NCBI RefSeq assembly: GCF_019550795.1 | Contig: NZ_CP080545.1 | Location: 5,871,501 to 5,935,500, forward strand | Source of the DNA: Paenibacillus sp. sptzw28 | GTDB lineage: Bacteria > Bacillota > Bacilli > Paenibacillales > Paenibacillaceae | Direction of reading: 5' to 3' | DNA: 64,000 nt | Shown: in pieces, positions 1-64,000 of the stretch | How the letters are laid out: each line of letters begins with the position of its first letter | How positions within the stretch are numbered: position 1 is the first letter of the stretch | Position numbers and translations under genes: made by a program | Notes under the pieces: model-generated | Databases searched by the model: none | Seen by the model: the letters and a program-made list of their open reading frames with translations, nothing else | What the model was told of the DNA's origin: nothing

Positions 1-576
1 CTCACTCTGGACACCATTGATAAATTCGTCGACGGCGCCGCAGTCAAGCGTGTGGGCGATTTGACGTTCCGCATGTGCCGCGAGCTGCTGGACGATGTTG
101 TGCTTGTTCCGGAGGGCAAGGCCTGCACAACGATGCTTGACCTGTACAACGAGAATGCGATCGTCGTCGAGCCTGCCGGCGCGCTGCCGATCGCCGCGCT
201 TGATCTTTACCGGGACCAGATCGCCGGCAAAAGCGTTGTTTGTATCGTCAGCGGGGGTAACAACGACGTTGACCGGATGCAGGAGATCAAGGAACGGTCG
301 CTTGTGTTCGAAGGGCTGAAGCATTATTTCATGGTCAACTTTCCTCAGCGTGCCGGCGCTTTGCGCGAATTTCTCGACGAGGTGCTCGGTCCGGACGACG
401 ATATAACTCGGTTCGAATATACGAAGAAGCATAACAAGGATAACGGTCCGGCGCTTGTTGGGATCGAATTGAAGCACCGCGGGGATTACGAGCCTCTTGT
501 CGAGCGTATGCGCCTGAAAGGGCTGCAGTTTCTCGAGCTGAACAAGGATCCGCTCCTATTCAATCTGCTTATCTGA
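1..576 (+). CDS. ilvA: Threonine dehydratase (deaminase), C-terminal part
   Basis: The reading frame is open from base 1 and ends with TGA at 574-576, so the N-terminal half lies outside the window. The visible 191 residues cover the end of the PLP-dependent catalytic domain, including the glycine-rich VSGGNND segment, and a single ACT-like C-terminal domain (KHYFMVNFPQRAGALREFL onward), as in the Bacillus-type enzyme. The enzyme converts threonine to 2-oxobutanoate, the first step of isoleucine synthesis; the ACT-like part would sense isoleucine. The next gene starts 165 bases downstream, with no obvious operon link. Confidence 0.93.
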   Translation, partial: LTLDTIDKFVDGAAVKRVGDLTFRMCRELLDDVVLVPEGKACTTMLDLYNENAIVVEPAGALPIAALDLYRDQIAGKSVVCIVSGGNNDVDRMQEIKERSLVFEGLKHYFMVNFPQRAGALREFLDEVLGPDDDITRFEYTKKHNKDNGPALVGIELKHRGDYEPLVERMRLKGLQFLELNKDPLLFNLLI

Positions 577-741
577 AATGACTTGCAGCTTGGGATTCAT
601 GTCCGAGCATGCGTAGAATTCGGGCTGCATAGGTTAAACTGATAGTGAAGCGTCCCAAGTTGTTCTTACACACCGTTTATGCGGCGTTCATTCCCGGTTT
701 ACAATTAGCCTATACACTCATGTCAGGAGGTGTGCCCCAAG

Positions 742-1911
742 ATGACTGGCCTGACCGGAACGAAAAGCCCGAAGCTCATGATATTGTATGCCTCTTACGG
801 CGATGGCCACCTTCAGGCCGCACGGGCCATCCGCGATGCGCTCGCGGACCGCGACATGGAGCAGACCGTTCTCGTCGATCTGCTGGCCGAAGCTCACCCG
901 TGGATTAATGAAATGACACGCCGGGTGTATATGAAGAGCTTCACCCTGCTTCCCGGCTTATACGGCTGGGTATACGACCGCACCAAACCGATGAAGCACG
1001 ATTCGCTGTTTGCAAACTGGCTCCACTCTTTCGGGCGCGACCGGCTGAGGCGAATCCTGCTGAGCGAGAAACCCGATGCGGTGATTCATACGTTCCCGCT
1101 GATGGCCATGCCTGCGATGAAAGAACGGATTGGGCTGCGGATTCCGTCCTGTTCCGTTGTCACCGATTTTGATCTCCACCAGCGGTGGGTCCATCCCAAC
1201 ATCGACCGCTACTATGTGCCCACAGAGGATATGAAGCGCGAGCTCATATCGCTCGGCATTCACGACGGCCGTATCTGCGTCAGCGGGATTCCGCTCAAGC
1301 GCGGGTTCCGCACGGTCACCCCGGACCCGGAGCTGCGCGCAAAGTATGGGCTGCCTGCCGGGAAACCGGTCGTGCTTATTATGGCGGGCGCCCATGGCTT
1401 ACTCCCCAATATTAACGCCATCGTTGCGGCTCTCCTGGAACAGCCGGCAGTGACCGTCGCTCTTGTCTGCGGACGAAACGATTCGCTCGCGCAAACGATG
1501 CGCAGCAGTTTCGAAGGCCATCCCGAGGCCGACAGACTGCGCATATTTGGCTATATGGAACAGATTCATGAGCTGATGGCTCTGGCAACCTGCCTTGTAA
1601 CGAAGCCGGGAGGCGTAACGCTGTCCGAAGCGCTGGCAGCGGGACTGCCTATTTTCATATATCGGCCGGTTCCCGGTCAAGAACGCAACAATGCACTGTA
1701 TATGGAAAAAAAGGGCGCCGCCGTCATTACCTATTCCCCGGAACAGCTTTCTTATGAAATAATGAATCTAATTCACGATCCGATCCGTTTAATGAATAGC
1801 AAAAAAGCCATTCTGAGTCTGCAGCGCATCAATGCCGCGGACACAATCGCCTTGGACTTTTGCTCAAGCTTGCATATAATGGAAGGAGTGTCTTCCGTTG
1901 TCCCGCAATGA
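742..1911 (+). CDS. UgtP/MGDG-synthase-like glycosyltransferase
   Basis: A 389-residue GT28-type glycosyltransferase. The N-terminal domain has the monogalactosyl-/monoglucosyl-diacylglycerol synthase signature around YASYGDGHLQAARAI; the C-terminal nucleotide-sugar domain contains KPGGVTLSEALAAGLP. Family members such as B. subtilis UgtP add glucose from UDP-glucose to diacylglycerol for glycolipids and lipoteichoic acid anchors at the membrane. I chose ATG 742 because AGGAGGTG at 725-732 lies 9 bases upstream; a GTG at 730 falls inside that ribosome binding site. The exact acceptor lipid cannot be told from sequence. Confidence 0.88.
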   Translation: MTGLTGTKSPKLMILYASYGDGHLQAARAIRDALADRDMEQTVLVDLLAEAHPWINEMTRRVYMKSFTLLPGLYGWVYDRTKPMKHDSLFANWLHSFGRDRLRRILLSEKPDAVIHTFPLMAMPAMKERIGLRIPSCSVVTDFDLHQRWVHPNIDRYYVPTEDMKRELISLGIHDGRICVSGIPLKRGFRTVTPDPELRAKYGLPAGKPVVLIMAGAHGLLPNINAIVAALLEQPAVTVALVCGRNDSLAQTMRSSFEGHPEADRLRIFGYMEQIHELMALATCLVTKPGGVTLSEALAAGLPIFIYRPVPGQERNNALYMEKKGAAVITYSPEQLSYEIMNLIHDPIRLMNSKKAILSLQRINAADTIALDFCSSLHIMEGVSSVVPQ

Positions 1912-1985
1912 TACGGGTCGCTTGAGCGGCCCCGTGCATGCACCCGGGAGCGGCATTTGCGAATAAGGATTAATAGGAGTGAGTT

Positions 1986-3182
1986 GTGATACGTAATCGC
2001 TGGTTCGCACAGGAAATCGTACTGCTTTCGATTATTTTGTTTTTCGTCGAATTTGTCCGCGGGGCTATGCTGATCAGCTTTCTTCCGATTTTCGGGGAAA
2101 AAACGCTCGGCCTAACGCTTGATATTATTGGCGTGGCGATAACCGCACATTATTTGATAGATACAGCGCTCAAAATGGCGATAGGCTATCTGCTGGACCG
2201 TTTCTCGATCCGTTTTGTCGTACATACCGGCCTTCTGGCATCGCTTGCCGGCGTGCTGCTGTTTCAATTCTCATTCATGCCGTGGATATTCATCGTAGCT
2301 GCGGCTTTATACGGAGTCGGCACTTCGCCGATCTGGATCGTCTGTCTGACGAAAGTGACGGAGGACCGGCGTGCTACGCAGATGGGTTTTCTCTATACAA
2401 TCTGGTTCGTAGGTCTCGGTTCAGGTCCGATTGTGACCAATATTTTGCTCGACTACAGTACGCAAATCACTTATTATTTGCTGATTGCACTGTCCTTTGT
2501 CTGTTGGGGGCTCGCGCTGTTCATCAGCAACCGACAATCCTCTGCAGTGACATCACTGCCGGTGCGGGAGCAATTTTCCGTTCTGTTTGAGCGGCTTCGT
2601 CATATGCGGCTTCTGCTGCCCGGCATGGTGCTCCAGACGATGGGTGCGGGAATGCTTGTACCGATCCTTCCAAGCTTCGCCGAGGACCGCCTGGGCTTGA
2701 ACGGCGCGCAATATTCGATGCTGCTGCTTGCAGGGGGCGTGTTCACTGTGCTTGGCCTTATTCCGCTGGGGCGCCTCTCGGACAAGCTAGGAGGGAAGAA
2801 ATGGTTTCTTGTTATCGGCTTTGGCGGTATAGGGTCGGGGTTGTATGCGCTCGGCATGGCTCCGCCCCTATGGCAGAGCGTGCTGCTGGCAGGTGTGCTG
2901 GGTCTTTCCTATGCTGCCTTGCTTCCGGCTTGGAACGCTCTGCTTGCCAATTACGTGCCGCCGATGCAGCAGGGACTTGGATGGGGAATATTCTCAACGG
3001 TTGAAGGGATCGGCGGGATGATCGGACCGGTGGTCGGCGGGACGCTTGCCTCATGGTACGGACAGCCCTCAGTCATTTGGTGCAGCGCAGCATTTTATAT
3101 CTTAATCGGATTATTCTACATTTGGTTTCCGTTCCGCGCATTCACGGATAACGCCAGTGGTGCAAATAAGCAGGGGGATTAG
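1986..3182 (+). CDS. MFS transporter
   Basis: A 398-residue protein with about 12 predicted membrane segments and the MFS cytoplasmic loop signatures (GYLLDRFSIR after helix 2 and GRLSDKLGGKKW after helix 8). It starts at GTG 1986 behind AGGAG at 1975-1979. The last segment before the stop is hydrophilic. The stop is 6 bases before the VTT-domain gene, so the two are probably one transcript. The substrate is unknown; the sequence resembles drug or sugar efflux carriers of Paenibacillus in general architecture only. Confidence 0.85.
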   Translation: MIRNRWFAQEIVLLSIILFFVEFVRGAMLISFLPIFGEKTLGLTLDIIGVAITAHYLIDTALKMAIGYLLDRFSIRFVVHTGLLASLAGVLLFQFSFMPWIFIVAAALYGVGTSPIWIVCLTKVTEDRRATQMGFLYTIWFVGLGSGPIVTNILLDYSTQITYYLLIALSFVCWGLALFISNRQSSAVTSLPVREQFSVLFERLRHMRLLLPGMVLQTMGAGMLVPILPSFAEDRLGLNGAQYSMLLLAGGVFTVLGLIPLGRLSDKLGGKKWFLVIGFGGIGSGLYALGMAPPLWQSVLLAGVLGLSYAALLPAWNALLANYVPPMQQGLGWGIFSTVEGIGGMIGPVVGGTLASWYGQPSVIWCSAAFYILIGLFYIWFPFRAFTDNASGANKQGD

Positions 3183-3188
3183 AAAATA

Positions 3189-3794
3189 ATGAGTCAGTTC
3201 AACGATTGGATTCATCAGCTTAAACAGATTGATCTGGAACATCTGCAGCGCACGCTGAGAAGCTATTCGGCCTACGGTCCGCTGCCGGGTATATTTTTGC
3301 CTATGCTGGAGTCATTTTTACCGATACTGCCGCTGCTTGTATTCGTCGCAGCGAACGCTAATATTTACGGGTTTTGGCTTGGCTCTCTCTACTCATGGCT
3401 TGGCGTATGCGGCGGCTCGATCATTTTGTTCTGGCTTGCCCGCAAGCTCGGCCGACGCTTCGGCAGCTGGATTCGGAGACGGTTTCCGAAGACATCGCGT
3501 GTATTTGACTGGATTGAGCATAAAGGGTTTACCCCGATATTTTTGTTTGCGTGCTTTCCCTTCTCGCCTTCAGCACTCATTAACGTCGTTTCGGGTCTCA
3601 GCAACGTTCCGTTTCGCTCGTTCGTCCTGGCCATTACGCTTGGCAAGGCGGTCATGATTCTTAGCGTCTCGCTGCTCAGCTTCAACATCAGCGAAATCGC
3701 GCAGGAACCGTGGCGTCCTATTGTGACGGTACTGATGGTTGCCGGGATGTGGTTTGGCGGAAAGAAGCTGGAAGCACGCTACCAGACGAAGTAA
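3189..3794 (+). CDS. VTT (DedA/TVP38-TMEM64) family membrane protein
   Basis: 201 residues with a strongly hydrophobic core and the VTT-domain features FLPMLESFLPILPLLVFV near residue 40 and CFPFSPSALINVVSGLSNV near residue 125, a re-entrant-loop region typical of DedA/TVP38 proteins. The family is linked to lipid scrambling and membrane homeostasis. The start lies 6 bases after the MFS stop behind a GGGGG run. The C-terminus is basic (GGKKLEARYQTK). The role here is inferred from family only. Confidence 0.8.
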   Translation: MSQFNDWIHQLKQIDLEHLQRTLRSYSAYGPLPGIFLPMLESFLPILPLLVFVAANANIYGFWLGSLYSWLGVCGGSIILFWLARKLGRRFGSWIRRRFPKTSRVFDWIEHKGFTPIFLFACFPFSPSALINVVSGLSNVPFRSFVLAITLGKAVMILSVSLLSFNISEIAQEPWRPIVTVLMVAGMWFGGKKLEARYQTK

Positions 3795-3816
3795 CTCCTG
3801 GGGAGGGCGGTGCCGC

Positions 3817-4155
3817 TTGAATTTGCGAAATGGAATGCTTCCGCTTGTAAGCGTCATGAGCGGCATCGCTACGGGAATCGTCCTGCTCTTCGCTACCACG
3901 CTCATCGGAGCCATGGTCTTTATCATTCGGCTGACGACTCAAGATTCGGGCAAGCACAAGGAGCTGAGGGAGTTCGTCGAAGCGCTGTTCGGAACTCCCT
4001 CACACCTTCGGCCCAGCGATGCCGGTGCGGATGAGCATAAAAGCGAGCGGCCCGTCCGGGCCGACGAGCCGTTCAGCGAGCCGTGTCCTGCTTGCGGCGA
4101 AACCGTAACGCACGAGCATGCCGAGTGCCCTTCCTGCGGGCTGCGGCTGCTGTAG
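3817..4155 (+). CDS. Membrane-anchored zinc-ribbon protein
   Basis: A 112-residue protein if translated from TTG 3817, which sits 10 bases after GGGAGG at 3801-3806; other in-frame starts are TTG 3823 and ATG 3835. Residues about 7-35 form one transmembrane helix. The cytoplasmic tail is acidic and ends in a zinc-ribbon-like motif, CPACGETV followed by CPSCG. It follows the VTT gene by 22 bases and may share its transcript. No specific function is recognised. Confidence 0.7.
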   Translation: MNLRNGMLPLVSVMSGIATGIVLLFATTLIGAMVFIIRLTTQDSGKHKELREFVEALFGTPSHLRPSDAGADEHKSERPVRADEPFSEPCPACGETVTHEHAECPSCGLRLL

Positions 4156-4275
4156 TCCGGTCCTCAAGTTAAGACCTTTCGCACATAGTATTCTTCCTGC
4201 TGCGGCAAACTGTAGAAGTACTCAAGGTTGAACCCAAGTCAACCTTACCAAGACTTTTCTCAGGAGGCCACAACG

Positions 4276-4419
4276 ATGTCGGGCGAACAACCTTCCAACA
4301 GGCAGCGCAAAGCGAGCCAGGCTCAATCTTTGGCGGACCGCAAGGGAACAGGCAAAGAGAAGGCAAGCGAAATGCAATCCGAAGCCGACCGCAGCGCCGT
4401 TCCCAAGCACGGGCTTTAA
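4276..4419 (+). CDS. Small hydrophilic protein, 47 residues
   Basis: A short gene with a good ribosome binding site (AGGAGG at 4262-4267, 8-base spacer). The product is rich in Gln, Lys, Ser and Glu, has no hydrophobic stretch, and ends in KHGL. Its composition recalls minor small acid-soluble spore proteins, but I do not recognise a specific family. It is followed 44 bases later by a second small hydrophilic protein. Confidence 0.55.
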   Translation: MSGEQPSNRQRKASQAQSLADRKGTGKEKASEMQSEADRSAVPKHGL

Positions 4420-4463
4420 CAGCCCGGATTCCGTGGCTGCGCCTATATAAGGAGGAAACAACA

Positions 4464-4751
4464 ATGAGCGAAAAGCAGCGCCATTTCGAGATGGAACCAA
4501 TGTCCGGCGAGCCGGTTGAGGTCGACGGCACCTACAAGAATGAATGGGGCCGCGAGGAAAAGCTCGAGCGCGGACAAGTGTTCCCGGCCGATCCGATGCT
4601 GGGAACAACGGAATGGGAACTGACCGAGCTGGACTTTGACAACCATCACAAAGGCCATACCGACCCGAGATTGGTTCCGAAGGCCGATGACGCCTCTAAT
4701 GAAGCCAGTCTGAAGCATCCCCGCGGCCACATCGACCGCGGCGATAAATAA
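4464..4751 (+). CDS. Small hydrophilic hypothetical protein, 95 residues
   Basis: Starts at ATG 4464 behind AAGGAGG at about 4450-4456. It is charged, without membrane segments, and rich in Asp, Glu, His and Pro (for example TDPRLVPKADD). I do not recognise the family. A strong terminator begins 3 bases after the stop, so this closes the plus-strand unit with the 47-residue gene upstream. Confidence 0.6.
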   Translation: MSEKQRHFEMEPMSGEPVEVDGTYKNEWGREEKLERGQVFPADPMLGTTEWELTELDFDNHHKGHTDPRLVPKADDASNEASLKHPRGHIDRGDK

Positions 4752-4753
4752 GC

Positions 4754-4798
4754 AAACGCCCTTTCCGTGCAGGTGATGTCTGCACGGAAAGGGCGTTT
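4754..4798. terminator. Strong bidirectional intrinsic terminator
   Basis: Two perfect 18-base arms (AAACGCCCTTTCCGTGCA at 4754-4771 and its complement at 4781-4798) separated by 9 bases. It lies between the converging ends of the 95-residue gene and the aromatic acid exporter gene and can serve both. Confidence 0.9.
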
Positions 4799-4814
4799 AT
4801 TTGTACGCCGGAGC

Positions 4815-5858
4815 TCAAGCTTCCGCTCCGGATGCCGCTTCTTCTTCCCGCTCAAGAACTTGTTCGGCGACCCGGTCAAGTCTGCGGAGATGATAAGCGT
4901 ATTCGAATATCGCGGACGCAACGAAGACAAGCCTCTTATGCTCGTCGGGGTTCTCGTTCAAATACGCCGTGATCTGCTTAACGAGCCGCGCTTCACGCGC
5001 TTCTTCCGGTTCGATGTCCGCGTTTGCTTTCATTTTGCCTTCGAGCTTGAGCAGGATTTGCTCGTGATACTTCGCCAGCTCCTCGATCAGCCGGTCAAAT
5101 TGCTGAGCCCATTCCCCGGCTCCCGGCGCGGCAAAATAATGCTCCTCCACCACATCGAGCAAATCGGAGCCCTGCTGCAGCGCTTTGATCATCTGCTTGG
5201 ACAGAAGAAGCTGTCTTGCACGGGCCAGCTTGCGCCGCGGCAGCAGCGAGCGCTCCTCCTCGAAGAGCACATACCGCTCGTCGAGCTTGCGAAGCGTTCC
5301 ATGGAGCTTCTCCTTCTCCTCGCGGTGCACATCCTCCTTCATCTCGTTGGAGATGGCCATCCGCAGCAGAAGCGAGAGCTGGCCGTATGCTTCATGCACT
5401 TGTACAATAAATTGCTTGCGCGGGCGCGGCGGGTATACAAGCACATTGACCACGAAAGCGGCCGCCATACCCGTCAATACCATCGAGAAACGCTCCAACG
5501 CGAACAGCCATCCCTCTCCGGTCGCTTCCATGACGGCCACGACGGTCACGAGCGTAAGCCCGATCGTGTTCTCCATCCGCAGCCGGATGCTGATCAATAT
5601 GACGATAATGCATACAAGACCAAGCGCAATGGGGGTGCTTCCGAAGAGCTTGACTGCAATGATTGCCACGACCGCGCCGAGCAGATTCGTTTGGAGCTGG
5701 TCCGTAACCTGCTGCCACGAGCGGGAGATCGACGGCTGGATCGTAAAGATCGATGCGACCGCCGCAATGATCGGTGACGGAAAGCCGAACAGTCCGCTCA
5801 AATAAACGGCTAATGCAACGGCCATGCCGGTCTTTAATACACGGGCGCCGATCGTCAT
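4815..5858 (-). CDS. Aromatic acid exporter family (ArAE/FUSC-like) protein
   Basis: 347 residues. The first about 150 carry six hydrophobic segments of the ArAE/FUSC type (for example IIAAVASIFTIQPSISRSW, near residue 35), followed by a long charged helical cytoplasmic domain rich in Glu, Arg and Leu that matches the usual C-terminal domain of the Bacillus YqjA-like group. These proteins are predicted to export aromatic or other organic acids. Its ATG overlaps the stop of the upstream DNA glycosylase gene as ATGA, indicating translational coupling. The substrate is unknown. Confidence 0.82.
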   Translation of the reverse strand: MTIGARVLKTGMAVALAVYLSGLFGFPSPIIAAVASIFTIQPSISRSWQQVTDQLQTNLLGAVVAIIAVKLFGSTPIALGLVCIIVILISIRLRMENTIGLTLVTVVAVMEATGEGWLFALERFSMVLTGMAAAFVVNVLVYPPRPRKQFIVQVHEAYGQLSLLLRMAISNEMKEDVHREEKEKLHGTLRKLDERYVLFEEERSLLPRRKLARARQLLLSKQMIKALQQGSDLLDVVEEHYFAAPGAGEWAQQFDRLIEELAKYHEQILLKLEGKMKANADIEPEEAREARLVKQITAYLNENPDEHKRLVFVASAIFEYAYHLRRLDRVAEQVLEREEEAASGAEA

Positions 5859-6985
5859 GTCGTCCCAAGCACCTCCTCTTCTCCCGCACCCCGTGCAAGA
5901 AGCATCACTTCCGTCTCGGCCACCGGATCGCCATTGACAGTGAGGTGCAGCCGGTGAAGACCGGGATAATGTTTGCGGGTTGACAAATCCGTCCAGTCCA
6001 GACGCTTGCTTCCTTCCAATTGAGAGCCGGCGGCAACGGTCCGGTCAGTCAGCAAAAACCGTTTTTGCGAGACCCTCCCGCTTGCTTTTACATAATCGAC
6101 CCCAAGCTCGATCCGCAGACGCTGCGGCTCGGTATCACAAAATACGAGCCGGTAGCGCAGCTCGGTGCTTCCGCCGATGAATGCGGACTTCTGCTGAGCA
6201 TCAATGCGCGCCTCTCCCACAGCATCGGCTGCCGAAGCGCCGGAGTATCCGAATAAGGCCATTGTTACCGGGTCGGCTTGGCGGATCAGCGTCCGGCAGC
6301 CGCGGCGGACAATCCAATCCGTCAAGGGATGTTCACCGCTCCACCGCGCCGCGACATCCCGCACAATATCCGGATGGTCCTTGGCAATATCGTTTATATT
6401 GTTCGCCACGCTCTTTCGCACATAGAGCGACGAATCACATTTCAGCTGCTCCAATATCGGCATTATCGGACGAGGGTCCCGTTTGAACATCGTGAGCGCA
6501 GACGCCCACGGCAGGCGCGGCCGGCATCCTTCGCTGGCGAGACGCCGAACATGCTCGTTCTCGTGCTCCGCCCACTCGCGCATGCGGGCCATAGTCCGCT
6601 CCGTCTCTGCAACCAGAAACGGCCGAATTGCAAACTCCGACGTCGAACGGGCAGTAAAACGTTCCAGTGCCTCCATCGACCTCTTCCAATCACCCAGCCC
6701 GTTCACTTCAACAAAATCCGGGAAAAATATAAAGGGGAAGCCGACGCATCGCTCGTCGATCGCAAACAGTACATCCAGCGCCTCGGCGTAACCGGGCGGC
6801 AGAGTCGATCCGAGCGCCTCAGTAACGCGCCGGATCCTCCCCTTAAGCTCGAGCCGGTCCCAACCGTCCCCGACTACGAGCTGAACAAACCTTTCATCGT
6901 CGAAAGACGCCCATTCCGAACGCACGAGCGCCCCAAATTGCCGTAAGAACGGCTCGTCATACATCTCTTTCCTTGGTTCGGCCAT
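5855..6985 (-). CDS. AlkC-type 3-methyladenine DNA glycosylase with C-terminal beta domain
   Basis: 376 residues from ATG 6985 (AGGAGG 12 bases upstream; a TTG at 7036 is less likely). The N-terminal two thirds are HEAT-like helices with the AlkC family hallmarks RPRLPWA and SVANNINDIAKDHPDI near residues 155-205. The last about 100 residues look like an all-beta, Ig-like domain, which some AlkC proteins are known to carry. The family removes alkylated bases without flipping them out of the helix. The downstream exporter gene overlaps by 4 bases. Confidence 0.8.
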   Translation of the reverse strand: MAEPRKEMYDEPFLRQFGALVRSEWASFDDERFVQLVVGDGWDRLELKGRIRRVTEALGSTLPPGYAEALDVLFAIDERCVGFPFIFFPDFVEVNGLGDWKRSMEALERFTARSTSEFAIRPFLVAETERTMARMREWAEHENEHVRRLASEGCRPRLPWASALTMFKRDPRPIMPILEQLKCDSSLYVRKSVANNINDIAKDHPDIVRDVAARWSGEHPLTDWIVRRGCRTLIRQADPVTMALFGYSGASAADAVGEARIDAQQKSAFIGGSTELRYRLVFCDTEPQRLRIELGVDYVKASGRVSQKRFLLTDRTVAAGSQLEGSKRLDWTDLSTRKHYPGLHRLHLTVNGDPVAETEVMLLARGAGEEEVLGTT

Positions 6986-7092
6986 CTGCTGCCATCGCCT
7001 CCTCAAGCTATTATAACTGAATATCCGGGCAAGCAAAAACAGCCGGCAACCGCTCTGCTTCCGCTGCGGTTACCGGCCAAGCGCGCATGAAG

Positions 7093-8901
7093 CTAGAGCG
7101 AGCTTTCTTCCTGCCGGTTCCGGTGGATCGGCGTGACTTTGGCCGCGCCGTCCGTTTCGAAGATGTCCGGAGGGGAATAGGGCAGTATGATTTCGAATGT
7201 CGTTCCGACACCAAGCCTGCTTTGCGCCCGAACGCTCCCTTGATGATTATGGACGATTTTATAGCTGACCATCAGACCGAGGCCGGTTCCTTTATCTTTG
7301 GTCGTGTAGAAAGGCTGACCGATCTTGCACAACTGCTCTTCGGGAATGCCCGGACCATGGTCGTCGATGCGCACGACGATCCGGTCTCCCTCCCGCTCGC
7401 AAGTGATAATGATTTTGCCGCCCTCGCTCATCGCCTCGATTGCGTTCTTGAGCACGTTGATGAACACCTGCTTGAGCTGATTCTCGACTCCTCGCACCCA
7501 GAGAGGTTCCTCCCACAGAGCCGATTCCATCTCAATGTTGTGCAGGATGGCCTGCGCCTCCAGAAGCGTCATCGTATCGCCTATAATATGCCGGATATCT
7601 TTATGGGCAAGCTCGTAAATCTGCGGCTTCGAGAGCATAAGCAGCTCGCTCACGATCGATTCGATCCGGTTCAGCTCCGACTTCATGATATCATAATAAT
7701 TTTTCCCGTTCCCGTTTTGCCGTCCTGAAGCAATCAATTGCAAAAAACCTTTAAGTGATGTGAGCGGGTTCCGTATTTCATGAGCAATACCGGCTGCCAA
7801 TTGACCGGCGACATACAGTTTTTCCGAATTGATAAGCAGCTCTTCATTTTTCTTACGCTCGGAAATATCCCGGATTATTACTTGAAACACCGGTTTCCCC
7901 GATAACCTCGTGCAGGTTTGGACCACTTCGGTATGGAGCATTTTCCCTTTCAATGTCATCCAATCCAGTTCGATCGGGGCTTGCCCTATACCCTGCTCAG
8001 TAAGTTTAAGCATCCGTCTCATGTCTTCATGGCATTTGGGCTGCAGATGCTGATAAATCGATATCCCCAGCAAATCCGTCTGGTAATCCGCTTCGAACAG
8101 TTGAAGACCCGAATCATTAATATATTCCCAGCGTTCGTCGCGGATAATAGCTATCGTATCGATTGAGTTCTCAACCAGCAGCTTATACCGCTCATTCATT
8201 GCATTGAAGCGCCGGTCAACGAAACGCGCGAGAAGGCTGAAGGCGAAAATAAGCAGTGTGGCAATGCCAAGTACCACGGAGAGCATCTTCATATAATCGT
8301 TCAACCGGTCCGACGTTAGAACGAAGCTGTATTCAACCGTGAACGCTGCAAGCCCAAGCAGCTGAACCGCACTGCCGGCCAGACCAAGCAGCATGCCGGG
8401 CAGAATCAGATAGGCGCCATTCTTACGCTCGAACAAATAGTAGGACCAGGAGGTCCCCAGGAAGCTGACGGTAAACGCAAAGAAAGCAAGCTGGAAATTT
8501 ATATGGAAATTCTGAATCTGGCCACTCATCAGAGAAGAATAATTCAAGAAATTTGCTCCTGCGGCCATGATGATGCTGCTGGCCAGCAGCTTCAGCGAAA
8601 AGTCGGTTCTGGAACCAAGCAGGAGGAACGAGACATAAGCGCAAATCATTACCACCGCTACCTTGATGATTGATGTCCAGTCCATAATAATCATACTGTC
8701 TGTAGCCAGCAGCATGATAAAGTGGCTCATCCACAGCCCCAGCCCGTATACCGCGGCTCCGCTCAGCAGCCAATAATGGCGCAGCATCCGAACAAGCTTC
8801 AGATGGCCTATCATAATGTACATGGTAAAAGAAGCAAACAGATTAATAGCTAAAGCCAGCAGCAGGAATATCCATTTTTCAGTCTCGATCAGTTCGCTCA
8901 T
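7093..8901 (-). CDS. Membrane sensor histidine kinase, degenerate MHYT-like N-terminus, PAS domain
   Basis: About 602 residues from ATG 8901 (an in-frame ATG at 8913 is possible). Seven hydrophobic segments fill roughly residues 10-230; one holds WMSHFIML, which resembles a degenerate MHYT motif. A PAS domain follows at about 240-350, then HisKA with the phospho-acceptor His in GIAHEIRNP (about 374) and a HATPase domain with NVLKN, DDHGPGIP and GTGLGL. The architecture matches orphan sporulation-type kinases of Bacillales that feed Spo0F. No response regulator is adjacent. A perfect 0A-box core lies upstream. Confidence 0.88.
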   Translation of the reverse strand: MSELIETEKWIFLLLALAINLFASFTMYIMIGHLKLVRMLRHYWLLSGAAVYGLGLWMSHFIMLLATDSMIIMDWTSIIKVAVVMICAYVSFLLLGSRTDFSLKLLASSIIMAAGANFLNYSSLMSGQIQNFHINFQLAFFAFTVSFLGTSWSYYLFERKNGAYLILPGMLLGLAGSAVQLLGLAAFTVEYSFVLTSDRLNDYMKMLSVVLGIATLLIFAFSLLARFVDRRFNAMNERYKLLVENSIDTIAIIRDERWEYINDSGLQLFEADYQTDLLGISIYQHLQPKCHEDMRRMLKLTEQGIGQAPIELDWMTLKGKMLHTEVVQTCTRLSGKPVFQVIIRDISERKKNEELLINSEKLYVAGQLAAGIAHEIRNPLTSLKGFLQLIASGRQNGNGKNYYDIMKSELNRIESIVSELLMLSKPQIYELAHKDIRHIIGDTMTLLEAQAILHNIEMESALWEEPLWVRGVENQLKQVFINVLKNAIEAMSEGGKIIITCEREGDRIVVRIDDHGPGIPEEQLCKIGQPFYTTKDKGTGLGLMVSYKIVHNHQGSVRAQSRLGVGTTFEIILPYSPPDIFETDGAAKVTPIHRNRQEESSL

Positions 8902-8944
8902 CTCTATCCTCATGACCTATTATTATATATTTTAATGTGACAAT

Positions 8945-8951
8945 TTCGACA
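8945..8951 (-). promoter_or_regulatory. Possible Spo0A box upstream of sensor kinase
   Basis: On the minus strand the heptamer TGTCGAA matches the 0A-box core. It lies 44 bases upstream of the kinase start in an A+T-rich stretch with a TATAAT-like hexamer. A 7-base match can occur by chance, so this is suggestive only. Confidence 0.35.
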
Positions 8952-9088
8952 TTTTTCCAGAAAAACCTTTTTTGAGCGACATGAAATCTCATTTTGAAAT
9001 AGCGAAGCGGCACGTCTTTCTATCGAATCGCCTCTGAGGTATAATGAGAATCGCATAGAGAGTATTACATTAGGGAGAGGAAGTACCG

Positions 9089-9595
9089 ATGGTGAAAATT
9101 TTAAAAGAGTTCAAGGAATTTGCGGTGCGAGGGAACGTGCTGGATCTCGCGGTCGGCGTTATTATAGGCGGAGCGTTCGGTAAAATCGTCACATCCATGG
9201 TCAACGACATTATAATGCCTCCTATTGGCAGGCTGCTCGGCCAAATGAATTTCGCCGACTTGTATTTAAGTTTGAATCCGGAAATAACAGAAAAAGGTGG
9301 GCATGCCCTCTCATTGGCAGCTGCGAGAACAAACGGCGCAGCCGTAATTGCGTACGGCAGCTTCATTAACGTAATTATCGATTTCACCATAGTGGCATTC
9401 TGCGTTTTCCTTATCGTGAAAGGGGCGAACACGCTGCGGCGTCTCCAAGCCAGCAATCCGGAGGATACGGCTGAGCCTACCGAGAAGGTATGCACTTACT
9501 GCTTGTCCAAAATTCCGGTGAAGGCAACAAGGTGCGCCCACTGCACGTCGCATTTGACTGATGAACCCGAAGGCGTCCAAGAGGGGCTGTCGTAA
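9089..9595 (+). CDS. mscL: Large-conductance mechanosensitive channel with C-terminal zinc ribbon
   Basis: 168 residues. The N-terminal 130 are canonical Msc[21 protein letters not shown] for helix 1 and [20 protein letters not shown] for helix 2. The tail is extended by a CxxC...CxxC segment ([18 protein letters not shown], about residues 135-152), as in some Gram-positive orthologues. The pore opens under membrane tension to release solutes on osmotic downshock. The start ATG follows GGGAGAGG; a TATAAT at 9040-9045 is a likely -10 element. Confidence 0.95.
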
Positions 9596-9596
9596 T

Positions 9597-10253
9597 ATGA
9601 GCGGCCGCGGTCTTGACCGGCCCCGGGAGGAGCGCTTTGATATCTACGACGCCGCGGGCAAACCGATCGGCACGGCTTGCCGCAGCGAGGTTCACGCCAA
9701 AGGCTATTGGCACCGCTCGTTCCACTGTTGGCTGATCCGCCGCGAGGGAGACCGCCGGCTCGTCATGTTTCAGCAGAGGCAGACGGATAAAGATACCTTC
9801 CCCGGCCGCTTCGACATCACCGCCGCAGGTCACCTGGAAGCAGGCGAGACCATGCGGGAAGCGGTTCGGGAAGTGGAAGAAGAATTGGGGGTATCGGCAG
9901 CGTATGATATGCTGATCCCGCTTGGAGAAACGCGAAACGAAGCTGAAGGCAGCGCAAGAGGTGTCCCTTTCATCGATCGCGAGATCAGCGAGGTGTTCGG
10001 TTTGCTTTACGATGGCCCGCCCGCTTCACTCCGGCTGCAGGCCGAGGAAGTGGCCGGCGTGTATGAATCCGAACTGGAAGCGATGATTGATTTGTTCGAG
10101 GGACGGCGCAGGACTGTGACAGCAGCAGGCGTTTCTTTATGCCCGGAAGACGGGTTAAAGGAGGCTTCGGTGCAAGTGTCGGCTGCCGACTTTGTGACAA
10201 GGCCATATGCTTACTATGCAGGCGTGTTTCGCGCTTTGCTGCGGCATACATAA
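9597..10253 (+). CDS. NUDIX hydrolase, IPP-isomerase-like subgroup
   Basis: 218 residues from ATG 9597, 1 base after the mscL stop, with GAGGGG at 9581-9586. The N-terminal segment FDIYDAAGKPIGTACRSEVH and the W-H-R-S-F element are typical of isopentenyl-diphosphate-isomerase-like NUDIX proteins. The NUDIX helix GHLEAGETMREAVREV runs to EEELGV with one residue fewer between the first Glu and REV than the classic pattern. The substrate is unknown. The 3' end is overlapped in antisense by the tyrosinase-like gene. Confidence 0.85.
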   Translation: MSGRGLDRPREERFDIYDAAGKPIGTACRSEVHAKGYWHRSFHCWLIRREGDRRLVMFQQRQTDKDTFPGRFDITAAGHLEAGETMREAVREVEEELGVSAAYDMLIPLGETRNEAEGSARGVPFIDREISEVFGLLYDGPPASLRLQAEEVAGVYESELEAMIDLFEGRRRTVTAAGVSLCPEDGLKEASVQVSAADFVTRPYAYYAGVFRALLRHT

Positions 10254-10824
10254 CCGGACGCCTTGCTGCGTCTGCCTCTGCGGCGCGCCGCCGCCCGCCC
10301 GCCGCACGGGCAGCCCGAGCTCTTTTATCGGAAGAACGGCCGTTTATGCGAACCCCCATTGCACGTTCCCACTGCTGATACCACTGGTCGATCATCCCGT
10401 GAATATTGTAGAACACCGTACTCCGCGTGGCTATGTCAAAATCGTTCAAGTCCGGCTCGCGGAACAGCCTTGCCGCCTCCTGGTGGAGACACCCGTGTAA
10501 ATTCGATCTCTCCAGAAATAAGCCAAGCTCATCCGCCGAGCGAAACGATTGCGGATTGTTACGAATTCGCATCTCCGCCGACATGTCGTAGCATGGTGCG
10601 CGGCGAATAGGCTCGGGCACTTCCTGCCAGGGCATCACCAGCTCCATGTCGTATCCCTGTTGTTCGTACCAGCGCAGCGCTTTGGCGATATACTGGCGAT
10701 GAAAGTCCAGAAACATTCGGCCGTAGCCAGTGGGCAGCTCGGATGGATCGTTATGATGATTTACGTGATGCCAGTGCCTGTGCTCATCGAGCAGCGCGGC
10801 CGGAAAATTTGGAATGGCCGGCAT
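9985..10824 (-). CDS. Tyrosinase-like (type-3 copper) protein
   Basis: The first about 170 residues resemble the tyrosinase/hemocyanin central domain. His-rich HHVNHHND and FLDFHRQYI fit a CuA-like region; LHGCLHQEA and STVFYNIHGMIDQWYQQW fit a CuB-like region. From about residue 170 the protein becomes an Ala/Arg-rich low-complexity tail that runs antisense through the last 270 bases of the NUDIX gene. The tail may come from loss of the original stop by an indel, so the true end is uncertain. Copper binding and oxidase activity are inferred from motif similarity only. Confidence 0.55.
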   Translation of the reverse strand: MPAIPNFPAALLDEHRHWHHVNHHNDPSELPTGYGRMFLDFHRQYIAKALRWYEQQGYDMELVMPWQEVPEPIRRAPCYDMSAEMRIRNNPQSFRSADELGLFLERSNLHGCLHQEAARLFREPDLNDFDIATRSTVFYNIHGMIDQWYQQWERAMGVRINGRSSDKRARAARAAGGRRRAAEADAARRPVMYAAAKRETRLHSKHMALSQSRQPTLAPKPPLTRLPGIKKRLLLSQSCAVPRTNQSSLPVRIHTRRPLPRPAAGVKRAGHRKANRTPR

Positions 10825-10991
10825 TATCTATCCCTCCCGCCGTTTACCTGTTTATTGACATTTTATGCTAAGCCCCCTCTATCCGTGCCGTTCGCCCTCC
10901 CGCTTGAAGCCCTGCTAATCGACAAAAAAATCCGCCGCCGCACATTGGCGACGACGGACTCCGGCGGAACAGGTGAGCTGCCCGCAAACGA

Positions 10992-11363
10992 TTACAGCAA
11001 GTTCGCGCATTGACCCTGTGAAACACAGATATCAAAGGTAATGCGAACGTCGCAGCAATCTCCGAATACACAGCTGATGCGAACGCAAGATAATCTGCCC
11101 TGATGGAAGAAGCAGACTACATGACAGTTCGGTCCAATCAAGTCTTCAATTACTTTCTTGTTTTTGCAGCGGATAGCGCGGACGAGTGCGGCAGCGACTC
11201 TCTCATCTTTCAGCATGCAGAACAGGTGGCATAGATCTTTACCGGCATCCTGGATCCCTTCAACCGCGCCATCCTTTTTCTTGCAGCATTCGGACGAAAT
11301 GCGCACGCTTTTGCGGCTATTACGAACGACCTTGACATTTTTGAATTTCATTTTTGCTGACAA
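10992..11363 (-). CDS. Cysteine-rich hypothetical protein
   Basis: 123 residues from TTG 11363, which lies 6 bases after AAGGAGGAGG; the first ATG (11351) would be too far from that site. The protein has 13 cysteines, many paired (SECCKKK, DLCHLFC, GDCCDV), and a basic N-terminus. The richness in Cys with short hydrophobic stretches recalls spore coat or exosporium proteins, but I do not recognise the family. No signal peptide is evident. Confidence 0.65.
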   Translation of the reverse strand: MSAKMKFKNVKVVRNSRKSVRISSECCKKKDGAVEGIQDAGKDLCHLFCMLKDERVAAALVRAIRCKNKKVIEDLIGPNCHVVCFFHQGRLSCVRISCVFGDCCDVRITFDICVSQGQCANLL

Positions 11364-11581
11364 TTTGATCCTCCTCCTTTCAGACGAGCTTACATTAAAC
11401 TATGAAAAGGACCTGCACTTCGTATGGTCGGTATTTCCCGCTCATTCGCATAATCTGAATCCCGCCGGATATCCGCAGGCTGATGCCGCGGCTGACGGAT
11501 GCCCTATTAAATTGGGAAATACGTATGCTAAAATACCCCGCCGGCGCTTCCGGCGAGGACACATACTTGCGGCTGAACATT

Positions 11582-11615
11582 AAAAAGCGCGGCTCCCGTG
11601 ACCGAGAACCGCGCT
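11582..11615 (-). terminator. Terminator of the tRNA-Thr gene
   Basis: Read on the minus strand, AGCGCGG and CCGCGCT arms with an extended imperfect stem are followed by a T run. It begins 15 bases after the encoded CCA of the tRNA. Confidence 0.85.
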
Positions 11616-11630
11616 GTTATTGGTTATGAA

Positions 11631-11705
11631 TGGTGCTGGTGAAGGGAATTGAACCCCCGGCCTACGCATTACGAGTGCGTTGCTCTACCCCTGAGCTACA
11701 CCAGC
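11631..11705 (-). tRNA. tRNA-Thr (anticodon CGT)
   Basis: 75 bases on the minus strand. The acceptor stem is GCTGGTG with CACCAGC, and the 3' CCA is encoded. The D arm contains the expected GTAGCTCAG, the anticodon arm is ACGCA-CTCGTAA-TGCGT giving anticodon CGT, and the T arm contains GGTTCAATTCC. A promoter is visible upstream and a terminator downstream, so it is a single-gene unit. Confidence 0.97.
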
Positions 11706-11733
11706 AATCTCTCGTCGCCGACGCGACTTTTAT

Positions 11734-11763
11734 AATATATCTCAAAAACAAATAGGAAGTCAA
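11734..11763 (-). promoter_or_regulatory. Promoter of tRNA-Thr
   Basis: On the minus strand TTGACT (11763-11758) and TATATT (11739-11734) are separated by 18 bases, ending 28 bases before the mature tRNA 5' end. An A+T-rich spacer fits a strong vegetative promoter. Confidence 0.75.
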
Positions 11764-11866
11764 GACCTTTCTAGCGGGGTTTTTTTCATATTTTGTAACG
11801 ATTTATAGACGGATAGAAGGCTGCCGGGTGCAGGTAAAATTGGTATTGAACTACCGTGCTTTTGTT

Positions 11867-13459
11867 CTATTCTGTTCTTTTCTCCAGCCGTTCCGCTTCC
11901 GCCTTGGCCGCAGGAGGCCGCACGGGAAGATGCAGCGTGAACGAGCTGCCCTTCCCCTTCGCGCTGCGCAGTGTCAGCGAGCCCCCGAGCAATCTTGCGA
12001 GCTGCAGACTGATGGAGAGACCAAGGCCCGTCCCGCCGTATTTCCGGTTAATAGCGCCGTCCTCCTGCCGGAATGCTTCGAATATAAGCTGCTGTTTGGC
12101 TGTATCAATACCAATTCCGGTATCGGTTACCGTGAAAGCAATCCGCTGGGGCGGGTGCGGCCTGGTCGCAGGCCGCCCCCAAGAGGCGGGGTTCCAATTG
12201 CGGATCCGGCGTCTCCCGTGAGGGCCGGGTTCGACGGTAGGGGAACCCCCTTCAAGCCGCACAATAAGCTTGACAGAACCCTTCTCGGTGAATTTGAAAG
12301 CATTGACGAGCAAATTCCGCAATATCTGATTGACCCGCAGCGCGTCGGTTTGCAATGTGTCGGGCGCAGAAGGGGTGATTTCCGTCTCGAACACAAGCTT
12401 CTTCTGGTCTGCGACCGGAAGAAACTGCTGGTAGAGCATTTGTACGAGATCGTGCAGGGAAACAGGCTCGAACGCGATGTCCATCTTGCCCGCTTCCACT
12501 TTCGACAGATCCAGTATGTCATTGATGAGCTGCAGAAGATCGTTTCCGGCAATATGAATGAGGTCAGCGTAACGAAGTTCTTCGCCTTCAAAACGGCCCT
12601 CTTCATTGTCCAGTATAAGCTGCGAAAGCAAGATAATACTATTAAGGGGAGTCTTAAGCTCATGCGACATATTGGCCAGAAATTCGGATTTGTATTTGGA
12701 TGCCAGCATCAGCTCGCGCGCTTTCTCCTCCACCTCGCGCTTCGCTTGGCGCAGTTCGCGCGTTTGCCGTCTAAGGAGCATGTTCATCGTCCGCAGATCG
12801 TCTACCAGCTGCTGCTCCTTCTGAAAATCGCGAATGATAAAAATGAATAGCCCGCTGAGAAGCACCCTGAGCGGGAACGCATAAAAGCCTAGGTCATGCC
12901 ATAGACGATATTGCGGCATTACGTTTATGATCTGGAACGATACTCCTGCGCCTATGGCATCGACGGCATTTATTCCAAATACGACTATCGTCGCCTTCCA
13001 CAAAAAGCGCCAATTGACACGTTTGAGCCATACGTTTAGTCCCATGCCCGCAAACCCGATTACAACCATCATCAGAAAGCCTGACCAGCCGGTCGCGTCG
13101 TGGCCCATACACAGCCGTCCGACCCCTATTCCAAAGCCGATTATTGCGATGGCCGATGGATTTGGAAAAACGAGCACAGCTACGATGACCGGCACAAATC
13201 GCAGATCGAGCAGGTTGATGTCCTCTACCTTGAAGCCGAATATCATAGCCAGCCATCCTGCAGCAATAAATACAGCTACCGTGATGCCGTATTTCATTTT
13301 GACCGATGTATGTTGGAAGATATATTTATAGCCCAGGTTGAACAGGTACGCCAATGCAATGAGTAGACTGAGATTGGCGAAGAAAGCTTTGATAATCGTC
13401 AAGCGCGACTCCTCCTGCCATAGGTCCGGCTGTAACAATTTCCTAGTTTGATTGTACAT
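11867..13459 (-). CDS. Membrane sensor histidine kinase with in-frame insert
   Basis: About 530 residues from ATG 13459; the ribosome binding site is weak (GGAG only 3 bases upstream), and TTG 13507 is an alternative. The N-terminal 210 residues hold six or more hydrophobic segments (5TM-LYT-like). A coiled-coil linker follows (about 220-255), then HisKA with NMSHELKTPLNS (His about 266) and HATPase with NLLVNAFKF, TDTGIGI and GGTGLGLS. Between the N and G1 boxes lies an extra Arg/Pro/Gly-rich block of about 35 residues (about 405-440) encoded by a palindrome-rich stretch. No regulator is adjacent. Confidence 0.85.
   Translation of the reverse strand: MYNQTRKLLQPDLWQEESRLTIIKAFFANLSLLIALAYLFNLGYKYIFQHTSVKMKYGITVAVFIAAGWLAMIFGFKVEDINLLDLRFVPVIVAVLVFPNPSAIAIIGFGIGVGRLCMGHDATGWSGFLMMVVIGFAGMGLNVWLKRVNWRFLWKATIVVFGINAVDAIGAGVSFQIINVMPQYRLWHDLGFYAFPLRVLLSGLFIFIIRDFQKEQQLVDDLRTMNMLLRRQTRELRQAKREVEEKARELMLASKYKSEFLANMSHELKTPLNSIILLSQLILDNEEGRFEGEELRYADLIHIAGNDLLQLINDILDLSKVEAGKMDIAFEPVSLHDLVQMLYQQFLPVADQKKLVFETEITPSAPDTLQTDALRVNQILRNLLVNAFKFTEKGSVKLIVRLEGGSPTVEPGPHGRRRIRNWNPASWGRPATRPHPPQRIAFTVTDTGIGIDTAKQQLIFEAFRQEDGAINRKYGGTGLGLSISLQLARLLGGSLTLRSAKGKGSSFTLHLPVRPPAAKAEAERLEKRTE
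12143..12258. repeat. GC-rich palindromic insert inside the kinase gene
   Basis: This stretch contains a perfect hairpin, GCGGCCTG and CAGGCCGC around GTCG (about 12160-12180), a second pair GGGGTTCC / GGGAACCCC enclosing CCGGC / GCCGG, and encodes an atypical block in the kinase ATPase domain. The reading frame is preserved. Structure and position suggest a small palindromic mobile element; the exact ends cannot be fixed without a copy elsewhere. Confidence 0.5.
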
Positions 13460-13563
13460 CAGCTCCAGTCGTTCTTTCCATATCTCCTTATGTGCAAATA
13501 AGACCAAAATTTACGATATTCAGGATAACTGACTACGTTCCTGCCGAAAATACGCTTATGGTC

Positions 13564-13630
13564 ATTACCCTTTCTTACACTCGCTGACACATGACGCCAT
13601 ATTGTCATGAAGACGTACTATAAGGGTAAT
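13564..13630. repeat. Nested inverted repeats between divergent genes
   Basis: Outer arms ATTACCCTT (13564-13572) and AAGGGTAAT (13622-13630) enclose inner arms CATGAC (13590-13595) and GTCATG (13604-13609). The repeats sit between the kinase gene and the small plus-strand gene at 13671 and could be operator sites or a cruciform/hairpin. Confidence 0.5.
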
Positions 13631-13670
13631 TAGAATTGTTTACATTTAGCCGGATTGGAGGTACTACGAA

Positions 13671-13889
13671 ATGATGACGTCGATCACCTTTAAGAAACGC
13701 TCTGTTCCCGTTCACTATTCTTCGGGGCAAAGGCACTGCCTTGAGCTGCTTCACCGCAAGCTGAAGGAAATGGATTACAACTTCGATTTCTGCAAAAAAT
13801 GGCGAAGGATCGCGTCGGTCGAGCTGGTATACGATGTCGCGATATTACAATACAATGACGGTACAAAGCTGTATCTGGAAGTTTGTTGA
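13671..13889 (+). CDS. Small hypothetical protein, 72 residues
   Basis: Starts at ATG 13671 (or 13674) behind GGAGGT. The product is basic in its first half (HRKLKEMDYNFDFCKKWRR) and ends in VAILQYNDGTKLYLEVC, with no membrane segment. It is probably a real gene because of the spacing and ribosome binding site, but I do not recognise the family. It converges on the MFS gene 6 bases downstream. Confidence 0.6.
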   Translation: MMTSITFKKRSVPVHYSSGQRHCLELLHRKLKEMDYNFDFCKKWRRIASVELVYDVAILQYNDGTKLYLEVC

Positions 13890-13895
13890 CCACTC

Positions 13896-15344
13896 TTACC
13901 GGGCCATTCTGCCCGGGTTGCCGGTTCGGCCCGCGCGCATAACGGAAAGCAAACACGCCAGCACCATCAGAGCTGCCATCACCCAGAATACCGTATGCAG
14001 CCCGTTAATGAAGCCCGATAATGATTGAGCGGGATTCTTCAGCCCGACCTGCGTCCCCGAGAAAATCGCCAGCATCGCCTCCTTGGGAATGCTGTGAGTT
14101 ACAAGCGGTATTGTAAATGCGACGCTGAGCATCATGCCGAGATTTGCTGTGAGCGACCGTATACCTGACGCTTCGCCGCGAAATTTGGGCCCGGCTGCGT
14201 TCATGATGCTGCTCGAATTCGGCGAGTTGAATAGTCCGGATCCAATGCTCATGAGAGTCATCCACAGCGCCAGCTGCCAGTATGGTGTATGCAGCCCCGT
14301 ATCGAGCGCGAATCCCACAAGCCCAAGAAAGCTGAACACAATGCCGAAAGTCGCCGGAGCTGTCTCCCCATAACGGTCGCCGAGCCAGCCGGCGATCGGC
14401 GAAACGATCAGCAGACCCACAGCCAGCGGAATAGTAAGAATTCCTGCCATTAACGCGTCATACGAAAGCGCGCCCTGAAAGTAAAAAATGAGCATAAACA
14501 TCACTGCCATCCTTGCAAGGCCTGTCAAAGTCGCGGTGGTAATTCCCAGGGAGAATACAACATTCCTGAACAGCGGAAGATGCAGCAGCGCCGAAGGATG
14601 GCGGTTCTCGATCCGCAAGAACAGTGGAAATGCAATTAGGAAAGCCACGAATGAGATGTAGACCACAGGGGAATCCCACGCTTGAATCGGCCCCCAAGTG
14701 AGCCCCAGCAGAAGCCCGGTCATGAAGATCATATAAAGCACCGACCCCGCCGCATCGAACTTTTTGGCTGCGCCGCCGGTCTTGACATCCTTCATCCCCA
14801 TCGCCCACATGCCCCACAGGATGGCGAGTATGCCGAACGGAACGTTGAACCAGAATGTCCACTGCCAGCCGTATACCGTTGTCAGCCAGCCCCCAAGCAC
14901 CGGCCCGATAATTTGTCCGACAGCGACGACCATGATATTGACTCCAAGCGCACGTCCGAGCTCCTGCTTCGGAAAAGCGTCGGCGACGATCGCCGTGCTG
15001 TTAGCCATAACCATGGCTCCGCCAATTCCCTGCAGGACACGAAATATGATAAGAACCGGCGCGCTTGAAGCGAATCCCGAGATTAACGAGAATACCGTAA
15101 ATACGATCATACCCCACATGTACATTCTTTTCCGCCCGAAGCGATCGGCCAAACTGCCCGCCATCAGTACGGCGACGGTCTGAGCCACCATGTAAGCCAG
15201 CATAATCCACATCGCCTGAAGCACCGATGCGTGAAGGCCTTTAATCAAATCGGGCAGCGCTATGATCAGGGTGCTGAAATTGAGCGCAGAAAGCAAAGCG
15301 CCTAAACTGGTTACCGATAGTATCCACCATTTTCTGTCATTCAT
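13896..15344 (-). CDS. MFS drug transporter, DHA2 (EmrB/QacA-like) family
   Basis: 482 residues with about 14 hydrophobic segments. GSLADRFGRKRMYMWG after helix 2 is the MFS A-motif, and GGAMVMANSTAIVADAFP with LGPVLGGWLT-like sequence fits the C motif of antiporters. Unusually, helix 1 reads NFSTLIIALPD where many DHA2 proteins have an Asp (D-x-T-I-V-N). The start overlaps the end of the MerR gene by 8 bases, so it is the regulated partner in a two-gene unit. Likely a proton-driven exporter; the substrate is unknown. Confidence 0.88.
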   Translation of the reverse strand: MNDRKWWILSVTSLGALLSALNFSTLIIALPDLIKGLHASVLQAMWIMLAYMVAQTVAVLMAGSLADRFGRKRMYMWGMIVFTVFSLISGFASSAPVLIIFRVLQGIGGAMVMANSTAIVADAFPKQELGRALGVNIMVVAVGQIIGPVLGGWLTTVYGWQWTFWFNVPFGILAILWGMWAMGMKDVKTGGAAKKFDAAGSVLYMIFMTGLLLGLTWGPIQAWDSPVVYISFVAFLIAFPLFLRIENRHPSALLHLPLFRNVVFSLGITTATLTGLARMAVMFMLIFYFQGALSYDALMAGILTIPLAVGLLIVSPIAGWLGDRYGETAPATFGIVFSFLGLVGFALDTGLHTPYWQLALWMTLMSIGSGLFNSPNSSSIMNAAGPKFRGEASGIRSLTANLGMMLSVAFTIPLVTHSIPKEAMLAIFSGTQVGLKNPAQSLSGFINGLHTVFWVMAALMVLACLLSVMRAGRTGNPGRMAR

Positions 15345-15795
15345 GCCGCTTTACCTCCGATTCTTGATTTGGCACCGGTGATTTTATTGACTCAACCTTG
15401 TCCAGACGTTGCTGGAACCGGGCCTTCATCTCCTGCATGCCGGCTATCTTCTCTTCAATTAATCTTATTTGCCGGTTCAGCAGCGCCGAGGCCTCGTCCA
15501 GCAAGCCGGTGCGGTTAACGTCGGATGTTTCCTGCTGGTAAGACTGCCGGATCGTCGCCAATTGCTCATCAGCATCCATGATGGAACGAATCTCCTGCAG
15601 GGTGCAGCCGAGTACGTTTTTCAATCGCAGAATGTGCTCCATTTCCACGATGACCTCTTCCGAATAAAGACGGTGGCCGCCGCTTGTCCGTTCCACATTA
15701 CGCAGGAGTCCGATTTCTTCATAATAATGGAGCGTACGAGCGGTAACGCCGAGACGCTCCGTCACTTCCTCCATGCTGCGCTTCTTGTCGTTCAT
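15337..15795 (-). CDS. MerR-family transcriptional regulator
   Basis: 152 residues. The N-terminal winged helix shows the MerR signature LGVTARTLHYYEEIGLL followed by GHRLYSEE (residues about 15-48); a long coiled coil covers about 85-140. No cysteine cluster is seen, so it is not a metal sensor of the MerR/CueR type; an organic effector is more likely. It is upstream of and overlaps the DHA2 exporter gene, and a dyad in its promoter is a probable autoregulatory operator. The start is fixed by AAGGAGG 6-7 bases upstream. Confidence 0.9.
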   Translation of the reverse strand: MNDKKRSMEEVTERLGVTARTLHYYEEIGLLRNVERTSGGHRLYSEEVIVEMEHILRLKNVLGCTLQEIRSIMDADEQLATIRQSYQQETSDVNRTGLLDEASALLNRQIRLIEEKIAGMQEMKARFQQRLDKVESIKSPVPNQESEVKRHE

Positions 15796-15843
15796 TCCAT
15801 CCCTCCTTTGCTTTGAGTGATAATTGCTTAATCCTATTTCTTT

Positions 15844-15869
15844 ATTATATACCTAACGTTAACGTAAGG
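15844..15869 (-). promoter_or_regulatory. MerR-type operator and -10 element
   Basis: CCTAACGTTAACGTAAGG (15852-15869) is an 18-base dyad with one mismatched pair. On the minus strand it lies just upstream of TATAAT (15849-15844), as expected where a MerR protein sits between -35 and -10. No good -35 is visible, fitting activator dependence. Confidence 0.65.
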
Positions 15870-15903
15870 ATACGTTTTTTTAATCCGATTGGCAAAAGCA
15901 AGA

Positions 15904-15949
15904 AAGAGGCTTTCCGCTGCAGTTGGATACTGCTTTCGGAAAGCCTCTT
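15904..15949 (-). terminator. Hairpin after the zinc-knuckle gene
   Basis: Arms AAGAGGCTTTCCG (15904-15916) and its perfect complement (15937-15949). On the minus strand it is followed by TTTCTTGCTTTTG and lies 50 bases after the small zinc-knuckle gene. Confidence 0.7.
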
Positions 15950-15998
15950 GAATGATTCGCATGAGGTATATTATAAGTTTTTCTTATTTTCTGATAAA

Positions 15999-16229
15999 TT
16001 ATAGGACTTGGGAACCGAGCATGCGCTTGATATAATAATGTTTCGAGCAATACCCTTTACTGAGGGTGCGCCTCTCGCATTTCACCCATTGACAGGTAGT
16101 AGGATGAGCAGGCTGGCGGACTTTGGTCACTATCGGGTCACCATGCCTTCTCCAACGTTGATGGTGCATCGCGCACATATCTTTCGCTTTGACAGGCTTA
16201 TCGCAATTTTCGATTTGACAAATTTTCAT
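15999..16229 (-). CDS. Small protein with two zinc-knuckle-like motifs
   Basis: 76 residues built of two copies of the pattern C-x4-C-x9-C-x2-H: CQIENC with CAMH (residues 4-22) and CQWVKC with CSKH. Short basic segments (HQRWRRHGDP) link them. Similar motifs occur in phage-type HNH and DNA-binding proteins, but here no nuclease domain follows. The start has GAGAGG about 9 bases upstream. Nucleic-acid binding is inferred only. Confidence 0.65.
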   Translation of the reverse strand: MKICQIENCDKPVKAKDMCAMHHQRWRRHGDPIVTKVRQPAHPTTCQWVKCERRTLSKGYCSKHYYIKRMLGSQVL

Positions 16230-16467
16230 GCGGGTGTTCCTCTCGTTTCAAAGGGCGATTTTAGGTATATATACTATTATGAGTCAATTATTGATAATAA
16301 GAAAGTTCGATTATAACCGTAATTTCTGCTGAATTCATTACCATTGACCGGAAAATCGGCCTTTATAACCATTTTGTGCAACTAAGTTTAAATTTTTAAC
16401 CAGTTTTATTCATCAATAACTTATATATAGCATGATAGAAACTTAATTAGAGGATGCGCTCAAAAAA

Positions 16468-17349
16468 ATGATATTATTCGATTCGATATTCAATGCGTTA
16501 AAATTACCAATGGCGATCATGGTTGGAGGAGAGGGTGAAGAGCTGCGGTTCGTTCATACTAATGAATCGTTTATCCGCCTCACCGGGCTATCGGAAACCG
16601 AGCTCTACAGAACATCGCCGCTTCTGCTGTTTACAGCCTGGAACGGGCAGCACACGAATAACGGCCAGCTGCAGGGCTGTTTTCTGATGAAGCATTATAA
16701 ACATAAGATGCGCGTGCATCTGTCATGCCAAATGATAGAGAAGACCGTGCCGTCCACACTTTTATTAATTGCGGAAGACATAACAGCCAACTCATGGATC
16801 GAAACGATGACTAAAGCGAAGAAAGTGCTGTTATCGGGAATAGTATCACCCGACTTTAACATTGACCGGTTCATACATAATTCTCCGGGTCTCATACACT
16901 ACAAATTACAAGGCGAGAACTCCAGCGCGTTTGAGTTCATTCATGAAGATGACCGGGAGCGGGTAATGTTCATTGTAGAGCGGTCCGTCGCGCGCAATCA
17001 GACCGAAACCGTCACTCTGCGCACGAAAATGCTCGTAAATGTCTTTCAATTGGAAATCACCGCAACGTTCTGCCCGTTCTTCAATGGCGACGGCAGCCTG
17101 AAGCATTATGGTTTTGTCGTAACGGATTTGCAGCCTGTTCCAGTCGAGGTGGACTCCTCCGTTCAGCTGAAAGTGCTCATGGCGCGGTCTAACAAATCCG
17201 CACAGCAGCTGGCATCGGATACCGGTATTTCGCTGCAGACAATTTCCAAGCTGCGCAACGGAAAGATCAGCAAACCCCAGCGGCTTACAGCGGAGCTTAT
17301 CGCCGCCGAGCTCGGAGTTTCACCGCATGAAATATGGCCCAATTTATAA
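16468..17349 (+). CDS. PAS-domain regulator with C-terminal XRE-type HTH
   Basis: 293 residues. A PAS domain covers about 5-110 (FVHTNESFIRLTGLSETELY), a second PAS-like fold about 130-225 (FEFIHEDDRERVMFIVERSV), and an XRE helix-turn-helix about 232-290 (SAQQLASDTGISLQTISKLRNG). Such an order suggests a cytoplasmic sensor-regulator without phosphorelay. The upstream 238 bases are A+T rich and carry no other gene. A hairpin follows at 17381-17418. The ligand is unknown. Confidence 0.8.
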   Translation: MILFDSIFNALKLPMAIMVGGEGEELRFVHTNESFIRLTGLSETELYRTSPLLLFTAWNGQHTNNGQLQGCFLMKHYKHKMRVHLSCQMIEKTVPSTLLLIAEDITANSWIETMTKAKKVLLSGIVSPDFNIDRFIHNSPGLIHYKLQGENSSAFEFIHEDDRERVMFIVERSVARNQTETVTLRTKMLVNVFQLEITATFCPFFNGDGSLKHYGFVVTDLQPVPVEVDSSVQLKVLMARSNKSAQQLASDTGISLQTISKLRNGKISKPQRLTAELIAAELGVSPHEIWPNL

Positions 17350-17380
17350 TTTTTCCGGTTATACCATGCAGCAATCTGTA

Positions 17381-17418
17381 AGGCGGCTTATCGTTCATTC
17401 GGACGAACGGCCGTCTTT
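17381..17418 (+). terminator. Putative terminator after PAS-HTH gene
   Basis: GGCGGC / GCCGTC with inner CGTTC / GAACG arms, followed by TTTTTT. Located 32 bases after the stop. Confidence 0.6.
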
Positions 17419-17488
17419 TTTCGTGGTTCGGGAACAACGAATATGTCCAATGGTACATAACCAAAGTGCATTCAGGAGGGCCCGCATT

Positions 17489-18463
17489 ATGAAAACAGCT
17501 TTCAGTTATGGATTATCCGGCATTATGCTCCTTGCATTACTCGTCACTCCGTTCACATTTGCCCAGCTTATACCTTCGATGGAGCTTGATGATTCGCTGC
17601 AAACTGACCCCGTTCTAACGAAAATCGCATATAGAAATCCGGCAATCGAGAGCATCCCTTACGACTGGGCGCAGCGGTATCCGCTGATTGCTCATGCGCT
17701 CGGCGGTATCGGCGGATATCCGGGTACAAATAGTCTTGAGTCGCTGAAGAGGGCTTACCGCAGCGGACTCCGCGTTTTTGAGACGGACATAGTCGTCACA
17801 TCGGACGGCCATCTGGTTCTTCGTCATGACTGGGTGGCGGGCAGTTATCCGGTGCTGGGACAGACAGTTCCGAAATCGCAAGAACTCGGGCCGATGACAC
17901 TGGCGAAGTTTAAAGCAACCAAGATCCAGCACCGGTATACGCCCGTTTCATTCAAGGAGCTAGTCCGTTTCATGTCGGCTCACCCCGACGTCCAGCTTAT
18001 AACTGATACCAAGGAGCCCGATTCATTCACAGCCGCCTCTATATTCAAATTAATCGTCAGGGAAACCAGTGAAGTTGACCCGCAGGTTCTCCGGCGGATC
18101 ATTCCGCAGCTTTACCGGGAGGATAATTTCGAGGCGGTGAGCGGTGTATACCCGTTCAAGCAGTATATTTACACGCTATATATGAACAACGATTCCATGG
18201 ACGAAGTGGTCGACTTTGCCAGTCGGAATGAGATTCGCGTCGTTGTTATGGATGAGAACAAGTACACTGCCGAGTTTGTCGATGCACTGTGGAAGAAGGG
18301 AATTTATACTTACATTAATACGATAAATGACGTCGGCCAAATCAAACGGTACATGAATTCTGGTGTTCAAGGCGTTATGACCGATTTTGTCATACCCGCA
18401 GATTTGAGACGAGATGCGAGCGGATATCGGCAAAAAACAAAAATCGCAGGGGTGCCTGATTAA
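17489..18463 (+). CDS. Secreted glycerophosphodiester phosphodiesterase-like protein
   Basis: 324 residues from ATG 17489 behind AGGAGG (17474-17479). Residues 1-27 look like a signal peptide. The GDPD barrel begins with IAHALGG and the NSLESLKRAYRSGLRVFETD block, followed by DGHLVLRHDW. The usual first motif HRG is replaced by H-A-L-G-G, so catalysis on glycerophosphodiesters should not be assumed. Residues such as E, D and the HDW histidine are kept. Probably acts outside the membrane. Confidence 0.8.
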   Translation: MKTAFSYGLSGIMLLALLVTPFTFAQLIPSMELDDSLQTDPVLTKIAYRNPAIESIPYDWAQRYPLIAHALGGIGGYPGTNSLESLKRAYRSGLRVFETDIVVTSDGHLVLRHDWVAGSYPVLGQTVPKSQELGPMTLAKFKATKIQHRYTPVSFKELVRFMSAHPDVQLITDTKEPDSFTAASIFKLIVRETSEVDPQVLRRIIPQLYREDNFEAVSGVYPFKQYIYTLYMNNDSMDEVVDFASRNEIRVVVMDENKYTAEFVDALWKKGIYTYINTINDVGQIKRYMNSGVQGVMTDFVIPADLRRDASGYRQKTKIAGVPD

Positions 18464-18609
18464 GCGCCCCCGCGGCTTCCTATTATTGGGCGCATCACTG
18501 CATGGATTATGAGCGTTTAGTCTTTAGAGAGAAGAGACGATATGTTATGCTTGGCTCATGGATGTGTCACATTAATAATTGTCAAATTTATTATCCGGAG
18601 GCGTAAGAG

Positions 18610-19485
18610 ATGACTCGATATGAAGTGTTGGAACAGAGGGATACTTATACGATTTACACGCTTAACGACAAGGAAACGGGTTCGTCGGTTATCCTATGTC
18701 CGGAGCGCGGCGGCATTGCCATCAGCTGCAGGCTCAGCGGCGAAGAGCTCTTCTACCTGGACCCGGAAACCTACACCGACCCGGACGCCAATATTCGAGG
18801 CGGCAATCCCGTGCTGTTCCCCATTTGCGGACAGCTTGAGGGCGGCCGCTACGAGTGGAACGGCGTTACATACCCGATGCGAAACCACGGTGTGGCACGC
18901 AACCGGCCCTGGGAAGTAATTACGACTTCAGAAGACGGCGAGGCATCTGTCACGCTGCGGCTGCAGAGCGGAGATGGAACCCGGGCCGAGTATCCCTTTG
19001 ACTTTGAGCTCCTGTTTACGTATGCGCTTGTCGATGGTACGCTTCACATTCGCCAAACATATCACAACCGGTCGGACAGCGCGATGCCCTTCTACGCGGG
19101 CTTTCACCCTTACTTCCGGACGGCTTCGAAGAAGCTGATTTACGGTACGGATGCGACTCGTTACCTCGATTACAATGACAATGTGGTCAAACCGATTTCC
19201 GGGGGCGAGATTGACCTTCACGGCTTGAAGGAATCCGTCGCTTTACTCGATGCCCGCAGCAGCGAGATAACATTGCCGGGACCCGATGGCAGCGGACGGG
19301 TCCGTCTGTCATACAGCGACGCATTCAAGTATGTCGTGCTGTGGCAGGTCGACGGAAAGCCGTTTGTATGCGTTGAACCGTGGATGGCGTTAACCGGGGA
19401 ATTGAACCGCCAGGACGAGCTGTTTATGCTTCCTGCCGGAGAAGCGCTGGAGGCGCGGCTATCGATCGGTTACGAGCGTGCTTAA
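18610..19485 (+). CDS. Aldose 1-epimerase family protein (LacX-like)
   Basis: 291 residues with the galactose mutarotase-type beta fold. Recognisable elements are RGGNPVLFPICGQL, MRNHGVARNRPW with the candidate catalytic His, FYAGFHPYF, and VCVEPWMALTGELN near the end with the candidate catalytic Glu. These match the LacX/YihR-like subgroup that interconverts sugar anomers. A ribosome binding site GGAGG precedes the ATG. A perfect hairpin follows the stop. Confidence 0.87.
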   Translation: MTRYEVLEQRDTYTIYTLNDKETGSSVILCPERGGIAISCRLSGEELFYLDPETYTDPDANIRGGNPVLFPICGQLEGGRYEWNGVTYPMRNHGVARNRPWEVITTSEDGEASVTLRLQSGDGTRAEYPFDFELLFTYALVDGTLHIRQTYHNRSDSAMPFYAGFHPYFRTASKKLIYGTDATRYLDYNDNVVKPISGGEIDLHGLKESVALLDARSSEITLPGPDGSGRVRLSYSDAFKYVVLWQVDGKPFVCVEPWMALTGELNRQDELFMLPAGEALEARLSIGYERA

Positions 19486-19505
19486 CTTGAAACGGGAGAC
19501 AAACA

Positions 19506-19536
19506 AAATGGCGCCTGCTCGACAGGCGCCATTTTG
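19506..19536. terminator. Bidirectional intrinsic terminator
   Basis: AAAATGGCGCCTG and CAGGCGCCATTTT form a perfect 13-base stem with a 5-base loop, 20 bases after the epimerase stop. T runs exist on both strands; the opposite-strand methylase gene ends 150 bases away. Confidence 0.85.
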
Positions 19537-19687
19537 CATATTTAAATCATTACCGCCATTAAGATTTAACTTCATAAATCGCAGACAACTGACCGACCAT
19601 TCCCGTCTCCGTTTGTCAAAGGCGGCAAGCTGCGCGTCGCCTTCGCCTATCTTGTTCAGCGCTCGCAAAGAGCCTGGAGTTGCCGAT

Positions 19688-20710
19688 CTATCCGCTTAAG
19701 ATGATTTGCCGCTCGAAACGGCCTTTGCGCACGACGCAGCGGCCCTCGATAACGAGCCCCGCCCGGGCAAGCGAGCCGTCGATATTCCCGGTCGTGACAA
19801 TTACGATCCGCCCGGCCAGCCGGCGCGCGCTTTCGAGCATCTCCAGCCGCTCGCCAGCCGATATCACCGAGCATAGATTGTAAGGCAGATCGACAATCGC
19901 AGCATCGTAGCATCCTTCAAGACTTCGCATATCCGCAAGACGGACAACATCCGGCATGCCGAAATGCGCGAGATTGACCCGCGCACCGCGTACAGCCAGC
20001 GGATTATTGTCAAAGCCGGTTACATCAACTCCCATGGACAACGCTTCGATCACAACGGTACCGATACCGCAGCAAGGATCGATCAACCGCGTTCCGCTTA
20101 TCACCGGAACCGCAATATTAACAACCGCACGGGCCACCCTCGTGCCGAGGGCCGTTGAATACGGCTGCGGCTTCCAATTATGCTTGAGCCACTGCGCACC
20201 GCTCTTCTCATATTCGCCGAACAACCAACGGCCCTGAACGCAAGCGACTCCATACAAGCGATCCGGGGACCGCATCTCCGCTTTGCCGCGAATCCGCCAG
20301 CCGATCTGCCTCTCGGCCTCCCGCCGCATTTCGTATGTAATGCCGTTGTCCGTTTCCATGAAGACTACTTTGAACGTACTGCCACCAAGCTCCAGCCCGC
20401 CTGCATACTCTGCGACCGCTTCAATATCCGGCCCTTCTGCAGCGACGGTCAGCTTGGCGCGGATGAAAGGGCTGCGGCCCGGATCGATATTTCGGCCGCT
20501 CACTGTACAGCCGTCTGCAGGCTCACATCCAAGCAATGCCATAAGCTCCATCCGGTGCAGCTCCTCCTCATCTTCGTGACAAGCAGAGGCATATACATAC
20601 TTCCCCGGAACCGGGATGCTTATGGCGCTATTGCCCTCGTTACCGTCTTTGCTTCGGCTGACTCTCATCCGTGATGCGACACGTCCTTCGCTGTATTCTG
20701 GCAAATGCAT
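19688..20710 (-). CDS. TRM11/UPF0020-type RNA methyltransferase-like protein
   Basis: About 340 residues from ATG 20710 (a TTG at 20722 is also in frame). The N-terminal half resembles a THUMP-like region; the C-terminal half is a Rossmann-type methylase with DPCCGIGTVVIEAL (SAM binding) and DLPYNL in the position of the N6/N2-methylase motif IV. Family members methylate guanosine N2 in tRNA. The target here is not known. It follows the ArsR-like regulator gene by 30 bases on the same strand. Confidence 0.8.
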   Translation of the reverse strand: MHLPEYSEGRVASRMRVSRSKDGNEGNSAISIPVPGKYVYASACHEDEEELHRMELMALLGCEPADGCTVSGRNIDPGRSPFIRAKLTVAAEGPDIEAVAEYAGGLELGGSTFKVVFMETDNGITYEMRREAERQIGWRIRGKAEMRSPDRLYGVACVQGRWLFGEYEKSGAQWLKHNWKPQPYSTALGTRVARAVVNIAVPVISGTRLIDPCCGIGTVVIEALSMGVDVTGFDNNPLAVRGARVNLAHFGMPDVVRLADMRSLEGCYDAAIVDLPYNLCSVISAGERLEMLESARRLAGRIVIVTTGNIDGSLARAGLVIEGRCVVRKGRFERQIILSG

Positions 20711-20739
20711 AAAGACTGCCAAGCCTCTCTTGTATACTC

Positions 20740-21651
20740 TTATCCTCCGCTTGTGCTCCGGTAAGTGCGGAACACGATGTCCTGATTATAGTTACCGAAT
20801 CCTTCCCCGTATATCGTAAGCCCGCCGATATGCACCGCATCCTCGGGAACCGCAAGCTTCAGCTGCCATTCATTGCGTGCCATGACGATATCCTGCAGCG
20901 TGACATCCGATAACCGCTGCCCGTCGATGAACGTACCGGCTGCCGTAATACGTATGACTTTGAGCCAGCCATACTGATTCACGGTCCACCAGGACGGTGT
21001 CAGCTTGCCGCGGCCCTCTCCCGAATCTCCGGGACTTGTCCACACCCCCAGAAGCGTATCATTGAGATAGAAATGAATGTCCGACGGCCAATCGGCACGG
21101 ACCCCGGGCGCTTCGGACCCTATCTCAAGCGAAATTTCAATTTCCTCCAGCGCCTGACTGGGCAGCACATAGTTCGGAATGCGGTACTCTACAAAGCCTC
21201 TGCTAAACCATAGTATCTTGGCGTACATCCGCTCCGGCTCATGAAAATACCGCGGGTCGTCATACTGGCCGATTATCTTCTCGAGAGTGGCAAGCCCGCA
21301 TGTCGGGTGTACATCGAAGCGCGAGTAATGGCCGACGGGAACAGACACCTCCTGAAAGTCCCGCGCCTGCGATTCCCCCTGCGGCAGCGTTAGCTCCACC
21401 CGGCTGAGAGCCAGCGAGCATATTTTGTGCGTGCCGCCTCCCCGCCGAACAAGCTCGGTGCGGATTAGCCCGCCTTTCTCAAGCTTCTTGGTGTGCATCG
21501 TCACGATCGCGCTGCTAAGCCCAAGTGCCGACGCCAGCTCCTTAACGTTCATCGGATTTACCGAGATCAGCTCAAGAATGTGCAGACGCACATCGCTCGC
21601 CAGCGCTTCATATAGCGGAAGCCACTTCCTGTCAGTATTCGTTCGCAGCAT
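20740..21651 (-). CDS. ArsR-like HTH regulator of arabinofuranosidase
   Basis: 303 residues from ATG 21651 (AAGGTGG 9 bases upstream). Residues about 10-80 form an ArsR-type winged helix (ALASDVRLHILELI and LGLSSAIVTMHTKKLEKGG). The remaining 220 residues look like a beta-rich sensor, WFSRGFVEYRIPNY and WTSPGDSGEGRG, plausibly a sugar-binding module. It is divergent from abfA with 150 bases between them and probably controls that gene in response to arabino-oligosaccharides. The sugar link is inferred from context. Confidence 0.78.
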   Translation of the reverse strand: MLRTNTDRKWLPLYEALASDVRLHILELISVNPMNVKELASALGLSSAIVTMHTKKLEKGGLIRTELVRRGGGTHKICSLALSRVELTLPQGESQARDFQEVSVPVGHYSRFDVHPTCGLATLEKIIGQYDDPRYFHEPERMYAKILWFSRGFVEYRIPNYVLPSQALEEIEISLEIGSEAPGVRADWPSDIHFYLNDTLLGVWTSPGDSGEGRGKLTPSWWTVNQYGWLKVIRITAAGTFIDGQRLSDVTLQDIVMARNEWQLKLAVPEDAVHIGGLTIYGEGFGNYNQDIVFRTYRSTSGG

Positions 21652-21683
21652 AATCAACAACCACCTTATAATAGCAATTAGTA

Positions 21684-23321
<1,638 letters not shown>

Positions 23322-23353
23322 TCGCGGCATTGATTATTTCCTCTAATTTGAAG

Positions 23354-23384
23354 AAAACCGTCCCGGACCGGGACGGTTTTTCTT
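23354..23384 (+). terminator. Terminator of abfA
   Basis: AAAACCGTCCCGG and its complement around a single central base, followed by TTTTTCTTT; 33 bases after the abfA stop. The opposite-strand phosphoesterase gene ends about 45 bases further on, so it may serve both strands. Confidence 0.88.
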
Positions 23385-23427
23385 TACTGTCGGAACCCGG
23401 TTCTATGATCGTCTTGCTTCTGAGAGG

Positions 23428-23934
23428 TCAGGACTTGTCATCGAAGAAAATATGTTTGGCTCTCAGTTTGCCGGCGATTATCTCCATGATTCCGAAAGAA
23501 TAGCGCAGCTGTCGTCTCTTATCCGTCGGCGACCCAGGGTTGAATACGTGAGTGCTGCCTACAAGCCTGTGAACCGGAATATGCGAATGGCCGAAAATAA
23601 CAGCCTCCAGCTTAATGCCGTTAAAGGCCTCCAGAGCCCTCTCTTCCGTATTCGGGCGCTTTCCTATTCCGTGGCCATGCACGACACCGATCCTGCACCC
23701 CTCGAAAGTCAGTATTTTACGGTAGCCAAACCGGTCGATAATATCTGGCCCGTCGTTATTCCCCGCTACCCCATCGGTCGGCGCGAAGGTGCTGAGCTCC
23801 TCGTAGACAGACAGCTTCGTCCAATCGCCGGCATGTATGACGGCATCCGCCTTCTTGAGCTCGCGGACCAGACGGTCCGGCAGCTTCTTACTCATCCTCG
23901 GCATATGCGTGTCAGATACGACAACTACGATCAT
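23428..23934 (-). CDS. YfcE-type metallophosphoesterase
   Basis: 168 residues. The metal-binding motifs of calcineurin-like phosphoesterases are present in order: SDTH near the start, HAGDW, GNND, VHGHG and GHSH. The size and order match the small YfcE/YsnB group, which hydrolyses phosphodiesters in vitro. Starts with ATG 23934; no strong operon partner. Confidence 0.9.
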   Translation of the reverse strand: MIVVVVSDTHMPRMSKKLPDRLVRELKKADAVIHAGDWTKLSVYEELSTFAPTDGVAGNNDGPDIIDRFGYRKILTFEGCRIGVVHGHGIGKRPNTEERALEAFNGIKLEAVIFGHSHIPVHRLVGSTHVFNPGSPTDKRRQLRYSFGIMEIIAGKLRAKHIFFDDKS

Positions 23935-24034
23935 CGGTAAAACCTCTTTTCCACATCATCAGTCCGGACGCACACTTTGTCCTCTTGAGCTTATTCCTTT
24001 TACAATATTCTATTCAATTCGGCCGCAAAAAATA

Positions 24035-24871
24035 TTACTCTTTCGCGGCGGCGGCCAGGCAATGCGTCTCAATAAAGCTCTTCGAAGCGGGCATCTCCGA
24101 CTCCGCGGCTGCTTCCATAATGATATGTACGCCCGGCTTATGCCGACGGAGCAGATCCATATAGAGCTTATAGTTCATTTGACCGCGCCCGGGAGCAACC
24201 GTCACCAGCCGTCCGTCCCCGGTAAGGATCCGGTCTTTGGCATGGCAGGCAATAACTCTGCTGCCAAGCAGCCGGAACGCTTCTTCAATAAACTCATCCT
24301 GCCGTTCGAAATTATCCTCCGCGAGTAAATTGCCCGGATCAAGCACGACGCCGATATTACTGGAAGGCACTTCGCTCAGCATGCGGTCAAGCTCGGCTGC
24401 CGTACCGACGAGATGGCCGTGCGCCGCCTCCAGTCCAATGAATACGCCCCAGCGTTCCGCTTCCTCGGCCAATTCCTCCAGTACCAGCCTCATGACAGCC
24501 CAATCCCGGTCCGTATAATCTCCTCCCGGGTTGACGCCTGTCTCGAATGCCACCGTAGGGCAGCCGAAATCCCTGGCATACCGGAGCAGCTCCTTGAACC
24601 GCTCGATATTCACCCGCCGCTGCTCCTCATTCCTCTCGAACATATGCAGATAACAACCAAGCACCGACACGGATGCGCCGTGTTTATCGAATTCCTCCCC
24701 GATCGCCTGCGCCAATCCGGGGCTGAGCTTGCCGGGTTTGCTGAAATCAATGTCGCTTACCGCTTTCCACAACGCGAGCTGAACATGCCGGAACCCAAAC
24801 GACCCGACCTTCGCAGCCAGATCGCGGTAAGGCAGGCTTCCCAGTAAATGTGCCAATACGCCTACAGACAT
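24035..24871 (-). CDS. Sugar phosphate isomerase/epimerase-like TIM-barrel protein
   Basis: 278 residues from ATG 24871, with AAGGAGA 7 bases upstream; a longer reading to 24973 lacks such a site. The xylose-isomerase-like barrel shows FGFRHVQLALWKAV, GCPTVAFETG, GVFIGLEAAHGHLVG and IGVVLDPGNLL, ending with CHAKDR and IIMEAAAES, positions that bind metal in this family (Glu, Asp, His, Glu). The substrate is unknown; members include sugar epimerases and inositol-pathway enzymes. Confidence 0.82.
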   Translation of the reverse strand: MSVGVLAHLLGSLPYRDLAAKVGSFGFRHVQLALWKAVSDIDFSKPGKLSPGLAQAIGEEFDKHGASVSVLGCYLHMFERNEEQRRVNIERFKELLRYARDFGCPTVAFETGVNPGGDYTDRDWAVMRLVLEELAEEAERWGVFIGLEAAHGHLVGTAAELDRMLSEVPSSNIGVVLDPGNLLAEDNFERQDEFIEEAFRLLGSRVIACHAKDRILTGDGRLVTVAPGRGQMNYKLYMDLLRRHKPGVHIIMEAAAESEMPASKSFIETHCLAAAAKE

Positions 24872-24997
24872 TCCATCATCTCCTTGTCCGATTTGTACAT
24901 CTTCTTCCCATTTGTATATCATACATGAAAAAACAGCAAGAGGCCGGGTCGTCAGACCGAGCCTCTCCCTCAATGCGCAACCCGCTGCAGCTTACTT

Positions 24998-25552
24998 CTA
25001 ATATTGCCGGCCGATTGGCGTTACCAGACCATCGATGCTGATAGAATTTTTCTCGTGGCGGTAGGCTGTAAGGCCTTCCTCGCCCTTCGTGTCAGCCCAT
25101 TTCCGCAAGGTTTCGCGGTCGCCTTCGTAAGAGAAGTAAGGAACGCTGTAGCCGCAGGAGGTTTGCACGGCATGCAAGGCGGCGGTTATAATCTGGCGGG
25201 CTCCCGGCATCATTTCAAAATGGGGAGCTAGCGTCTCCCACTCGTCCGTACCGGGCAGAACGACGCGGCCGGTCCCATACAGCCGCAGAATCATCGGCTG
25301 GCCTTCGAGAGCGATAAACATAAAAGTTATTCTTCCGTTTTCAAGCAAATGAGCGCTCGTTTCGTTTCCGCTGCCCGTCAAATCCAGATAGGCGACTTCC
25401 GTCGGCGAAAAAATACGCAGCGCATCATGCCCTTTCGGGGATAGATTGACATGCCCATCCGCCTTCAAAGGAGCCGACCCGACGAAAAAAATATGCTGCT
25501 TCCGAATAAACGCTTCATGCTCGGGAAGTATGGACGTGAAAAATTTACCCAT
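24998..25552 (-). CDS. PPOX-class flavin/F420-binding split-barrel protein
   Basis: 184 residues from ATG 25552, chosen because AGAGGTG lies about 6 bases upstream; ATG 25558 and GTG 25561 are within that site. The sequence VGSAPLKADGHVNLSPKGHD and YLDLTGSGNETSAHLLENGRI matches pyridoxamine-phosphate-oxidase-like proteins of the general Paenibacillus/Bacillus type. The cofactor and substrate are not determined. The C-terminus contains FSYEGDRETLRKWA, which is typical of this subgroup. Confidence 0.82.
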   Translation of the reverse strand: MGKFFTSILPEHEAFIRKQHIFFVGSAPLKADGHVNLSPKGHDALRIFSPTEVAYLDLTGSGNETSAHLLENGRITFMFIALEGQPMILRLYGTGRVVLPGTDEWETLAPHFEMMPGARQIITAALHAVQTSCGYSVPYFSYEGDRETLRKWADTKGEEGLTAYRHEKNSISIDGLVTPIGRQY

Positions 25553-25687
25553 CTTCATCACCTCTTACTTGGAAGAAATTTACTACATTATACACCTTGT
25601 ATCCAGAGCGTTGAAATACATTATACTTATCTCTTTATTCACAATAACTATAAGGGATCAATAAAAGAAAGGCGCTGCAAGCCGTCC

Positions 25688-27265
25688 TTACGCAGCCTGC
25701 AGCACCATTATGAATTTCACGCCTTCGGGCGTGTTCTCAATTCCATACTCGGCTCCGTGGGCATCGAGCACCTTGCTGACTATATACAGCCCAAGTCCGC
25801 TTCCGCCGGTTGTGCGGCTCCGCGATTGTTCAGCGCGGTAGAAAGGCTCGAACAACCGCGGCAGCTTGGTCTCGTCAAGCTGTACGCCTGTGTTCAGCAC
25901 TTCAAGCCGCAGCCGAGCGCCGCTGCCGGGTGCCGCCTTATCCCCCGTATTCTGCGGAAGCGAAGGAGCTTCGTCCATTCCCGCTTCGTCCATTCCGGCG
26001 AGCTCGGTAAGCCGCACTACCACCCGCTCTCCGTCGCCGGAATACTGCACCGCATTGCACACAATATTGGAGACTGCCTTTGCCAGCAGTCTTTCATCAC
26101 CGATTACGATTGCCTCCTGCGGCATGTCGTACTCAATCGCCATTCCCTTGACCTCTGCCAAATAACTGACGCTGTCGATCGACTCGCAGACCAGCTCCGT
26201 CAGATCGATCTCGCGCATGAGGGGCAGGAAATCCCGGCTTTCCAGCTTGGACAGGTCTAATATCTCATGGACGAGCTTATCCATCTCTCTCATGATTTTA
26301 TAGGATTGCCGCAAATACGTATCGCGGTCCTTGAACGCACCGACGTTGCCGATCATAGCCTCAAGCTGCCCGCTCACCGCCGTAATCGGCGTCTTCAGCT
26401 CGTGTGAAATCGTCGCCACGAACTCGCGGCGTTTCGCTTCGTGCTCCCGCTCCCGCTCGATGTCATCCTTAAGCTGCGCATTGGCATCCTGCAGCTCCGC
26501 CATCGTTGAGCGCAAATTAATCGCCAGCTTGCTTAAACTGCGTGAGAGCTCGCCAATTTCGTCATTGCGCTCAAGCGTCTTCTCCGCCACCTTGAAATCG
26601 AGCTTGGCCATTCGCCGGGCCACGAGGTTGAGCCCAAGCAGGGGCTTCGCGATCAGCCGGGAATAGATGGCAGCGCCCCCGATCGCAATAAAGAGAATGG
26701 CGATAAGCATGTAGGGCAGAAACCGTAAAATCACTTCCGAAGCCTCGTCCACAGGCTGCAGAGGCGCATCGACCAATATCGTGAACGGATCTGTGCTATC
26801 CGTGAAATGAATCGTCCGGCTCACCGTGTAAGTCCGGTTGCGGTCTCCTCCCCGCAAGCCGGCTCCGCCGGGCTCGCCGGGCCCTCCGGGCGGGTCGCTC
26901 CAACGCTCCCCCCAGTCCTGATTTTGCATCAGCTTCCGCAGTCTTGGAAACGCGCTGTCCCCCATGTAGCCGCCCGCGAAAGGCACCAGATTAACAGGAA
27001 TGATGGTTCCGTTCTCATCGCGCAGAAACAGTACCGCATTATTAGCCCGGCCAAATTCCAGCATGAGGGCTTCCGCTTCCGAATAGGACTTTCCGTCAAT
27101 TGCCGTGACAAGCTTATCCACTCCGCTGTCCAGCCGGGACTGCTTGATAGACTTATAATAGCTGGGCAGCATAAAGTACAGCGTCAAGTATATGAGCAGC
27201 GCGGAGACGACGAGCAGAACAGTCGTAACCGTGAAGATTTGAAACGTAATCCCTCTATGTCTCAT
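25688..27265 (-). CDS. Sensor histidine kinase with HAMP domain
   Basis: 525 residues. Two membrane helices (about 10-33 and 185-208) frame an extracytoplasmic domain that contains a Gly/Pro-rich stretch, DPPGGPGEPGGAG. HAMP follows, then HisKA with ATISHELKTPITAV and HATPase with NIVCNAVQYS and GGSGLGLYIV. The G1 box reads NTGVQ in place of D-x-G-x-G, a variant seen in some Firmicute kinases. A 15-base tandem repeat (25968-25997) encodes AGMDEAGMDE inside the ATPase domain. The ATG overlaps the response regulator stop (ATGA). Confidence 0.9.
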   Translation of the reverse strand: MRHRGITFQIFTVTTVLLVVSALLIYLTLYFMLPSYYKSIKQSRLDSGVDKLVTAIDGKSYSEAEALMLEFGRANNAVLFLRDENGTIIPVNLVPFAGGYMGDSAFPRLRKLMQNQDWGERWSDPPGGPGEPGGAGLRGGDRNRTYTVSRTIHFTDSTDPFTILVDAPLQPVDEASEVILRFLPYMLIAILFIAIGGAAIYSRLIAKPLLGLNLVARRMAKLDFKVAEKTLERNDEIGELSRSLSKLAINLRSTMAELQDANAQLKDDIEREREHEAKRREFVATISHELKTPITAVSGQLEAMIGNVGAFKDRDTYLRQSYKIMREMDKLVHEILDLSKLESRDFLPLMREIDLTELVCESIDSVSYLAEVKGMAIEYDMPQEAIVIGDERLLAKAVSNIVCNAVQYSGDGERVVVRLTELAGMDEAGMDEAPSLPQNTGDKAAPGSGARLRLEVLNTGVQLDETKLPRLFEPFYRAEQSRSRTTGGSGLGLYIVSKVLDAHGAEYGIENTPEGVKFIMVLQAA

Positions 27266-27948
27266 CCTTCCGCTCCCGCCGGTTCATTCTCAAGCGAGTA
27301 CCCGACTCCTTTGACCGTTCGAATGACGGAAATGCCGAGTTTCTTGCGGATATTCTTGATGTGGGCATCAACGATGCGTGAGTCGCCGAAATAATCGTAT
27401 CCCCATACTTTATCCAGCAGCATATCGCGGGTCATGATGCGTCCGGCATTGCTGATGAGCGTATTCAAGATATCGAATTCCTTGGTCGTCGTCTCAACCA
27501 GCTGACCGTCCACAAACACCTTGTAGGCATCCGCGTCCAGCCGCAGTCTGCCGTCAAATAACGTTTCTTCCGGTTTAACGGCATTCCTGGTCCGGCGCAG
27601 AACAGCCTCCACCCGCTTCATCAGCACCTGGAATGAGAACGGCTTTATCACATAATCGTCCGCATGCATCTCGAACGCCTTTAATTGGTCCTTCTCCTCG
27701 CCGAGCGCCGTCAGGACGATCACCGGTGTTTCGGATTTTTCCCGGATCATCCTGCATACCGAGTATCCGTCAAGGTTCGGCATCATAAGGTCCAGAATTA
27801 CCAGGTCGTATGTCTGCTGCTGGAATTTATTCCATCCCTCGATTCCGTCGCTCGCGACCTTAACTTCATACTGCTGCGAGCGCAGAAATTCGGCTATTAA
27901 TTCCTGAATATAATGATCGTCTTCTACGACTAGAATATTGGCCTGCAT
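27262..27948 (-). CDS. OmpR/PhoB-family response regulator
   Basis: 228 residues. Receiver domain with VVEDDHYIQELI, phospho-acceptor Asp in LVILDLMMPNLDG and Lys in YVIKPFS; C-terminal winged helix with TTKEFDILNTLISNAGRIMTR-type sequence and VRTVKGVGY-like ending. It is coupled by ATGA to the HAMP kinase and forms a complete two-component pair. Targets are not evident; the neighbouring genes do not suggest one. Confidence 0.93.
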   Translation of the reverse strand: MQANILVVEDDHYIQELIAEFLRSQQYEVKVASDGIEGWNKFQQQTYDLVILDLMMPNLDGYSVCRMIREKSETPVIVLTALGEEKDQLKAFEMHADDYVIKPFSFQVLMKRVEAVLRRTRNAVKPEETLFDGRLRLDADAYKVFVDGQLVETTTKEFDILNTLISNAGRIMTRDMLLDKVWGYDYFGDSRIVDAHIKNIRKKLGISVIRTVKGVGYSLENEPAGAEG

Positions 27949-28070
27949 AATGGCTGCCCCCTAGTAGTCAGTGGTAGCATCATCATAACAGACAGATATG
28001 AAAATAAAATGAACTCCGGCCCGCCTAGTTGGCAATTGCAGTCTTCCCGTCAAATGACCCGGATACCAAA

Positions 28071-28105
28071 CAATCCCGCTTCCACAGGTTGTGGAAGCGG
28101 GATTG
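28071..28105 (-). terminator. Strong hairpin after the binding-protein remnant
   Basis: Perfect 16-base arms (CAATCCCGCTTCCACA and its complement) with a 3-base loop, 20 bases past the minus-strand stop at 28125. It probably ended the original transporter transcript. Confidence 0.8.
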
Positions 28106-28124
28106 TATCATAATTTAGCCGCGT

Positions 28125-28716
28125 TTAATTCGCTTTATCGACAAAAGCGTTGGTATACGTAAGGTCCAGCTTTACATTTTTCACATCCGGCTTAAAGGTG
28201 GAGAGAATTTTTTGCACGTTTTCAGCAACGCCAGCCGGCATTTTTCCGTCCGTAGTGAACATCGGCAGCTGTCCCTTGAGCGCTTCGAGGTATAGGGCTT
28301 TATTGCCAGCCCAGTACTCCTGCGGCACCTCGTTGGCAATTTCTTCAGGCGTATGCGTGTTCATCCACTTCAACGTCTTCACATAAGCATTGGCCAGCTT
28401 CTGCACTACGTCCGGATGCGCCTTCACGTAATCGTTCATCATGTAGAAGCTGGTGGAAGCATATTTGCCGCCAAGCGCTTTCTCCGTACCCTCTTTGGAG
28501 CTCATATCCACGAAGGTGAAGGCCAGCTTCCTGTCCTTAAGCAGAGAAGCTGTCGGTTCGCTTGTGACGGCTGCGTTGATCCGATTGTTCTGCATCGCCA
28601 CAATCAAGGTTTGCCCGGCGCCAACCGGAAGCGGTGTGTAATCGCTTTCCTTATTGCCGCCTTTGACCACATTGTAACTCGCCAGCATATTTGTTGAAGA
28701 ACCTAGCTGCACCGGG
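28125..28716 (-). pseudogene. Substrate-binding protein (NMT1/TauA-like), 5'-truncated
   Basis: The C-terminal about 195 residues of an ABC-importer binding protein remain, from QLGSSTNMLASYNVV through AVTSEPTASLLKD to the stop; roughly the first 130 residues, with signal peptide and lipobox, are missing. The open frame continues upstream to 28895 but only as antisense of the adjacent kinase fragment. The break lies near 28705-28716. The protein is not a copy of the intact binding protein at 34328-35446. Confidence 0.8.
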
Positions 28717-29108
28717 CCAAAGAGCTCGGAATCCAGCTCTCTATTACGCCCGAATCGAGGGTGTCGGAGCTGTGCCCGAACCGGGAGATCATCGTCACCA
28801 TTCTCGGCAATGCCATTGAAAATGCATTGGAAGCGATGAAAAATGCAAGAACAGAACTGCAAAATCAGAGCATTTCCGTCTTTATCAGCGATCAAGCGTC
28901 GGAGGTCCTTCTTATGGTTCGGGATACGGGACCAGGAGTGGATCCCAAATTGGGAGATCGGATTTTCGAAGACGGGGTTACGACCAAAGGGCCGGGGAGA
29001 GGCTTCGGTTTGGCGCTGTTATCTCGGTTGGTAGCCCGGGCTGGCGGGGATATCCGCATGCTCTCTTCTGCTGAGGGAGCTGCTTTGAAAGTGAGTTTGC
29101 CCAAATAA
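28717..29108 (+). pseudogene. Citrate/C4-dicarboxylate-type sensor kinase, ATPase domain only
   Basis: Only the HATPase part of a CitA/DcuS/DctS-type kinase is left: KELGIQLSITPES, TILGNAIENALEAM (N box), RDTGPGVDP (G1) and GRGFGLALLSR (G2). The sensor domain, membrane helices and His-containing helix are gone; a TAG at 28704 closes the frame upstream. A ribosome binding site and response regulator follow, so the original order kinase-regulator is kept. Confidence 0.8.
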
Positions 29109-29120
29109 GGAGGGTTTGAC

Positions 29121-29808
29121 TTGGCTCAGAAACTACTGCGGGTTGTTGTGGTGGAAGATGACTTCATGATTGCTAAGATGCATGGAAAATTCATATCCGA
29201 GCAGGAAGGTTATAAATTGGTCGGTACGGCCTATAATTACGAGGAAACCGTTGCCCTGATGAAGCAAACAGAGCCGGACCTGCTTCTACTGGATGTTTAT
29301 TTGCCCGACCGCTCCGGCATCGAGCTGCTGCGGACGATACGTTCGCAAAACGTAGCCTGCGACGTCATTGTGATAACGGCGGCGAAGGAGCTTGAGATCG
29401 TGGAGGAAGGCTTTCGTCTGGGCGTTATCGACTATCTTGTCAAACCCTTTGAACTCAAGCAATTGAAAACAATCTTATTCAATTACGCTCAATTTAAACT
29501 GCGGCTCTCCGATTCAATTCGCCTGAACCGGGATACGATAGACGATTTTAAAGAAAATAAGGAGCACGGAATCCGTTGGTGCCCATATTCAAAAAGGTAT
29601 CGACATCCGCACTCTTGAGAAAATCAAGAAATGCTTAAGCGAGGCGGATGCTCCCTTAAGCGCGGATCAAATCGCCAAATATGCCGGAGTCAGCCTCACA
29701 ACTACGAGAATCTATCTCACCTATCTGGTAGAGGAACAGACTGCGCTCGAGGAGCAGCAATACGGAACAGTGGGCCGCCCTCTCCGGTTATACCGTTTGG
29801 TGAATTGA
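29121..29808 (+). pseudogene. CitB/DcuR-type response regulator, frameshifted
   Basis: Begins at TTG 29121 (AAGGAGGG 8 bases upstream) with a normal receiver domain: VVVEDDFMIAKMH, Asp in LLLLDVYLPDRSG, Lys in YLVKPFEL. Around 29545-29580 the frame shifts; the rest of the protein, KGIDIRTLEKIKKCL to the HTH segment ADQIAKYAGVSLTTTRIYL and the end RLYRLVN, continues in another frame to TGA 29808. The in-frame version stops at 29618 without a DNA-binding domain. The partner kinase is also broken. Confidence 0.8.
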
Positions 29809-29844
29809 ATCAATTCATGCGGTTAATGTCTCACTGTCATATTG

Positions 29845-30129
29845 TTAATGCGGCCCACGCGCGAGCTTTTCCTGCGCGATCCTTACCAATTCACGAACCA
29901 TCGGGCCGCCGATTTCCCCGCCGATATGACCGGCCGATTCGGTGGTCAGTTCGCCGTTATCTCCCGGGGCAAGCGGTACACCAATCGATTTGGCCACCTC
30001 GTATTTCACATCATCGGGCCGGCTCGGATCGACTGCGTAGCCCTGGCGGCGCATCACCTCGGCCTTGAATGCGCTCATCTGCGCTCCCACTCCCGGTACT
30101 ACGTGGTTTCTTCTGCCTCGTCTGGCCAT
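29845..30129 (-). CDS. Alpha/beta-type small acid-soluble spore protein
   Basis: 94 residues from ATG 30129 (AAGGAGG 9 bases upstream). The SASP signatures are clear: MSAFKAEVMRRQGY, VKYEVAKSIGVPL (GPR protease region) and GHIGGEIGGPMVRELVRIAQ. These proteins coat and protect DNA in the spore core and are degraded on germination. Presence of the gene supports an endospore-forming host. Confidence 0.95.
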   Translation of the reverse strand: MARRGRRNHVVPGVGAQMSAFKAEVMRRQGYAVDPSRPDDVKYEVAKSIGVPLAPGDNGELTTESAGHIGGEIGGPMVRELVRIAQEKLARGPH

Positions 30130-30337
30130 CTCAGGAGTCCTCCTTCTAATGATCATAAATCAAGTCATTATAAGGTTCCCCCGATGACAAAAGTTCATTC
30201 CGCTCCGCTTAGGAGGAATTCTAAGGAAATATTAATCCTAACAGCCCCACTAATGCGCCCGTGGCATCTGTTCCACGGTCCGGAACTGCCATATAATTGA
30301 CTTTAGCTAATTATAAAAGTTGAGAGGAGCACCATTT

Positions 30338-31534
30338 GTGCAAAAAATCCAGGCATTCATTCTTGTAACCCTGCTGCTGGTTCTTGCTTTCTCGGGTACC
30401 GTATCGGCTGCAGCGCAGCAGAAAGCCATTCGGGTATGGGTAGAAGATAAGGAGGTCAAATTCGATGTATCTCCGGTCTTGGCAAACAACTCCACCTATG
30501 TCGAGTTTAGAGCCTTGTTCACGGCGCTCGGCTACACAATTGCCTATGACGCAAAAAGCAAAACAATTACCGGTCATTCCGGTGCCGACTCGATTATACT
30601 GAAAGCTGTGACCGGACAAGCTGTAGTTAACGGTAAAGCCGCGGCTCAAAAGATAAAGCTGCTTGCAAGGAACGGGCGGACATTGGTTCCCCTGCGTTTT
30701 GTCGGAGAAGCCACCGGCAAACTGGTTGATTGGAATCAAGCCTCGCAAACGATCCTGATCAAAGGTAAAGGACCGACTGAAGCAGATAAGCAAGCTTTAC
30801 AAGCATTCCTCGATAAACAGAATGCGTATGAGCTGAATGGGGACGTACAAGGAATGCTGTCCACCCTCGATCCCAAGTCTCCGTTCTATGCGATGTATGC
30901 GGAAACGGCTGCATCGCAGCTGGCGAAGGCGAAAGTCCGCACCACTTCCCAAATAACCGAGGTATCCGAGATAAAGCCGGAATCCGCAGTAATGGTCGTC
31001 AAACAGCACTCCGAGAAGGTAGGCGGGGGCTTTTATTTAGATAATGAATCGGTCGGCAAGTTCACATTAACCCGTGGCGCCGACAAGGAATGGAAGCTGT
31101 ACTCGGTCCAACTCATGCAGCAGGACTTTCTCAATGCGGATGAAGTGCTAAGTCATGAAGCAGAGGTACCTGCTGAGGTCAAAGATAAGATCGCCGCACT
31201 CGTTGACCGGCAAATCCAAACCATCAATGACGAAGACTTGAAAGGCTATGAGGCCACGTTCGTTCCGAAAACGCCGGGACTCGGCCAAATGCTTGAATCG
31301 GTCAAGCAGTTATTCAGTCACTTTGACTTGAAATATACCGTTGAGAAAGTAAGTATTGTCGATTACACAGGGACGGAAGCTGTCGTTAACATTGTCCAGA
31401 AAGTGGAGAAGATAAACGGCCCGCAGTTCCAAAACAGCCGTTTCAGCGTGGTTACATCGTTCAAGAAAACAGACGCCGGGGAATGGCTATCAACACTCGA
31501 TTCGAAATTAATCCACATCGATGTCTTGAAGTAA
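30338..31534 (+). CDS. Secreted protein with copper-amine-oxidase N-terminal-like domain
   Basis: 398 residues from GTG 30338 with GAGAGGAG 7 bases upstream. Signal peptide at 1-26 (cleavage after VSAAA). Residues about 28-140 are the stalk-type domain common in Paenibacillus secreted proteins (VEFRALFTALGYTIAYDAKSKTI and LVPLRFVGEATG). The rest has two similar helical/beta segments of an uncharacterised NTF2-like appearance (KQALQAFLDKQNAYELNGD and DRQIQTINDEDLKGY). Likely cell-wall or extracellular; the function is unknown. Confidence 0.8.
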   Translation: MQKIQAFILVTLLLVLAFSGTVSAAAQQKAIRVWVEDKEVKFDVSPVLANNSTYVEFRALFTALGYTIAYDAKSKTITGHSGADSIILKAVTGQAVVNGKAAAQKIKLLARNGRTLVPLRFVGEATGKLVDWNQASQTILIKGKGPTEADKQALQAFLDKQNAYELNGDVQGMLSTLDPKSPFYAMYAETAASQLAKAKVRTTSQITEVSEIKPESAVMVVKQHSEKVGGGFYLDNESVGKFTLTRGADKEWKLYSVQLMQQDFLNADEVLSHEAEVPAEVKDKIAALVDRQIQTINDEDLKGYEATFVPKTPGLGQMLESVKQLFSHFDLKYTVEKVSIVDYTGTEAVVNIVQKVEKINGPQFQNSRFSVVTSFKKTDAGEWLSTLDSKLIHIDVLK

Positions 31535-31550
31535 TACAGAGGAATGATAT

Positions 31551-31591
31551 AAAAATCTCCGGCAGCATATTCCTTGCGCCGGAGATTTTTT
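31551..31591. terminator. Terminator between converging genes
   Basis: AAAATCTCCGGC and GCCGGAGATTTT arms with a 14-base loop; T runs on both strands. It lies between the secreted protein gene and corA, 17 bases after the former and 26 after the latter. Confidence 0.85.
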
Positions 31592-31616
31592 AATTGTTCA
31601 CCAATTCACTTGTTTT

Positions 31617-32567
31617 TTAGTCGAACCAGCCTTTTTTCTTGAACCATAGAAACATGCCGAGCCCGAGCGTTCCCATGACGATTAGTACCGCATAATAGCC
31701 GTCGTGCCAGGAAAGCTCCGGCATATTGGTGAAATTCATGCCGTAAACGCCAACGATGAACGTCAGCGGCATGAAGATCGTCGTGATGACCGTGAGCGTC
31801 TTCATGATCGTGTTCATCCGGTTCGAGCTAAGAGACATGTAGTGGTCACGCATATCCGAGGTCATATCACGGTTTGAGTCCACCATCTCGGAGAGCTTAA
31901 GCAGGTGATCGTAAATGTCGGTGAAGAAAGGAATATAATGATGCAGTCCGTCAATGCGCTGTGTATTTAAGATCCTGTATAACAGCTCCCGCATCGGAAC
32001 GATCGTTCTGCGCGCCTTAAGCAGCTTGTTCCGTAGTTCAAAAACTTGTTTCAGCTTCTCCTGTTCCAGCTCATCCATACTGTCAATTCCCAAACTGATG
32101 AGCTGATCTTCAATCGCTTCCACCGTCGGAAAATATTGATCGACCAGCTTGTCCAGCACAACATAAGCGGCGTGCAGCGGACCATGCGGTTCCTGCCGTG
32201 GCTTGCGGAGCACCTTCGCCCATGCATCGTCGATTTCCTTCATAGCTTTCCAGTGGAAAGTAACGAGAAATCGCGGACCAATGAACAAATCGATTTCCTC
32301 CGCGCGAAGCGTGAGTTCATTCATCGCATGCAGCACGAAGAAATGGACCTCCTCGTAATGATCCAGCTTCGGCCGCTGAAGGTCGATGAAGCAATCTTCA
32401 ATCGCAAGCGGATGAAAATTAAAATACTCGTCCAGCAGCTTCGCTTCTTCTTCTGTCGGCTCGTTGAAGTCCGCCCAAAACCACTGGATTTGCTCCCGGT
32501 TGATCTCCTGGAGCGGCTTATTTTGGATGAGCCGATGGTCTTTGGTCATGATGAGTGTACGAATCAT
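31617..32567 (-). CDS. corA: CorA-family magnesium transporter
   Basis: 316 residues from ATG 32567 (GGAG 9-10 bases upstream). The long N-terminal cytoplasmic alpha/beta domain is followed by two membrane helices; the first ends in the diagnostic GMN motif (VGVYGMNFTNMPE), and the tail is basic (WFKKKGWFD). It carries Mg2+ (or Co2+) across the membrane as a pentamer. It lies 61 bases downstream of the ABC ATPase gene and may be cotranscribed, though no functional link is obvious. Confidence 0.93.
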   Translation of the reverse strand: MIRTLIMTKDHRLIQNKPLQEINREQIQWFWADFNEPTEEEAKLLDEYFNFHPLAIEDCFIDLQRPKLDHYEEVHFFVLHAMNELTLRAEEIDLFIGPRFLVTFHWKAMKEIDDAWAKVLRKPRQEPHGPLHAAYVVLDKLVDQYFPTVEAIEDQLISLGIDSMDELEQEKLKQVFELRNKLLKARRTIVPMRELLYRILNTQRIDGLHHYIPFFTDIYDHLLKLSEMVDSNRDMTSDMRDHYMSLSSNRMNTIMKTLTVITTIFMPLTFIVGVYGMNFTNMPELSWHDGYYAVLIVMGTLGLGMFLWFKKKGWFD

Positions 32568-32628
32568 GGCACCGCTCTCCATCCTGTTTTTCTTCCCATT
32601 GTAACATTGCCGATTTCGGGGAAGCAAT

Positions 32629-33432
32629 TCAGGGAAGCGCCAGAGCGTGCGGCTGCTCGGCATCGGCGCTGCGGCCAAGTTCCGCTCTTCCGGACTCCAG
32701 CAGATGCATCACATGCTGGCGCAGCTGCACGAATTCAAGACTGGCGCGCCGGCGCGGTCTCGGCAGCTTGACAGGCAGCGTCGTAACATTCCCCCTTGCA
32801 TGCGGACTCATTACGACGATTCGGTCCGCGAGGTAGAGTGCTTCTTCGACGTCATGCGTGACGAGCAGGAATGTAATTCGATCGGCCTGCCATAGACGGA
32901 CCAGCTCATCCTGCAGCTTCTGCCGAAGCAGCGCATCAAGCGCTGCGAACGGCTCATCCATGAGCAGCACTTTTGGCTTCAGGCATAAGGCGCGCGCAAG
33001 AGCAACCCGCTGGCGCATGCCGCCTGAGAGCTGATTGGGATATAAGGACGATGAGCCGGACAGACCCATAAGCTCCAGATACGATTCGACCGTCTCCTTC
33101 AGCCTGGCACGGGAAAGGTGCTTCAGCTTCAGCCCGAATGCGATATTCTGACGTACGGTGAGCCATGGGAACAGTGCATAGTCCTGGAAAATAAAACCCC
33201 GATCCGTTGATGGTCCGCTCACTTGAACCCCGCCGCAGGCAATCGTACCCGAATCTGCGCGCTCAATGCCTGCGATCAGCTTGAGAAGCGTGCTTTTGCC
33301 GCATCCGGAGGGACCGAGGAGGCAGACGAATTCACCCGGTTTTACATGAAACGATAAGTGATGAAGCGCCTCTACCTCCTGACCCGAGCCGGTCTGGTAC
33401 GATTTGGACACGCCGTCGACTTCAATAAGCAT
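32629..33432 (-). CDS. ABC transporter ATPase, sulfonate/taurine/nitrate type
   Basis: 267 residues from ATG 33432 with AGAGGTG 8 bases upstream. Walker A GPSGCGKST, Q-loop FQDYALFPW, signature LSGGMRQRVALARAL, Walker B LLMDEPFAALD and H-loop VTHDVEEAL are all intact. The FQDYALFPW form and overall length match SsuB/TauB/NrtD. It is the last of three importer genes (binding protein, permease, ATPase) downstream of the AprA/AprB-like pair. Confidence 0.93.
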   Translation of the reverse strand: MLIEVDGVSKSYQTGSGQEVEALHHLSFHVKPGEFVCLLGPSGCGKSTLLKLIAGIERADSGTIACGGVQVSGPSTDRGFIFQDYALFPWLTVRQNIAFGLKLKHLSRARLKETVESYLELMGLSGSSSLYPNQLSGGMRQRVALARALCLKPKVLLMDEPFAALDALLRQKLQDELVRLWQADRITFLLVTHDVEEALYLADRIVVMSPHARGNVTTLPVKLPRPRRRASLEFVQLRQHVMHLLESGRAELGRSADAEQPHALALP

Positions 33433-33500
33433 CGGATATTCACCTCTTTGCATGTTTGTTTTACCCTGAGACAGGCGTTGTCTACTACTACCGGTCACGT

Positions 33501-34325
33501 TTACCTCCAGCGGATCACGGCGCGCTCGATAAGGCGCACGAAAGCTGACGAAGCGTAGCCCAGCAGGCCGATGGAGAACATTCCGATAATCGACTGATCG
33601 TAATCAAGCAGATGATAGGCTTGCCACGTCTCATAGCCGATCCCCGTCTGCCCCGACATCATTTCTCCGGTGATGACCCCCATCCATGAAGCGCCTACTC
33701 CGACGGAAAGTCCGGTGAAAATCTCCGGGGCCATTGCCGGCAGGTATACTTTCCAGATGGCCCGAACCGGTCCACACCCCAAGATACGGGCCGCCTGCAC
33801 ATGCGTATTCGACACTCTCCGGGCTGCATCGCGGCTGCACAGAAGAATCGGAAAAAACGCGCCGACAAACGTAATAAAGATGATACTGCTCTCAATCGTT
33901 GGAAACAGCAGCATCGCCACCGGGAGGTAGGCGATGAGCGGAATCGGGCGGAACAGCTCCAGATTTGGGAACAGCACATCGCTTGCCCGCCGCGACAATC
34001 CGATCCATAATCCGAGCGGAACAGCCAGCGTAAGACCCAGCAGGATGCCGGTAGCGACGCGGGCGGTGCTCATCCATATGTCCTTGTAGTATTGAGCCTG
34101 CGTCAAATCAATCCGCCACGCTTCCAATATCTCGAGCGGCTTCGGCAGGTTGCCGAATTGAAGCGGATAAAGGACATTGTAATGCACGAGCAGATGCCAG
34201 ATCAGGAGGAAGAGAAGGACGGAAGCCGCCCGTACCGCATAAGCGGCAAGGCCCTTCCGACCTGCAGCCGGCCGGCTTTTTCCCGTCGGGACGATTAATT
34301 GTGCCTGCTCCCTCTCCGTGTACAT
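33501..34325 (-). CDS. ABC transporter permease, sulfonate/taurine type
   Basis: 274 residues, six hydrophobic segments, with the inner-membrane component loop FRPIPLIAYLPVAMLLFP and the EAA-type sequence QAARILGCGPVRAIWKVYLPA. This is the SsuC/TauC family. The start is 2 bases after the stop of the binding-protein gene. The 68-base gap to the ATPase gene contains the ATPase ribosome binding site only. Confidence 0.92.
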   Translation of the reverse strand: MYTEREQAQLIVPTGKSRPAAGRKGLAAYAVRAASVLLFLLIWHLLVHYNVLYPLQFGNLPKPLEILEAWRIDLTQAQYYKDIWMSTARVATGILLGLTLAVPLGLWIGLSRRASDVLFPNLELFRPIPLIAYLPVAMLLFPTIESSIIFITFVGAFFPILLCSRDAARRVSNTHVQAARILGCGPVRAIWKVYLPAMAPEIFTGLSVGVGASWMGVITGEMMSGQTGIGYETWQAYHLLDYDQSIIGMFSIGLLGYASSAFVRLIERAVIRWR

Positions 34326-34327
34326 AA

Positions 34328-35446
34328 CTAATAAACCTTCCCTTCAATCCAGTCTCCCTGCAGCTGCTGATCGGTCAAATACGGCTTGCCGAGCGATTTC
34401 AACGCTTCTCTCAGGTAGCTGTCGTCGATAAAGGATTCCAGCGGCAGCTTCTTCTTCAACTTGCCGATGCTGCTCAGAAACTCGGCGCTGCCCTTCAATG
34501 TCGCAATATCCTTCTTGTAGACCGCGGCGTCGAAACGGATGTTTTGCACCATTTTCTCGCAAACGTCACGCGGGAATTTACTCTCTTCCTGGAAAATATC
34601 CGCTGTTTCCTTCGGATGCTCCTGAATGAACGTGTGAGCCTCATCAAGCGCCTGCAGAAAGGCGAGCGTATACGTCTTGTTCGCCTTCACCCAGTCGAGA
34701 TTTGCCACAACTCCCGTGAGATAGTCGATCTTCGTCTCTTCGCCCGAAAGCAGCAGCTTGCCGATGCCTTTACTTTCGATCAGGCTCGGGTACGGCTCCC
34801 AGGTGGCGTGCGCAGCGATTTTGTTCTGCTCGATGCTCTGCATGCCTACCGTAACGGACTGATCGACGATCGTGACCTTGTCGACGAGACCTTTAGCCCG
34901 CAGCGCTTCGAGCAGCATCCGGTGCGAGCTGCTTCCGATCGGCGTCGATACGGTCTTGCCGGCGAGATCATCCACGCTCTTGATATCGCTGCCATTCGGT
35001 ACGAGGATGGCCTGATTACGTCCGCCGGCGCCTTTACCGTCAGTCGCCAGGAAGACGGAATGATAATTCGGCGCGGTGATGCCCATAACTCCGTTAAGCA
35101 GGGAAGGCATATCGCCGAGGAACGAAATCTGGATTTTGCCGCCGTTCATATTGTTATTAAGCACTGAGCCGGCGTGAGCGTCGAACCATTCGACTTTTAC
35201 ATTATCATTCGGTGCAAGCGCCTTGAGACGCTTCTCGAATAGCTTCTCGTGCTTGATGATGAGCGCTCCCCATGTTTGTGCCGTCGGCGACTGATAGCCG
35301 ATCGTAATTGTTACCGATTCTTGGCCCTTACCCGCGGCGGAAGCCGCACCATTATTGCTTCCGCCGGTTGACGAGCAGCCCTGCAGCACCAGGGGAATCG
35401 CGATAAACAAGAATATAATTGCCGTTAGTTTATTAATACTTCTCAT
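34328..35446 (-). CDS. ABC transporter substrate-binding lipoprotein (SsuA/TauA-like)
   Basis: 372 residues with a lipoprotein signal (LVLQGC, Cys at about 24). The mature part is an NMT1/SsuA-like periplasmic-type fold: TITIGYQSPTAQTWGALI, GKIQISFLGDMPSLLNGV, STPIGSSSHRMLLEALRAKG and ATWEPYPSLIESKG. It should bind a small anion and hand it to the permease. The gene lies 32 bases after the ferredoxin gene. The ligand is not decided by sequence; sulfonate or another organosulfur anion is inferred from relatives and from the sulfur-type control site upstream. Confidence 0.88.
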   Translation of the reverse strand: MRSINKLTAIIFLFIAIPLVLQGCSSTGGSNNGAASAAGKGQESVTITIGYQSPTAQTWGALIIKHEKLFEKRLKALAPNDNVKVEWFDAHAGSVLNNNMNGGKIQISFLGDMPSLLNGVMGITAPNYHSVFLATDGKGAGGRNQAILVPNGSDIKSVDDLAGKTVSTPIGSSSHRMLLEALRAKGLVDKVTIVDQSVTVGMQSIEQNKIAAHATWEPYPSLIESKGIGKLLLSGEETKIDYLTGVVANLDWVKANKTYTLAFLQALDEAHTFIQEHPKETADIFQEESKFPRDVCEKMVQNIRFDAAVYKKDIATLKGSAEFLSSIGKLKKKLPLESFIDDSYLREALKSLGKPYLTDQQLQGDWIEGKVY

Positions 35447-35478
35447 AGGCAGGTGACCTCATTTCAATCGAAAGGTAG

Positions 35479-35715
35479 TTATCTCACCAAGTAAGGTATA
35501 TTGACGGTAACGGCGTCGACCGGGCAGTCTGTCTGGCACGGCGTGCAGTACCAGCATTCATCATATTTCATATACGCTTTGCCGTCCTTGTCGAGCGCGA
35601 GAATGCCCATCGGACATACCTGTACGCATATATCGCAGCCGATGCATTTGTCACGGTCGATAATGACGCTCGCTTCGACGCGCTGCTGCACATGATTGGC
35701 GGAATGATTGCTCAT
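35479..35715 (-). CDS. Two-cluster 4Fe-4S ferredoxin, AprB-like
   Basis: 78 residues from ATG 35715, overlapping the flavoprotein stop as ATGA. Two complete cluster motifs are visible: CIGCDICVQVCP and CWYCTPCQTDCP, each C-x2-C-x2-C-x3-C-P. The Trp directly after the first Cys of the second motif is also seen in the beta subunit of APS reductase. The protein is about half the length of classic AprB and lacks its long C-terminal tail. It is probably the electron-transfer subunit of the upstream flavoprotein. Confidence 0.88.
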   Translation of the reverse strand: MSNHSANHVQQRVEASVIIDRDKCIGCDICVQVCPMGILALDKDGKAYMKYDECWYCTPCQTDCPVDAVTVNIPYLVR

Positions 35716-37424
35716 ACGGTGGTTCCTCCTTTGACTAGCGCTTCTGTGTTTTCCAGCACGTAAGGCGGCAGTTCCTTCGTTGAAAGCTCTATTTCGCCGT
35801 TTGCGCCTTTCTTGACGATAACCCGTTTCAACCAGTTGGCATCGTCCCGCTCGGGGTAATCCAGGAAATAATGATAAAAGCCCCACCGGCTTTCCTTGCG
35901 GAACATTGACGCTCTGGCCATCATTTCCGCACAGTCGACGATACTGTGAATTTCCAGCGCCCTGCCCAGCTCGTGCGGATCGCGGGCACCGAGAAGCTTA
36001 AGATCGGTCCGGCGGAAATGCTCGATTTTCTCAAGGGCGATCTCCATCTTCGTGGTCGTCTTGGGCGGCATAAGATACTGCGTCACGATCCGGCGGATCT
36101 TGTATTCGACCTGCTGATGCGGCACGCCGTTCGGCTGAGACGAGAAAGCCTCTATCCGAGCAATCTCCGCTTCGATTTGCGCCGGATTCGGCTCGATCCG
36201 AGCCTCGCCAGCGGCGAAGGCGGCGGCGTTCGTGCCGGCAATCTTGCCGAACGTGAGCGCACCGAGCAAGTATTGGTGCGGTACACAGGCCATGTCGCCA
36301 GCGGCGTAGAGGCCTCGGAGCGATGTCTCCGCCTCGTGATTGACGAGGACGCCGGAGGCGCTATGCCCGCTGCAGAGTCCGACTTCGGAGAAATTCAGCT
36401 CAACCATATCGGTACGGTAGTCTTTGCCCCGTCCGGCATGGAACCGGTCGCGGCTCGGCCGTTCGTTATAGTGAAGAATCGATTCGATCTTGCCGATCGT
36501 CTCGTCATCCAGATGGGTCAGTTTCAGAAAAAGCGGCCATTCGCCTTTGTTGGCAAGCTTCCACATGTTCATTATCAGCTCGCCGCTCCAGTAATCGCAG
36601 CCGGTTACCCGTTCGCCCTTTACGTTTGCGGTGTAGCCCCCGAACGGGCCGGCCACATAGGCACATGCAGGGCCGTTATAGTCCTTCATGGTCGGGTTGA
36701 TCTGGTAGCACTCGATTCCAGTGAGTTCGGCTCCGGCATGAAAGGCCATCGCAAACCCTTCACCCGAATTGGTTGGGTTCTCATAGGTGCTGTAGAGATA
36801 GCCGGAGTCTGTCAGTCCCATCCGTCCTGCCGCACCTGCGGTCAGTACGACTGCCTTCGCTTTGACGACGACCAGCTCGCCTGTATTCACATCAAGCCCG
36901 AGCGCCCCGACCACTTGAGCGCCATCCGTGAGAAGCCTTGTCGCCATAACGCGGTTAACGACCTTGCACCGGTGCTGCTTTACCTTTTTCGCCAGAATCA
37001 GCTTCAAATCGCTTGCCTTCGGCATTGGCAGCACATAACGGCCTTTGCGGTGAACGCGGTATACCTCATAGTTGCCTTCGGCATCCTTCTCGAAATCGAC
37101 GCCCCAGCTGTCCAGCTCCTGAATGATCGGGTAGCATTCGCTCGCCTGCCGGAAGACGGCGCGTTGATCGATTATACCGTCATTGGACTCGGTAATCTCC
37201 AGGGTGTATTCCTCCGGTGTAGCCTTGCCCGGCACGACAGCGTTGTTAAGTCCGTCCATACCCATGCTGATTGCGCCGCTGCGGCGGATGTCCGCTTTGT
37301 CAAGCACAAGCACATTGAGCTCCGGATGCGCCTGCTTTGCCTTGATCGCCGCCATCGTCCCGGCCGTACCGCCCCCGATTATGAGCACGTCGGTTTCATA
37401 CGTTCTCGTTTCCATTGATTGCAT
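35712..37424 (-). CDS. AprA-like FAD flavoprotein of the fumarate/APS reductase superfamily
   Basis: 570 residues. FAD-binding motif VLIIGGGTAGTMAA near the N-terminus, RSGAISMGMDGLNN just after (a form typical of APS-reductase alpha subunits), KAVVLTAGAAGRMG, and the C-terminal GLYAAGDMACVPHQYLLGAL. A helical C-terminal domain follows (residues about 430-570). It forms a two-subunit redox enzyme with the overlapping ferredoxin and is cotranscribed with a sulfonate-type importer. The reaction is unknown; no sulfate adenylyltransferase or monooxygenase gene is adjacent. The start is ATG 37424 or 37415. Confidence 0.85.
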   Translation of the reverse strand: MQSMETRTYETDVLIIGGGTAGTMAAIKAKQAHPELNVLVLDKADIRRSGAISMGMDGLNNAVVPGKATPEEYTLEITESNDGIIDQRAVFRQASECYPIIQELDSWGVDFEKDAEGNYEVYRVHRKGRYVLPMPKASDLKLILAKKVKQHRCKVVNRVMATRLLTDGAQVVGALGLDVNTGELVVVKAKAVVLTAGAAGRMGLTDSGYLYSTYENPTNSGEGFAMAFHAGAELTGIECYQINPTMKDYNGPACAYVAGPFGGYTANVKGERVTGCDYWSGELIMNMWKLANKGEWPLFLKLTHLDDETIGKIESILHYNERPSRDRFHAGRGKDYRTDMVELNFSEVGLCSGHSASGVLVNHEAETSLRGLYAAGDMACVPHQYLLGALTFGKIAGTNAAAFAAGEARIEPNPAQIEAEIARIEAFSSQPNGVPHQQVEYKIRRIVTQYLMPPKTTTKMEIALEKIEHFRRTDLKLLGARDPHELGRALEIHSIVDCAEMMARASMFRKESRWGFYHYFLDYPERDDANWLKRVIVKKGANGEIELSTKELPPYVLENTEALVKGGTTV

Positions 37425-37447
37425 TCATCCTTTCGTAAGGGAGAATT

Positions 37448-37507
37448 AAAAAGAGACACAGAGAGCCATTCCGGACGTTGCCCAGTCCGATAATGATCCT
37501 GTGTCTC
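37448..37507 (-). terminator. Leader attenuator hairpin before the AprA-like gene
   Basis: On the minus strand GAGACACAG (37507-37499) pairs with CTGTGTCTC (37461-37453), with an inner CGGAC / GTCCG hairpin, followed by TTTTT. It lies inside the transcript leader, 24 bases before the start codon. An upstream CCGGAC in the leader can pair alternatively with GTCCGG of the inner stem, so an antiterminated form is possible. Confidence 0.75.
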
Positions 37508-37529
37508 CGGTGGTCCGGTAGACAGTGCA

Positions 37530-37595
37530 TTAATTCCTATAAAATTACTTGGTTTTATGGTCCTTACTTTAGCATCGGCCAAGGCAGACTGTCAA
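37530..37595 (-). promoter_or_regulatory. Promoter with CymR-like box for the AprA-like operon
   Basis: On the minus strand TTGACA (37595-37590) and TAAAGT (37571-37566) are 18 bases apart. Directly downstream, covering the expected start of transcription, lies TAAAAC (37557-37552) followed by GGAATTAA (37537-37530). These two half-motifs resemble the CymR box that represses sulfur-uptake genes in Bacillus when cysteine is plentiful. The exact CymR consensus spacing could not be checked. Confidence 0.6.
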
Positions 37596-37659
37596 TCGGT
37601 TGGCGAACATTGAACATGAATGAGGAGGAATGAGCAAGATACCCATTTGGTTCCATTTT

Positions 37660-38655
37660 TTACTCTTGCTGCCGTCCTAACATTTGCAGCACCATTCGGC
37701 TGTTATAATCCGCGATCCCCCGGGCAAACTCCTGGTCGTGAAATCCCCGGTGAAGCAGCTTCAATCCTCCCGAAGTGATCGAGACATGATGATGCAGCTT
37801 GTAAAAGTTCATGCGATGCGGATCCAGACCCGCATGTTTCAAATACCGGTTGTATATCGAATCTTGAAATCTAAGCTGGAGAAAGGTGTGCTCATGCTCA
37901 ATGTCAAAATACTCACAGCCTTCAATATCGATCAGATACGGCTCCAGCCTGTCGCTCACGAAAACATGATCCGGACCTAACTCGCCGTGGATAAACCCGA
38001 ATTCGTGCCTGGGTTCGATCGCAGCCAGGAGATCGTCGAACCGCCGGATGATTTCACTCTCATTCCGCGCGATATCATCCATATAACGTGACGCATAGGA
38101 TAACTGCCGTCTCGCATTTTTATAAATAAGCGTCTGGCAAGAATCGGTCTTCCGCGGCTCCGCCGTTACGCTGCCATGAACCGGGCTTTTGCACGAATGC
38201 ATGACGGCAAGCATCTCTGCCAGCTCTCCGAACACTTTGTCCCGGATACGGGGATCGGCATCGTAATAGGCCGCGATATCCGTCCCCGAAACATACTCCA
38301 CAATGGCAAAATCAAAGGGGTAGCGGTCTCTTTCGTGGTTTATATAATAAATAGCGGGCGTACGGATGCCCAATCGGGTTAACAATTCGGTATTCGCCTC
38401 AAATTGTCGGCTGCCGTACGACTCTTCCGTTTCACCGTTTTCCCGCTTCTCCTGTTCAAAATAATTCATGGAGAGGTCCCAAACATACAGGATAAACGCC
38501 AAGCCTTCCGTACATTCCAGCTTATAAACCACCTTTTGCGCTCCTCCCCGCATTTTGCGCGCTTCCATGAGGCGGCACCGGTCGCCGGCGATTGTCCGAA
38601 CATAGGCATCCAAATCCTCTCGGCTTATATGAAAACTCTTCCGTTCTTGTTCCAA
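37660..38655 (-). CDS. Phosphotransferase of the APH/choline-kinase fold
   Basis: 331 residues from TTG 38655 (AAGGAG 8 bases upstream); GTG 38664 overlaps that site. The kinase-like fold shows GGAQKVVYKLE (nucleotide loop), catalytic-loop FIHGELGPDHVFV with Glu where the usual HGD Asp stands, and LIDIEGCEYFD for metal binding. Related Bacillales proteins carry the same HGELGPDH form. It may phosphorylate an aminoglycoside, macrolide or small alcohol; no resistance can be claimed from sequence. Confidence 0.75.
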   Translation of the reverse strand: MEQERKSFHISREDLDAYVRTIAGDRCRLMEARKMRGGAQKVVYKLECTEGLAFILYVWDLSMNYFEQEKRENGETEESYGSRQFEANTELLTRLGIRTPAIYYINHERDRYPFDFAIVEYVSGTDIAAYYDADPRIRDKVFGELAEMLAVMHSCKSPVHGSVTAEPRKTDSCQTLIYKNARRQLSYASRYMDDIARNESEIIRRFDDLLAAIEPRHEFGFIHGELGPDHVFVSDRLEPYLIDIEGCEYFDIEHEHTFLQLRFQDSIYNRYLKHAGLDPHRMNFYKLHHHVSITSGGLKLLHRGFHDQEFARGIADYNSRMVLQMLGRQQE

Positions 38656-38783
38656 ACGACTCACTCCTTAAGAACATGTTTGAATTCGTAAAAAATATAA
38701 CTAAAATTCTAAAAAAAATATAGACTGTTTCGAGTCCGATTGTTATGATGTTGAATAAGTTCTGCATAAAAATAGTCACTGGA

Positions 38784-38815
38784 AAAAGCCTTGGAACCTC
38801 TGTTCCAAGGCTTTT
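38784..38815. terminator. Orphan bidirectional terminator
   Basis: Perfect 14-base arms AAAAGCCTTGGAAC / GTTCCAAGGCTTTT with a 4-base loop. It lies between two divergent units (minus gene starting 38655, plus remnant at 39023) with no gene feeding into it; the rest of 38656-39022 is A+T-rich and holds no gene. It may be left from a lost gene. Confidence 0.7.
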
Positions 38816-39022
38816 ATTTGTTCCTTCGATAACCCAAATAACTCGGATTTGATAAGCATGTTTAACCCGTCGTTCCGCAATTGTCCAGCCGCTAGATGAT
38901 ATTTATTTTACATGCATCATATTGAATATTAACGGGGTAAATTGTATGATAATATTAATCCATACTTAACGGATCGGAATAATATAATTTAATGACCTGC
39001 AGCCAGAAAGGCGGGAACTTCG

Positions 39023-39453
39023 ATGAGCGGCAGCAGCTTGAACCTGATTCAAATGCAGGAAGCCATGGATCTGCTCGGAATTAGCCGGTCCACGCTGGAG
39101 AATGGATTCGGGCCAACGAAGACGCCGCTATCGCCTATTTGAAGGCGCATATCCGCGCGCATCGGTTCATCCGAAGCGAGCCGTTCGCCGCAGCGCAGCT
39201 CATCCACCGCGCGACAGGATTTCCCGTGGATGTCGCGGGAAGTGTCATTACGCGCGTTCGCTGGGATGCAGCGCCATACGGGCGCGACCTTGATACGATG
39301 CGCCGTCTTGCAGCGCTCGACGGTTCATCGTATGGAACCCCAGTGCAAGTGATCGTGGAACCGGCGTATTTGTCGCAAGCGGCGCGCGCGCTGAGGCTGC
39401 CCTATTCTCCTGCCTCATCCATGGCGGACGACTGGGCGGATGACGCGTTATAA
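39023..39453 (+). pseudogene. Chimeric remnant: HTH N-terminus and binding-protein C-terminus
   Basis: ATG 39023 opens a short frame with an excisionase/MerR-like helix-turn-helix (LIQMQEAMDLLGISRSTLE) that ends at a TGA at 39140-39142. From about 39106 another frame encodes the C-terminal part of an SsuA/NMT1-type binding protein (WIRANEDAAIAYLKAH to the stop at 39453). The two parts come from unrelated genes and meet in different frames, so neither is functional as an intact protein. Confidence 0.65.
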
Positions 39454-39479
39454 GAAGCCCCGAGAACTATCATCCGTTA

Positions 39480-40082
39480 TTAGACAAGCCAGCCGTTCTT
39501 CTCCGCAATGCCGATCGCATCGATGCGGTTCTTGGCTTCCAGCTTCTGAATGGCCTCGGATAAATAGTTGCGTACCGTCCCGGCAGATAAATACAGCTGC
39601 TTACCGATATCACCGGCCGATAATCCCCCAGCGGCAAGCTTCAACACTTCCCGCTCACGTTCGGTCAGCGGGTTCTCCGCCTCCCAGAAGGTGAGCGCGA
39701 GCTCGGGACTGACTGCGCGGCCGCCGCTGTATACCTTACGAAGCGCAGCGACCAGCTCGTCAATTGGTGAATCCTTCAGCAGAAACCCGCAGACGCCTGC
39801 CCGCATTGCCCGCTGAAAGTAGCCTGCCCGTGAGAATGTCGTCAGAATGACGACACGGCAGGGATGCTTACGTTCCTTGAGCCTCTCAGCCACATCGAGC
39901 CCGGTCATCTTCGGCATCTCAATATCCATCACGCAAATGTCCGGGTCCAGCGACTCGATCAAAGCTATCGCCTGTTCGCCGTTCTCCGCTTGTCCGACGA
40001 CCTCGATATCTTTCTCCAAACCAAGCAGTGCGCTTAGCGCCCCGCGAAGCATGCCTTGGTCTTCCGCCACAATTACTTTCAT
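39480..40082 (-). CDS. NarL/LuxR-type response regulator (DesR/YvfU-like)
   Basis: 200 residues. Receiver with VIVAEDQGMLRGAL, Asp in ICVMDIEMPKMTG, Lys in FLLKDSP; LuxR-type HTH at the end (PLTEREREVLKLAAGG and LSAGTVRNYLSEAIQKL). The order ABC ATPase, permease, kinase, regulator matches B. subtilis yvfRSTU and the related des system, so it likely controls the ABC exporter upstream. The stop overlaps nothing; its ATG overlaps the kinase stop as ATGA. Confidence 0.92.
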   Translation of the reverse strand: MKVIVAEDQGMLRGALSALLGLEKDIEVVGQAENGEQAIALIESLDPDICVMDIEMPKMTGLDVAERLKERKHPCRVVILTTFSRAGYFQRAMRAGVCGFLLKDSPIDELVAALRKVYSGGRAVSPELALTFWEAENPLTEREREVLKLAAGGLSAGDIGKQLYLSAGTVRNYLSEAIQKLEAKNRIDAIGIAEKNGWLV

Positions 40083-41224
40083 TGAATTTGATCTCCTGCC
40101 TTGTTCGATTTGGTCACCCTCGGAACGGTGAATGTTACGGTCGTACCCCGGCCTTTCACCGAGTCAAAATCAAGTTCGCCCTCGACCAGCTTGAGCCGCT
40201 CCTTCATTCCGCGCAGGCCGCTGCCCAAGGTCCAGCCCTCGCTTGCGGGCGCATCGGTCCCGCCTCCGTCATCGGCCACGGCGAGCTTAAAGAGGCCGGG
40301 TTCTTCCACCCAGTCTACCTTTAGTGTCCGCGCCTTGCTGTATTTCACGGCATTGGTGACCGCTTCTCTCAGGCACATTCCCAGAATATTATCGGCAAGC
40401 GGCGGAGCGGACCCATCCGTCAGATCACCATGAACCTTCAGTTCGATATTTGCGGCGGCCAGAATTTGCTTTGCATTGACCAACTCATCGCGAATGGTGA
40501 CCGCGTTCATACCGGATACAAGCTCGCGGACCTGCTTGAGGGCCGCGCGCGAAGTGCTCTGAATATCCATCACTTCCTGGATCGCACGTTCGGGGTTCTT
40601 CGTAACCAGCTTCTCTGCAAGCTCGCTCTTCAGCGTAATTAGCGACAGCGTATGCCCGAGCGTATCATGAAGGTCTCTGGATATCCGCTGACGCTCTTCG
40701 CTTTTGGAGAGCCGCGCGATCTCTTCATTAGCCAGCACAAGCTTCTCCCGAAGCTCATACGATTTTCTGCTAATCCGGAGCGCGATCGGTATATAAAGCA
40801 TGATCAGCATTGACGGCAGCAGCTGCATTATTGCTTGACCGTTCTCATACAGTTTGTAGTGCCAGCCAACTAACACGAATAAAGCGATCAGCGCTGTCAC
40901 GGAAATAAACGTTTTCTTCTTCGTCGGCATTATCCCGATGATTGGCATGGAATAGAAACCTAAGTATAAAAAGCTTTGATCGAACCAAAAACAGAATACA
41001 GCTATAATAAACAGTTGAATGAGAACACATGTAAACAGGTATGACCGTTTCGTGAAGCAGTGAACATACAAGGCAATGAATACCGCAACCAGCAACAGAC
41101 TCCCCGCCAGTTGCTCGAAAGGCAAATTAAACATTTTATAAATGGGAAATACAAGATAAATCAACCATACTAAAGTGAAAAGCATAGGCGGTCCCGTCCG
41201 AGGCCGCCCGCCCGTTTTTGACAT
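40079..41224 (-). CDS. DesK/YvfT-like sensor histidine kinase
   Basis: 381 residues with about five to six membrane segments in the first 160, then a coiled-coil and HisKA_3 domain with the phospho-acceptor in SRDLHDTLGHTLSLI and a HATPase with REAVTNAVKYS, DDGGG and GSGLRGMKERL. DesK-type kinases sense membrane state through their transmembrane core. The start is 1 base after the permease stop; ATG 41185 is an alternative. It pairs with the overlapping LuxR-type regulator. Confidence 0.9.
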   Translation of the reverse strand: MSKTGGRPRTGPPMLFTLVWLIYLVFPIYKMFNLPFEQLAGSLLLVAVFIALYVHCFTKRSYLFTCVLIQLFIIAVFCFWFDQSFLYLGFYSMPIIGIMPTKKKTFISVTALIALFVLVGWHYKLYENGQAIMQLLPSMLIMLYIPIALRISRKSYELREKLVLANEEIARLSKSEERQRISRDLHDTLGHTLSLITLKSELAEKLVTKNPERAIQEVMDIQSTSRAALKQVRELVSGMNAVTIRDELVNAKQILAAANIELKVHGDLTDGSAPPLADNILGMCLREAVTNAVKYSKARTLKVDWVEEPGLFKLAVADDGGGTDAPASEGWTLGSGLRGMKERLKLVEGELDFDSVKGRGTTVTFTVPRVTKSNKAGDQIQ

Positions 41225-41225
41225 A

Positions 41226-41978
41226 TTACACCGCTTCCTGCTTTTTGATGATATATGAAGATAATACCATAAACACCAGCACGTAAGCAGAGAGAATGGC
41301 GACGCCGCCCCAATCTACCGAACCGCCGCCGACTATATTCCATGCGCCTTGACCGAGCCTGAAGGTCGGCGTGAATTTGGCGATGGTCTGCATCGTGCCG
41401 GACATCGCTGCGGTGGGGAACCAGAGACCGCCCAGAACCGACAGTCCCATGTAAACGATCATACTGAGCACCTGCACTGCATCCGCATTGCGCATCGTGC
41501 CGAGCAGCGCGCCCAGCGTCATGAAGGAAAATCCGCCTATCCAAATCCACAGGCCGCTTTCCACCCATGCCGCGGCGGACAGATCAATGCCTTTGCCGAT
41601 TCCGCCAATGACAAACATCATGACGATAATAATCAGGTTGATCATCCCCTGAGCAGCCACTTTAGAGAACACATACGACCATGTGGGCAGCGGGGTAATG
41701 CGCAGCAGCCTGATCCAGCCCTGCGAGCGCTCTTTGGAAATCCGCTGCGCGAATGATGTCAGGCTTGCGCCGACTACACCGTAAACCGTCATTGACATGA
41801 GATAGTAAGAGGTCCAATCCACCTCGCCGATTTTTGCATCATTCCCCATCGTACTGCTAAAAATAAAGAAGAACGCAACCGGCATAACCACCGAGAAAAA
41901 TACAAACCGTTTATTTCGAGCCGTCCGCAGCAGCTCTGCTCTGCACTGCGCTAGTGTCGCTTTCCATGTGTTATTCAT
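41226..41978 (-). CDS. ABC-2 type permease
   Basis: 250 residues from ATG 41978 (GGGAGG 9 bases upstream). Six hydrophobic segments: VFFSVVMPVAFFFIFSSTMG first, then the SMTVYGVVGASLTSFAQRIS block typical of the YvfS/DrrB type. It forms an exporter with the ATPase encoded 32 bases upstream. The substrate may be a lipid or an antibiotic; not known. Confidence 0.9.
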   Translation of the reverse strand: MNNTWKATLAQCRAELLRTARNKRFVFFSVVMPVAFFFIFSSTMGNDAKIGEVDWTSYYLMSMTVYGVVGASLTSFAQRISKERSQGWIRLLRITPLPTWSYVFSKVAAQGMINLIIIVMMFVIGGIGKGIDLSAAAWVESGLWIWIGGFSFMTLGALLGTMRNADAVQVLSMIVYMGLSVLGGLWFPTAAMSGTMQTIAKFTPTFRLGQGAWNIVGGGSVDWGGVAILSAYVLVFMVLSSYIIKKQEAV

Positions 41979-42009
41979 AATCGTCATCCTCCCACTCGTT
42001 CTCGTTAAT

Positions 42010-42900
42010 TTAATTTGCCTGCTGTACAAGCGCTTGGAATGCATCTTCCAGCCCACCGCTTTGAATCTCAATATCGCGCATTTCCACTCGCTTCTCAATG
42101 AGAGCAGTAATGAGCCGGTCCGTATTACCGCTGAACAGCTTCACCTTGCGGCCGCTCCACTCGATGTCGGTAACACCCGGTATTGCCAGGAGATACTCCG
42201 TCGTAACCGAGGCTCCGGCCGTGAAGGAGATAACGCGCCCCGTCGTTTCCGCTTTTATTTCACTGGGTGTTCCATCGGCGATGAGCTTGCCGTTATTAAT
42301 GACGACAATTCTATCAGCTACGCTGTCCGCTTCTTCCAAATAGTGTGTCGTGAGCACAATGGTCCGGCCTCTGCCGGCCATGGCCCGGATCGTATCCCAG
42401 AACAGCTGCCTTGACGTTACGTCCATGCCTACGGTCGGTTCATCCAGGAACAATACTTCGGGATCGCCCGCTACCGCAAGCGCGAACCCGAGCCGGCGCT
42501 GCTGGCCGCCGGATAGTGCGGAGGCCATCTTATTCTTCTCGCCCTCAAGCCCTGAGACGCGAAGCAGCTGTTCAAGCGGAAGAGGCTTGGCATAGTAGCT
42601 GCGGAACAGCTCGATCGTCTCCGATACTTTAAGATTATCGATAACGCTGACGTCTTGAAGCATCGCGCCTATCCGGTCGCGAATCCGCTGATCCCGGGGA
42701 TCGCCTCCAAGCAGCTTGACGCTGCCACCGGTCGGCTGATGCAAACCGAGAATCATCGATACGGTGGTCGTCTTCCCCGCTCCGTTCGGACCAAGCAAAG
42801 CAACCACAGTGCCCTGTTCAATTGTCAGCGACAAATTGTCCACCGCACTTTTCCCTTTATATACCTTCGTGACCCGCTCCAATTGTATTGCTGGCTTCAT
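42010..42900 (-). CDS. ABC exporter ATPase (YvfR/DrrA-like)
   Basis: 296 residues from ATG 42900 (AAGGAGTG upstream). Walker A GPNGAGKTTT, signature LSGGQQRRLGFALA, Walker B VLFLDEPTVGMD and H-loop TTHYLEEAD are intact. The C-terminal 80 residues are the usual DrrA-type extension. It is the first gene of a four-gene unit with permease, DesK-like kinase and LuxR-type regulator. Confidence 0.93.
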   Translation of the reverse strand: MKPAIQLERVTKVYKGKSAVDNLSLTIEQGTVVALLGPNGAGKTTTVSMILGLHQPTGGSVKLLGGDPRDQRIRDRIGAMLQDVSVIDNLKVSETIELFRSYYAKPLPLEQLLRVSGLEGEKNKMASALSGGQQRRLGFALAVAGDPEVLFLDEPTVGMDVTSRQLFWDTIRAMAGRGRTIVLTTHYLEEADSVADRIVVINNGKLIADGTPSEIKAETTGRVISFTAGASVTTEYLLAIPGVTDIEWSGRKVKLFSGNTDRLITALIEKRVEMRDIEIQSGGLEDAFQALVQQAN

Positions 42901-43066
42901 TAGGCTCTCACTCCTTGTTTTTATCGCTGTAAATTCAGCTGCTTGCTTAGTACCGTTCATCTGATTTCATCTTACCGAAAGCTGGCGCTTGCCGTAATTC
43001 ATGAATGTAATATCTTGCGTATGACAAACGTCATATGCCGGACAATGGAAGCAATGATAACATCTC

Positions 43067-43095
43067 TTTACATTACACGGTAAATATGGTATTAT
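43067..43095 (+). promoter_or_regulatory. Orphan promoter
   Basis: TTTACA (43067-43072) and TATTAT (43090-43095) with a 17-base spacer. No coding region follows on this strand for about 600 bases, so it may drive a small RNA, or be left from a deleted gene. Confidence 0.45.
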
Positions 43096-43506
43096 AGATT
43101 TCTATATGTGGTGTAACCTCTGGTTTTCCCCGATTTTATTATGATGGATTTCCTCCCATCCGTTAGCACATTCCTTTTATCACGGCTGCTTTAAGGAACA
43201 CGGATTCAAACTGGCGCGGTCATTGGAACCGCAAGGACGATTGAGAGGCAAGGGCTTTCGTTGTTTTCGTGCAAGTGAATCGAAGACCTATCAGGTTACA
43301 CGAATATATTCATCGTACAAACATACCTTGAGCGGGTTCAGTCCGTTCGACGGGTTTATACGATGCCATTGAATAAAAATGACCCTCGCTAATTTAGCGG
43401 GGGTCGACCAATTTTCAGGCATGAAAATTGAATATGAATATGTCCCTTTTCTTATTAAGTTGATTTCTAATAATTACAAGAAGACGTATTGGTCTAATAT
43501 GACATA
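43096..43506. other. Gene-free interval
   Basis: No convincing reading frame on either strand. It contains one hairpin, GACCCTCGCTAA / TTAGCGGGGGTC (43381-43405), that has a T run on the minus strand but no minus-strand gene feeding it. Composition is lower in G+C than the flanking ABC operon. It borders a gene remnant at 43507 and looks like decayed accessory DNA. Confidence 0.5.
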
Positions 43507-43593
43507 GTGAGACTAATTGGAATATTGGAGAGAAAAGCCCAGGGACAGAGTGATATTCCACTAAATGAAGCTGGCAGATTACAAGCACGACGC
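43507..43593 (+). pseudogene. Histidine phosphatase (phosphoglycerate-mutase-like) remnant
   Basis: About 25 residues, ERKAQGQSDIPLNEAGRLQ, match the segment that follows the RHGET motif in histidine-phosphatase-family proteins. The RHG motif before it and the rest of the protein after it are missing; the frame runs on into unrelated sequence. Confidence 0.55.
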
Positions 43594-43720
43594 TCAACTA
43601 ACTGGAAGTTTACCGCAACAAATTCGTTGTACTTACGTATAGCGTATAATTGGAAAATACAAGTAGGTGCTTTCATTTTAATGGTAATGTAATCTTATTC
43701 ATGAATGAGGAAGGTTGATT

Positions 43721-44299
43721 ATGAATAATGGACAAAAAGTATTTGCAATTACTTTAATATTAGTAGTCATGGTTTTAATGTTCTATAGATATTACAACTT
43801 GAATTATTCACAACAAGCCATACTAGATAACGTTACAAATCGCGACGGTTACTCACTCGTCAACCAACAAGAACAAGTACCAATAGAGGTATTTATTAAG
43901 CCTGATTGGATTCCATTTAAACCAAATGAGCGCAAAGAGTTAAACGTACAATTGCTTAAAATACATAACACAACTATTATTCTAGACAATGTATGGAACA
44001 GAGGGACTAGTGGGAATGACATATATTTTAGTTTCCATGCAACATTTAACATGAAATACAAGGCGGGAGAATTTTTGTATAATGGGTTGTTTAATGAAGA
44101 TGGAACTTTCTCATCACCATCATCAGGAGAGATAATCCTATATGATAAGGTGAGGAACAAGGTACCAATAGGTGGGATTGGATATGGACCGAATGCTGAT
44201 TTTTCTTTTAGCATACAGCTTAAAGATCAAAAACTTATTCAAAATGGATTATATGTAAGATACACAGGATATATCTTGTATGATTATTCTAAGAAGTGA
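43721..44299 (+). CDS. Hypothetical membrane-anchored protein
   Basis: 192 residues from ATG 43721 with GGAAGG 6 bases upstream. One N-terminal membrane helix (FAITLILVVMVLMFY), then a soluble domain outside the membrane rich in Asn, Ile, Tyr and Phe. No family is recognised. The gene is clearly A+T-richer than the window average, which fits recent acquisition, and it sits between gene remnants. Confidence 0.65.
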   Translation: MNNGQKVFAITLILVVMVLMFYRYYNLNYSQQAILDNVTNRDGYSLVNQQEQVPIEVFIKPDWIPFKPNERKELNVQLLKIHNTTIILDNVWNRGTSGNDIYFSFHATFNMKYKAGEFLYNGLFNEDGTFSSPSSGEIILYDKVRNKVPIGGIGYGPNADFSFSIQLKDQKLIQNGLYVRYTGYILYDYSKK

Positions 44300-44836
44300 G
44301 CTGATCTAAATAACAGGAAGGTTATTCAGCTAATGGGCACGTTAGTTGAATAAAGTGGCTTGCATCGGATAGCACATCTTGATGTTAGAATGGACCTCAT
44401 TACATTTCAAATCGACAATAGTGGGACGGTGGGAGTGAACTGCCCCCTTATTGGGATCACATTATTAAGAAATCTGTCAAAATGCAAGGGATCATAATCA
44501 ATAAGAGAGCGGAAAAGCAAACGATCAGAAATAATTAAATGTCTTTTCAACTAAGGTACTTATGTCCTTTGAATAGTTATTATGCGAAGCGGATAAAACT
44601 AACGAAAAACGATAGTTGAGTGCTAAAGGGGCTGCCGAGCGGCACCCCCTTCGCTCAGCTGAAGGGCAGCTATCTAGAACCGAATGAGATTAATCAAGCA
44701 GTCCTCACGCCCACCAAAACTGAAAGCTTCGGCATTATCGCGCCGAGGCTTTTTAACCTTTAGTCGGAAAGCCCGATGGCATAAAATATTGTCACACATG
44801 CTAATTCACGTTTTCATGCGGGGTTTAAAAACGTTG
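44300..44836. other. Gene-free interval with two hairpins
   Basis: No credible gene. Two hairpins are present: AAGGGG...CCCCTT around GCCG / CGGC (about 44626-44651) and AGCTTCGGC / GCCGAGGCT followed by TTTTT (44725-44754), a good plus-strand terminator. The sequence GTGGGAGTGAACTGCCCCC near 44430 resembles an insertion-sequence end but no transposase is present. Confidence 0.5.
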
Positions 44837-44889
44837 TTGACAGGACACCAAATGGTGACATATAATCAAAGTGTCACTAAATGGTGTCC
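44837..44889 (+). promoter_or_regulatory. Promoter with paired ArsR-type operators for the doxX operon
   Basis: TTGACA (44837-44842) and TATAAT (44861-44866) have an 18-base spacer. The spacer is filled by GGACACCAAATGGTGAC (44843-44859); after the -10 lies GTCACTAAATGGTGTCC (44873-44889), the inverted form of the same site (GGACACCATTTAGTGAC on the other strand). A repressor bound at both would block the promoter. The regulator is probably the ArsR protein encoded in the operon. Confidence 0.75.
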
Positions 44890-44966
44890 TATTGGAGTCA
44901 GTTATTTGGAAAATTTGAAGCAGGAAAATAGCTCACTTGAATCAACAATTATGAGGAGGAAACTCA

Positions 44967-45389
44967 ATGAGTACGATGATTGGTACGGAAACAACCGCGA
45001 CAGTACAAATCCAGCCGCGAGGGAAAATGATAGCTTATTGGTCAGTCACATTACTACTCGCTGCAGCTGTTATGATGAGTGGTATCGGGCAGCTGATGCA
45101 ATATGGGGGAAACGTCGAGTTAGTGACGAATCTTGGTTACCCATTATACATCATGACCATTCTCGGGATTTGGAAAGTGCTTGGAGCCATCGCTCTCGTC
45201 GTGCCAGGTTTTCCCCGGCTTAAAGAATGGGTTCACGCCGGTATTTTCTTTTTAATGACTGGTGCGGCTTTATCTCATGTGTTTGCTAACGATTATGGTA
45301 ATTACGGGTCTTATATTATCCTTCCCCTTTCATATGCTGCACTCAATATCGCCTCGTGGGCAATGCGCCCGAAGAGCCGCAAGCTTTAA
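44967..45389 (+). CDS. DoxX-like membrane protein
   Basis: 140 residues with four hydrophobic segments; GIGQLMQYGGNVELVTNLGYP followed by PGFPRLKEWVHAGIFF is the DoxX-like pattern. Ribosome binding site GAGGAGG. First gene of a unit with arsR and a YdeI-like gene, under paired operators. The family has no settled function. A second DoxX-like protein is encoded at 46784-47227. Confidence 0.85.
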   Translation: MSTMIGTETTATVQIQPRGKMIAYWSVTLLLAAAVMMSGIGQLMQYGGNVELVTNLGYPLYIMTILGIWKVLGAIALVVPGFPRLKEWVHAGIFFLMTGAALSHVFANDYGNYGSYIILPLSYAALNIASWAMRPKSRKL

Positions 45390-45467
45390 GAATGTGGTGA
45401 AATAAACGGTGGTCCCTTCGTACACCCTTAGATTCTGCTACTGAAAAAGACGTTAGGAGAGGGTGTT

Positions 45468-45797
45468 GTGAACGAAAACAATCCGCTGCGTGATGTGTTT
45501 GACGCGATTGCAGATCCAACCAGGCGCCGACTGATTCGCCTGTTAGCGGAGGCAAAGGAGATGCCGCTTCATGAATTAACGGCACATTTTCAAATGGGCC
45601 GCACAGCGGTATCGAAGCATTTGACAATCCTTAAAGAGGCCGGATTGGTACATGACCGAAAAGTCGGCAGAGAAACGCTATTTAGGCTGAACGCGTCTCC
45701 ACTCCGGGAAATTCAAGATTGGGTCGCTTTCTACAGCAAGTTCTGGAGTACGAATATGCTGCGTTTGAAACAATTATTAGAGGAGGAAGAAGAATGA
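45468..45797 (+). CDS. ArsR-family transcriptional regulator
   Basis: 109 residues from GTG 45468 (GAGAGGG upstream). The winged helix is clear: AIADPTRRRLIRLLAEA, HELTAHFQMGRTAVSKHLTILKEAGLV, then RETLFRLNASPL. No metal-binding CxC motif is present, so this belongs to the SdpR/YgaV-like non-metal group commonly next to DoxX or AHSA1 genes. It is the likely binder of the two operator sites at 44843-44889. Stop overlaps the next start by 4 bases. Confidence 0.9.
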   Translation: MNENNPLRDVFDAIADPTRRRLIRLLAEAKEMPLHELTAHFQMGRTAVSKHLTILKEAGLVHDRKVGRETLFRLNASPLREIQDWVAFYSKFWSTNMLRLKQLLEEEEE

Positions 45798-46384
45798 CTT
45801 TAACAACGAATCCTAAGGTTGACGGATTTTTAAGAAAAGCCAAAGCATGGAAGGAAGAATTTGAGAAGCTGAGAGAAATCGTTCTTGACTGTGGACTGAC
45901 CGAAGACTTTAAGTGGATGCATCCTTGTTACACGTTTGAGGAAAAAAACATAGTTTTAATACATGGCTTTAAGGAATATTGTGCGATTCTGTTTCACAAA
46001 GGTGCCTTGTTAAAGGATGTCCATGGGATTTTAATCCAACAAACGGAGAATGTACAGGCGGCACGCCAGATTCGGTTCACCAATGTTCAACAAATAGTTG
46101 AAATGGAAGCCACCTTGAGAGCCTATATTTATGAAGCCATTGAAGTTGAAAAAGCCGGTTTGGAAGTGAATTTTAAGAAGACGACGGAATTCACAATTCC
46201 TGAAGAGCTTCAAAATAAATTCGATGAAGTCCCTGCCTTGAAAACTGCTTTTGAAGCATTGACGCCGGGACGGCAAAGAGCATACATTCTTTATTTTTCC
46301 GAACCCAAACAATCCAAAACTCGAGAGTCAAGGGTTGAAAAATATTTGCAGCAAATTCTGGGTGGAAAAGGATTAAATGATTAG
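45794..46384 (+). CDS. YdeI/DUF1801-family protein
   Basis: 196 residues from ATG 45794, overlapping the ArsR stop (ATGA). The N-terminal part KWMHPCYTFEEKNIVLIHGFKEYCAILF is the DUF1801-like fold; the C-terminal part ALTPGRQRAYILYFSEPKQSKTRESRVEKYL is the bacteriocin-protection/OmdA-type helix bundle of YdeI. B. subtilis YdeI is linked to resistance to cationic peptides, but the function here is open. Confidence 0.85.
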   Translation: MTLTTNPKVDGFLRKAKAWKEEFEKLREIVLDCGLTEDFKWMHPCYTFEEKNIVLIHGFKEYCAILFHKGALLKDVHGILIQQTENVQAARQIRFTNVQQIVEMEATLRAYIYEAIEVEKAGLEVNFKKTTEFTIPEELQNKFDEVPALKTAFEALTPGRQRAYILYFSEPKQSKTRESRVEKYLQQILGGKGLND

Positions 46385-46416
46385 TATATGGTCCCTTCAC
46401 CCTGACGCCGGTTTGA

Positions 46417-46563
46417 CTACCGTCTAGCTCGCACCGCCGCAGCCGGTCTCCAGTATTGTGCGTTACCCTCAAACGAGTCGTTAAGTTTGCTGACATGTTC
46501 GTCATGCTTTTCACCTTTTGTTGCAATTGCAAAAAGAGCGGTAAGTATAGTTAACAGTTTCAT
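46417..46563 (-). CDS. Small protein with hydrophobic N-terminus, 48 residues
   Basis: ATG 46563 follows GGGAG by 7 bases. The product begins MKLLTILTALFAIATKGEKH, a short hydrophobic, possibly signal-like segment, and ends in WRPAAAVRARR before TAG 46417. It lies between two converging ArsR-DoxX modules. Codon use and ribosome binding site are acceptable, but the short length leaves doubt. Confidence 0.45.
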   Translation of the reverse strand: MKLLTILTALFAIATKGEKHDEHVSKLNDSFEGNAQYWRPAAAVRARR

Positions 46564-46736
46564 TGGAAGCACTCCCTCATGTTTTCGTTCGCTGTACCTT
46601 ATATGTTATATATTATGACATGAGATTCGGAGAGTCAACGATTTCGAGAGCTTTTCCCTCATTGCACTTCTTTATAGAATCATTCGATTTTTCTTATAAA
46701 GCCAGAATGTGGGAGAGTGCTGCGGCAAAAATATGA

Positions 46737-46777
46737 CACCAACGGCCGCCAGCTTAATCAGCTAGCGGCCGTTGGTG
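46737..46777 (-). terminator. Terminator of ArsR-AHSA1-DoxX operon
   Basis: CACCAACGGCCGCCAGCT and its near-perfect complement with a 5-base loop, 6 bases past the DoxX stop on the minus strand. It is not followed by a strong T run, so folding is the main support. Confidence 0.7.
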
Positions 46778-46783
46778 CCCTCT

Positions 46784-47227
46784 CTAACTTATTGTTGATC
46801 CTGCTTTAGCTTGACTGGACGCCAAGTTCCTGTGATTCCCTGCACTATTCGTATATCCTTTACCGTCTGTAACGCCCCGGCCGAGTTTATGGTAGTAGAG
46901 ATAAGAACCGGCAATGAGTACATACCCGATGATAAACAATACGGCTGAATCGCCGACGGCTATCATCGAATACATGGCACCCGTCAAGTCAAACGTTAAG
47001 CCCGCATAGGCCCATTCCTTGATTCTCGGGTACCCAGGCACAAGTATGGCTGCACAGCCGAGCAGCTTTGCGACACCGAGGAAAGGGAGCAGATATGCCG
47101 GATAGCCCAGGTGCTCGAATAAGGCTGCCGATTCGGGAGAAGACATCAGGTTCGGAATCGAGCCAACCCCCATTAATAAGACCAACAGTCCTGTAAAAAT
47201 CCAGTAAATGATCACACGTTTTTTCAT
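46784..47227 (-). CDS. DoxX-like membrane protein
   Basis: 147 residues, four hydrophobic segments, with GVGSIPNLMSSPESAALFEHLGYP and PGYPRIKEWAYAGLTFDLTGA. It shares the pattern of the DoxX-like protein at 44967. Third gene of arsR-AHSA1-doxX; the start is 1 base after the AHSA1 stop. Ends in a hydrophilic tail. Confidence 0.83.
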   Translation of the reverse strand: MKKRVIIYWIFTGLLVLLMGVGSIPNLMSSPESAALFEHLGYPAYLLPFLGVAKLLGCAAILVPGYPRIKEWAYAGLTFDLTGAMYSMIAVGDSAVLFIIGYVLIAGSYLYYHKLGRGVTDGKGYTNSAGNHRNLASSQAKAGSTIS

Positions 47228-47228
47228 C

Positions 47229-47726
47229 TTACACGCCTCCTTCAGCTAATATTGCCAATTCTTCTTCGAGTCGGTCCAGTGTCGACTTAGCACCTTCGAT
47301 AGCTCCGTATTGCTTGACGGCCATCTCCAGCTCCTCATCTGACTTGAATATCATCTGCATCGTGAGCTCGGTGGTAGTCCCGCTGCCGGCAAACGTAACG
47401 CTTACCCGAAACTGCTCTTCATCCTCGTTGTCGCCGTGGGTGTAAGCGATCCGCTCTGGACAGACGATCTCCATATAACGAATGACATTATCATAGTTAG
47501 TTCCATCAGCACCGTGCATAACATACCGCCAATATCCGCCTGGCTTCACATCAATGCTCTGAATTGTAATCGTAAAGCCTTTGGGTCCCCACCAATTCAT
47601 CAAATGCTTCGGTTCCGTCCAAGCTTGCCAAACCAGCTCTCGCGGTGCGTGGAAACTGCGTTGTATGCGCAGCTCGCGACCTTTTACTTCCGTGATAGTA
47701 TTGTTCATTTCCGGACCTTGTACCAT
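47229..47726 (-). CDS. SRPBCC/AHSA1-family protein
   Basis: 165 residues from ATG 47726 (AGGAGG 9 bases upstream). RSFHAPRELVWQAWTEPKHLMNWWGPKGF is the AHSA1 start; GYWRYVMHGADGTNY and ELTMQMIFKSDEE follow. The helix-grip fold binds hydrophobic ligands, and such genes are typically paired with an ArsR repressor as here. The ligand is unknown. Confidence 0.9.
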   Translation of the reverse strand: MVQGPEMNNTITEVKGRELRIQRSFHAPRELVWQAWTEPKHLMNWWGPKGFTITIQSIDVKPGGYWRYVMHGADGTNYDNVIRYMEIVCPERIAYTHGDNEDEEQFRVSVTFAGSGTTTELTMQMIFKSDEELEMAVKQYGAIEGAKSTLDRLEEELAILAEGGV

Positions 47727-47739
47727 GTTATGATTCCTC

Positions 47740-48063
47740 CTATGTGTTGTTTTTCTTTTGCAATTCCTGCAAAAACTGCTCCAGGTTGTCGAATTTGCCT
47801 TCCCACTTGATGCGGTAACGCTCCAGCCACGAATGCAGTTGTTGAAACGGTTCCAAGCGCAGCTGGTAGATTCGGCGGTTTGCTTCCGCATAGACCTCCA
47901 CTACCCCCGCTTCCAGCAGCACACGAAGATGCTTGGAAGTCTGAGGCTGTCGAATGCGAAGCCGTTCCCCGATCTCGCCTGCACTGAGCGGGCCGTCACT
48001 CAGTAATTCTACTATTTGTAATCGCTTGGAATCGGCAAGTCCGTTCAGAATCGTCAATTTCAT
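47740..48063 (-). CDS. ArsR-family transcriptional regulator
   Basis: 107 residues. GLADSKRLQIVELLSDGPLS and IGERLRIRQPQTSKHLRVLLEAGVVEV form the winged helix; no metal-binding cysteines. It heads the arsR-AHSA1-doxX unit and probably represses it. The promoter upstream has an imperfect dyad in its spacer. Confidence 0.9.
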   Translation of the reverse strand: MKLTILNGLADSKRLQIVELLSDGPLSAGEIGERLRIRQPQTSKHLRVLLEAGVVEVYAEANRRIYQLRLEPFQQLHSWLERYRIKWEGKFDNLEQFLQELQKKNNT

Positions 48064-48113
48064 TTTGGCATTCCGAAACCTCCTTCTGGTGATGCGGTTT
48101 CTTTGTTGAATTA

Positions 48114-48143
48114 AATATACCCTATAAGGAATATACCCGTCAA
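48114..48143 (-). promoter_or_regulatory. Promoter of the arsR-AHSA1-doxX unit
   Basis: On the minus strand TTGACG (48143-48138) and TATATT (48119-48114) with an 18-base spacer containing an imperfect dyad TATATTCC...GGGTATA, a plausible operator for the ArsR protein. Confidence 0.6.
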
Positions 48144-48192
48144 GGAATATTTTAAAAAACGGGTGCCATGGTCAAATAAAGTGAAAAGAAGT

Positions 48193-48244
48193 AAAAGCCG
48201 CTATAGCGAACAAAGTTCGCAAAGCGGCTTTTTTCCTGATGAGG
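48193..48244 (-). terminator. Terminator near the DMT transporter gene
   Basis: AAAAGCCGCT / AGCGGCTTTT arms with inner GCGAAC / GTTCGC. It ends 8 bases past the minus-strand stop at 48252. T runs occur on both sides. Confidence 0.8.
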
Positions 48245-48251
48245 ATATATT

Positions 48252-49160
48252 TTATGCTGCGGCAATTACCGTCCTTTTACGCTCCAGACTGATCCAGATA
48301 AGTCCCGCAGCCATGAAGACGGCACCCGTAAGCTGCCAGCCTGTAATACGCTCGTCGAATAACAAATATCCTGCAATTACGGCGGAAGCGGGCACGACAT
48401 ATCGGAAGAAATTGGCCCGCGCCGCGCCGACCTTGAACATGCATGCATTCCACACGACGAATGCGAAAACGGTGCAGAACAATACATTGTAAGCGATCGC
48501 CGAGTAATGTCCGACGTTCAGTGAGCTCCACGCCACTTTCCCCCATGAGCCAAGCGTCATCGGGAAGAGGAAAACCACACCGAACAAAATAAACCAGGCG
48601 GTCACTCGAAGCGCAGAATAGCGTTTCATAAGCGGCATCAATGCTACGTTAAACAATGCCCCGATGATGCTGACGCCAAATGCCAGCAGGTTGCCGACCA
48701 TATTGTCGACGGACACGTTAAAGCCCTGTCCCCCGCCGAGGATGATGAAGCAGACGCCGATCATCGCCGCAGCCCCGCCGACCACCAGACGGGATGATAT
48801 GCCCTCTTTCATGAACAGTGGTGCGAAGAAAGCGGCGAATATCGGCCATGGTGCAACATTGAGCAATGATGAATTGGCAAGCGTCGTATATTTGATGGAA
48901 TACATAACTGCAATTTCAAGCGCCGTAACGCCCACCAGCCCGATTGCCGCAAGCTGCAGCGCTGTTCTCAGCGGTATGCCGACACTGCCTTCCTTCAGCT
49001 TAAGTATCAGGAAGAAGAACGGCAGCGCGAGCCCGAAACGCAGGAATACAAATAAAATCGGGTCGAAAGTGTCCATCGCAAGCCGCGCTACCCCGAAATT
49101 CGCCCCCCAGATGGCTGCAACCAATGCAAGCCCGAGATAATAAATCCATTTTCTCTCCAT
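48252..49160 (-). CDS. DMT-superfamily transporter with two EamA domains
   Basis: 302 residues with ten hydrophobic segments in two EamA repeats; AIWGANFGVARLAMDTFDP at the start and LFDERITGWQLTGAVFMAAGL in the second repeat. Metabolite efflux is typical of the family (amino acids, nucleosides, drugs). AAGGAG precedes the start. Not linked to the neighbours. Confidence 0.88.
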   Translation of the reverse strand: MERKWIYYLGLALVAAIWGANFGVARLAMDTFDPILFVFLRFGLALPFFFLILKLKEGSVGIPLRTALQLAAIGLVGVTALEIAVMYSIKYTTLANSSLLNVAPWPIFAAFFAPLFMKEGISSRLVVGGAAAMIGVCFIILGGGQGFNVSVDNMVGNLLAFGVSIIGALFNVALMPLMKRYSALRVTAWFILFGVVFLFPMTLGSWGKVAWSSLNVGHYSAIAYNVLFCTVFAFVVWNACMFKVGAARANFFRYVVPASAVIAGYLLFDERITGWQLTGAVFMAAGLIWISLERKRTVIAAA

Positions 49161-49375
49161 TTAACGTTGTCTCCTTAGGTCCCGATCGTTATTCAGGTCT
49201 TTGTCTGAAAGCTCCAGTGAATAGTTTGAATGATCTCGCCGTTAAAAACAATCCTTTTATTCAAAGAATAGCGCTGCCATAAAAAATATTCGCGCACCCG
49301 CTTTACCTTTTCAGAATAAGGTGTATTATATAACTTAAATAACCATAAAGTTAATTATGTGAGGAGCAAACCGCT

Positions 49376-50122
49376 ATGACAACCATTTCATCTCAAGTCG
49401 TGATGATAACTGGGGCTTCCCGAGGACTCGGAAGAGCCTTGGTACTGTCCTTTGCCAAACAAGGAGCGAAGCTCGCCCTATCCGCCAGAGGCGAAGATGC
49501 TCTAATGGCCGTTAAGAATGAAGCGGAAGCGCTGGGCGCCGAAGTGCTGGCGGTGAAGGCCGACATGTCCGTTGCCCGGGATGTGGAACGTTTTGTAGCG
49601 ATGACGGAATCCGCATTCGGGGGTATCGATGTCCTGATCAACAACGCTTCCATCCTCGGCCCGAGTCCGATGCCGCTGCTGCTGGATTTCCCGGAGGAGG
49701 ATTTCGCCCGCGTACTGCAGGTAAACGCGGTTGGTCCCTTTCTTGTGACACGACGGGTCATTCCCGGCATGCTGCAGCGCAATGCCGGGTCCATTATCAA
49801 TGTGACGTCCGAAGCGGGCAACGTCGGCTATGCAGGCTGGGGCGCGTACGGCATTTCGAAATTCGCTCTGGAAGGATTGACCGAAATATGGGCGGATGAA
49901 GTGAAGGACACCGGCGTCCGGGTCAATATGGTGGATCCGGGCGAGATGGATACGGGTATGCACGCATTGGCCGTTCCGGACTGCGATTACGAGCTTGCGG
50001 ATCCACAGGAAGTGGTGCCGGTCTTCCTCTACCTCGCTTCAGAGGCGTCTGAAGGCGTTAATGGCCGGCGCCTCTCGGCGCAAGAATTCGATCCGAACGG
50101 AGTGAATTCAGATGAACACTAG
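49376..50122 (+). CDS. Short-chain dehydrogenase/reductase
   Basis: 248 residues. GASRGLGR (cofactor), NNAS, catalytic Ser in NVTSEAGNVGYAGWGAYGISK with Tyr-x3-Lys (YGISK). A typical NAD(P)-dependent SDR. It overlaps the QueA-like gene by 11 bases, so the two are translationally linked. The substrate is unknown; the pairing with a tRNA-modification homologue is unusual. Confidence 0.9.
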   Translation: MTTISSQVVMITGASRGLGRALVLSFAKQGAKLALSARGEDALMAVKNEAEALGAEVLAVKADMSVARDVERFVAMTESAFGGIDVLINNASILGPSPMPLLLDFPEEDFARVLQVNAVGPFLVTRRVIPGMLQRNAGSIINVTSEAGNVGYAGWGAYGISKFALEGLTEIWADEVKDTGVRVNMVDPGEMDTGMHALAVPDCDYELADPQEVVPVFLYLASEASEGVNGRRLSAQEFDPNGVNSDEH

Positions 50123-51146
50123 CACAATGACCTTTGAATTGCCGGACACGCTTAATGCGACGATGCCGCCGGAGCGCCGCGGCGTGAGGCGGGATTTCGT
50201 CAGAATGATGGTGCTGGACCGGAGAACGGGTGGCACACATCACACGAAATTCTATCATATCGGCCAGTTTCTGAAGCCGGGCGATCTGCTTGTGTTGAAT
50301 GCCAGCAGAACCTTGCCTGCTGTTCTGCAGGCGGAATGGAGGAGAGACGGCGAGCTTCGGGAGGCGAAGGTCGAATTAAGACTCTCCAGACGCATCGATG
50401 AGTCGACGTGGGAAGCGTTTGCTGTCGAAGACGGGATCTCCCTGGGCGACGTGCTGCGCTTCTCCCCCTCCCTTCAGGCATCCGTATATGCCGCAGCCGA
50501 GCCTTTCGTGACGCTGCGGTTTTCGCTCTCGGGCTCCATGCTCTACGATCAGATTTACCGGCTCGGTGAACCGGTCCGCTACGAATATGTCCACGAGCCT
50601 TGGGACCTGGATTATTATCAGACGATCTATGGAAGCGTGCCGGGTTCCGTGGAAATGCCTTCAGCGGGAAGAGCTTTCAGCTGGGAGCTGCTGTTCAAGC
50701 TGCAGCGGCAGGGCATTGGGATCGCTTATGTGCAGCTTCATACGGGGTTGTCCTACATCCCGGGGGATAAATGGCATATGGAGCCCAAGGACCATTTTGA
50801 ACAATATGCGGTTCCCGAAGAAACGGTTCTTGCCGTGAAACGCGCGAAGCAATCTGGAGGCCGGGTTATTGCCGTGGGAACTACCGTCGTCCGGACACTG
50901 GAAACCGCCGTCGATGGTTCAGGCGAGCTTGCTGCCGGGTCGGGCTGGACCAACCTGCAGATCGACGAAGCCTTTCAGCTTAAGGTTGCGGACGGCTTAA
51001 TCACGGGATTCCACGAGCCGGAGGCGAGCCATTTGGACTTGTTGTCGGCATTCATGGATCCGGGTACCCTTACCGAAGCTTATAAGGAAGCGATCCGGCA
51101 GCAGTATCTGTGGCACGAGTTCGGCGATATGAATCTGATTCTGTGA
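50112..51146 (+). CDS. QueA-like S-adenosylmethionine:tRNA ribosyltransferase-isomerase paralogue
   Basis: 344 residues. The QueA fold is recognisable from RRDFVRMMVLDRRTGGTHHTKF, LKPGDLLVLNASRTLPAVL, and the C-terminal GRVIAVGTTVVRTLE. The usual QueA form NNTKVIPARL is NASRTLPAVL here, and the tHVGxGTF block is replaced by LHTGLSYIPGDKWHMEPKDH. So it is a divergent paralogue rather than the standard queuosine enzyme; other queuosine genes are absent around it. A large inverted repeat follows the gene. Confidence 0.75.
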   Translation: MNTSTMTFELPDTLNATMPPERRGVRRDFVRMMVLDRRTGGTHHTKFYHIGQFLKPGDLLVLNASRTLPAVLQAEWRRDGELREAKVELRLSRRIDESTWEAFAVEDGISLGDVLRFSPSLQASVYAAAEPFVTLRFSLSGSMLYDQIYRLGEPVRYEYVHEPWDLDYYQTIYGSVPGSVEMPSAGRAFSWELLFKLQRQGIGIAYVQLHTGLSYIPGDKWHMEPKDHFEQYAVPEETVLAVKRAKQSGGRVIAVGTTVVRTLETAVDGSGELAAGSGWTNLQIDEAFQLKVADGLITGFHEPEASHLDLLSAFMDPGTLTEAYKEAIRQQYLWHEFGDMNLIL

Positions 51147-51170
51147 CGGCGGAGACTTTTCCCGGTGATG

Positions 51171-51255
51171 AAGAAACGGCTGCGCCGCTTCAAGCCGCAT
51201 GAACCGAAGCTCAAGGCCTCACGCTATGGTTCGTGCGGCGCGGGAGCCGTTTCTT
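51171..51255. terminator. Large inverted repeat after the QueA-like gene
   Basis: AAGAAACGGCT (51171-51181) pairs with AGCCGTTTCTT (51245-51255), with GCGCCGC / GCGGCGC inside. A competing inner stem, GCCGCATGAACC / GGTTCGTGCGGC, is also possible. It probably ends the SDR-queA-like transcript. Confidence 0.65.
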
Positions 51256-51342
51256 CTTGCGGCTGACGAATTATGGACTATAATAGAGTTAATTGCAAAG
51301 GCATCAGCCAGGAAATTTAAACGATATTGAAGGTGAGAGAAA

Positions 51343-52005
51343 ATGGCCAAGGAAGCTTCGACCAAACAGCAAATACTTCACATGCTCAAAAAAGAAGGCA
51401 CCTTGAGCGCCAATGAAATTGCGCAGCATTTGAAAATATCCGATATAGCCGTCAGAAAGCATCTTCACTCGCTGGAGAAGGACCGCTTGATCGAGCCGCG
51501 GCTTATCCGCCAATCAATGGGGCGCCCCGTCAATGCATACTCTCTTACCGGAGACGCCGAGAAAGAATTTCCCCGCAACTATGCGGAAATCTCATTGGGA
51601 TTTCTGAATGACCTCCGCGACCTTCAGGGCGAAGAGACCGTCGATCTCCTCTTCGACCGGAGGGAGGAACGGCTTAAGGAGAACTACGGGGAGCGAGTGC
51701 GGGGATCTTCGCTCGAGCAGCTTGTTGAGCAGCTTGCGCGAATCCAGGATGACCGGGGCTATATGGCGGAATGGCATAAGGATGCACAAACGGGAAGCTA
51801 CATGCTGACGGAATACAATTGTCCCATTCACGACATTGCCCATCAATATAATAAAGCGTGCAGCAGCGAATTGTCCTTGTTCCGCGAATTATTGGGCGCC
51901 GAAGTGGAGCAGCTGGAATGCAAGGCGAAGGGCGGCAAGAAATGCGTTTATGCGATTAAACCATTGCCGGGTTCCGATTCGCCGGTGCCGGATGGAAATC
52001 AGTGA
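51343..52005 (+). CDS. HTH regulator with four-cysteine (SufR-like) C-terminus
   Basis: 220 residues. Residues about 8-75 form a DeoR/ArsR-like winged helix (GTLSANEIAQHLKISDIAVRKHLHSLEK). The C-terminal half has YNCPIHDIAHQYNKACSSEL and LECKAKGGKKCVY: four Cys spaced x12, x19 and x7. SufR-type Fe-S regulators use four such Cys, so an Fe-S cluster sensor is plausible. It is not adjacent to suf genes. Transcribed after the queA-like unit, behind its own ribosome binding site. Confidence 0.75.
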   Translation: MAKEASTKQQILHMLKKEGTLSANEIAQHLKISDIAVRKHLHSLEKDRLIEPRLIRQSMGRPVNAYSLTGDAEKEFPRNYAEISLGFLNDLRDLQGEETVDLLFDRREERLKENYGERVRGSSLEQLVEQLARIQDDRGYMAEWHKDAQTGSYMLTEYNCPIHDIAHQYNKACSSELSLFRELLGAEVEQLECKAKGGKKCVYAIKPLPGSDSPVPDGNQ

Positions 52006-52007
52006 AT

Positions 52008-53273
52008 TCACAAGCCTTTTTGTACTTCCAGCGGCAAAGAGATGGTGCACACCGTGCCTTTGCCTTTTTCACTTTCATAAATTATGCTTCCTTTCATCGC
52101 CTTAATGATACGTACTGCAACAGAGGTGCCGAGACCAGTCCCGCTTTCTTTCGTAGTATAGAACAGTGTCCCAATACGCTTGACCTCTTCCGGGGTCATC
52201 CCTTTACCTTTGTCAATTATTTTGAGTTCAACATGGTCACCTTGTAGTGCCAGTTTTATTTGTACAACCTCATTTTCCGTTGAAGCCTCTACCGCGTTTT
52301 TTATGACGTTGACTAATGCTTGCTGCAGTTGACCGCGGTCGGTATGCATATAAATTTGCTGCTCCACTCGGCTCTCGAACTGTACTCCTTTGTAACTTGC
52401 CAACGGCGTTAGCAGTATAGTGATATTCTCAATTAACTCAGATAAAGAAAACTTCTCATATTTTGTCAATTTCGGCTTGGAGAAGTTTAGATAATCCTCT
52501 ATTATTACCTCTGCTCTTGCAAGCTCCTCCAACGCAAATTCCAAATATTTCCGATTTTTCCCCTCGAGAATCGTTTCACTCATGAGTTGTAGAAAACCTT
52601 GAACAACGGTCAACGGATTACGGATTTCATGTGCAATGGATGCGGCGACTTCACCTGATGTCTTCAGCTTTTCCGCCCGCCAAATTTCCTCTTTCATTAC
52701 AGCCCGTTCAAAGTTAAATTCCTGGAGTGTGCAAGATAACCAAGTCCCTAATGTTTGAATTAATCCAAAAAGCAAAACTGCTTGGATGGGCTCAAAATCC
52801 AAGGGCTTTTCAACCTGCGTAAGGAGTGTATATGAAATTAATATAAGCATCATTACAACTGAGGGGAAAACGGAAATGAGGACCACCGCTCTTATTCGCC
52901 GGCGCCCGGTTAGACCAGCGATTTTCTTGACGAATAATAAGGGTCCCAAAAACGCTAACGTAATACTTATAAATCCAAACAATAACGCATCCCCGCCAAG
53001 ATATGTCCGGGTAGCCAAGATCATTAGGTAATTTATACTACCCGCAATCGGCCCACCGTACAACGTTGAAATCACAAGCGGGACATATCTGAGATCCCAG
53101 TATAAATCCAGTGCGTAGTATGAGAAAATCAAGCATAGAGAAGACGATATTCCATACAAAAGGCCCATCGCATAAGGAGATTTGGAGTACCGCGATCGGT
53201 CACCAAACGCTGTATACACTAATACTGGAGCTAAGACGATAAGGACGTTAAGAAATAATTTTTCCAATAACAT
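52008..53273 (-). CDS. Membrane sensor histidine kinase (KinB-like)
   Basis: About 421 residues from ATG 53273; an ATG at 53339 lacks a ribosome binding site. Six hydrophobic segments of the 5TM-LYT type in the first 190 residues, then HisKA with VAASIAHEIRNPLTVVQGFLQ and HATPase with NVIKNAVEAS, DKGKGMTPEE and SGTGLGTSVA. The short sensor with no extracytoplasmic domain resembles KinB-type sporulation kinases. No response regulator is adjacent. It converges on the regulator at 51343 with a 2-base gap. Confidence 0.85.
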   Translation of the reverse strand: MLLEKLFLNVLIVLAPVLVYTAFGDRSRYSKSPYAMGLLYGISSSLCLIFSYYALDLYWDLRYVPLVISTLYGGPIAGSINYLMILATRTYLGGDALLFGFISITLAFLGPLLFVKKIAGLTGRRRIRAVVLISVFPSVVMMLILISYTLLTQVEKPLDFEPIQAVLLFGLIQTLGTWLSCTLQEFNFERAVMKEEIWRAEKLKTSGEVAASIAHEIRNPLTVVQGFLQLMSETILEGKNRKYLEFALEELARAEVIIEDYLNFSKPKLTKYEKFSLSELIENITILLTPLASYKGVQFESRVEQQIYMHTDRGQLQQALVNVIKNAVEASTENEVVQIKLALQGDHVELKIIDKGKGMTPEEVKRIGTLFYTTKESGTGLGTSVAVRIIKAMKGSIIYESEKGKGTVCTISLPLEVQKGL

Positions 53274-53435
53274 ACCTTGTACGATCCCCTTATAAAAGGA
53301 TAAAGGGAGAATAGCTGAAATGGAGCATTCTCTCTGCATATTAATTCTTTGTTATTGTGTGATTTCCTCTTTATTAGGTATTACTCCCAGTAAACGCTGC
53401 AGAACCCCCATAACTCCAAATTTATTGTCAAATAC

Positions 53436-54392
53436 TTAGTCTTGCCTGAAAATAATAGCCGTCCCGAGAAGGGAGGCGCCCGGTACAACAACATCTCCTC
53501 TCGCCGTCTCGATCATCGGAAATCCGTGCGCTTCAAGATGCCGACGGGTGGCGTGAAGGTCGCGCACTTTTACTGTATATCCGGCAAATCCCGGTAAAGA
53601 AGGGAGGGCTTCTCCCGGAAGCAGATCGGTTAAACGGGAATCTGGAATGATCGTAATGCGCCCGCCGCCGAGATCAAACACGCGTGCCTCCCCCTCTGTT
53701 CGCGCCTCGACTCCCAAATAAAGTCGATACCGTGCCACACATGGATCGAATTCTCCATCCCCGGTACACAGGATTGCTTCGACTAACTCGGTTGCCCCAT
53801 TCGGATGATCTGTTTTGATCTGTGTCTGCAAAGCGTCCAATGGTGGATTTTCAGCGAATGCCAACCGTCCTTCGATAACATGTTCATCATCAATTTCGAG
53901 CAAGCGCACAGGAACAAGCTGCGTACCGGACGACGTCTCCACGGGACGCTGCACGGTGAGAACACCTCCGTGTCCGACTCCTTCCTGGTCCAGACGAGCC
54001 GCAGATGAGACCGCATCGGAGGAGGAGAAGACCAAAATATGCATTCCCTCGAAGCGAGCCAGACAGCGAGAGATAGTGACAACAGTACGGTTAATCGAAG
54101 CGATGATTCGGGAGAGTGCAGTTGGAGGCGCCGAAAGCGATACAAAATGGGCATCGTCAGGAATTCTCCCACCCTCCCGCACGACCGTTACGATTTCAAT
54201 AAAATTGTCAACAAATGCGATATGCGCATTAGCCGCTCCGAAGGGTTTAGGTGTCTCGCCTTCCTGCCCAGCCATCATCGGGTAGGCAGGCGGCTGGCAT
54301 ACGAAGCCTAGCTTTCGATACAGTTCCAACGCCGTTTCCATTTCATAGACAACATGCCCTACATGATGAATTTTGTTTATTTCGATACTCAT
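53436..54392 (-). CDS. VOC/glyoxalase-superfamily protein with two domains
   Basis: 318 residues from ATG 54392 (AGGAGG upstream). Two VOC-type halves: KIHHVGHVVYEMETALELYRKLGF at the start and a second half with FAGYTVKVRDLHATRRHLEAHGF near the end. Such double-domain proteins bind metal and a small organic ligand, or act as dioxygenase or isomerase. A tetR remnant lies just upstream, probably its former repressor. Confidence 0.78.
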   Translation of the reverse strand: MSIEINKIHHVGHVVYEMETALELYRKLGFVCQPPAYPMMAGQEGETPKPFGAANAHIAFVDNFIEIVTVVREGGRIPDDAHFVSLSAPPTALSRIIASINRTVVTISRCLARFEGMHILVFSSSDAVSSAARLDQEGVGHGGVLTVQRPVETSSGTQLVPVRLLEIDDEHVIEGRLAFAENPPLDALQTQIKTDHPNGATELVEAILCTGDGEFDPCVARYRLYLGVEARTEGEARVFDLGGGRITIIPDSRLTDLLPGEALPSLPGFAGYTVKVRDLHATRRHLEAHGFPMIETARGDVVVPGASLLGTAIIFRQD

Positions 54393-54462
54393 TGGTACAA
54401 CCTCCTCATTTTGAGAAATTTGGCAAACATACCGAGTGCTCGCTACGTTTTGATTAAAAAAA

Positions 54463-55034
54463 TTATGCTTTTAGCTCCGAATAAAACCCATCCCACAATT
54501 CCAACAAATTACGCTTCATCGAGAGGCCGTCGTTTCCTGCCAGGATGCTTCGTATGCCGATTCCATCGGAAGAAGAAACGAACATCTTTGCAATATGTTC
54601 GCTGCTCATGGAAGTTAGGATTTCACCTTGCTTTTGGCAACGTGAATTACTTTCACCCAAGCATCCAACTCCTCTTGTTGGGTCTCAGCCAGCTTCTCCC
54701 GAAAATGCGGGAACAGCTTTAAAGCGTCAAAGAACAAAGAGAAGTAGTTCAAATCGAAATCACGACCTTCCCCAGTCAACCACTCGATATAGTCATGATA
54801 ATAATTGTGAAGGGAACTCCGGTCGAGTTTGCTCAAATGTACCTCGAGAACAGTCTGCAGAGCATTTTCCACAATTTCGAGAAACAACTCGTCTTTTGTC
54901 TTAAAATAGTGGAAGAATGCACCTTGTGACACTCCGGCGTTTTCTACGATCTCTTTTATAGTAACTTCCTTGAAGCTTTTTCTCAGAAAAAGCTGAAACG
55001 AGACGCGAATGATAGTCTCCCGCGTAGTTTTCAC
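54463..55034 (-). pseudogene. TetR-family regulator, frameshifted
   Basis: ATG 55034 starts a normal TetR protein: IIRVSFQLFLRKSFKEVTIKEIVENAGVSQGAFFHYFKTKDELF. After residue about 137 (HVAKSK) the frame shifts near 54625-54640; the other frame continues GEILTSMSSEHIAKMFVSSSDG to a stop at 54463. The restored protein would be about 190 residues, normal for TetR. The uninterrupted version ends at 54615. It could be a real mutation or a sequencing error. Confidence 0.75.
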
Positions 55035-55161
55035 CCGAATCCCTCACCTTCACTCCCACCGATAAAACATAGCGAGCACTCTGTATGTTCAACAACATAA
55101 ATTGTTAATTGGAGCAATCCCGCAAGCAGGTGGATTCATTCATCCTCTAGTTGACTCAAGT

Positions 55162-56139
55162 TTATGTCCGTTCCATTCCACAGGTTCGACTGACGATTTC
55201 ATGCTTATAATTATTAGCTATCTGCTCCCCTTGGTTTCTAATCCTGTCTGCCACAAAAGCAGGCTCAAGCACGCGAACATCCGGGCCGTAGCTGAGTATC
55301 ATGCCGTACATCCAATGATTATTTGGATAGCTGACTCTGACGTGCAGCGACCCATCTTCCTGAATCTCGACATTGTCCAGACCGAAGGCTTCCTCCACCC
55401 GCACTCTTAAATGGGAGCGGAAATGCAGCAAAAGCGGTACGGAAGGGCCGGTCTCCTGATTTCCCCATCGCGCGTCAAGCTCACTCATTCGAACGCCCCG
55501 GTTTGTGAAATGCTCCATATGGACCCGTAAGCCGCTTACTCTCGAGAGTCTGAAAGTGCGGTAGTCATTGCGCAGCCTGCAGTAGGCGTACAAATACCAA
55601 GCGTAGCCTTTCCAGGCAAGCCCAATAGGTTCGACCTCCCGCTGTTCCCCGATTCCATCCGTATTTGTATACAGGAATGAAACAACCGTCCTGTTCTTCG
55701 ATGCTTGACGCAGCGAGGCTAGTATGGATTTGTCCTTTAATCCGCCTCCATACCACAGGTTCGTATCGAAAATAAGCGTTTCGCCTGCCTCTTCCATCTG
55801 GGTTTGCTCCGACCTCGCCACTAGCGCCTTGATTTTAGCCAATAAACCATCCATCTCCTGATCGTTAAGCGATGCTTGCACGCCCTTTAGCGCAACCAGA
55901 ATCGACTGCAAATCGTCAAACGTCACAATTTGCCGATCAATACGGAACTGCTCCATGATCTCGTATCCCCCGTCGTTTCCGGTGTACGAGACTAAAGGAA
56001 TGCCTGAAGTATTAATAGTCTCCAAATCACGATAAATCGTCCGAAGCGATACCTCGAACTTATCCGCAAGCGTTTGGGCGTTAACCCGGCGCTGACTTAA
56101 TAACACCATTGTAATGCCAAGCAGACGCTGTATTTTCAA
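55162..56139 (-). CDS. YafY-type WYL-domain transcriptional regulator
   Basis: 325 residues. N-terminal winged helix with RLLGITMVLLSQRRVNAQTLADKFEVSLRTIYRDLETI; WYL domain with IGLAWKGYAWYLYAYCRLRNDYRTFRLSRV in the middle. It is divergent from the epoxide hydrolase gene, and an inverted repeat lies between them. WYL proteins sense small ligands and regulate adjacent genes, here presumably the hydrolase. Confidence 0.9.
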   Translation of the reverse strand: MKIQRLLGITMVLLSQRRVNAQTLADKFEVSLRTIYRDLETINTSGIPLVSYTGNDGGYEIMEQFRIDRQIVTFDDLQSILVALKGVQASLNDQEMDGLLAKIKALVARSEQTQMEEAGETLIFDTNLWYGGGLKDKSILASLRQASKNRTVVSFLYTNTDGIGEQREVEPIGLAWKGYAWYLYAYCRLRNDYRTFRLSRVSGLRVHMEHFTNRGVRMSELDARWGNQETGPSVPLLLHFRSHLRVRVEEAFGLDNVEIQEDGSLHVRVSYPNNHWMYGMILSYGPDVRVLEPAFVADRIRNQGEQIANNYKHEIVSRTCGMERT

Positions 56140-56203
56140 ATCGATCTCTCCCCTGTTGAAGCTATCGCCTTTCTTTTATCTTATCAGAAATTACTATTTT
56201 CTT

Positions 56204-56223
56204 CCTGACATACTGTTGTCAGG
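56204..56223. promoter_or_regulatory. Dyad operator between yafY-type gene and epoxide hydrolase
   Basis: CCTGACA (56204-56210) and TGTCAGG (56217-56223) form a perfect 7-base dyad with a 6-base centre. It overlaps TTGTCA, a likely -35 for the hydrolase, with a TAAGAA-like -10 17 bases downstream. The position fits repression by the WYL regulator. Confidence 0.7.
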
Positions 56224-56280
56224 GAGAGGGATCTACAATAAGAATATAAGTCAACAACACACTTTAGGAGGAACTAAATC

Positions 56281-57465
56281 ATGAAAACGTCTGATACCCT
56301 TAACTCAAGCTTAGGTGAAATCCACCCTTATCAAATCGAAACTTCGCAAGCCGAGCTGGACGACCTTAATCTTCGTTTGTCTTTAACACGATGGCCTGAC
56401 GAGATTCCGGGAACGGGATGGAATTATGGTGTACCGCTTCTTTTTGTGAAAGAGATGGCGGACTATTGGAGAACGGCATTTGACTGGCGTAAGCAGGAAG
56501 CACGCCTTAACGAGATCCCGCAATTTACAACTACACTTGACGGTGCTAATGTCCATTTCTTCCATATCCAATCCCCTGAGCCGAATGCCATGCCACTCCT
56601 GCTCATTCACGGGTGGCCCGGATCACCAGTTGAGTTTCTGGATCTTATCGGACCGCTAACGGATCCAACCTCGTATGGTGGCGATGCGGCAGACGCGTTT
56701 CATCTCGTAATACCGTCGATTCCGGGCTTTGGTTTATCTGGTCCCACGACTGAGGCAGGATGGACATCCGGCCGCGCGTCCAAAGCCTTCGTGGAATTAA
56801 TGAATCGGCTGGGCTATGAACGCTACGGCGTACAAGGTGGAGATATGGGCGCGATGATCGCCCCGGAAATAGGCCGCATAGCGGCAAACCAAGTTTCCGG
56901 CGTCCACGTCAACGCTGCCACGATGGGTTTCATCCCAATGGGTCAGGTTGAAGAAGACGTGCTCTCCTCACTTACAGAAGCAGAAAAAGCCCGACTCGCG
57001 CGTCTGGGTCAATTTATGAGCCAGCGGTTCGGCTTTAACATGATTCAATCGACAAGACCACAAACACTGGCTTATGGGCTCCATGATTCTCCAGTCGGTC
57101 TGCTCGCCTGGACATCCGAATTGTTCTATGGATTCGGAGATCATGTGGGGGCTGTTGACAGGGACCGTTTCTTAACCAATCTTATGCTGTACTGGCTGAC
57201 CGGAACGGCCAACTCTTCAGCCCGGATGTATTATGAAGGAGCACACGATCCAGCTGCCTGGGCACCCAAGGCTCCATCGCCAACTCCTGTAGGCGTTGCC
57301 GTCTTCGAGCAATCCGACGTTGCGATTCGCCGTTATGCGGAGCAGAGCAACAACATTGTGCATTGGAGTGAATTCAACAGAGGCTCTCATTTCGCAGCGA
57401 TTGATGCGCCGGATTTAATGATAAGTGATATCCGCACTTTCTTCCGGAATGTAGTAAGTAATTGA
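56281..57465 (+). CDS. Epoxide hydrolase-like alpha/beta hydrolase
   Basis: 394 residues. The N-terminal EHN domain (IHPYQIETSQAELDDLNLRLSLTRWP) is followed by the hydrolase fold with the oxyanion-hole HGWPGS and GYERYGVQGGDMGA carrying the nucleophile Asp, and a late His in FNRGSHFAAIDAP. This is the microsomal-type epoxide hydrolase family. It would open epoxide rings; the substrate is unknown. Behind AGGAGG, with a promoter-operator upstream. Confidence 0.9.
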   Translation: MKTSDTLNSSLGEIHPYQIETSQAELDDLNLRLSLTRWPDEIPGTGWNYGVPLLFVKEMADYWRTAFDWRKQEARLNEIPQFTTTLDGANVHFFHIQSPEPNAMPLLLIHGWPGSPVEFLDLIGPLTDPTSYGGDAADAFHLVIPSIPGFGLSGPTTEAGWTSGRASKAFVELMNRLGYERYGVQGGDMGAMIAPEIGRIAANQVSGVHVNAATMGFIPMGQVEEDVLSSLTEAEKARLARLGQFMSQRFGFNMIQSTRPQTLAYGLHDSPVGLLAWTSELFYGFGDHVGAVDRDRFLTNLMLYWLTGTANSSARMYYEGAHDPAAWAPKAPSPTPVGVAVFEQSDVAIRRYAEQSNNIVHWSEFNRGSHFAAIDAPDLMISDIRTFFRNVVSN

Positions 57466-57851
57466 TCCTTTAAATCAGCAGTGAGATGACAACAAAGCCT
57501 AATCTCCAGAAAATCGTAATCGAATGTTCAAAATAAAAAACACCGGTTAAAGCTAAATCAAAGATGAGCTTCAAGCCAAAAATCAGCCTCCATAGAAGGG
57601 GGCTCTTTCTTATGTTCTCAGCCGCTTGGATCATGCTCACGTCCTCACCTTGCTTTAACCCATATTAGCACATATCCTTGTGGGAGGCGCTGAAAATGAA
57701 CATCTGCACCGGACGGAGAAGTTTTTTATACGCAGATAAAAAAACGCAGCGATCCGAACGCGATCAGCTGCGTTTTGTGTTATTCATTGCTTGGTGTAAA
57801 TACACTACGAAGATATTTTCCCAATTTCAACTACTCAGGATGATTCTTCGA
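57466..57851. other. Intergenic region with two terminators
   Basis: AGCCTCC / GGGGGCT followed by CTTTCTT (57585-57604) may end the epoxide hydrolase transcript. AAAACGCAGC / GCTGCGTTTT (57741-57776) lies past the terC-family gene and probably ends that one. No coding region is credible between them. Confidence 0.6.
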
Positions 57852-58625
57852 TTAGGCATTGTTTGCCTTAGAAGGTTTCTTGCTGGGGGCAAACCACCCA
57901 AGAAGGGCTATCGCCACCAAGACAACATAAAAGGCGACGGTCCAGCCCGTGCTATGTGGAAAATGAGTATCCAAAACCCCAATATCCTCATGGGCAAGCG
58001 TAATTACCGCAAGCTTTACCCCAACCCACGCAACGATTGCATAAGCCGTTGTCTCAAGCGCTGGCCGCTCACCAAGAAGCTTTACAAACCAAGTTGCTGC
58101 ATATTTGATTAAAACTAAGCCGGCAATTCCGCCAAGCACCACTACAATAAATTGTCCACCGTCCATACCGCCGAAATCGCCAAGCGGAGAGTCTGGCAGT
58201 CCAAGCGCAAGCGCAACCGCAGCAAGAATGGAATCAATTGCAAAGGCGAGGTCTGCCAGTGCAATTTTTCCTACTGTAGGGTAAAAGCCTTTCCCTGCGG
58301 CTTCTTGCTTTAGGTCCGCGTGAATATTCTCATTCTTCTTGCCGAACCGCGCTTGGATGATATGCTTTAATCCTAAGTATAGAAGATAAGCCGCACCAAT
58401 TGCCTGCACCTGCCAGACATTTGCGATAAAGGAAATCGCAAACAGAGCGGCAAAACGAAAGACAATGGCCAAAATGATTCCATAGTTGATGGCTCGTTTC
58501 TTCTGTTCGTCCGGCAAATGCTTTGCGATGACCGCCAATACGAGCGCATTGTCAGCCGACAGCAATCCCTCCAAACCGATAAGAATGAGTAACGCCCACG
58601 CATACTCTAACCACAATGATTCCAA
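57852..58625 (-). CDS. TerC-family integral membrane protein
   Basis: 257 residues from TTG 58625 (GAGAGGAG 8 bases upstream); the open frame continues to 58748 but without a good start site. About seven membrane segments with the TerC motifs EGLLSADNALVLAV and ALADLAFAIDSILAA. B. subtilis relatives (YkoY, YceF) are linked to metal, often manganese, delivery. I looked for a yybP-ykoY-type manganese leader upstream and did not find one. Confidence 0.85.
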   Translation of the reverse strand: MESLWLEYAWALLILIGLEGLLSADNALVLAVIAKHLPDEQKKRAINYGIILAIVFRFAALFAISFIANVWQVQAIGAAYLLYLGLKHIIQARFGKKNENIHADLKQEAAGKGFYPTVGKIALADLAFAIDSILAAVALALGLPDSPLGDFGGMDGGQFIVVVLGGIAGLVLIKYAATWFVKLLGERPALETTAYAIVAWVGVKLAVITLAHEDIGVLDTHFPHSTGWTVAFYVVLVAIALLGWFAPSKKPSKANNA

Positions 58626-58922
58626 CTTGAATTCTCCTCTCAACACCTTGGTAAGTAAAGACAGCCAACAACGTTCTAGGTAGTAAAATTTACTTGCCCC
58701 GCAATAGGTATACGTAATAAGTCGCCGCTGGAGTTCAATTTTTTTCATATGCCTTCGACACGAACGAAAAAAACGGCGTTTATGTTTATCGTAGCCCGGG
58801 GGTTAGAAGCAGGAAGGCTCGTCCATTTTAGAATAAAGAAATAATTTTTTTCTAACTAAAGGGGATACATGAAGGGTGGCCCGTGGATCCGCAAGTTGAA
58901 AGCTATGAACTGAAACGACGAA

Positions 58923-58950
58923 ACAAAGGCTGCCATGAGGCAGCCTTTGT
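58923..58950 (-). terminator. Terminator of the PKD-domain secreted protein gene
   Basis: Perfect 12-base arms ACAAAGGCTGCC / GGCAGCCTTTGT with a 4-base loop, about 105 bases past the minus-strand stop at 59055. The rest of 58626-59054 holds no gene. Confidence 0.75.
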
Positions 58951-59054
58951 ATTCTTCACAATAAACTTGACTTACATTCTTGCTCCGATAGTCATCTGTG
59001 ATTTTTGTTTACTTCTTGTAAGTTAATAACCCTTATCTTTCTTTACCGCCCCGC

Positions 59055-61079
59055 TTACGCTCTTCTCTCCGGCATCGGCAGGAACACTATATTGATCGGC
59101 GTGTTGCTGGCCGAGGCTATCGTGAAGACGATATCCACCGTCTCCGAGGTCACGCCGGTGCGGTACAGAACCACCGTCTCGTTCGGATTCTTCAGAATGC
59201 TGGTGTTCGTCACCTGCACGAGCCCGCCGTTTACGATGAACGCGCCGGTATATTCGCCGCCGCGCGCGTTCAGCCCGATCAGCGTGTTCGGCGCAACATT
59301 GATCCTCATGCGGTATAGTACGCCGAAATTGCCATGATTGTATTCCAGATTGCCCGTCATTTCATCGATGCCGTCCAGAAGTTTATCGACCTTGCTGTCT
59401 CCCAGCACAATCCGTTCCGCCGATTGTCCCAGCTGGGTCTCGCTGATCTCGATGTGGCGATCCGCGTAGAAAAACGTACCTCGGACGTGCAGATTTTTCC
59501 CATTCGCATCCGTGTCCCGCGGCATCGGCTGGATGGAATCGAGCGCGCCGAACAGCGCCTTCGGGTCCTCCGTATCCCACAGCACGACGATGCGGTACGT
59601 AATTTCCTTATCCGAGACGATGTCCGCATAAGCGGAATACACTTCGCCTTGCTTGATCGGCACGTTCGACAGCTCCGGCAGCAGAATCGTCGATTCCCCG
59701 GCTGCAAGCGTCGTATACGTTACCGGCGTATTGCGGTTCACCGCGTCCAGGTATCGAACCGCCGCCATCTTGCCGGAGTTGACTGAAATTTTATCCGGTC
59801 CGCCCTGGCCCCATGCCCCGACGCCGACCTTCGCGGAGAGACCGCTGGTGTTCGTTGCGATCAGATGCATCTTGACCCGGTAGCCCGTCGCATTCTCATT
59901 GTAGAACAGGAACCTCGCCTTGCCCGTCAGCTGCGACCGGTAAGCGAGGCCTGTCGTCACCCACCGCTCCGGACTGTTGCTGTTCACTAGCTGAGCGGGG
60001 TCGTTGACGGACTCGTATGTCACCGTCGGATAGTGGAGCACCTCGGAGCCATCCATCGCATACTTCTCGCCGGCCGGCATGAACAGCAGATCGAATTCCT
60101 CCTGCGTATACAGCACCTCGGACGTGACCGCAATCGTCTTGGAGACCGAATTCGTCAAGCCCTCCTCATCCTGCACCTCGAGCGTTACCGAATAGTTCCC
60201 GGGCTCAAAGTATGCAAGCGGTTTAACGCCGGGCTTAAATCCGGTCGGAACCGAACCGCTCCACTTGCTCGACTTGATGCTGCTGCGGTCATCAGTGCTT
60301 GTATCCGTCAGCAGAACCGGCTCGCCAATCCGGTATACAGGCTTGTCGGCCATGAAATCGGCCACCGGCGGCTGATTCGGCATCTGCACGTCGATAGTGA
60401 CGCTGTAAGGCTCGCTCCAGCTGCCGTACTCGTTCTTCACGCGGCGAGTGACCGTATGCGGACCGGACTCCAGGAACACGTCCTGGCGGCCTTCCCACAC
60501 CTCGTTCTCATTGGACGGATCCATGACGGACGGAGCCCCGTCCACCAGATAGGTGACGACCGTCTGTCCGGCGTAGATCACATCCGGCTGCACCGTGAAA
60601 TCCGCTTTCGGCGCGCCTTTCCAGGTAATGACCGTATCCGTGCCCTTGACGGAAATTTTGCTGCCCGTCAGGTTCGCCCACATGCGGAGCGGAACCATGA
60701 GCGAGCCCTTTAGGATGAACGTCGGACCCGGGCCTTCCACAGGCGAGCCGTTCAAGATGATCGTGCGGCTTCCCGGCTTGAAGCGAAGCTCGATCGTTCC
60801 ATTGGACGCAATCGATTCTTTGGTCGCCGCCGCATACGACAGCTTATAGCCGAACGGGCCGGCAAGGCCGTTGAGCGCCGCGTAGGAGGAACCGTTCTTG
60901 ACCGTCAGCGGCTGGGCCGCCTGCAGGGCTTTGCCGCCGTTAAACGTCATCGACTTGCTGTTCTTCTTCAGAACCAGTTGATTGTCCGAAGAGACTGTCT
61001 CCGCTGAGAGCGCGGGGACGGCGCCGACAAAAAGAATGAGGACTAACCATACCTGTACCAACCATCTGATTTGATTCAT
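59055..61079 (-). CDS. Large secreted protein with stalk and PKD domains
   Basis: 674 residues from ATG 61079 (AAAGGAG 7-8 bases upstream). Signal peptide 1-27. A copper-amine-oxidase-N-like stalk domain at about 30-150 (LKGSLMVPLRMWANLTGS), then PKD-like modules around 155-340 (PPVADFMADKPVYRIGEPVLLTDTS; YFEPGNYSVTLEVQDEEG), and a large beta-rich C-terminal region without recognisable catalytic residues. Probably wall-associated or secreted. The function is unknown. Confidence 0.8.
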   Translation of the reverse strand: MNQIRWLVQVWLVLILFVGAVPALSAETVSSDNQLVLKKNSKSMTFNGGKALQAAQPLTVKNGSSYAALNGLAGPFGYKLSYAAATKESIASNGTIELRFKPGSRTIILNGSPVEGPGPTFILKGSLMVPLRMWANLTGSKISVKGTDTVITWKGAPKADFTVQPDVIYAGQTVVTYLVDGAPSVMDPSNENEVWEGRQDVFLESGPHTVTRRVKNEYGSWSEPYSVTIDVQMPNQPPVADFMADKPVYRIGEPVLLTDTSTDDRSSIKSSKWSGSVPTGFKPGVKPLAYFEPGNYSVTLEVQDEEGLTNSVSKTIAVTSEVLYTQEEFDLLFMPAGEKYAMDGSEVLHYPTVTYESVNDPAQLVNSNSPERWVTTGLAYRSQLTGKARFLFYNENATGYRVKMHLIATNTSGLSAKVGVGAWGQGGPDKISVNSGKMAAVRYLDAVNRNTPVTYTTLAAGESTILLPELSNVPIKQGEVYSAYADIVSDKEITYRIVVLWDTEDPKALFGALDSIQPMPRDTDANGKNLHVRGTFFYADRHIEISETQLGQSAERIVLGDSKVDKLLDGIDEMTGNLEYNHGNFGVLYRMRINVAPNTLIGLNARGGEYTGAFIVNGGLVQVTNTSILKNPNETVVLYRTGVTSETVDIVFTIASASNTPINIVFLPMPERRA

Positions 61080-61197
61080 GCTCGACTCCTTTACGTTATG
61101 TATAATCCGCGCTGCATCGAAACAGCCACCATCGTATTGACTCAACTAACTCCAAAAAGTTGCGTAATTTGGTAAATTAAGTCCGTAATTAAAATCA

Positions 61198-61225
61198 GCG
61201 CAAGGTCCTTATAAGGACCTTGCGC
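61198..61225. repeat. Perfect 28-base palindrome
   Basis: GCGCAAGGTCCTTA and its exact complement meet without a loop. It lies 119 bases upstream of the secreted-protein gene start and could be a terminator or a regulatory dyad; no clear T run follows on either side. Confidence 0.6.
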
Positions 61226-61359
61226 CAATGCGGGTGACGGCGCGGACGGGCGCCGAGATGCTCTGTTACTGATTATCTTGGTTCCTTTGTTAAACTTTTC
61301 TGCCTTGTCGGGTTAAGGAGGCTGCCGTTGCCTGCCTGCAGCCTCGCCCTCGTGATTGT

Positions 61360-62298
61360 TCAGCTCCCACCGGCAGCCAAGATCGCCGTTTCAATTTCCT
61401 GCTCAATATGAGCGAGCTGTTCAAGCATATCGGCTGCTCCCACCCAATCGTCGGAGGCTGCCAGTGTATGGCATTGCCCGAACAGCCTTGCCTGCTCTTC
61501 TTTCAATTCTGCCAACCCGTCGTCCCGCCCCTGGAAGAAGCTTGAGAAGTCAAGCGCCCGTCTCGCCCCCAATGAGAAAGCGAAATGCAGCAAATGCCCC
61601 TTTTCTCCGTCTGTAATGGTGCCGTTTCTTATTTGGTCCGCCTTGGACAATATCGCTCTTTTTCCCACAATATTATGCTCGCCGGCTGCCACATGCTGCT
61701 CCTTATAGGCAGATATAAACAAACGGACAGCCCGTTGGTAAATTTCGTCCGCATCAGGATTCGAGGTTCTTACCGGAGATGTCCAATAGCGGTAAGCGCC
61801 GCAGCTCCAGGCTATTCTTTCAGCTCTCCATGCAGGCTCCAGCTGCTCTAATGACAGCCTCACAAAAGGGTACCCTGCCGGATCGTGCAGCAATATGTCT
61901 GTCTCATTCATCTCCAATGCCAGGACATAATGATCGCAACCCCCGAGAAACCGGTGATTAGGCAAATAAGTAAGATAACCCATATCGAGAGGTCCCAGAA
62001 GTACCGGCGAACGGGCAAGGTCTTGTCTTAATTCATCCAATGGAATTCGCTCATCAATCTTGCTCGCTTTCTCGATTACGTCGAAGCCTAAAGTTTTAAA
62101 AGCAATACTAATGCCCTTCTCGGGACTGCTCAAGCAGTTGTCAAAAAACAGTATGTCGTTTCTCTCTAAAGAGGCTCCCAGTGCGAACCCGGTCACAGCT
62201 TCAATAAAGGCAGGAGAAATGTCCTCACCAATCGCTGACAATAACATGGAAACAGAATTCGAATAACAATATGCGCCATTACCCCTATAAACCGCCAT
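61360..62298 (-). CDS. BtrH-like C39-fold protein
   Basis: 312 residues from ATG 62298 (ribosome binding site weak). The N-terminal half resembles the BtrH N-terminal domain, a papain-like fold: GAYCYSNSVSMLL (candidate Cys), GGCDHYVLALEM (candidate His), LLHDPAGYPFVRL (Asp). The C-terminal half is helical. BtrH transfers an aminoacyl chain in butirosin synthesis, but no other such genes are near, so a general acyltransferase or peptidase-like function is possible. Confidence 0.7.
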   Translation of the reverse strand: MAVYRGNGAYCYSNSVSMLLSAIGEDISPAFIEAVTGFALGASLERNDILFFDNCLSSPEKGISIAFKTLGFDVIEKASKIDERIPLDELRQDLARSPVLLGPLDMGYLTYLPNHRFLGGCDHYVLALEMNETDILLHDPAGYPFVRLSLEQLEPAWRAERIAWSCGAYRYWTSPVRTSNPDADEIYQRAVRLFISAYKEQHVAAGEHNIVGKRAILSKADQIRNGTITDGEKGHLLHFAFSLGARRALDFSSFFQGRDDGLAELKEEQARLFGQCHTLAASDDWVGAADMLEQLAHIEQEIETAILAAGGS

Positions 62299-62505
62299 CC
62301 CGCTCAACACCCTTTCATCATTTGATTTGCAAATACACTGCACCGACAATAGATAGGGCTGCCGGTCTATTATATAGACTTAAGCAGGACCCGATTTCTG
62401 ACATAATCAGAGGGAAATTTATTTTTTTCGGCTGGAAGCCACGTCCTTCTAACATCAAAAAAAGAGCCGCAATAATGCGGCCCTGATGGTTATTTACCGA
62501 ACCTA

Positions 62506-62749
62506 AAGTGCGCCCGCTTCGGAAGCGAAGCGCAGCGTTGGAAACCTCATAACCGAGCTCGCTGCGGATTTTCGTAATATCGACAGTGCTGTCCCACGGA
62601 TGCTCCAGTGGCCTGTCGTAGGCCTCCTTGGCGATTGTCCCGCCGACGAGCGGAATGATTTCCGCGGCTGTGACCGGCTCGGCGTCAGCCATGTAATGGA
62701 ACCCCCGGATTGTCACAAGCAGATGAACCACCCGGTATTCGGGCATCTG
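62506..62749 (-). pseudogene. NAD-dependent epimerase/dehydratase remnant
   Basis: The minus-strand frame in this interval encodes the C-terminal stretch of a sugar-nucleotide epimerase-like protein (FHYMADAEPVTAAEIIPLVGG and HPWDSTVDITKIRSELGYE). The Rossmann N-terminus and catalytic YxxxK are absent. The open frame continues past it in both directions as unrelated sequence. Confidence 0.6.
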
Positions 62750-62845
62750 GAGTTCAATTATATTACGCTTCGGGCGGGCGCGGACGCCGGTCTTAAGCTG
62801 GTCGTTTATACCGGATCGCCTGCGACTGTATCCAAGCTTGAGCAC

Positions 62846-63484
62846 ACTTTAACCGTGGCGGAGCACTGAGGAAGCATCCATAATGTTGATATTTGACCAA
62901 AAGAAAACCGCCCTAATAAAAAGGCGGCAAATTTAACTCCCATCGTATCCGTTGTTTATGGGTAGTCCCCGGAACCACTGACCATAAAAAATGGCATCCG
63001 CGGCACTTCCACAATTTCCGGCAATGTTTTGGCATATAAAGTTGCTTATAACCTTTTTTATAATCTACCTTTTTGCCCAAAGCCAATATCTCCTTGAACG
63101 ATTGTGGAAAATCATAAGAACAGATTGAACCTTTGCTACTACGCATTACTGCCGGGTAGTTCAGCAAGAAAAAGCTGGGACATCGAAGGTTGTTATCCAC
63201 AGAAGTACGCCTATCAAAAATTGATATAGGGGGGTCAGAATTTTATAGGCGCTTTCCGCCTGTCAATTTTTTATCCCCTTGTATCAGGAGCATTGCGAAT
63301 CGATTTAGGTTCTTGCTACGAATACGCTTTCTTGTTAAGATTAGGGAAGAACTGAACGGCATTGCAGCGAACCTGCAGGAGACTAACCGCTAAGAGACGA
63401 TGAATTTTTCTTCCCGAAAAATAATCCCTCCCGGCGGTTTTTTTATTTCCTGCCGCGATACTGAGGCCTACTTGGAGGTCAAAA
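62846..63484. other. Gene-poor region with an attenuator-like leader
   Basis: The only open frame (62913-63200, minus) is unrecognised and doubtful. CCGCC / GGCGG arms around 62908-62934 have a T run on the minus strand. Before the molybdopterin gene, AACCGC (63385-63390) and GCGGTT (63434-63439) enclose ATTTTTC / GAAAAAT and are followed by TTTTTT; GGGAAGAA (63344-63351) could pair instead with TTCTTCCC (63408-63415). Confidence 0.5.
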
Positions 63485-64000
63485 ATGGGTAAAACAAAGC
63501 ATTCCGGTCCGATCAAGCTGCCCGGCAAGCCGGACCCGAAGCTGTGGGTGAGCAGGATTCCATTCGGCCTCGGCCGGGTAAAACCGCATCACATCCGCGA
63601 TACGATGAAGGTGATGATCGATAATCGGGATAACCTGCCTTACGCTTACCGCATATTGACGCAGGGTGTTTGCGACGGCTGCGCGCTCGGGGTTGCCGGC
63701 CTGTACGACCAGACGCTGGATGGCCCCCACTTGTGTACGACCCGGCTGAATCTGCTGCGGCTGAGTACGATGCCGGGGATAAAGCCCGATATCCTGCACG
63801 CCGATATTGATGAGCTCCGGAAGCTTGACAGCGCCCAGCTTCGCAAATTGGGCAGGCTGCCCTACCCGCTCATCCGCCGTAAAGGAGAACGCCGCTTCAG
63901 CAAGGCGACATGGGATGAAGCGCTGGAGCTCGTCGCCGGACGCATCCGCAGCCTCGACCCGAGGCAGCTCGCTTTTTACTTGACCGCGCGCGGCATTACG
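63485..64000 (+). CDS. YdeP/FdhF-like molybdopterin oxidoreductase, N-terminal part
   Basis: Runs off the window end; 172 residues are visible. Start ATG 63485 with GGAGGT 4-5 bases upstream. It shows the YdeP-type start (WVSRIPFGLGRVKPHHIRDT), GVCDGCALGVAGLYDQTLDGPHLC in the Fe-S or degenerate cluster region, and ATWDEALELVAGRIR, typical of formate-dehydrogenase-alpha-like proteins. The substrate cannot be assigned; YdeP relatives are linked to acid resistance in E. coli. Confidence 0.85.
   Translation, partial: MGKTKHSGPIKLPGKPDPKLWVSRIPFGLGRVKPHHIRDTMKVMIDNRDNLPYAYRILTQGVCDGCALGVAGLYDQTLDGPHLCTTRLNLLRLSTMPGIKPDILHADIDELRKLDSAQLRKLGRLPYPLIRRKGERRFSKATWDEALELVAGRIRSLDPRQLAFYLTARGIT

Follow-up and report, generated by a model that had tools for sequence, protein, structure and literature searches.

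The closest described systems to the locus reported here are AprAB, the methanogen PAPS reductase MtPAPSR, SsuABCD and AsfAB. A precedent is already in print in the last of these (PMC4267179, PMC2864759, in the portions available): AsfAB joins a flavoprotein and a ferredoxin to a binding protein and serves aromatic sulfonates. In the accessible part of PMC4267179, asf figures as a reductase/ferredoxin system that, jointly with ssu, supports oxygenation. A replicon of C. metallidurans CH34 is said to carry asfRAB (excerpts of PMC2864759). A flavoprotein of family PRK08275 joined to an importer is not described in the available excerpts of the open-licence PMC texts PMC4267179, PMC9694294, PMC2864759, PMC3506598 and PMC10322725, nor in those of PMC2211403, PMC8557817, PMC11852219 and PMC8305402.

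The operon and its host genome

In the window, the 64,000-nucleotide stretch of Paenibacillus sp. sptzw28 DNA that was analysed, five genes with short gaps form one minus-strand run from 37424 to 32629. The first, A (35712..37424, 570 aa), encodes a FAD flavoprotein of the PRK08275/NF006131 family that resembles the alpha subunit of APS/PAPS reductases, and the second, B (35479..35715, 78 aa), a two-cluster [4Fe-4S] ferredoxin; the start ATG of B, from which the 78 residues are counted, overlaps the A stop by 4 nt (ATGA). These are followed on the same strand by an NMT1/SsuA-like substrate-binding lipoprotein (34328..35446), nearest to TIGR01728 SsuA_fam yet under its cut-off (141 bits vs 163.5), by a SaoP/NtrB/TauC-like ABC permease (33501..34325) that falls under the cut-off of every model, and by a SaoA-like ABC ATPase (32629..33498; 279 bits vs a cut-off of 360), whose span is given from the first in-frame start and whose true start is probably the Met of MLIEVDG near 33432. 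This layout agrees with the original prediction of an AprA/AprB-like pair and an importer in one tightly spaced operon, and both sequences quoted in it, RSGAISMGMDGLNN and CWYCTPCQTDCP, were found. Sat, SsuD and TauD do not occur within the operon, as had also been predicted.

The host, a soil-type bacterium, has two copies of the operon, whose binding proteins share 63% identity over 354 residues; behind the second copy come an Mrp/NBP35 gene and a PF03601 gene. CysH and Sat score over cut-off elsewhere in the genome, as an ordinary cysH-sat. Searches of this genome (96.7% complete) for SsuD and TauD found nothing at E <= 0.001. A general rule that A replaces SsuD was considered and dropped, as SsuD was over cut-off in four of six A-bearing Paenibacillaceae genomes.

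Relationships of the flavoprotein and ferredoxin

With 847.9 bits against NCBIfam NF006131/PRK08275 (curated cut-off 587), A is a full member of a family whose model carries no specific function. It scored below the cut-off of PRK06854, the APS-reductase alpha family that includes MtPAPSR (298.4 bits vs 557), and far below that of TIGR02061 AprA (142.8 vs 641.75). The closest solved relative is 8a8o, the PAPS reductase of the methanogen Methanothermococcus thermolithotrophicus (E 1.8e-54), followed by AprA 1jnr. Foldseek again ranked 8a8o first (E 2.5e-38), with an FrdA fold almost as near, and this search separates APS/PAPS reductase from fumarate reductase poorly. Of 7999 candidates scored, 6622 matched at E <= 0.001, and some of these may belong to other families.

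The clustering with ordinary L-aspartate oxidase or fumarate reductase that the original prediction had named as its own counter-evidence was not seen in a tree of 54 rows, including five NadB rows and one SdhA row, the latter serving as outgroup and root. The A rows (27, two of which repeat other rows) form a single clade (SH-aLRT 99) adjoining PRK06854 plus AprA (support 80), apart from NadB. By this placement, A is neither an L-aspartate oxidase nor a succinate dehydrogenase.

Alignment with AprA points to partial retention of its active site. Asn60 and His354, corresponding to AprA Asn74 and His398, are retained in all A rows and are invariant across the 38 rows of a separate alignment; the Asn74 equivalent was counted off a pairwise alignment, and that of His398 was taken from the column common to AprA and PRK06854 and not from the residue number. 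A keeps the equivalents of two sulfate-contacting AprA residues. In all A rows, however, AprA Arg265 is replaced by Thr (Thr245 here) or Leu and Trp234 by Tyr (Tyr214), whereas each of the 12 PRK06854 rows and the single AprA row of the tree has both residues. Despite the Asn74 and His398 equivalents, A is not filed as an APS or PAPS reductase because Arg265 and Trp234 are replaced.

The second motif of B is CWYC, in which the Trp following the first Cys is the equivalent of the electron-transferring Trp48 of AprB, beside a cluster I Cys. The AprB-type Trp noted originally was present in every ferredoxin picked up by script (57 of 57, from 82 loci given and 25 not picked up).

Linkage in relatives and the leader RNA

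A scan of genome contigs confirmed 590 stretches, and gene neighbourhoods were compared in the 80 best of them, which are not a random sample. Among these best-matching loci B adjoins A in 79, the exception lying at a contig end, and in 63 a single strand carries A, B, binding protein, permease and ATPase inside 7 kb, the other 17 missing at least one part. The linkage of A, B and importer is not chance. An SsuD homologue on the strand of A within 7 kb was found in six of the 80 and was absent from the other 74. A "sulfite exporter TauE/SafE" gene adjoins GntR-A in Aquabacterium, and AsfA-like matches adjoin A in Andreprevotia and in Sinorhizobium fredii (there in three pieces, with no gene annotated). 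The AprAB likeness and importer linkage of the original prediction are backed by PDB match, tree, residues, neighbourhoods and the common leader RNA described next.

Upstream of A is a candidate two-hairpin attenuator leader RNA (37444..37561, minus strand), consisting of a GGAATTA box, a hairpin GTCTACCGG/CCGGAGAC, and a terminator-like hairpin GAGACACAG/CTGTGTCTC with a T-run (37453..37507, minus strand) that lies some 28 nt ahead of the start of A and has GAGAC in common with the first hairpin. A promoter-like site, TTGACA-18-TAAAGT (10/12), precedes it (37566..37595, minus strand); seven sites as good occurred in the region scanned vs 5.3 expected in shuffles. Folding of the leader in the window was little better than that of shuffles (z -1.84; 8/200 as good), and covariation was modest on the first eight leaders alone. 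Rfam gave no match for this leader (best RF02969, 19.1 bits vs a gathering threshold of 44.2), nor any at E <= 1 for 14 related leaders. In Paenibacillaceae similar leaders are found ahead of genes for SsuA, an SsuD-like protein, CysT and a sulfate-binding protein, along with other genes, many of them not evidently sulfur genes. Further upstream, at 39020..39405 on the plus strand, is a broken remnant, in two frames, of an HTH_17-SsuA-like fusion regulator; related loci carry this regulator unbroken and in divergent orientation.

Proposed function and comparison with known systems

Since relatives keep the gene set together and the leader is common with sulfur-uptake genes, the operon probably serves to release sulfur from an organic sulfur compound taken up by its importer. 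On balance, the evidence leans toward sulfur scavenging in which an organosulfonate-like anion is imported and sulfite is reductively released on FAD, with substrate class, product and N5 mechanism all inferred. The ABC importer would take up the anion, which A would bind with its SO3 group toward the FAD; electrons would arrive from B by way of its two [4Fe-4S] clusters and conserved Trp; the reduced FAD would attack the sulfur in the flavin-N5-sulfite manner put forward for AprA; and the sulfite set free would enter ordinary assimilation. This explanation is supported by the order of the genes, the family of A, the linkage kept in relatives, the pattern of residues, a genome without SsuD or TauD matches, and the leader in common with sulfonate and sulfate uptake genes. 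Further points in its favour are the match to 8a8o, the tree position, the SsuD homologues and AsfA-like matches near A in some loci, the TauE/SafE gene of Aquabacterium, the genes behind the second copy and the CysH-Sat elsewhere in the genome. The original prediction had left open whether the putative organosulfur anion is reduced or oxidised; PDB match, tree, residues, neighbourhoods and the common leader favour import and reduction, and the oxidative direction found no support.

A bolder proposal, which is put forward tentatively as possible though rather unlikely, is that A-B represents a new enzyme class, an oxygen-independent desulfonase of AprAB fold that cleaves C-S bonds via a flavin-N5-sulfite adduct and is widespread from Bacillota to Cyanobacteriota, and that in Paenibacillaceae it is under the control of a new sulfur-responsive attenuator or riboswitch common to ssu and sulfate-uptake operons. 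Should the sulfur-scavenging reading be right, AprAB chemistry has been recruited for assimilation, a desulfonation route exists that needs neither SsuD nor TauD, an RNA switch marks sulfur-scavenging operons in Paenibacillaceae, and a common family would be reassigned, many "fumarate reductase/succinate dehydrogenase flavoprotein" entries perhaps being a sulfur-scavenging enzyme.

The alternative that survives best, though unlikely, is that A-B is an electron-transfer chain only, driving a separate C-S-cleaving oxygenase. That is the AsfAB role described with ssu (PMC4267179, in the part available), and it suits the six loci with SsuD nearby; against it stand the 74 without such a neighbour, the host genome without an SsuD or TauD match, and the two sulfate-contacting residues of AprA retained by A. 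A sulfur-free substrate, as for a fumarate-reductase-like or other dehydrogenase, is improbable: the database name of A ("fumarate reductase/succinate dehydrogenase flavoprotein subunit"), the nearly as close FrdA fold and the many similar leaders before genes not evidently sulfur-related fit it, but the tree position, the SsuA-like importer and the likeness to leaders of known sulfur-uptake genes do not. It is also quite doubtful that A-B runs oxidatively, or serves to detoxify sulfite or some sulfonated compound, rather than feeding sulfur assimilation; a reverse direction of AprAB has been proposed for sulfur oxidisers (PMC2211403, excerpts) and A is present in Thiobacillus, Halothiobacillus and Acidithiobacillus, but the importer linkage and the resemblance of the leader to ssu and sulfate-uptake leaders argue otherwise. 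An assimilatory methanogen-type APS or PAPS reductase with a sulfate importer, suggested by MtPAPSR as nearest solved relative and by the similar leaders of sulfate-uptake genes, is very improbable given the sub-threshold PRK06854 score, the loss of Arg265 and Trp234 in every A row and the CysH-Sat elsewhere in the genome.

Returning to reductive scavenging, the original statement that known desulfonation does not explain the operon was too strong, because it missed the AsfAB precedent (PMC4267179, PMC2864759, both in part), though the likely AsfA of C. metallidurans is probably of another family. Identity of the operon with asfAB itself was rejected, the asfRAB replicon of CH34 having no PRK08275 member over cut-off. 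Rmet_4334/5 were placed near 923 kb by interpolation, matching the TauD locus tags in the available part of PMC2864759 to six TauD positions, and the sole flavoprotein-ferredoxin pair noticed by eye between 912 and 935 kb (L092) lies at 928-930 kb; the TcuA-type protein found at 793 kb was discounted. Like A-B, the L092 genes overlap by 4 nt, and AsfAB-type pairs have an SsuA-like binding protein next to them in Azospirillum and P. cellulositrophicus, serve sulfur scavenging and sometimes adjoin A-B. Unlike A, the L092 flavoprotein scores 56.2 bits to PRK08275, forms a separate tree clade and gives 41 bits by phmmer, and its ferredoxin has CQTC where B has CWYC. By these comparisons L092, the best fit to Rmet_4334/5 and hence the likely AsfA, probably belongs to another family than A. 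AsfAB is marked by a LysR regulator, dependence on ssu and a role in growth on aromatic sulfonates. No LysR was noticed by eye beside L092; among the 80 best-matching loci, 63 have a GntR-type homologue on the strand of A.

SsuABCD shares with this operon a binding protein, permease and ATPase of the same general type, and similar leaders precede ssu genes in relatives, but the host genome has no SsuD match and the importer parts are under cut-off. MtPAPSR has the same two-subunit plan, and PRK06854 forms the neighbouring clade, in which Arg265 and Trp234 are kept. From AprAB the pair differs in the replacement of these residues, a 5-residue insertion (by pairwise alignment), a score far under the AprA model cut-off and an importer operon without Sat; it shares with AprAB the FAD alpha subunit, the two-cluster ferredoxin beta subunit and the equivalents of Trp-B48, Asn74 and His398.

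The A-B operon, its importer and its active site

The original prediction placed an AprA/AprB-like redox pair in one operon with a sulfonate-type importer, and all five of its genes were found where it had located them, on the minus strand. An ATGA overlap joins the flavoprotein A (35712-37424) to the two-cluster ferredoxin B (35479-35715), and downstream on the same strand lie a binding lipoprotein (34328-35446), a permease (33501-34325) and an ATPase (32629-33498), in that order. Pfam and NCBIfam assign the five proteins to FAD_binding_2/Succ_DH_flav_C, Fer4, NMT1/SsuA-like, BPD_transp_1 and ABC_tran. Membership of A in PRK08275 is full (847.9 bits against a cut-off of 587), the model being named merely "fumarate reductase/succinate dehydrogenase flavoprotein subunit".

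Neighborhoods were counted over the best 80 of 590 stretches confirmed in a scan of genome contigs. B adjoins A in 79 of these 80, and in 63 the binding protein, permease and ATPase genes all share the strand of A and lie no more than 7 kb away. In the same neighborhood HEAT-repeat proteins occur in 70 loci, GntR-type regulators in 63, proteins with GBBH-like_N (DUF971) in 54 and SsuD homologues in 6. The operon is real and conserved, the linkage of A and B to the importer is old and wide, and the system is probably one for sulfur scavenging. Plasmid records from Aquabacterium, Acinetobacter and Tsukamurella carry the A-B set with an importer, in Nostoc genes for a binding protein, for A and B, and for HEAT and Mrp proteins are scattered along one stretch, and Acidithiobacillus and Mesorhizobium have A-B-HEAT without adjoining importer genes. 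AsfA-like sequence adjoins A in Andreprevotia (locus L033) and in Sinorhizobium fredii, there as a match in three pieces with no gene annotated. A cluster with a protein of about 1194 residues, matching Pyr_redox_2 only weakly (L063 16839-20423) and lying downstream in the A operon, was seen in seven loci, including L040, L047, L063 and L075; its hosts are Hydrogenophilales, Halothiobacillus and other proteobacterial MAGs, frequently with FdxA alongside.

Within Paenibacillaceae the A system is rare, with A over the PRK08275 cut-off in 6 of 245 genomes; SsuD exceeds its cut-off in 84, including four of the six with A. The host genome has two copies of A. The second (G000:C1:6034931-6036595, locus L087), about 126 kb away and 82% identical in its A, has additional Mrp/NBP35 and PF03601 genes behind it; sulfite export has been proposed for PF03601 proteins. 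A whole-genome search of the host gave no match to SsuD or TauD. Host cysH and sat lie side by side elsewhere in the genome, each over its cut-off, and A and B are therefore not needed for sulfate.

Among the contacts described for AprA (PMC2211403), Asn74 and His398 touch sulfate oxygens, Arg265 and Trp234 also contact sulfate via water, and Arg265 additionally contacts the phosphate/ribose part. In the alignments all A rows retain an equivalent of Asn74 and one of His398, which was placed by its alignment column, and every A row has Thr or Leu for Arg265 and Tyr for Trp234; the equivalents of Arg265 and Trp234 are retained in 12 of 12 rows of PRK06854, the APS-reductase alpha family, and in the AprA row. 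The electron-transferring Trp is retained in B in all 57 ferredoxins picked up. This split of residues suggests that electrons are delivered as in AprAB and that an SO3 group is bound, but with a different leaving group; this is an inference, the structural model being of poor quality around the active site.

The leader RNA and the divergent regulator

Upstream of A, together with a promoter-like site, is a 118-nt, two-hairpin, attenuator-like leader (37444-37561, minus strand), one hairpin of which ends in a T-run. Of the 10 Paenibacillaceae A operons examined, 8 have this leader, the exceptions being locus L009 and copy 2. The first hairpin pairs GTC.CCGG with CCGG.GAC. Its GAGAC also serves in the terminator arm, so the two hairpins are mutually exclusive. 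Rfam gave no match for this leader or 14 related ones. A model built on eight leaders, with the terminator left out, matched beyond its training rows with up to 56 bits, best in genomes without A, and at a lax limit (E <= 1) in 137 of 245 Paenibacillaceae genomes.

Covariation was assessed on 38 leaders (the 8 of training and 30 others). In the first hairpin 252 of 266 cells are paired and 16 changed on both sides, a count biased towards the model's own structure; none of 500 shuffles matched the percentage paired, changed cells or covariation score, and 171 and 195 matched the number of pairs changed and the pair types. For the terminator, with 182 of 190 cells paired and 6 changed on both sides, one shuffle of 500 matched the percentage paired, none the changed cells or covariation score, and 409 each the number of pairs changed and pair types. 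With each sequence read separately, a stem of at least 7 pairs precedes a T-run in 32 of the 38 (mean 12.7, maximum 20 in 50 shuffles).

An open frame of at least 60 residues comes next in 33 of 34 further leader matches. Over cut-off are SsuA (L175), CysT (L179) and a sulfate-binding protein (L185); an SsuD-like protein (L183) is under it, and three further genes resemble the L175 protein by eye. Confirmed or apparent NMT1-type binding proteins account for six leader genes (two scanned), ABC permeases for two (one scanned) and, by eye, LplB-type permeases for seven; eleven are mixed (MetN-like and ECF ATPases, aldo/keto reductases, HpaB, LysR, redoxin and others). Among the matches listed, at least nine leaders lie on the same strand within 3 kb upstream of an SsuD-type match, three of these nine SsuD-type matches being under cut-off. 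The genes fit a role in sulfur, but not in sulfur alone. The leader is independent evidence, and with its relatives (L175-L208) is possibly a new riboswitch or protein-bound attenuator of Paenibacillaceae. Elsewhere in the window, 43186-43274 (minus strand) matches the BsrC sRNA family in Rfam (71.7 bits, gathering threshold 38).

Divergent from the copy-2 A is an intact one-component regulator (L087 9846-11024, plus strand) with an excisionase-type HTH_17 domain and a cytosolic SsuA-like binding domain. The same type is divergent from A in L006-L011, L165 and L167, and presumably senses the imported ligand. The window holds a broken remnant of it (39020-39405, plus strand), with an APH-family phosphotransferase gene (37660-38664) between A and the remnant. 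Separately, two shortened gene fragments, one of an SsuA-like binding protein and one of a histidine-kinase ATPase, lie against each other (28125-28895, minus strand, and 28761-29108, plus strand), as if two broken genes had been joined by rearrangement.

Comparison with AsfAB

The known precedent for the A-B system is AsfAB. According to PMC4267179 and PMC2864759, asfRABC is required for aromatic sulfonates, and AsfA and AsfB are a reductase-ferredoxin pair. An AsfA-like flavoprotein with a ferredoxin lacking the AprB Trp is found in C. metallidurans (L092 4882-6863) and in loci L212 and L213. The L092 flavoprotein, likely AsfA, scores 56.2 bits to PRK08275 and falls in a separate clade from A, its ferredoxin has CQTC where B has CWYC, and the replicon carrying it has no PRK08275 member over cut-off. 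The L092 pair, which by interpolation is the best fit to Rmet_4334/5, thus belongs to a flavoprotein family other than that of A, and its type occurs in 2 of 18 genomes selected among carriers of A. In two Pseudomonas genomes the AsfA-like pair was seen by eye beside binding-protein, luciferase-like monooxygenase, TauD-like and rhodanese-like genes.

Two of the genera for which publications mention asfA carry PRK08275: Pseudomonas, which has both types, and Variovorax. The PRK08275 family of A may therefore be the original AsfA family (P. putida S-313). With substrate, product and mechanism putative, the system couples an AprAB-like enzyme to an importer of the sulfonate type and is a variation on what AsfAB does.
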